A stretch of 25,337 nt of DNA, from assembly GCA_030747075.1 (NCBI GenBank), contig JASLLL010000035.1, positions 1 through 25,337 on the forward strand. The letters are read 5' to 3'. The first letter of the stretch is position 1. Each line of letters starts with the position of its first letter. The stretch comes from Gemmatimonadota bacterium (GTDB taxonomy: Bacteria > ARS69). Shown one piece after another: positions 1 to 25,337 of this stretch. Both the position numbers and the translations under genes were made by a program. The notes beneath the pieces were generated by a model. It did no database searches, was not told the origin of the DNA, and saw only the letters and a program-made list of their open reading frames with translations.

Positions 1-677
<677 letters not shown>

Positions 678-762
678 ACTTAAATCAGCTACTTTCTTCC
701 CGCGATTTCACAAAAAGATCATGAAATCTACGTAGAAATATCGTATATTCAAAACCCCACAA

Positions 763-776
763 TTTCAAAGAACTGT
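763..776 (-). promoter_or_regulatory. boxA-like antitermination element in the tRNA-23S spacer
   Basis: The minus strand reads ACAGTTCTTTGAAA, close to the bacterial rRNA boxA element (TGTTCTTTGAAAAC in Bacillus subtilis), which recruits NusB/NusE for antitermination. It lies about 85 nt upstream of the 23S 5' end. A matching element occurs in the 16S leader at 2881-2893, which supports the call. The surrounding spacer (678-844) is AT-rich and otherwise unremarkable. Confidence 0.6.
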
Positions 777-844
777 TGAATTCCCAGTTAATTAGCTGGA
801 AATTTGCAAAAATTTAATACGCCAATCACTTCCATCAAGTTAAA

Positions 845-920
845 TGGTGGAGGTGAACGGTCTCGAACCGATGACCTCCGGCTTGCAAAGCCGGCGCTCT
901 CCCAACTGAGCTACACCCCC
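845..920 (-). tRNA. tRNA-Ala (anticodon TGC)
   Basis: The minus strand folds by eye into a 76-nt cloverleaf. The acceptor GGGGGTG pairs with CACCTCC (one G-T pair), and the D arm contains AGCTCAGTTGGGAGAGC. The anticodon stem CCGGC/GCCGG carries the loop TTTGCAA (anticodon TGC), and the T arm contains GGTTCGAGACC. The 3' CCA is encoded in the DNA. Its place between tRNA-Ile and 23S is the classic rRNA spacer position. Confidence 0.97.
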
Positions 921-944
921 GTAAAGCAAAAACGTTGATTTACT

Positions 945-1021
<77 letters not shown>

Positions 1022-1187
1022 ATCATCAGCGCGCCGCTGATAAAATCCCAGCGAAGCCGGGCTAACAGCCCATGCCGCAGGTTCGAGCAGCGAAACATTA
1101 TTTAATAAGAGAGCGTCAAGAGTGAAATGCGGAATTGACCTGGATAATTTTCCAAAATCAAAAACGAATCAATGATTTTTTAGAAAA

Positions 1188-2750
<1,563 letters not shown>

Positions 2751-2880
2751 AAGAATCGAACGGCCACCTCCGAAGAGGCAGCCAAATTCAAGCACAGAAA
2801 TATAAAGAGCCAAGCCGGACCGGGTAAAAGTCACCCGGAAGGCAAGGCCCACAGAGCCTTTACGAAACGGTGCACACCAT

Positions 2881-2893
2881 GTTTTCAAAGACC
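2881..2893 (-). promoter_or_regulatory. boxA-like antitermination element in the 16S leader
   Basis: The minus strand reads GGTCTTTGAAAAC, matching the TCTTTGAAAAC core of bacterial rRNA boxA. It lies about 33 nt downstream of the -10 box of the rrn promoter and about 130 nt upstream of 16S, which is the expected leader position. The same core recurs in the spacer at 763-776. Confidence 0.65.
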
Positions 2894-2925
2894 GTGCGTC
2901 GATTTCTCGCATCAACGCGGAGGGC

Positions 2926-2954
2926 AATCTAGCATCCGGATTCCGCGGAGTCAA
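2926..2954 (-). promoter_or_regulatory. rRNA operon promoter (sigma70-type)
   Basis: On the minus strand the -35 box is TTGACT (2949-2954), followed by a spacer of exactly 17 nt (2932-2948) and the -10 box TAGATT (2926-2931). Transcription would start near 2919, giving a leader of about 170 nt that contains boxA. This is the strongest promoter match in the window, as expected for rRNA. Confidence 0.75.
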
Positions 2955-3140
2955 CCTTTTCGACAAAAAAGATTCGACCCGCCCGAACCGCTCCAAGCTG
3001 TGGCGAAACCAGAGGTTAGGCCAGATTTGAACCCGTCACCAAACCACCGAATAGAAGAAATACGCGAACTATTCCAAGAAAACGACCAGAATGGGACATG
3101 ATTCGCGGCACTCCGCCGCCGATTCGGAGAACTGAGCGCG

Positions 3141-4376
3141 CTAGACGCTCCCCCCGCCGAATCTCACTCGCAGAAACCGGCGCTTGCCCACCTTGAGCCG
3201 GATCTCCGTCCCGGGTTCCGCCGGAATCCGGGACTGCGGGTCCGTCCACTTTGAGTCGTCCACCTGAACGCCGCCGCCCTTTACCAGGCGCCGCGCTTCG
3301 CTCGTAGACGGCGCAAGCCCGGTCTCCTTCAGCAAGTTGGCAATCGGGACTCCCTCGGCATTCGCCGGCACCTCCGCCACCGGAACCTCGTCCGGAGACT
3401 CCTTTCGGCGCACCACACGGTCGAAATGAGCCCTGGCCTCCGTCACGGCCTCCGGGGTATGGAATCGCCCCACAATGGCCGCAGCCAACGCATCCTTGCG
3501 TTCCAGCGGGTTTCCTCCCGCTTCGAGACCCTCCAGGGCCTCTCGCATCGCCTCGGCTCCAAGCCCCGAGACCATCCGGTACCACTCCGGCATGAGTTCG
3601 TCCGGGATGGACATCACCTTGCCGTACATGTCCTCCGGAGCGTCGGTGACTCCCACATAGTTTCCCAGTGACTTCGACATGCGCTGCACCCCGTCCAGTC
3701 CCGTGAGCACGGGGAAGGTCAACGCCACCTGCGGCTCCATGCCGTACTCCTTCTGGATGTGCCGCGCCGCCAGCAGATTGAATGTCTGCTCGGTGGCCCC
3801 GATCTCCACATCCGCGCGGATCTCCACCGAGTCGTATCCCTGCATCAGCGGGTAGAGGAACTCATGGACGGAGATCGGGCGCCCCTCGGTGTATCGCTTG
3901 TGGAAGTCGTCCCGCTCCATCATCCGCGCGACGGTGAACCGTGAGGAGAGCTCCAGAATGCCCGCAAAATCCATCTCCGCGAACCAGTCACCGTTGAAGC
4001 GAACCTCCGTTCGCTCCGGGTCCAGGACTCGCGAGAACTGCTCCCGGTAGGTTTCGGCGTTGGAGAGAATCTCCTCGCGCGTGAGCCGCGGCCGGGTCTT
4101 GTTTCGGCCGCTGGGGTCTCCGACCAGCGCCGTAAAGTCCCCCACGATCACCACGACCTGATGCCCCAGGTCCTGAAAACGCCGGAGGACACAAAGGCCC
4201 ACCGTGTGCCCCAGGTGAATGTCCGGGGCCGTGGGGTCAAACCCCTGCTTCACGCGAAGCGGCCGTCCCTCCCGCCGGGACGCCTCCAGCTTGTCGCACA
4301 GGGCTTCCTCCGTGTAGATCTCCTCGAGCCCTTCGCGGAGGGTCTCCATCTGGGTCTCAACAGGCAGAAAAGTCAT
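3141..4376 (-). CDS. tyrS: tyrosyl-tRNA synthetase
   Basis: Class I aminoacyl-tRNA synthetase that charges tRNA-Tyr in the cytoplasm; 411 aa, normal for the TyrZ-like bacterial type. The class I signatures are visible: HLGH (HIGH motif, residues 54-57, in the context DPTAPDIHLGH) and RMSKS (KMSKS, residues 232-236). The amino-acid pocket region includes VGDFTALVGDPSGR and YPLMQGYDS. The C-terminus (about 350-405) is an S4-type RNA-binding domain (LLKETGLAPSTSEARRLVKGGGVQV). The ATG at 4376 is preceded by a GAGG ribosome site. It is divergent from the M14 peptidase across a 204-nt gap and lies upstream of the rRNA operon on the same strand. Nothing suggests damage. Confidence 0.96.
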   Translation of the reverse strand: MTFLPVETQMETLREGLEEIYTEEALCDKLEASRREGRPLRVKQGFDPTAPDIHLGHTVGLCVLRRFQDLGHQVVVIVGDFTALVGDPSGRNKTRPRLTREEILSNAETYREQFSRVLDPERTEVRFNGDWFAEMDFAGILELSSRFTVARMMERDDFHKRYTEGRPISVHEFLYPLMQGYDSVEIRADVEIGATEQTFNLLAARHIQKEYGMEPQVALTFPVLTGLDGVQRMSKSLGNYVGVTDAPEDMYGKVMSIPDELMPEWYRMVSGLGAEAMREALEGLEAGGNPLERKDALAAAIVGRFHTPEAVTEARAHFDRVVRRKESPDEVPVAEVPANAEGVPIANLLKETGLAPSTSEARRLVKGGGVQVDDSKWTDPQSRIPAEPGTEIRLKVGKRRFLRVRFGGGSV

Positions 4377-4409
4377 GGGGGCCCTCTGAGGTTGGCACTT
4401 CGACCCGGA

Positions 4410-4438
4410 ATCCTATCCATGATCCACGCCCGTGGCGA
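4410..4438 (-). promoter_or_regulatory. candidate tyrS promoter
   Basis: The minus strand reads TCGCCA (4433-4438), a 17-nt spacer, and TAGGAT (4410-4415), about 35 nt upstream of the tyrS ATG. The -35 match is modest. The 17-nt spacing matches the other promoter candidates in the window. Confidence 0.35.
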
Positions 4439-4486
4439 GAGTCGAAATCCACAAACCTGCCGCTGGTGGCGCAGCCTCCGCTCAGA

Positions 4487-4495
4487 TGGTAGAAT
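4487..4495 (+). promoter_or_regulatory. candidate extended -10 promoter for the M14 peptidase
   Basis: TGGTAGAAT is an extended -10 (TGn followed by TAGAAT at 4490-4495), about 85 nt upstream of the peptidase ATG. No good -35 is seen at the expected distance, which is tolerated by extended -10 promoters. The call is by eye only. Confidence 0.3.
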
Positions 4496-4580
4496 CGCAT
4501 ATCGTCCGCTCCCCCCCGGCGGGCAGACCCGCACCGGCCCGTCTGCCTGAGTTCGCCGCCCATACCACGGAGTACCGCCG

Positions 4581-6857
4581 ATGACCCGCAAGCTGCTTGC
4601 CTTCGCACCTTTCGCCCTTACACTCCTGTTCTCCGCAGCTCCGGCTCCCGCGCTCGACCCGGCCTCGGGGGCCAACATCCTGGTCGCGATAGAGCCCGCC
4701 GATCGGGCGGCATTTGTGGACCTTCTCTCCCGCGACCTCGACGAGATCCGTCTCGGCTCCCGCTGCGAGTTTCTCGTGACCCCGGAGCAGAGACGCGAAC
4801 TCCTTGCCTATGGTCACGAAGTACAGACGCTGAACCCGGACATGCTTCAGGGTCTGCGCGAGATCAAACGGTCCCGCGGCGACCTCGGTGCCTACACGAC
4901 CTACTCCGAGATGATCGCGAGGCTGAACGCGATGGCCTCGGCGTATCCGTCGCTGGCAAGCCACTCGGTGATCGGCGTCCCCTCGCACGAAGGGCGCGAC
5001 ATTCACGCGCTGAAGATCTCCGACAATGTCGCCGTCGACGAGAACGAGCCCGAGGTCCTCTACATGGCGACCTACCACGCGCGGGAACTCATCACCGTGG
5101 AGATCGCGCTCGCGCTGGCCGACAGCCTGCTCATGAACTACGGCACCGATCCCAGACTTACGGACTGGGTGAATACCCGCGAGATCTGGATTCTCCCCAT
5201 GGTCAACCCGGACGGGCATGTCTATGTGGAGAATGTGGATTCGAACTGGCGCAAGAACCGTCGGAACAACGGCTGGGGATCCTTCGGCGTGGATCTCAAC
5301 CGGAACCATGCGTGGGAGTGGGGAGCTGACGACATCGGATCCAGTTCGTACTCGGGCAGTGAAGTCTACCGCGGACCCAGCGCGGTTTCGGAACCGGAGA
5401 TCCAGACGGTGCAGAGCTTCGTGGACTCACGACAGTTCGTCTTCTGCCTGTCCTTCCACAGCTACAGCAACCTCTGGCTCTGGGGTCCGGCCCATGTGCC
5501 GGGGCTTTCCGAAGACGAGGACATCTTCTCCGAGTTCGGCGCGCAGGTGAACGCGCTCAACGGGTACGCACCGGGAAACCCCGCCTCCGGAACGATCTAC
5601 ATCGCCAACGGAGAGGCGAATGACTGGATGTACAACTCCCCGACACACCCGAAGATCTTCGGGTTCACCCCGGAGGTCGGCGGCTCCTCCGACGGGTTTT
5701 ACCCGCCGGAGAGTCGCATCCCGGCGCTCATCGCCGAGAACATCGAGCCCGCGTGGCTGTGCCTCGCCTACGCGGAAAGGCCGGGGCAGTTGGCTCCTCC
5801 GGGAGCGCCCGCGATCACTTCCCCGTCATCCAGCGGTTCCGGGTCGTTCACGCTGGAGTGGGACGCGCCCACCACGGCGGACACGCAGCCGGTCTCCTAC
5901 GAAGTGGTCGAAATGACCGGGCCGGCCGCGTCCACCGACGGACTGGAGTCGGGCGGCGGGAACTTCACCGGGAACTGGTCGCCGTCGTCCGCGCGGGCAT
6001 ACGCCGGGAGCTTCAGCCTCTATTCGGGAAGCGGCGACGCCATGAACCGGATCTCCATCGCCTCCGAGGACTACCTGGTGCAGCCGGGCGACGCGCTGAC
6101 CTTCCGGGGGTGGTACGACATCGAATCGAACTGGGACTACGCCTATGTGCTCCTCTCCACCGATGGGGGCCGCTCCTTCACGAACCTCCCGGGAACGGGC
6201 ACTTCCGCCTCCGATCCGAACGGCAGCAACGCCGGGAATGGAATCACCGGGTCCAGTGGAGGATGGCAGGCGATGTCGTTCGACCTGTCCTCGTGGGCCG
6301 GGCAGCCGGTTCGCCTGGGATTCCGGTACAGTACGGACGCTTATGTGACCGAAGAGGGCTTCTACGCGGACGACATCCATCCCGTCATGGAGTGGGGCTC
6401 CGCAACCGTGGTCGCGGCAGCGGCACCGGGCACCACGCTCCCGCTCACCGGGGTGCCCGACGGCACCTACCACTACAAGGCTCGCGGCAGGGATGCGGAA
6501 GGAGACGACGGATACTGGTCCGCGCCGTGGGAGGTCGTCGTGGAATCCGCGACCGAGGTGGCGACCGCCCCGGCAACCGGACGATTCCATCTGACGGCGG
6601 CGACACCCAACCCCTTCACCAGAGAGACCGGAGTCTCCTTCGGCCTCAGGGAGCCGGGCACTCACCGGCTGACCGTACACAATGTCGCCGGCCGCCTGGT
6701 GCGCACGCTCTCGGATGGATCGCTGGGCGCCGGAACCCACCACGCCGTCTGGGACGGCCGGGATGACCGTGGACGAACCGCGCCGTCAGGGGTTTACTTC
6801 TACCGGCTTGCAACAGGATCCGGCACGCTGGACGGGAGGGTGGTCCTCCGAAGGTAG
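4581..6857 (+). CDS. secreted M14-family zinc carboxypeptidase with C-terminal sorting-type domain
   Basis: 758 aa. An N-terminal signal peptide (about residues 1-25, hydrophobic core then APA-L) indicates export. The M14 carboxypeptidase domain (about 110-400) shows the zinc ligands H166 and E169 (YHARE) and H293 (SFHSY), the substrate-binding NPDG and DLNRNH blocks, and the catalytic Glu E365 (GFTPEVGG). A beta-rich region follows (about 410-650), including a MAM/immune-inhibitor-like segment (YDIESNWDYAYVLLSTDGG). The last about 85 residues (from ATPNPF to VVLRR) resemble FlgD-like/T9SS type A sorting domains found on secreted proteins of FCB-group bacteria. It probably digests peptides outside the cell or at its surface. 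The ATG has GGAG upstream. The PBP gene starts 25 nt downstream, so the two may be cotranscribed. Confidence 0.9.
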   Translation: MTRKLLAFAPFALTLLFSAAPAPALDPASGANILVAIEPADRAAFVDLLSRDLDEIRLGSRCEFLVTPEQRRELLAYGHEVQTLNPDMLQGLREIKRSRGDLGAYTTYSEMIARLNAMASAYPSLASHSVIGVPSHEGRDIHALKISDNVAVDENEPEVLYMATYHARELITVEIALALADSLLMNYGTDPRLTDWVNTREIWILPMVNPDGHVYVENVDSNWRKNRRNNGWGSFGVDLNRNHAWEWGADDIGSSSYSGSEVYRGPSAVSEPEIQTVQSFVDSRQFVFCLSFHSYSNLWLWGPAHVPGLSEDEDIFSEFGAQVNALNGYAPGNPASGTIYIANGEANDWMYNSPTHPKIFGFTPEVGGSSDGFYPPESRIPALIAENIEPAWLCLAYAERPGQLAPPGAPAITSPSSSGSGSFTLEWDAPTTADTQPVSYEVVEMTGPAASTDGLESGGGNFTGNWSPSSARAYAGSFSLYSGSGDAMNRISIASEDYLVQPGDALTFRGWYDIESNWDYAYVLLSTDGGRSFTNLPGTGTSASDPNGSNAGNGITGSSGGWQAMSFDLSSWAGQPVRLGFRYSTDAYVTEEGFYADDIHPVMEWGSATVVAAAAPGTTLPLTGVPDGTYHYKARGRDAEGDDGYWSAPWEVVVESATEVATAPATGRFHLTAATPNPFTRETGVSFGLREPGTHRLTVHNVAGRLVRTLSDGSLGAGTHHAVWDGRDDRGRTAPSGVYFYRLATGSGTLDGRVVLRR

Positions 6858-6882
6858 TCGGACACCCACTGGAGGGCCCCGG

Positions 6883-9132
6883 GTGCGAAGAAAGCGACGC
6901 CGAAGGCCCGAGGGCGGTGGAGAGCGGCGCAAGCCCGCTCAGCGGCAGCCCCCGCCCGGCGGGAAGCCTCCAGGGGGCGCGGCGAGCAGCGACCGGTCTC
7001 CGCCCGCCCCAAGGCGTGGCGGCAGGCGGTCGGGCTTCGCTCTCTTCGTGCAGGTGTGGCTCCTCCTCACGCTTCTCGCGATCCTCGCGGGAGGCGGCGC
7101 CTTTGTCGCGGCACTCCTTCGATTCCAGAACGAACTCCCCTCCACCGCGCACCTGGAACGGATCGAACCGCCGGCAAACACGCGCATCCTCGACCGCAAC
7201 GGCACTCCGCTCGGAGACCTCTTTACGGAAGACCGCCTCCTGACGACGCTGGATCGGATCCCGCCGGAGATGATTGCCGCAGTGATCGCCACCGAGGACC
7301 GGCGGTTCCACGATCACTGGGGGATCAGCTATATCGGGATGGCGCGCGCCGTTCTCGCCAACCTGCGCCGGGGCCGCACCACGCAGGGCGGAAGCACCAT
7401 CACCCAGCAGCTGGCCCGCAACCTCTTCCTCACCCACGAACGCACGATGACCCGGAAGATCAAGGAAGCCCTGCTCACGATCCGACTGGAGAGGATCTAT
7501 GCCAAGCGGGAGATCCTCTCCATGTACCTGAACCAGATCTACTACGGGAACGGCGCCTACGGTGTGCGCTCGGCCTCCCGCGAGTACTTCGACAAGGACC
7601 CGACGGACCTGACGCTGGAGGAGTGCGCATTCCTCGCGGGGATCCCGGCGAATCCGACCGTGTATGACCCCCGGCGACGCATGGAGAACGCGCTTGGGCG
7701 TCAGCGTACGGTGCTCGCCATGATGGTCGACCACGGGAGCATCTCGGCGGACGAAGCGGCGGCGGCCCGCGCCGAGCCGGTCCGGCTGACGGTCCGGGAG
7801 CGCCGATCGATGGCGGCGCCCTACTTCGTGGAGCAGGTTCGGCAGTATCTGGAGACGAACTACGGGGCGGACCAGATCTACCGGAACGGGCTGTCGGTGG
7901 CCACCACGCTGGACCTGGAGATCCAGCGAACCACCGAAACGGCGCTGGAAGATCAGTTGCGTCGCCTGGAAGAGAAGAACCTCTACGAAATCGTCCGGGA
8001 CTCCACATGGGTAGCCCCCGCAGAGCCTCTCTCGAACTCACCCTATGTGCAGGGCGCCGCCATTGTTCTGGACACGAAGACCGGTGCGGTCGTCGCCATG
8101 GTGGGCGGGCGCGACTTCTGGGAGAGCCGTTTCAACCGTGCCACGCAGGCCCGACGCCAGCCGGGGAGCGCATTCAAGCCGTTCGTCTACATCGCGGCTC
8201 TGGAGCAGGGGATTGGCGCCTCCACGATCATCCGGGATGAGCCGCTCGTTGTTCCGCTCCCCAATGGCGATGTCTACAAACCGGAGAATACCTACCGTTC
8301 CTTCCGCGGTCCCGTGACCATGCGCACGGCACTCACCAAGTCGATCAATGTCCCCGCCGTCCGCATGATTCTCACGGTCAGCCCACGCGCCGCCGTGAAT
8401 GTGGCCCGGCGTTGCGGTATTTCGGGAGTGCTGCATCCCTATCCGTCGCTGGCTCTCGGCGCATCCGAAGTCACGCTGATCGACCTCGCCTCCTCGTACA
8501 GCGTCTTCCCGAATCTCGGGATTCATCACGAACCCTGGTTCATTCAGAGCGTCGCCGACCGCAACGGCACTGTTCTGGAGACAGGGCGCCCCACAACGCG
8601 CGAGGCGCTCGCCGCCCCGGTGGCTGCCGTCATGACGAATCTCCTCGAAGGCGTGGTGGACCGGGGAACCGCCAGTTCGGTTCGGTGGAAAGGGTTCCGG
8701 CTGCCCGCGGGCGGCAAGACCGGAACGATGGACGACTACATGGACGCGCTCTTCGTGGGATTCACGCCTCAGTACACGATGGCCGTCTGGGTGGGATTCG
8801 ATGTGAAGAAGACGCTCGGAGAGAAGATGACCGGAAGTGCCGCCGCGCTCCCCGTCTGGATCGAGGTCATGAAGGCGGCCCACGCGAACCTCCCCGACCC
8901 TCCCCCGTTCGAAGTCCCCGACGGCGTGGTCTGGCTGGAGGTCTGCCCGGAGTCCGGACTCCTCGCCAAGGGCGAGTGCGTCGCCTCCTTCCCGGAGATC
9001 TTCGTTCAGATCGACGCTCCCGACGACACCTGCCCCATCCACGGAGAAGAGGCGGCCTATGACGCGCAGACCGGAGATCTCCAGTTCGACCAACTGGATC
9101 GGGACTCCTTCGAGGGAAAGACGATCGAGTAG
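6883..9132 (+). CDS. mrcA: class A penicillin-binding protein (PBP1A-type transglycosylase/transpeptidase)
   Basis: Bifunctional peptidoglycan synthase at the inner membrane; 749 aa. A cytoplasmic N-terminus very rich in Arg, Pro and Gly (1-50) is followed by one membrane anchor (about 52-78). The GT51 glycosyltransferase domain carries the catalytic Glu E138 ([11 protein letters not shown]) plus [12 protein letters not shown] and the [12 protein letters not shown] block. The transpeptidase domain has SAFK (nucleophile S429, K432), SIN (487-489) and KTGT (from K612). I chose the GTG at 6883 because GGAGGG lies 6 nt upstream. A longer reading frame back to 6682 exists but overlaps the M14 gene and adds no conserved sequence. 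The symbol mrcA/pbp1A is by family resemblance; the exact paralogue is uncertain. Confidence 0.94.
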
Positions 9133-9176
9133 CCTTCGTTTCTCACCTTCCCGGGCACCTGCCCGTCGGTTTCCGG

Positions 9177-9205
9177 TTGCGGGGTCTTCGCGGATCCCGT
9201 ACTCT
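9177..9205 (+). promoter_or_regulatory. candidate rpmG-rpmB promoter
   Basis: TTGCGG (9177-9182), a 17-nt spacer, then TACTCT (9200-9205), about 32 nt upstream of the rpmG GTG. The same -10 hexamer and the same spacing occur upstream of mazG. Confidence 0.45.
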
Positions 9206-9236
9206 GTCCGGCTACTTCGCGAATCGGAGGAGTAAG

Positions 9237-9404
9237 GTGGCGAAAGGTACGAGAGAGAAGATCCGCCTGGTGTCGAGCGCCGGGACGGGCTACTTCTACA
9301 CGGTGACGAAGAATCGGCGGCTCCACCCGGACAAGCTCAAGATCCGGAGATACGACCCAAGAGCCCGCAAGCATGTGGAGTTCGTTGAACAGAAGATGAA
9401 GTAG
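9237..9404 (+). CDS. rpmG: 50S ribosomal protein L33
   Basis: 55-aa L33, a component of the large ribosomal subunit. The start is GTG at 9237, preceded by GGAGGAGTAAG; an upstream in-frame TTG at 9177 would add 20 unconserved residues and overlap the promoter. The sequence begins [20 protein letters not shown] and ends in VEFVEQKMK, both diagnostic of L33. It has no cysteine, so it is the zinc-independent (C-minus) form. It is followed after 24 nt by rpmB, a common pairing. Confidence 0.95.
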
Positions 9405-9428
9405 GCCCCAGCGCCTCGGGAGATCGAG

Positions 9429-9665
9429 ATGAGCAGGTATTGTCAGGTCACGGGAATCAAGCCCATTTCAGGCAATAATGTCAGCCACGCCCACAACAAG
9501 ACGCGGCGGCGCTGGAAGCCCAACCTGTCCTACAAGCGGTACTTCTTCGCCGAGGAGAACCGCTGGATCCGGCTCAAGATCTCCGCGCGCGGCATTCGCC
9601 TCATCGACAAGAAGGGGCTGGCCACGGTCATTCGAGAGATGCGCTCCCGGGGGGAGAAGGTCTAA
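9429..9665 (+). CDS. rpmB: 50S ribosomal protein L28
   Basis: 78-aa L28, a large-subunit ribosomal protein. Diagnostic segments are [19 protein letters not shown] near the N-terminus, [10 protein letters not shown], and the C-terminal [15 protein letters not shown]. The ATG at 9429 is preceded by GGGAG. A single N-terminal Cys remains, with no CxxC pair. Its TAA stop overlaps by 4 nt the stop of the convergent SGNH/TPR gene, so no separate terminator fits between the two genes. Confidence 0.96.
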
Positions 9666-11896
9666 CCCCGCCCGGCCAGCGCTTTCTCCAGCCCGGCCCG
9701 GGCCTTTTCATTCCCCGGCTGAATCCGGAGAGCTTCGCGATAGCTCGCCGCCGCGCCGTCGAAGTCCCCGCCGCGCAGAAGCGCATCTCCCAGCCTCCGG
9801 TGCGCGGAGAAGAAATCCGGGTTGATCGACAGCGCCTTGCGGTAGGAGTCCATCGCCTCCCCGGAGTGCCCCGACTCGTCCAGAGAGTCGCCCAGACGCT
9901 TCCATGCGGCCACGAGGCTCGGGCGCAGGCGAACCGCTTCGCGAAGGCTTGCCACGGCTTCCTCCGGACGCCCCAGTTCCAGAAGCGCGTCTCCCAGCTG
10001 CTTGTGTCCCTGCGCGTGGTCCGGGCCGGTTTCGACAGCGCGGCGATAGCTGTCGACCGCCTCCCCGAGGCGTCCCACCGACGCCAGTTCCTCCGCCATC
10101 GCGAAATGCGCCAGTGAGTTGCGCGGCATCCGATCCACGGCCTGCTCAAACGCACCCAGGGCGCCTGCCGGATTTCCCTGCCGCGAGAGGGCAAGCCCGT
10201 AGCTGTAGAACGCCTCGGAACTGTGCGGAACGCGCCGCGTGACCTCCCGCCACTGGCGCACCGACCCCGTCGGATCGCCGACGCGACCGAGATGATCCGC
10301 AAGAAGAGCACGGAGTACGGTGTCATCGGCGTGCTCGGCAAGCTGCGCCCGAAGAGTGTCCACCGTCTTCCGCAGGTAGTGCGGCAGGAGGCGTGCCGAG
10401 AGACTGTCCCGCGCGGCCTCCACCGATGCGCGGCGCTCGTCCGCATTCAGCTGCCCGGTGAAGGGGGGACGCTCAAACCGCCTCGTCATCCCCTCCAGCG
10501 CGGCGTGCCGCGCCCCGTCACTCCAGCCGAGCCGCTCCGCGCATCGCGCAAGCGAAGGCACCGCCCGGGGAGCCCGCTCCGGCGCCAGACCCGCAAGTGT
10601 CGCGACGGCCAGTTCCCGCGCCACCAGCCAGTTCCCCGGGAAGGTGAAGTGAACATGATCGAGGAAGGAGTCCGCCGCGGGAATCCCCCCCGGTGAGGAT
10701 TCGGCAACCGCCTTCTCCGCATCGGCGAAAAAGACGCCCTCCGCCGGTCCGGCCGCTCCCAGTTCCCGGATGATCGCGTTGATCCGCCGGTCCGCCCGGA
10801 AGCGGAGGGCGTCGGTGTCCCGTGCGCGACCGTAGGCGAGGCCCGCCTCCTCGAAGCGCCCGAGCGATTCCAGGCACATCCCGCGCCGGTAGTGCGTCTC
10901 GGCGTGCCCGGGTGCCATCTCCTGCGCCTCCGTGAACGCATCCAGCGCCCCCGCCGGATCTCCCGCCTCCTCCCGACGGACTCCCGCCTCGACCGCCCTC
11001 TTCCACCGCGCCCGTTCCTCCGGCGACCACCCCGGCGGCTCATGAGAAGCGAACGGCGGGCACGCACCCAGGTTCACCGCCACGGTCGAAAGGACCACCG
11101 GGACGCCGCTCCGCTTCGCGGCGTGGAGAATCTCCGCCAGATTGTCCTGCATTCCGGCATAGACGCTCTCCAGAGCCGGATGATCCTCGGGCAGCGTCTG
11201 CCCCATCACCGACTCCATCCCCTGCCAGGCCTCCGGCCCGCGAAGGGCACGGGAGATCCGGTCCAGCCCGGCATAGAGAAGCTGTCCGGTCCGTGTTCCC
11301 CGAAGCGCAATCACCGTCCGCGCCACCCGCGGCCCGGCCCCCGGAATCCCGAATGCGGACCCTGCGCCGAATGGCCCCACGACCTCGTTGTTCCCCAGAT
11401 AGACCACCAGAGCGTCCGCGTCTCGATCCAGGCAGTCCCGCGCGATGAGCCGGACCACATGGGAGTTGATCGCCGTCATGGCGGCATTGACGACTTCCAC
11501 GCGTCGCCCGGGAAGCGCGTCCTCCAGCATGGCCTGCAGGATGCGCGGAATCCCGAAGGAGGCATCCGGGTCGCCCATCGCCGCGGATCCCCCGACCACG
11601 AACACGCGCACCGTGCCGGGGGCTTTCTCAAGGGGGAGCACAATCCGCGCCGGAGTCCGCGCGAGGCGAGCCGGGAAGAAGCGGCGGCCGAAGGCGGAGT
11701 TCTCCGTCAACACGGGACCGGATTCGTGCGTGGCCTCCAGCAGGAAGTCCGTGGGCGTCCCGTAGCCCGCGAGACGGAGCGCCCCTTCCAGCAGGAGAAA
11801 GGCCGCCAGCGGGACACCGAGGACCGCAACCATCGGGAATGCCCAGCGGCGCCATCCCACGAGCTGCCCGGCTGCCCGTGCGGAAGGATCCGTCAT
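9662..11896 (-). CDS. membrane-anchored SGNH-hydrolase-like protein with tetratricopeptide repeats
   Basis: 744 aa. A single membrane segment (about 18-40) near the N-terminus probably anchors the rest in the periplasm. SGNH/GDSL-hydrolase-type blocks are visible: a nucleophile block GGSAAMGD (S104), an Asn block YLGNNE (N169/N170) and a DHVH block (D413, H416). This suggests an esterase or acyltransferase-like active site. Two TPR-like units (about 297-360) sit between the Asn and His blocks. A long TPR array (about 540-740, units like [21 protein letters not shown]) fills the C-terminus. It begins one nt after the deoA stop (TGACATG), so it is the last gene of the nucleoside operon and probably translationally coupled. 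Its substrate and its link to nucleosides are unknown. Confidence 0.8.
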
Positions 11897-11897
11897 G

Positions 11898-13214
11898 TCA
11901 GGCCACCCCCGGAGCGCCCCGGTCGATCACGAGCGGGCGCGCTTCCATCGGCTCTTCACAGAGGCGGACGGCACGGAGCAGCCGGGCGGTCGCCGCGGCC
12001 GCGTCATCCGCGGTCCGTGCATGGACTTCGGCGAAGGGATCCCCCTCTTCCAGAACATCCCCGAGCCGCGCATGGAACACGATCCCTACCGCCGGATCCA
12101 CGGCGTCCCCCACCTTCGCACGGCCCGCCCCGAGTCCGTTCGCCGCAAGCCCCACCTCCGCGGTGTCGATCGCGGCCAGAACACCCGCTTCCGGCGCGGT
12201 CGCCGCCACGCAGACCGGCGCGCGCGGCAACTTCCCGGGATCCGTCACGGCGGCCGGATCTCCGCCCTGGGCCGCCACCCAGTCTTCGAAGCGCTCCATC
12301 GCCGCCCCGGATGCAATCCGCTCCGCAAGAAGGTCCCGGCCGACCGCCCGGTCCTCCTCCACGCCCGCAACCGCGAGCATCTCCGCCCCCAGTGCCAGCG
12401 TCAGCTCCACGACATCCTCCGGCCCGCCCCCGGTGAGCACCTCTACCGACTCGGCGATCTCCAGCGCATTCCCCACCGCGCACCCCAGCGGCTGGTCCAT
12501 GGAGGTCACCAGAGCCACCGCCCTCTTTCCCATGCGCTCCGACACGGCGACGAGCACCCGCGCAAGTTCCCGGGCATCCTCGAGATCCCGCATGAAGGCG
12601 CCGGAGCCGGTCTTCACATCCAGCACGAGCGCACCCACCCCGGCCGCGTATTTCTTCGAGAGGATACTCGCCGTGATGAGCGGGATGCTCGGCACGGTGC
12701 CGGTCACATCGCGCAGTGCGTAGAGACGCGCATCGGCGGGCGCGAGGTTCTCCCCCGCGCTGGCAATGCAGAATCCGGTCTTCCCGAGGACGCTCCGAAA
12801 CTCCGCGGGCGAAAGGTCCGTGCGAAGCCCGGGGATCGACTCCAGCTTGTCGAGCGTTCCTCCCGTATGCCCGAGTCCGCGCCCGGAGATCATGGGGACG
12901 CTCACGCCGGCGCTGGCGACCAGCGGCGCAAGCGGGATGCTGATCTTGTCCCCGACGCCGCCGGTGGAGTGCTTGTCCACTTGAACGCCCGGGCGATCGG
13001 ACAGGTCCAGCACCTCGCCGGACTCCATCATGATCCGCGTCAGCGCCGCCGTTTCATCCGCCTCCATGCCGCGGAAGAGCACCGCCATCAGCCATGCGGA
13101 AATCTGGTACTCGGGGATGTCGCCGCTCAGAAGACCGCGAAGCAGCGCTTCCATCTCCTGCGGCGTGGTGGGGTGGCCTTCCCGTTTCCGGACGATGATC
13201 TCCGGGATGTTCAT
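11898..13214 (-). CDS. deoA: thymidine / pyrimidine-nucleoside phosphorylase
   Basis: Phosphorolyses thymidine (and deoxyuridine, possibly uridine) to the base and (deoxy)ribose-1-phosphate; 438 aa, normal length. The family signature SGRGLGHTGGTLDKLES is at 110-126. The phosphate/K+ region VDKHSTGGVGDKIS is at 79-92, and KTGSGAFM and a PyNP-type C-terminal barrel (ATAPEAGVLAAIDTAEVG) are also present. Start: the ATG at 13214 overlaps the deoC stop by one base (TGATG). The same frame runs far upstream through deoC, but that part is a shadow. The product feeds DeoB. Resemblance to the Bacillus Pdp class means uridine may also be a substrate. Confidence 0.95.
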   Translation of the reverse strand: MNIPEIIVRKREGHPTTPQEMEALLRGLLSGDIPEYQISAWLMAVLFRGMEADETAALTRIMMESGEVLDLSDRPGVQVDKHSTGGVGDKISIPLAPLVASAGVSVPMISGRGLGHTGGTLDKLESIPGLRTDLSPAEFRSVLGKTGFCIASAGENLAPADARLYALRDVTGTVPSIPLITASILSKKYAAGVGALVLDVKTGSGAFMRDLEDARELARVLVAVSERMGKRAVALVTSMDQPLGCAVGNALEIAESVEVLTGGGPEDVVELTLALGAEMLAVAGVEEDRAVGRDLLAERIASGAAMERFEDWVAAQGGDPAAVTDPGKLPRAPVCVAATAPEAGVLAAIDTAEVGLAANGLGAGRAKVGDAVDPAVGIVFHARLGDVLEEGDPFAEVHARTADDAAAATARLLRAVRLCEEPMEARPLVIDRGAPGVA

Positions 13215-14089
13215 CAGCCTTCGCCGTCCGGCCCGTCGCTTCCCTGCACGATCTCGATGGAGGCGCTCGCGCCGATCCGGGTGGCCCCCGCCTCGATCAT
13301 GCGCCGGGCTCCTTCGGCGTCGCGGATGCCCCCCGCCGCTTTGACGCCCATGTCCGGGCCGACAATCCGCCGCATGAGGCCGACATCCTCCACCGTCGCT
13401 CCTCCGGGACCGAAGCCGGTGGAGGTCTTGACATAGTCCGCCCCCGCCGCCTTCGCCAGCGCGCAGCCTTCGACCTTTTCCTCGTCCGTGAGGTAGGCCG
13501 TCTCCAGGATGACCTTGACGCGTGCGCTCGGACGGGAGCACTCCACGACCGCGCGAATGTCCCGCTCCACCGTTCCGTAGTCTCGGGACTTCAGCGCGCC
13601 GATATTGACGACCATGTCCACCTCGGTGGCCCCGTCGAGAACCGCGCGACGGGCCTCGAAGCTCTTCGTCTCCGGGCGGTTCATCCCGTGCGGAAAGCCC
13701 ACGACCGTACACACCTTGACCTCGGTGCCACGAAGCAGATCCGCGCAGACCGCCACCCACCACGGCTGCACGCAGACACTGGCGAAGGAGTGCTCCGCCG
13801 CTTCCCGGCAGAGGCGTTCGATGTCCTCGCGGGTGGAGTCGGGCTTGAGCACGGTATGGTCGATGAGCGAAGCCACTCCGCGCGCGGGGCGCTCGCCGGG
13901 AACGCCTCCGACACGGCAGATGCCCATGTCGCGGCAGAGCCCCGCGAGGTCCTCCTCCGGCACGCAGGCGGGATCCGTCACGGACGGTGCTGGCGAAGCG
14001 CAGTCGCACGCGGGTGCGGACTGCGGCGGCGCGGAGAGCGCGCGCACGACCTCCTCGGTGATCCGGGCGACCAGTTCTTCGCGGCTCAT
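13214..14089 (-). CDS. deoC: deoxyribose-phosphate aldolase with N-terminal encapsulation-peptide-like extension
   Basis: Splits 2-deoxyribose-5-phosphate into acetaldehyde and glyceraldehyde-3-phosphate. 291 aa, about 70 longer than a typical DeoC. The aldolase core starts near residue 75 ([10 protein letters not shown]) and contains [18 protein letters not shown], the Schiff-base lysine K221 ([10 protein letters not shown]) and K250 (MGVKAAGG). Residues 1-20 form a predicted amphipathic helix ([17 protein letters not shown]). A Pro/Ala-rich linker and five cysteines (28, 30, 42, 52, 58) follow before the core. Helix plus linker is the layout of microcompartment-targeting peptides, and the preceding RpiB homologue carries a similar one. 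The ATG at 14089 overlaps the rpiB stop (ATGA). Confidence 0.95.
14030..14089 (-). other. candidate encapsulation peptide coding segment of DeoC (residues 1-20)
   Basis: Encodes [19 protein letters not shown] after the Met. Hydrophobic residues L, V, I, V, V and L recur at 3-4-residue spacing with charged residues between, giving an amphipathic helix, then a PPQSAPA linker. This matches the general design of N-terminal targeting peptides on microcompartment cargo (for example PduP, PduD). Assignment is by pattern, not by alignment. Confidence 0.55.
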
Positions 14090-14646
14090 GATCCCAGCTC
14101 CATGATCTTCTCCACGCGTCGGAGGTGCCGATCCCCGCCGAAGTGCGTCTGGAGCCACAGGTCCACCATTCGACGGGCGAGCGCCGCCGGAACGACGCGG
14201 GCGCCGAGCGAAAGCACATTGGCATCGTTGTGCTCGCGGCTGTTGAGAACGGTGGCGACATCGTGGCAGAGCGCGCACCGGACGCCCGCGACCTTGTTCG
14301 CCGCCATGGACGAACCGATCCCGACCGTGTCGATCACGATTCCCGCCTGGCACTTCCCGTCACGCACGCGCCCGGCGACCGCCGCCGCGTAGTCGGGGTA
14401 ATCCACGGACTTCCGACCCTGGGTGCCGCAGTCTACCACCGTGTACTTCTTCGCCTCCAGAAACCGCACAAGGTCGTCCTTCAGCACGACGCCCCCGTGA
14501 TCGGATCCGATGGCGACCGCTTTCGGAGGCCACAACGCGGGGACCGGCGCACGCGAGGACGGACGCGCCTCCCCGGAATCCATCCTGTCCACCACGCGGC
14601 GGACGACTTCCGCGACGAGAGCCTCGTCGGGGGTGTTGGTGTTCAT
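14086..14646 (-). CDS. rpiB: RpiB/LacA/LacB-family sugar-phosphate isomerase with encapsulation-peptide-like N-terminus
   Basis: 186 aa, against about 145-150 for a plain RpiB. The core begins at about residue 43 (VAIGSDHGG), followed by [23 protein letters not shown] and [15 protein letters not shown], all RpiB-family blocks. The expected function is ribose-5-phosphate/ribulose-5-phosphate isomerisation, linking ribose from nucleosides to the pentose phosphate pathway. The canonical catalytic stretch CGTGIG reads DTVGIG here, with D106 in place of the Cys, so substrate or mechanism may differ. Residues about 7-24 ([18 protein letters not shown]) form a helix followed by a Pro/Ala linker, like that of DeoC. 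Start: the ATG at 14646 overlaps the cdd stop (ATGA). The upstream 26-codon extension of the frame lies inside cdd and is rejected. Confidence 0.9.
14575..14646 (-). other. candidate encapsulation peptide coding segment of the RpiB homologue (residues 1-24)
   Basis: Encodes a helix [18 protein letters not shown] after a short polar start, followed by a linker with repeated Pro and Ala ([15 protein letters not shown]). It shares the LVA-x(5)-VV core with the DeoC tag, although the two enzymes have different folds. That argues for a common targeting function rather than common descent of the catalytic domains. Confidence 0.55.
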
Positions 14647-15056
14647 TCCATCTCCAGCGTGAAGGGCCGGGGAAGCAACTCCCCCAGCGTGGTTCGGGCG
14701 GTTCCCTCCGGGGAATCCACCCACACGGGAAGATCATCCCCGCCGAACTCCCGGAGCACCTGTCGACAGGCCCCGCAGGGCCACGGCGACGAAGGCCCCG
14801 GCGAATAGACCGCCACAGCGGCAAGTGGTGCGGAAATCGGGTCCACCAGCCCCTTCTCCCGGGCCGAGAAGACCGCCACCCGCTCCGCGCACATGGAGAG
14901 CCCGTAGGACACATTCTCCACATTGCAGCCGGTCACGATCTCGCCGGAAGCGGTGAGGACCGCCGCGCCCACCCGGTACTTCGAGTAGGGCGCCCAGGCA
15001 CGGTCCGCGGCCGCGCGGGCCGCACTCAGCAGTTCTTGTTCCCTGTCCGCATTCAT
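14643..15056 (-). CDS. cdd: cytidine deaminase
   Basis: Zinc enzyme that deaminates cytidine and deoxycytidine to uridine and deoxyuridine, which DeoA can then cleave; 137 aa, the size of the homotetrameric class. Visible motifs are CNVENVSYGLSMCAER (substrate NxEN element, zinc-ligand Cys and catalytic Glu) and PCGACRQVL (two further zinc-ligand Cys). There is no N-terminal tag: the protein starts directly with the usual first helix (ADREQELLSAARAAADRAWAPYS). The ATG at 15056 overlaps the deoB stop and its own stop overlaps the rpiB start, both as ATGA. Confidence 0.95.
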   Translation of the reverse strand: MNADREQELLSAARAAADRAWAPYSKYRVGAAVLTASGEIVTGCNVENVSYGLSMCAERVAVFSAREKGLVDPISAPLAAVAVYSPGPSSPWPCGACRQVLREFGGDDLPVWVDSPEGTARTTLGELLPRPFTLEME

Positions 15057-16255
15057 GCGCCGAGTGTCCCCCTTTCCGGGCCAGCGGGCAAGTCCCGGAG
15101 AAAGGAATGTCCCGCCGGAGGCGAGTCCAGCCCGAAGTTCTCCGCGAGGGTCGCGGCCACATCGGCGAAAGTGCCGCGGGTGCCAAGTGAAACGCCGGGG
15201 AGGCGGCCCCCCGTCGAAACAAGAAGCGGCACCTCTTCGCGGGTATGGTCGGTGCCCGGGTGGGTGGGGTCGTTGCCGTGATCCGCCGTGAGGATGAGAA
15301 TCGTCTCCTCCCCGGCGGCGTCTGCGAGCGCGGGAATCCGCGAGTCCAGATCCTCCAGAGCGCGCGCCATTCCGGAAGGATCGTTCCGGTGGCCGTACTC
15401 CGAGTCGAACTCCACCAGATTCGTGAAGACCATCCCCCGGTCCATGTGGCGCAGAGCCTCGGCGGTGGCGTCCATGCACTCCGCCAGCGGCAGCACATGC
15501 CGGGAGCGCGTGATTCCCCGGTGAGCGAAGATGTCGTCGATCTTCCCCACGGAGACGACTTCCAGCCCGGCGGCGTGCGCGCGGTCGAGAACCGTGGGCG
15601 CGGGCGGCGGCAGCGAGAAGTCCCGGCGCCGGGAAGTCCGGGCGAAGGCACCCGCCTCCCCCGCGAACGGCCGGGCGATGACGCGCCCCACGGCGTGCGG
15701 ACCGGTGAGGAATGCGCGCGCTTCCCGGCAGAGTTCGTAAAGACGCTGTGGGGGAATCCGTTCTTCGTGCGCGGCGATCTGGAAGACCGAATCCGCCGAG
15801 GTGTAGACAATGGGCCGCCCCGTGCGAAGATGTTCCTCTCCGAGGCGGGCGATGATCTCCGTGCCGGACGCGACCTCGTTCCCGAGTGCCGGGCATCCGG
15901 CCGCCTGCTCAAACGCCCGGAGCACTTCCTCCGGGAATCCGTCCGGGAATGTGGGCAGGGGCACATCCGTCACCACCCCCGCAAGCTCCCAGTGGCCGGT
16001 CGTCGTGTCCTTCCCGGCCGAGGCTTCACGCATCCTTCCCCACGACGCCTCCGGCGTGGCGACCGCGGGAACTCCGGCGATCGTCGCGACATTCCCGAGG
16101 CCGAGCCGCGCCAGATTGGGAAGCGAGAGTCCGCCGACCGCTTCGGCCGTGTGCCCGAGCGTGTTGGCCCCCTGGTCGCCGAAGTCGGCGGCGTCCGGAG
16201 CGTCTCCGATGCCGACCCCGTCGATCACGACAATGGCCGCACGCGGGAAGCTCAT
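15053..16255 (-). CDS. deoB: phosphopentomutase
   Basis: Converts (deoxy)ribose-1-phosphate to (deoxy)ribose-5-phosphate, the step between DeoA and DeoC. 400 aa, normal length. It is an alkaline-phosphatase-superfamily metalloenzyme. The Mn-binding and phosphorylation motifs are VIDGVGIGDAPDA at the N-terminus, KDTTTGHWELAG (active-site Thr region), EFDSEYGHRND and TADHGNDPTHPGTDHTRE. Start: the ATG at 16255 (MSFPRAAIVVIDG) overlaps the alr stop as ATGA. The longer frame into alr is a shadow. Confidence 0.96.
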   Translation of the reverse strand: MSFPRAAIVVIDGVGIGDAPDAADFGDQGANTLGHTAEAVGGLSLPNLARLGLGNVATIAGVPAVATPEASWGRMREASAGKDTTTGHWELAGVVTDVPLPTFPDGFPEEVLRAFEQAAGCPALGNEVASGTEIIARLGEEHLRTGRPIVYTSADSVFQIAAHEERIPPQRLYELCREARAFLTGPHAVGRVIARPFAGEAGAFARTSRRRDFSLPPPAPTVLDRAHAAGLEVVSVGKIDDIFAHRGITRSRHVLPLAECMDATAEALRHMDRGMVFTNLVEFDSEYGHRNDPSGMARALEDLDSRIPALADAAGEETILILTADHGNDPTHPGTDHTREEVPLLVSTGGRLPGVSLGTRGTFADVAATLAENFGLDSPPAGHSFLRDLPAGPERGTLGA

Positions 16256-17445
16256 GCGTCTTCGGTCTTCGGGAGAAGGGGCGGCATGGTGCCGAGGAGC
16301 GTCCGCTCGCCCACCGTCTGTCCGACGCGCGTGTACACGCGGGCCACGCGGCGCCCGATCCCGCAGAGGATCTCGTAGGGGATCGTGCCGGTGGTCTCGG
16401 CGATTCGCTCCACGCGGATCTCTTCGTCGCCCTGCCGCCCGAAGAGCGTGATTTCGTCGCCGAGCTTCGCCTCGGGAACGCCGCGCAGGTCGAAGACCGT
16501 GGTGTCCATGGTGACCCGCCCGAGAATGGGAACCCGGCACCCCCGGCAGAGCGCGGCCCCCCGGCCCGACAGCCTGAACGGCAACCCGTGGCCGTACCCG
16601 ATGGCCGCCGTGCCCACGCGCATCGTCTGCGGCGTGACGAACTCTCCCCCGTAGCTCACCGGGTGCCCGGGGCCGAGTTCCCGCACATGGACGAGGCGAC
16701 TCGCCAGGCGCATCACGGGCGACAGGCCCTGCGGCGGGACGACGCCGGAGGAGGGCGTGAGGCCGTACGCCAGCAGGCCCGGCCGCACCATGTCGAGGCG
16801 CGAACCCGCATGGTTCACCAACCCGGCGGAGTTGGCCGCGTGAAGAAGCCCGGGGCTCAGCCCGGCGGCACGCAGGGCGTCCGCGGTGGCCAGCAGGTCC
16901 TCGAACTGGCGCGAGGTCATGGACACGCCGTCCGGTGAATCCGCGCGCGGGAAGTGGGTGTAGGTCCCGGTCAGCCGGATGCCGGGCATCTCGGCAAGCG
17001 CGGCGGCAAACGACACCGCATCCGCGGGAGGCAGCCCGGTGCGCCCCATCCCGGTGTCGATCTCCAGCTGAACCCCGATCTCCCGCCCGGCCGCGCGAGC
17101 CCGGGCGGAGAGCGCCCGCGCAATCCCGGAGTCCGCCACGGTCGCCGTCAGGTCGTGCTCGACAATGGCCCCGGCTTCCGGTGCCAGCGTCGGCGAGAGG
17201 ATGATGACGGGAATCCGGATTCCGTCTCGACGAAGCTCAATCCCTTCGTCCAGCGTGGCCACTCCCAGCGAGTGGACTCCCTCCGTCTCCGCAATCCGCC
17301 CGATCGGTCCGGCCCCGTGCCCGTACGCGTCGGCCTTGACCACCAGATGAATCTGCACCTGTTCACCCACTTCGCGCCGGATGACGCGGAGATTGGCTGA
17401 AAAGGCGTCGAGGTCGATCTCTACCCATGTGCTGCGGTTTTTCAC
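16252..17445 (-). CDS. alr: alanine racemase
   Basis: PLP enzyme making D-alanine for peptidoglycan; 397 aa from the chosen start. The PLP lysine K37 is in VVKADAYGHG. The catalytic Tyr Y265 is in VSYGGEF. The signature RLDMVRPGLLAYG and the C-terminal barrel block GRVTMDTTVFDL are present. Start: the frame is open to a GTG at 17463, but AGGAG lies about 10 nt before the GTG at 17445 (VKNRSTWVEIDLDAF), so 17445 is preferred; the first conserved residues follow directly. It is the first gene of the overlapped minus-strand operon, an unusual partner for nucleoside catabolism. A TATTCT at 17477-17482 could be its -10, but no -35 fits. Confidence 0.94.
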   Translation of the reverse strand: MKNRSTWVEIDLDAFSANLRVIRREVGEQVQIHLVVKADAYGHGAGPIGRIAETEGVHSLGVATLDEGIELRRDGIRIPVIILSPTLAPEAGAIVEHDLTATVADSGIARALSARARAAGREIGVQLEIDTGMGRTGLPPADAVSFAAALAEMPGIRLTGTYTHFPRADSPDGVSMTSRQFEDLLATADALRAAGLSPGLLHAANSAGLVNHAGSRLDMVRPGLLAYGLTPSSGVVPPQGLSPVMRLASRLVHVRELGPGHPVSYGGEFVTPQTMRVGTAAIGYGHGLPFRLSGRGAALCRGCRVPILGRVTMDTTVFDLRGVPEAKLGDEITLFGRQGDEEIRVERIAETTGTIPYEILCGIGRRVARVYTRVGQTVGERTLLGTMPPLLPKTEDA

Positions 17446-17537
17446 GGGATGCACACTCCTCACCGTCTGAAACGGCAGAATAGCTTGGGCGGCCGCGAAC
17501 CCGCTACGGCAAACTTGGCGGGAACGGCTCCCCGTGC

Positions 17538-17566
17538 TTGAACGACGGCAGGGGGACGGCTACTCT
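17538..17566 (+). promoter_or_regulatory. candidate mazG promoter
   Basis: TTGAAC (17538-17543), a 17-nt spacer, then TACTCT (17561-17566). Transcription would begin near 17573, about 26 nt before the mazG ATG. The spacing and -10 match the rpmG candidate. Confidence 0.5.
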
Positions 17567-17598
17567 CCCCGCTTCCTGATTCAACCTTGGAGTGTGTC

Positions 17599-18381
17599 AT
17601 GCCTGTCGAGGCCTTCCGCCGCCTGCTGGAACTGGAGCATACGCTGCGCGCCCCGGGCGGATGCCCGTGGGACGCGGCCCAGACCGTGGAGACCCTGAAG
17701 CCGAACCTGCTGGAAGAGACTTACGAAGTGCTGGAAGCGCACTCGTCCGGCGACCGGGACGAGTTCCGGGAGGAGTGCGGGGATCTCCTGTATGTGCTGA
17801 TGTTTCTGGCGATCGTCGCGGAAGACGAGGGGTACTTCTCCGTGGAGGAGATGATTCGCGGCGCGCACGAGAAAATCCACCGGCGGCATCCGCATGTGTT
17901 CGGCGATGCCCGCGCGGAAGATCCCGAAGACGCCAAGCGGGTCTGGGAAGAGGTGAAGAAGCGGGAAGGGAAAGAGGGGCGTGAATCCGTCCTCGATGGA
18001 ATCCCGCACAGCCTGCCTGCGCTGATGCGTTCGCGACGCGTGCAGGAACGCGCCGCGGCGGTCGGATTCGACTGGAAGAACCCGGACGATGTGTTCGCCA
18101 AAGTGGAAGAGGAGATGGAGGAAGTACGCACCAGCTACCACGCGGGGCAGATGGACGACGCCGTGGAGGAGCTGGGGGATGTGCTCTTTGCGGTGGTGAA
18201 CCTGCTGCGCTTCCTGAACCGGAATCCCGAGGAAGTGCTGGTGGGCACGATCAAGAAGTTCGAGAACCGCTTTCGGCAGGTGGAGGAGGCGGTGAACTCC
18301 CAGAGTCGCCGGATGACGCTGGAGGAGATGGAGCGGGTGTGGGAGAAGGCCAAGCGGGACGAGGGCCGTTCGACCAGCTGA
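17599..18381 (+). CDS. mazG: nucleoside triphosphate pyrophosphohydrolase MazG
   Basis: Hydrolyses NTPs and dNTPs to NMPs and pyrophosphate (house-cleaning); 260 aa, the typical two-domain length. The N-terminal MazG domain shows CPWDAAQT and the metal-binding EETYEVLEA...EECGDLLY arrangement (ExxE then ExxD). The second domain repeats it (EEEMEEV...EELGDVLFAVVNLLRF). Start: the ATG at 17599 has GGAG 6 nt upstream. A TTG at 17587 in the same frame is the SD region itself and is rejected. It is divergent from alr. Its 3' end overlaps the convergent barrel gene by 131 nt, although the overlap covers only a low-complexity tail of that protein. Confidence 0.95.
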   Translation: MPVEAFRRLLELEHTLRAPGGCPWDAAQTVETLKPNLLEETYEVLEAHSSGDRDEFREECGDLLYVLMFLAIVAEDEGYFSVEEMIRGAHEKIHRRHPHVFGDARAEDPEDAKRVWEEVKKREGKEGRESVLDGIPHSLPALMRSRRVQERAAAVGFDWKNPDDVFAKVEEEMEEVRTSYHAGQMDDAVEELGDVLFAVVNLLRFLNRNPEEVLVGTIKKFENRFRQVEEAVNSQSRRMTLEEMERVWEKAKRDEGRSTS

Positions 18382-19261
18382 CTCCGATGAGAAGCTGCCA
18401 GTCGGGGAAGAGTTCCCGGGGCGGCCGGTAGGCGGTGGAGGTGGGGTCGTCGCGGGAGAGCGCCACCTTCACGCCGCCGAGAAGCGACACGCCGCCGCCC
18501 AGCGCGACCTCGGCGCCCGGCGTGAGAAAGAGCGGGCCTTCCTTCCAGGCCAGCCGGTCGTCGGCAATCCGATCCGCCACCAGCTCCACGAAGACGCGCA
18601 TGCGCGGGGAGGCCGACTCCAGCGCGGCGCGAAGGTCCAGCCGGACGGAGTCTCCGCGAGGGTGAACCGGCGGCAGGTACCACGCGGGGTACCCGGCCAG
18701 TGTGCGTCCCGGGGCGTTGTGGAACGCCCGAAGCCCGGCGTTCAGGTGAAGGCGCGTGACGGTGCGCGACCCGGGATCGGGGAGGCGGACGGAAAGGAGC
18801 AGCGCCGCCTCGGGAGTCACGGAACGCGTGGAGAGGCCGCGCGAGCGGACACCCGTGGGCAGCGACGCCGCGATCACCGCTCCGGCGCGAAGCCACCGGG
18901 GAAGCCCGGCGCGCCATGCAGCCTGCGCACCGATGACGGCATCTTCCGCGACGATGGGGACGGTGCCGCGATACTCATGGGCGGTCCCCTCCACACTGGC
19001 GAACAACGCAACGCCCCGCCCCACGCCGAATAACACGCCGAGCCCGCCGTCGGTCGCCACGCGCCCGCCCTCTTCGGGGTCCTGCGCGGAGTGGAGCCGG
19101 TACCCGGTCCCGAGCAACCCGACGCGAAGACCCCCGCGCTCCGGAACGCGGGCGGCCCGGACATCGAAGAGACCCGCTCCACCCGGTCGGGAAGCCTGCG
19201 CGGGGAGTGCGCCGAGAAGCCCCACCGCAATCAACACGGCACCGGAGGCGCGGCGGATCAA
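18251..19261 (-). CDS. predicted outer-membrane beta-barrel protein, unknown function
   Basis: 336 aa, no named family recognised. A signal peptide (about 1-24: RR n-region, VLIAVGLLGALPA core, QAS end) is followed by alternating hydrophobic/polar strands with Gly and aromatic residues throughout (for example LRVGLLGTGYRLH, EVALGGGVSLLGGVKVALS, WQLLIGVSW). This suggests a small outer-membrane barrel of about 12 strands. The last strand ends at GVSW near 18375. The remaining about 46 residues are Pro/Ser-rich and lie antisense to the end of mazG, so the true stop may be doubtful. The start TTG at 19261 overlaps the DUF1844 gene stop (TTGA), implying coupling in a serS-DUF1844-barrel operon. 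Confidence 0.7.
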   Translation of the reverse strand: MIRRASGAVLIAVGLLGALPAQASRPGGAGLFDVRAARVPERGGLRVGLLGTGYRLHSAQDPEEGGRVATDGGLGVLFGVGRGVALFASVEGTAHEYRGTVPIVAEDAVIGAQAAWRAGLPRWLRAGAVIAASLPTGVRSRGLSTRSVTPEAALLLSVRLPDPGSRTVTRLHLNAGLRAFHNAPGRTLAGYPAWYLPPVHPRGDSVRLDLRAALESASPRMRVFVELVADRIADDRLAWKEGPLFLTPGAEVALGGGVSLLGGVKVALSRDDPTSTAYRPPRELFPDWQLLIGVSWSNGPRPAWPSPTPAPSPPASSGDSGSSPPPPPAESGSRTS

Positions 19262-19551
19262 TCTTCTTCCGTCTTCCCGGCACCGGCGACGACGGCCATC
19301 TGGAGTTCGTAGAGAATGCCGCCCAGGAGCTTCTCCTCTTCGTCCGTGAGGTTGCCCCTGGTCTTGTTCTGCATCATCGAGAGCGTATCGATGATGCCGC
19401 GCGCGTCTTCGGGTTTGTCCGACTGAAGAAGATCCTGCGCGGATTTGCGAAGCATGAGTGCCAGCCCGAAGAGAAGCGCGGAGTCTCGTTCCTCGGGGGA
19501 AAGTCCGCTGAGGTCCGGCGCATCGGGAGCGGATTGCTTGTCATCAGTCAT
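19258..19551 (-). CDS. DUF1844 family protein
   Basis: 97 aa. The pattern LLFGLALMLRKSAQDLL followed by ARGIIDTLSMMQNKTRGNLTDEEEKLLGGILYELQ is the DUF1844 signature, in particular Id.L.m...KT.GNLt..E..lL...L.el. It is helical and cytoplasmic; its biochemical role is not known. AAGGAG stands about 6 nt before the ATG at 19551. It lies 27 nt downstream of serS and overlaps the start of the barrel gene, so the three are probably cotranscribed. Confidence 0.85.
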   Translation of the reverse strand: MTDDKQSAPDAPDLSGLSPEERDSALLFGLALMLRKSAQDLLQSDKPEDARGIIDTLSMMQNKTRGNLTDEEEKLLGGILYELQMAVVAGAGKTEED

Positions 19552-19578
19552 GGTAGCTCCTTGCCGGGCAGCGCCCGG

Positions 19579-20856
19579 TCAGTCTCCGGGGCGGATGAGA
19601 TCCAGCCCTGTGTACGGCCGCAGAACTTCGGGAACCTCCACCGTCCCGTCGGCCCGCTGGTAATGCTCCAGAATGGTGATCCATGTGCGCGGTGTCGCAA
19701 GCCCGGATCCGTTGAGCGTGTGGAGAAGAGCGGGCTTGGCCTTCTTCCCTTCCGGGCGATAGCGGATCTTCATGCGGCGCGACTGGTAATCGCGGAAGTT
19801 GGAGCAGGAGCTGACCTCCAGCCAGCGTTCCTGCCCGGGCGCCCAGACCTCCAGATCGAACTTCTTCGCCTGCGTGAAACCCATGTCTCCGGCGCACATG
19901 AAGAGCACGCGGTAACGAAGACCGAGCGCGGTGAGGAGCGCTTCCGCGTCCGCGACGAGCGCGTCCAGTTCCTCGGAAGAGCGCGACGGCTCCACGAACT
20001 TGACGAGCTCCACCTTGTGGAACTGGTGGACGCGATTGAGCCCCCGAACCTCGCGACCGTGCGAACCCGACTCCCGGCGGAAGTTCGCGGAGAAGGCCGC
20101 GTACTTCACGGGGAGGTCCGCCGCCGGGAGGATCTCGTCGCGGTGGAGATTCGTGACGGGGACTTCGGCCGTGGGAATCAGATAGAGATCGTCCCGGCCG
20201 ACGACATACATCTGGTCCTCTTTGTCCGGAAGCTGCCCGGTGCCGATGACGCTGTCCTCGTTGGCGAGCACGGGCGGGAGAATCTCCCGGTAACCGGCCC
20301 CGGCCGCCTGATCCAGGAAGAACGACACGAGCGCCCGCTCCAGCCGCGCTCCGGCCCCGGCATACACGGGGAAGCCACTTCCGGCGATCTTGACGCCGCG
20401 CTCGAAGTCCAGGATGCCGAGCGCCTCCGCCAGTTCCCAGTGAGGGCGCGGAGTGAAATCGAATGCGGGGGATTCGCCGGATTCCCGCACGACCACATTG
20501 TCCCCGGCCGAATTCCCGGGCGGCACTTCGTCATCGGGGAGGTTGGGCACGGTGAGGAGCCGCTCGTGGAGGGAGGCCTCCACGGATCGCCGCTCCTCCT
20601 CCAGTTCGCGGATGGCCTCGCCGATGCGGCGCACTTCATCCTGCGCTTCGTCGGCGTCCTCTCCGGCACGCTTTCGTTCGCCGATCTCCCTGGAACGCGT
20701 GTTGCGTTCGTGCTGGCGCGTTTCGAGATCCGCGAGAATGGCCCGGCGCCGGAGGTCCAGTTCCAATATGGGGTCGAGATCCACCTCCACGCCCTTCGCG
20801 AGCGCCCCCGCGCGGACGCGGTCGGTCTCTTCGCGGATGGTGCGGATGTCGAGCAT
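19579..20856 (-). CDS. serS: seryl-tRNA synthetase
   Basis: Class II aminoacyl-tRNA synthetase charging tRNA-Ser (and tRNA-Sec where present); 425 aa, normal. The N-terminal long antiparallel coiled coil (about 1-100, starting LDIRTIREETDRVR and rich in Arg/Glu) binds the tRNA long arm. The catalytic domain shows the TAEVPVTN block, motif 2 (FRRESGSHGREVRGLNRVHQF), the serine-binding EVSSCSNFRDYQSRR, and motif 3 region LNGSGLATPRT. Start: the ATG at 20856 has GGGGGAGG a few nt upstream. A 20-codon longer frame lacks conservation. It has its own promoter candidate at 20891-20919. Confidence 0.96.
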   Translation of the reverse strand: MLDIRTIREETDRVRAGALAKGVEVDLDPILELDLRRRAILADLETRQHERNTRSREIGERKRAGEDADEAQDEVRRIGEAIRELEEERRSVEASLHERLLTVPNLPDDEVPPGNSAGDNVVVRESGESPAFDFTPRPHWELAEALGILDFERGVKIAGSGFPVYAGAGARLERALVSFFLDQAAGAGYREILPPVLANEDSVIGTGQLPDKEDQMYVVGRDDLYLIPTAEVPVTNLHRDEILPAADLPVKYAAFSANFRRESGSHGREVRGLNRVHQFHKVELVKFVEPSRSSEELDALVADAEALLTALGLRYRVLFMCAGDMGFTQAKKFDLEVWAPGQERWLEVSSCSNFRDYQSRRMKIRYRPEGKKAKPALLHTLNGSGLATPRTWITILEHYQRADGTVEVPEVLRPYTGLDLIRPGD

Positions 20857-20890
20857 GGTTCCTCCCCCCATCGGTCGACAGAATGTCGGC

Positions 20891-20919
20891 AGAATAGTCG
20901 AAGAGAGCGCGACGGGCAA
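20891..20919 (-). promoter_or_regulatory. candidate serS operon promoter
   Basis: The minus strand reads TTGCCC (20914-20919), a 17-nt spacer, and TATTCT (20891-20896). Transcription would start near 20884, about 28 nt upstream of the serS ATG and just downstream of the porin terminator. Confidence 0.5.
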
Positions 20920-20931
20920 CGACCGCGGGCG

Positions 20932-20970
20932 GACGAAAAGAAGAACGCCCGGGCCGATTGACCCGGGCGT
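20932..20970 (-). terminator. intrinsic terminator of the porin-like gene
   Basis: A perfect 9-bp GC-rich stem, ACGCCCGGG (20945-20953) against CCCGGGCGT (20962-20970), with an 8-nt loop. On the minus strand it is followed by TTCTTCTTTTC. It sits 43 nt after the porin stop and before the serS promoter, which is where it is needed. Confidence 0.8.
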
Positions 20971-21012
20971 CCGTGGAGAGGAGGGCCCCTCTCCGGTGAC
21001 AGAGAACCGTCC

Positions 21013-22149
21013 CTAGAAGGGGCAGTTGGCCTGGACGAATCCCCAGGTGGCGTCTTCGTCCATGGTGTCATGCATGAACATGCCGCCACCGACCTTGACG
21101 CCCATGCCCGCCATCTTGTGGCTCCAGACGACATCGATTTCGTTGCCGATGGCATCCCCGTTCACCTGATCGGAGAAGTTGTGGAAGGTGCCCGTCAGCT
21201 TCGCACCAGACGGCATGGAGAACCAGCCGCCGCCGTGGAAGTCCTTGAGGCCGAGTCCACCGGTCATCGTGTTGGCCAGATCCATGTAGCCGTGGAACTT
21301 GTGGCCAGTCGGATACAGTTCCGTGTAGGCCTCGTTCTCGGCCGTCGCCGCGTCGTCGCCCGTGTAGATGGACGCGCCGCCGGAGACTCCCATGTTTCCG
21401 TCCCCGGAAACATCATAGGAGGCGTCCGCAGCGAACAGCCACCCGGAGACATCGTCACCGGTCTGGTAGACGAAGTTCTGCTCCACCGAGATGGCCCCGG
21501 AGGAGAAGGTGGCGTAGTCGCCGATGGAGGTCAGACTGGCCTTGTCGGCGCCGTCGTCCCAGCGCTGCATCAGCGCCAGCGGCTCGATGGAGAGGTTCTC
21601 GGATGCGTCAAAGTGCATCACCGTTCCCCAGACATTCCGGCCGGTCGCGGCGTCCTCGCGAAGGACGAACGCATCCCACCAGCCGTTCGCCATGCCCCAC
21701 GAGGTCTTCACGCCGTCGAACGCACGCCCGACATTGCTCCAACCCACGGGGCCGATGACACGCTGGTTGCCGTACGCCATCTCCATACGACCGACGGTCA
21801 TTCCCAACCCGTCGACCATGAAGTCATCCGCGTGCACCCACGCCTGATGAACATCGACCATGGAGTTGTCGGTGAGGGTGGATCCCTCGTTACCCCACAC
21901 GCGGGAGTCCTGGAACTGCACATACGCGGTGGTGCCGCCGGCACCCTCGGCGGAAAGCGCCACGCGGGTACGCTGCCAGGTCGCCCAGGCCGCATCCGTA
22001 TCGGCCACGAACGAACGGTCCGACATTTCTGTGCGAACGCGGACGCTCCCCGACACATCAACGCCATCCGCAAAGGCCGGGGCCACTCCGAGAAGAAGAA
22101 GCGCGACAACACTAAGGGCAGCGCCACTCCGGAACAGGAATCGAGACAT
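21013..22149 (-). CDS. outer-membrane porin-like protein
   Basis: 378 aa. A classic signal peptide (1-28: FRSGAALSVVALLLLGVAPAFA) is followed by a beta-rich protein whose strands read like an alginate-export/porin barrel: VDVSGSVRVRTEMSDR, ATWQRTRVALSAEG, TTAYVQFQDSRVWG, LGMTVGRMEMAYGNQRVIG. It ends with a C-terminal Phe (VQANCPF), typical of outer-membrane barrels recognised by BamA. It probably forms a channel; the substrate is unknown. Start: the ATG at 22149 has AGGAGG 8 nt upstream. A 30-codon longer frame exists but would precede the signal peptide. It has its own terminator. The 5' untranslated region contains a strong hairpin (22206-22232). Confidence 0.85.
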   Translation of the reverse strand: MSRFLFRSGAALSVVALLLLGVAPAFADGVDVSGSVRVRTEMSDRSFVADTDAAWATWQRTRVALSAEGAGGTTAYVQFQDSRVWGNEGSTLTDNSMVDVHQAWVHADDFMVDGLGMTVGRMEMAYGNQRVIGPVGWSNVGRAFDGVKTSWGMANGWWDAFVLREDAATGRNVWGTVMHFDASENLSIEPLALMQRWDDGADKASLTSIGDYATFSSGAISVEQNFVYQTGDDVSGWLFAADASYDVSGDGNMGVSGGASIYTGDDAATAENEAYTELYPTGHKFHGYMDLANTMTGGLGLKDFHGGGWFSMPSGAKLTGTFHNFSDQVNGDAIGNEIDVVWSHKMAGMGVKVGGGMFMHDTMDEDATWGFVQANCPF

Positions 22150-22629
22150 GGATTCTGCCTCCTGAGAGGTTTCGAGGGGGTCCGCAATCGCGGCCCCTGC
22201 AAGCCGGAACGGCGGGAGGCTCCCCCCGTTCCCCATCAACGAGCCCCTTCCGCCTCGGCCCCCTTTCAGGGACTCCCGAGGGTTCCAGAGCCCACGAGCC
22301 AGTCGTCAGGCCGTCGCCCAAGGCGACCGCGCGTGCCGAACCCGGCCCGCACCACCCAACCACACATCCGGCTGCCACGAAGGAATCCCACCTTCATGGT
22401 GTCTGGCGACAAGATGAGAAGGGAAAACAGCGAAGCTGAAAAGGGAAAAGTGAAGGCTAATAAACGACTACTCACTCCGGTATTATCCAAGCCCCCCCTC
22501 CCCGGTCCTGGACTTGCCCCTGTGTCCCCGGCGGGTTTCCGGTGAGGAATCCCGATCTTGCGCGGGACCGGAATCCCTGCGAACCTGACAGCGGGTCCGA
22601 AGCGGGCCGCGTTCCGAAAGGAGGGCGAA
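22150..22629. other. divergent intergenic region between the porin and the fabI leader
   Basis: About 480 nt without a convincing gene. It contains the porin ribosome site, a GGAACGG/CCGTTCC hairpin at 22206-22232, a purine-rich segment at 22411-22466 with mirror symmetry around CAGCGAAGCTG (22421-22445), and a possible plus-strand -10 TATTAT at 22481-22486 without a good -35. Long frames across it on either strand show no family resemblance. Both divergent promoters must lie here, but I could not place them firmly. Confidence 0.6.
22206..22232. repeat. inverted repeat (hairpin) in the porin 5' leader
   Basis: GGAACGG (22206-22212) pairs with CCGTTCC (22226-22232). After one C/C mismatch, GGGA (22214-22217) pairs with TCCC (22221-22224) around a 3-nt loop. 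There is no T-tract on either side, so it is not a standard terminator. It lies about 57 nt upstream of the porin ATG. Confidence 0.55.
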
Positions 22630-22665
22630 ATGGAAAACATCAAGATCAGGGGGCGGCGAAGGTGA
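22630..22665 (+). CDS. 11-codon leader ORF upstream of fabI
   Basis: ATG at 22630 encodes MENIKIRGRRR and stops at TGA (22663-22665). The TGA shares its A with the fabI ATG (TGATG). It has the best ribosome site of the locus, AAAGGAGG, ending 5 nt before its ATG, whereas the fabI ATG has only weak GAAGG. The arrangement suggests that fabI is translated by coupling from this leader. The peptide ends in four basic residues (R-R-R after RG), three of them consecutive. Whether it is regulatory is inference. Confidence 0.5.
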   Translation: MENIKIRGRRR

Positions 22666-23450
22666 TGAGCGGGGACAGATCCGCGGGGCTTCTTGCGGGA
22701 AAGAAGGGACTCGTGGTCGGCGTGGCCAACGAGCGATCGATCGCCTGGGGGATCGCTCGGCTGGCAAGGGCGGAAGGCGCGGACCTCGCGTTCACCTATC
22801 AGGGCGAGGCGCTGGAGAAGCGGGTGCGCCCTCTGGCGGAGAGCGTGGAATCTTCGGTGGTCGTCCCGCTGGATGTCACCGATGAAGCGCAGGCCGACAG
22901 CGCGTTCGACGCGGTCGGGCGGCATTTCGGCACACTGGACTTCGTGGTGCACTGCGTCGCCTTTGCCGAAAGGTCGGACCTGGCGGGCCGGACCATCGAC
23001 ACATCCCGCGACGGCTTCCTGAAGGCGCTGGAGATCAGCGCGTATTCGCTGCTCCTTCTCGCGCGGAAGGCGGAGCCGCTGATGAACGACGGCGGCAGCA
23101 TCCTCGCGCTGAGCTACTACGGGTCGGTGAAGACGGTGCCCAACTACAATGTGATGGGAATCGCAAAAGCGGCGCTGGAGTCTGCGGTGCGGTATGCCGC
23201 GGCGGATCTGGGGCCGAAGAACATTCGCGTGAACGCCATCTCCGCCGGTCCGATCAAGACGCTGGCGGCGTCGGGCGTATCCGGGTTCCGGGGGCTTCTG
23301 GGGCAGGCGGCGGAGCGGTCCCCTCTGGGGCGGAATGTCACCATCGACGATGTGGGCGGCGCGGGCGTGTACCTCCTCTCCCCTCTTTCCTCCGGCGTCA
23401 CCGGCGAGATCCACTATGTGGACTCCGGGTTCAACACCTCCGCGCTTTGA
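22665..23450 (+). CDS. fabI: enoyl-[acyl-carrier-protein] reductase (FabI type)
   Basis: NAD(P)H-dependent reductase for the last step of fatty-acid elongation (type II FAS); 261 aa, normal. It is an SDR fold with the FabI-type cofactor motif GVANERSIAWGIA (19-31) and the catalytic pair Y151 and Y161/K168 in SYYGSVKTVPNYNVMGIAK. The C-terminal AISAGPIKTLAASGVSGF substrate loop is also FabI-type. Start: the ATG at 22665, joined to the leader ORF stop. A longer open frame from 22542 adds 41 residues without resemblance and would skip the SDR start. It is followed by a glycosylase gene whose TTG start overlaps its stop. Confidence 0.95.
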   Translation: MSGDRSAGLLAGKKGLVVGVANERSIAWGIARLARAEGADLAFTYQGEALEKRVRPLAESVESSVVVPLDVTDEAQADSAFDAVGRHFGTLDFVVHCVAFAERSDLAGRTIDTSRDGFLKALEISAYSLLLLARKAEPLMNDGGSILALSYYGSVKTVPNYNVMGIAKAALESAVRYAAADLGPKNIRVNAISAGPIKTLAASGVSGFRGLLGQAAERSPLGRNVTIDDVGGAGVYLLSPLSSGVTGEIHYVDSGFNTSAL

Positions 23451-24199
23451 GGGGCGACGCACCCGCCGGGCGCATCGCGGCGTGCCGGGCCTGCCCGAGG
23501 CTCGTCACGCACTGCCGGGAAGTCGCGCGGGAGAAGAAGCGCGCTTACCGGGATGAACGGTACTGGGGAAAGCCGGTGCCTTCGTTCGGCCCGATCTCCG
23601 CAAGGCTTCTCGTGGTAGGGCTCGCCCCCGGCGCACATGGCGCAAACCGGACAGGCCGCGTTTTCACCGGCGACTCCAGTGGCGACTGGCTCTTCCGCGC
23701 ACTGTTCGACGCGGGCTTCGCGAACCGGACGGAGTCGATCGCACGCCGGGACGGACTGAAGATGCAGGGCGCGCGCGTGTCGTGCGCCGTCCGATGCGCG
23801 CCGCCGGGGAACCGCCCGGAGGCGGACGAGCGAAACCGGTGCCGGGCGTTCCTGGCGGAGGAACTGGCCGCGATGCGCAGGCTCCGGGTGGTCGTGGCGC
23901 TGGGAGGGATCGCGTTCGACGCGGTGCGGCGCGCCTGGCGGGAGAGCGGACGCGGAGCGTGGGAAGCCCGGCCGGCGTTCGGCCACGCGAGCGAGACGCG
24001 CGCGGACGACGGGACGCTGCTCCTGGGGTGCTACCACCCGAGCCGCCAGAACACGAACACGGGCCGCCTCACGCGGGAGATGCTGGCCGCGGTGATGGGG
24101 CGGGGGGGGGGGGGGGCTCGGGGGGGGGCACGGGGGGCTCGTAGGCCAGTTCGAATACTGTGTCGGTCACCCAGCGCTGGAAGCCATCGTTGTCCATGA
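23447..24199 (+). CDS. type 5 uracil-DNA glycosylase (UDGb), C-terminus uncertain
   Basis: Removes uracil, and in this family also hypoxanthine/xanthine, from DNA. Iron-sulfur ligand candidates are C13, C16 (CRACP), C117 and C132. Motif A is GLAPGAHGANRTGRVFTGD (58-76) and motif B HPSRQNTNTGRLT (197-209); both are diagnostic of the family-5 branch. The start is TTG at 23447, overlapping the fabI stop as TTGA; the first conserved Cys pair follows at once. Family members normally end shortly after motif B. Here the frame enters a G15 run at codon 219, continues through more G-runs and stops at 24199 in unrelated sequence. The last about 30 residues are probably not native. Confidence 0.85.
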   Translation: MRGDAPAGRIAACRACPRLVTHCREVAREKKRAYRDERYWGKPVPSFGPISARLLVVGLAPGAHGANRTGRVFTGDSSGDWLFRALFDAGFANRTESIARRDGLKMQGARVSCAVRCAPPGNRPEADERNRCRAFLAEELAAMRRLRVVVALGGIAFDAVRRAWRESGRGAWEARPAFGHASETRADDGTLLLGCYHPSRQNTNTGRLTREMLAAVMGRGGGGARGGARGARRPVRILCRSPSAGSHRCP

Positions 24200-24968
24200 A
24201 CTGCTTGAAGACCTGGGCGTCGTCCTGCATGAGCGCGGTCATCACACGAAGGAGAGCACGATCGTGCTCGATGCGGGCGTTCTGCCTGTCGGAGTTGCGT
24301 TGAGCATTCCGAAAGGCCCCATCGGCAGCCACCCTCTCCGGGAGGATCTCAGTGATGAGATGGTGGACACGATCCGCATCGTTCCACTGGATATCGCCGA
24401 AGAGATCGTTGAAGGCTCGGATAATGCTCGAAAGCAGGCCCAGCTTGGGCTCGGGGCGATAGCCGCCGGCGCTGGTGGAAGGCGGGTCGATGTCCGCATT
24501 GTCATCCGCCAGCAGGATCTTCTGGACCGCCCGCTTCTCGACCCGGTAGCTGTCCATGTCGATGGCGTCGAGGACGCCTTTGGACAGATCCTCCTCCTGC
24601 GGCGCCGGCAGCTTGGAGACGAGGAAGTTCAGAAAGATGGAGCGCTTCTCCCACGCCGCGTTGGTGTAGGGCAGGACGGTGGAGAGGAAGCCGTAGGTGC
24701 GCACGAAGCCTTTGCACTTGCCCTTGAAGTCCACCTGGCCGTCCTCGTCCAGATCGCTCCGGTAGACCGCCACGCAGGCGTCGAGGATCGGGTCGAGCTG
24801 ATCGCGCTCGGCGCCGCCGAGATAGAGCTGCACGAACTCGTCAATCTGCTCCTCTGAGTAGACTTGCACGCCGTCCAGATCGGCCTGCAGATCGTGCAGC
24901 CTGTTGGGGTCGGTCTCGTCGGCCAGCACCGTCGCGCGGTAGAAGTCCGCGAAGGGTAGCCGCACCAT
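24069..24968 (-). pseudogene. hsdR: orphan C-terminal fragment of a type I restriction enzyme R subunit (HsdR)
   Basis: 299 aa from an ATG at 24968. It resembles the helical C-terminal third of type I HsdR proteins: TDPNRLHDLQADLDGVQVYSEEQIDEF, the segment from RTYGFLSTVLPY to WEKRSIFLNFL, LPAPQEEDLSKGVLDAIDMDSYRVEK, and VMTALMQDDAQVFKQFMDN. That region contacts HsdM. No nuclease or helicase motors are present, and directly upstream lies the end of a different HsdR, so the N-terminal part has been lost. The frame is open from 25007 (13 codons after the preceding stop). The family-like part ends near 24145; the final about 20 residues are a Pro-rich tail made by the G-homopolymer block and overlap the UDG gene. 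Whether any product is made is unknown. Confidence 0.75.
24102..24137. repeat. G-homopolymer block (G15, G9, G6)
   Basis: The plus strand has runs of 15 G (24102-24116), 9 G (24120-24128) and 6 G (24132-24137), separated by CTC and CAC. It lies exactly where the glycosylase family sequence ends and the HsdR fragment ends. It could be a true slippage-prone tract or an assembly/sequencing artefact at a junction; the exact counts should not be trusted. Confidence 0.8.
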
Positions 24969-24977
24969 GACCTGAAT

Positions 24978-25000
24978 CTGGAGCTGGAGCTGGAGCTGGA
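24978..25000. repeat. short tandem repeat, (CTGGAG) x 3.8
   Basis: Three full CTGGAG units and a partial one lie in the 40-nt gap between the two HsdR pieces. On the minus strand they read as alternating Gln-Leu codons in the same frame as both neighbours, just after the stop codon at 25008-25010. Confidence 0.8.
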
Positions 25001-25007
25001 CGCTCGC

Positions 25008-25337
25008 TCAGTAGTACTCCCGGATGTAGTCGTAGGCACGACCAAACAAGTCGGCATCTGAATGCAGCTGGTACTTGAAGAGGGTCTTCCGCAGCACCTT
25101 CTTCACCTCGCGCTCTCCAGCGTGGGTCGCCTGCCAGCCATCGAAGCGCACGTGTCGAACGATCTCATCGATGTCGTTGACCACGCGCTCCACGATGATT
25201 GGCGTCTCTTCGCTCTTCGCTGATTCGAGGAGCTCAGTCAGAGCGGCCTTACCGCGTTCTTCCTGCTCGATCGGGGGGGAGGCGTGTTCAGTTGCGACCA
25301 CATCCTTGGCAAGCTCGAGCAGCTCCTTCAGGAAGTC
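25008..25337 (-). CDS. hsdR: type I restriction enzyme R subunit, C-terminal end (partial, cut by right edge)
   Basis: The frame is open from the right edge (DFLKELLELAKD...) to a TGA at 25008, giving about 109 visible residues. The pattern IIVERVVNDIDEIVRHVRF, then GWQATHAGEREVKKVLRKTL and the ending DADLFGRAYDYIREYY is the conserved C-terminus of one HsdR subfamily. The ATP-dependent translocase and nuclease domains would lie beyond position 25337. An internal GTG at 25301 is not the start. It is the upstream partner of the orphan HsdR fragment, in the same reading frame. Cognate hsdM and hsdS are not in the window. Confidence 0.8.
   Translation of the reverse strand, partial: DFLKELLELAKDVVATEHASPPIEQEERGKAALTELLESAKSEETPIIVERVVNDIDEIVRHVRFDGWQATHAGEREVKKVLRKTLFKYQLHSDADLFGRAYDYIREYY

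Follow-up and report, generated by a model that had tools for sequence, protein, structure and literature searches.

The stretch of DNA analyzed here very probably carries the cargo half of an SPU-type microcompartment, relocated from the shell genes to a pyrimidine-nucleoside operon. To judge from the sequences, DeoC, RpiB, and an aldehyde dehydrogenase (AldDH) would be packed into a shell encoded on another contig, for the breakdown of deoxyribose-5-phosphate. The bacterium would thus probably degrade DNA-derived sugar within a compartment made of protein. The genes, the tags on their products, the operon, the shell set, the co-conservation of cargo and shell, and the contiguous relatives can be read directly from the DNA.

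RpiB and DeoC are encoded in a pyrimidine-nucleoside operon

The window, i.e., the whole stretch analyzed, is contig JASLLL010000035.1 (25,337 nt; C35) of a Gemmatimonadota bacterium (GCA_030747075.1). The genome (G000) comprises 2.67 Mb in 61 contigs and is rated 100% complete. On the minus strand of the window, six genes are arranged in the order alr-deoB-cdd-rpiB-deoC-deoA, with overlaps of 4 or 1 bases, which suggest that their translation is coupled. The overlapping run starts with the alanine racemase gene alr (16252..17463; PF01168/PF00842), which shares 4 bases with the next gene (15053..16255). The latter encodes a phosphopentomutase-type metalloenzyme (PF01676, 3e-40), which we take to be DeoB from its operon context and from knowledge of the family. 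It is followed by cdd for cytidine deaminase (14643..15056; PRK05578, 7.9e-38), and the run ends with deoA for a thymidine/pyrimidine-nucleoside phosphorylase (11898..13214; PRK05820, 2.1e-162). DeoB, Cdd, and DeoA are without a tag. Between cdd and deoA lie rpiB (14086..14646), encoding an RpiB-family sugar-phosphate isomerase of a BMC-linked clade (186 aa; PF02502, 4.5e-52, from residue 44), and deoC (13214..14089), encoding a deoxyribose-5-phosphate aldolase (291 aa; TIGR00126, 6e-86, match from residue 72).

In DeoC, the core residues that catalysis should require (D158, K221, and K250) were invariant in the alignment. Genome searches revealed that RpiB is the sole RpiB of this bacterium and DeoC its sole PF01791 match. 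Both enzymes may serve the compartment and housekeeping alike.

Both enzymes carry an N-terminal encapsulation-peptide-like tag

The preliminary description of this DNA had claimed that DeoC and RpiB each bear an N-terminal tag and had quoted the tag sequences. Indeed, both proteins start with an 18-residue helix followed by a disordered linker, and the sequences were quoted correctly. In RpiB, the helix spans residues 7-25 (14572..14628, minus strand; profile match, predicted helix 8-24) and is followed by a Pro/Ala-rich linker (14521..14571, minus strand) that varies between genera and has a low pLDDT (mean of 50 for residues 31-40). In DeoC, the helix spans residues 3-20 (14030..14083, minus strand; profile match, predicted helix 3-19), and the linker (13874..14029, minus strand; low pLDDT at 26-44 and 56-68) contains a second short conserved segment before the catalytic barrel. 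The helices were predicted by AlphaFold2 from input alignments of 19 (RpiB) and 22 (DeoC) sequences, each with a low-confidence linker behind it. Because the Pfam domain starts at residue 44, RpiB has approximately 42 extra residues ahead of its catalytic domain; the extension of DeoC comprises approximately 70. None of the solved RpiB and DeoC structures aligned to either tag, the alignment covering the cores only.

Both proteins have the layout of an encapsulation peptide, namely a terminal helix of 15 to 20 residues and a poorly conserved linker. The hydrophobic moment of the tags (0.42-0.47) was matched by 12-16% of shuffles, so the amphipathicity of a single tag is unremarkable. The hydrophobic pattern of the tags (i, i+3, i+4, i+7, i+11) is common to SPU tags.

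The genome encodes a shell set and a tagged AldDH on a second contig

It was also correctly noted in the preliminary description that the window contains neither a shell gene nor an aldehyde dehydrogenase gene, and a search for BMC-H and BMC-P genes and a tagged AldDH elsewhere was proposed. The genome contains all of these on contig C5: PF00936 matched four domains, distributed over three proteins, PF03319 matched another three proteins, and the AldDH encoded there starts with a matching tag. The genome is thus not the shell-free one that was named as speaking against packaging; it encodes two BMC-H, one BMC-T, and three BMC-P proteins.

The C5 locus lies on the minus strand and starts with two BMC-H genes (66896-66582 and 66515-66222) and a BMC-P gene (66194-65886). 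These are followed by the genes for AldDH (65868-64405; PRK15398, 1.9e-186), a PduS/RnfC-like protein (64408-63134), a PduT-like BMC-T (63137-62538), and two further BMC-P proteins (62541-62248 and 62269-61970). A class II aldolase gene (61973-61203, corresponding to L008 13204-13974) ends the locus. From the AldDH gene onward, neighboring genes share 4 to 22 bases. The AldDH N terminus, MATDTRRIDSIVGEVLARLEAEG, has the helix pattern of the RpiB and DeoC tags. The enzyme shares 49-59% identity with its counterparts in contiguous DeoC/RpiB loci, and its relatives suggest a CoA-acylating, acetaldehyde-type enzyme. The C-terminal helix of the class II aldolase is a weak tag in this genome (score 1.6), and the enzyme may point to a second substrate for the same shell. 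No PF06130 match, and hence no PduL phosphotransacylase, was detected in the genome. The only BMC-T found was the PduT-like one, in a search in which CsoS1D/CcmP-like proteins score weakly with PF00936 (1.2e-5, 5.6e-7). Since the assembly consists of 61 contigs, C5 and C35 are linked by binning only.

The idea of a cargo operon stands as far as the tagged cargo genes are concerned; the shell genes are separate, so that there are two split loci. The tag is carried by both DeoC and RpiB as described, but is not confined to this pair, since it also occurs at the N terminus of AldDH and at the C terminus of the class II aldolase. The interpretation as cargo of a sugar-phosphate microcompartment is supported by the shell set and the matching AldDH tag, from which we infer encapsulation itself.

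The nucleoside operon and the shell locus are conserved in the family

The phylum sample consisted of five genomes, all of one family. Four genera (G000, G001, G003, and G004) have alr followed by deoB-cdd-rpiB-deoC-deoA, although the contig of G001 ends within deoA. In every family member in which the region is present, alr heads the overlapping nucleoside operon; it has no obvious part in the pathway. Three genera have the shell locus, H-H-P-AldDH-T-P-P-class II aldolase, which is kept in G003 and G004, and G002 has its start. A PduS gene was found in G004; G003 gave no match. Both G003 and G004 have counterparts of the C5 and C35 loci, again on separate contigs.

Tag sequences, whose pairwise identity averages 63% for RpiB and 69% for DeoC, retain their hydrophobic pattern. 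Among relatives, linker length ranges from 15 to 21 (RpiB) and from 13 to 34 residues (DeoC), and the linker sequence diverges. The class II aldolase ends with ADEEIVARVTERVLAELR (then TQARGG) in G003 and with EDELVERIVGQVLERLRG in G004, and these two C termini had the highest scores of all tags. No shell gene was found in G001 (82% complete), and no DeoC or RpiB in G002 (67% complete), gaps that fit with incomplete assembly. The preliminary description had also considered a lineage in which the same extensions occur without shells. Instead, tags and shells co-occur except in these two incomplete assemblies.

Contiguous relatives point to a split locus

Among the named RpiB relatives that share this tag, the nearest are mostly from Anaerolineae (e.g., SDEQLHNLVERVVKQTLGG in L029), and their genes are located in loci that hold DeoC, AldDH, BMC-H, and BMC-P genes. 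The DeoC tags of such loci read ETLVEIITREVLLAM and are comparable to the DeoC tag in the window. L036 (Eisenbacteria) and L054 show the gene order RpiB-DeoC-BMC-T(CsoS1D-like)-BMC-H-BMC-P-AldDH-BMC-T-BMC-P-BMC-P-class II aldolase, where the label CsoS1D-like is based on a weak PF00936 match and sequence reading. If cut after DeoC, this order gives both halves found in our genome. Because these genes are uninterrupted within a single locus elsewhere, C35 appears to hold the split-off front of an SPU-type locus, and the contiguous relatives point to fission of one ancestral locus. Furthermore, 13 of the 14 genomes of RpiB relatives without a shell gene on the fetched stretch have shell genes elsewhere; in the remaining one, RpiB is untagged and of the Cys type.

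Outside the family, the RpiB genes of the nearest lineages (L021 and L060) are also located among nucleoside genes, that of L060 near phosphopentomutase and adenosine deaminase genes. The L021 contig (Eisenbacteria, tagged RpiB) carries genes for a thymidine kinase, a uridine-kinase-family protein, and a PnrA-type nucleoside-binding protein. The shell locus of the L021 genome, H-H-P-AldDH-T-P-P, is on a different contig. In Bryobacterales (G008), a class II aldolase gene lies beside BMC genes (L130 4665-5369), and an Asp-type RpiB-DeoC pair is on another contig (L041); possibly, this is a second split locus.

In an alternative interpretation, the tags are encapsulation peptides, but the main job of the compartment concerns another sugar phosphate, processed by the class II aldolase, as in PVM, GRM5, or ACI compartments, with DeoC and RpiB as optional cargo. 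The class II aldolase gene is part of the shell locus and is kept there in G003 and G004, with the top-scoring C-terminal tags, and it adjoins BMC genes in L054 and L130. However, the contiguous loci of highest similarity (L034-L079) start with RpiB and DeoC, and only 2 of 11 contain the class II aldolase (fetched stretch); moreover, the AldDH identity given above is to enzymes of these RpiB/DeoC-first loci. We therefore consider this alternative rather unlikely.

Several relatives encode RpiB-DeoC fusions with an encapsulation-like helix between the domains (L036 6007-7518, L040 4176-5516, L042, L047, L051, L054, L073, and L079); such a fusion was noted by Axen et al. for Marinimicrobia (PMC4207490). 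These fusions would also suit helices that cluster DeoC, RpiB, and AldDH into a condensate or multienzyme complex with no closed shell, and encapsulation peptides alone can drive cargo condensation (PMC12339742). Nevertheless, the full complement of shell tiles, with vertex proteins among them, is co-conserved with the cargo, and no complete genome demonstrates that tags are kept after shell loss, which makes a shell-free assembly improbable.

Profile searches recover the three N-terminal tags

An independent profile of 15 columns was built from only the tags of SPU-type RpiB, DeoC, and AldDH from other phyla, mostly from loci with adjoining shell genes. It was run against 90,407 windows, i.e., all long six-frame reading frames in 64 kb of G000, and the N termini of AldDH, RpiB, and DeoC ranked 3, 4, and 5; ranks 1 and 2 were ORF-internal positions. 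With profile A1, made from the family's own tags, a search of the whole genome at E<=10 gave three places, namely the N termini of DeoC (2.0e-6), AldDH (3.2e-6), and RpiB (1.5e-5), a search that is circular for these three because their tags went into A1. No further tag-like place was found in the whole genome at this threshold.

A chance likeness of two helices was ruled out by the ranks with the independent profile and by the tagged AldDH. More generally, although leucine/valine-rich helices are common and single tags are not unusually amphipathic, it is most improbable that the extensions are lineage-specific helices unrelated to packaging (serving, e.g., oligomerization), since the pattern is common to three unrelated enzymes and the end of a fourth, occurs nowhere else in the genome at E<=10, and is found on orthologues inside shell loci.

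The window RpiB belongs to an Asp-type clade

The canonical RpiB loop, (I/V)CGTGIG, holds the catalytic Cys, whose role is known from E. coli RpiB. The RpiB encoded in the window does not have this feature: alignment to solved RpiBs and a loop survey showed Asp106 (14329..14331, minus strand) in place of the Cys, the loop reading IDTVGIG versus canonical ICGTGIG and mostly DGAGIG in relatives. The survey covered 80 loci, picked by similarity to this RpiB and including related, nonindependent ones. Among them, 42 were of the Asp type, and for 35 of these the fetched stretch included genes for DeoC and/or BMC proteins, versus none of the 38 loci with a Cys or Gly loop. Given how the loci were picked, a p-value for this contrast does not measure events. 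In the tree, the Asp type forms one side of a branch with a support of 100/96. The clade and the loop survey disfavor a housekeeping-only role of RpiB and DeoC.

Some RpiBs of the same clade have another N-terminal extension, TPLARxxAxERGVxI or TPSARDxAxxRGIxI, which replaces the encapsulation helix (L018, L022, L026, L034, L035, L038, L041, L050, L064, L068, L078, L080, and L093).

Asp at the position of the catalytic Cys in BMC-linked RpiBs (L018-L097) may serve as a tag-independent cargo marker, and the replacement hints at a changed chemistry. As a tentative extension, the BMC-linked Asp-type RpiBs might not be ribose-5-phosphate isomerases but might act on another nucleoside- or deoxynucleoside-linked sugar phosphate. 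SPU compartments would then run an undescribed two-enzyme pathway for DNA sugar, and the one shell present here would serve this pathway as well as the class II aldolase route.

Discussion

According to the proposed pathway, Cdd would deaminate deoxycytidine, DeoA would cleave deoxyuridine or thymidine to deoxyribose-1-phosphate, and DeoB would convert the latter to deoxyribose-5-phosphate in the cytosol. Packaging of DeoC and RpiB together with the tagged AldDH into the C5-encoded shell would be mediated by their N-terminal helices. There, DeoC would produce glyceraldehyde-3-phosphate and acetaldehyde, AldDH would convert acetaldehyde to acetyl-CoA, and the shell would stop acetaldehyde leakage. 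RpiB may handle pentose phosphate that arrives in the same way. A second aldehyde may be brought into the shell by the class II aldolase, whose C-terminal tag, though weak in G000, is clear in two sister genera. Packaging, this flow of substrates, the substrate of RpiB, and any recycling of cofactors are what we infer from gene content and tags.

The role of SPU compartments in DNA breakdown has so far been inferred from two enzymes only. The location of these signature enzymes between cdd, deoB, and deoA in four genera ties the compartment to deoxynucleosides and thereby to a concrete substrate. Moreover, scans restricted to shell-gene neighborhoods miss such cargo, and tags can locate it. 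The Asp-type RpiB provides a sequence marker for cargo and puts the function of this "isomerase" in question.

Ordinary deo operons, such as E. coli deoCABD, also group the Deo enzymes of nucleoside breakdown, as the operon described here does. To our knowledge, however, neither DeoC nor RpiB of the ordinary kind carries an encapsulation tag, and such an RpiB has Cys, not Asp, as its catalytic residue.

The defining feature of SPU compartments is the occurrence of pfam01791 and pfam02502 in shell loci; a role in DNA breakdown was proposed for them (Sutter 2021, PMC8217296). With >280 loci in 26 phyla, they are among the most widespread compartment types (PMC8217296). No experimental work on an SPU compartment turned up in our literature search, and a paper on Ca. 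Effluviviacota (PMC11323493) mentions microcompartments with no link to DeoC or nucleosides. Like SPU1-7, G000 has a DeoC-type pfam01791 enzyme, an RpiB-type pfam02502 protein, AldDH, and a BMC-H/T/P shell; PduS is present as in the SPU loci of Atribacteria, and the gene order corresponds to L036/L054. In contrast to SPU loci, the signature enzymes are encoded on another contig than the shell (C35 versus C5), in the deoB-cdd-rpiB-deoC-deoA operon and not in the same locus. PduL, described in 2014 for most SPU loci (Axen 2014, PMC4207490), was not found in the genome; no CsoS1D-like BMC-T gene was found beside the shell genes, while L036/L054 have one; and the shell locus ends with a class II aldolase gene. 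The SPU-like loci of Latescibacteria (Axen 2014) share AldDH, PduS, an RpiB-like protein, and a class II aldolase with G000. However, they have PduL and acetate kinase and lack DeoC, while G000 has DeoC and lacks PduL. A class II aldolase with a C-terminal encapsulation peptide (EP) was described for ACI loci (Sutter 2021, PMC8217296).

In HO compartments (Haliangium), remotely encoded pfam01791 enzymes have EP-like N-terminal extensions (Sutter 2021, PMC8217296). G000 resembles this type in its remote pfam01791 enzyme with an EP-like tag, its BMC-P triplet, and the module of two BMC-P proteins and an aldolase. Unlike in HO, the remote RpiB is tagged too, the pair is located in a nucleoside operon, and the one BMC-T found is PduT-like; a match to the double-stacked type typical of HO, which scores weakly with PF00936, was not found. 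SPU compartments and the principle of a remotely encoded, tagged DeoC are thus already published. As far as the searched literature shows, three aspects look new: both signature enzymes, remote and tagged, in a pyrimidine-nucleoside operon throughout a family; relatives that point to fission of the locus; and the Asp-type RpiB clade.
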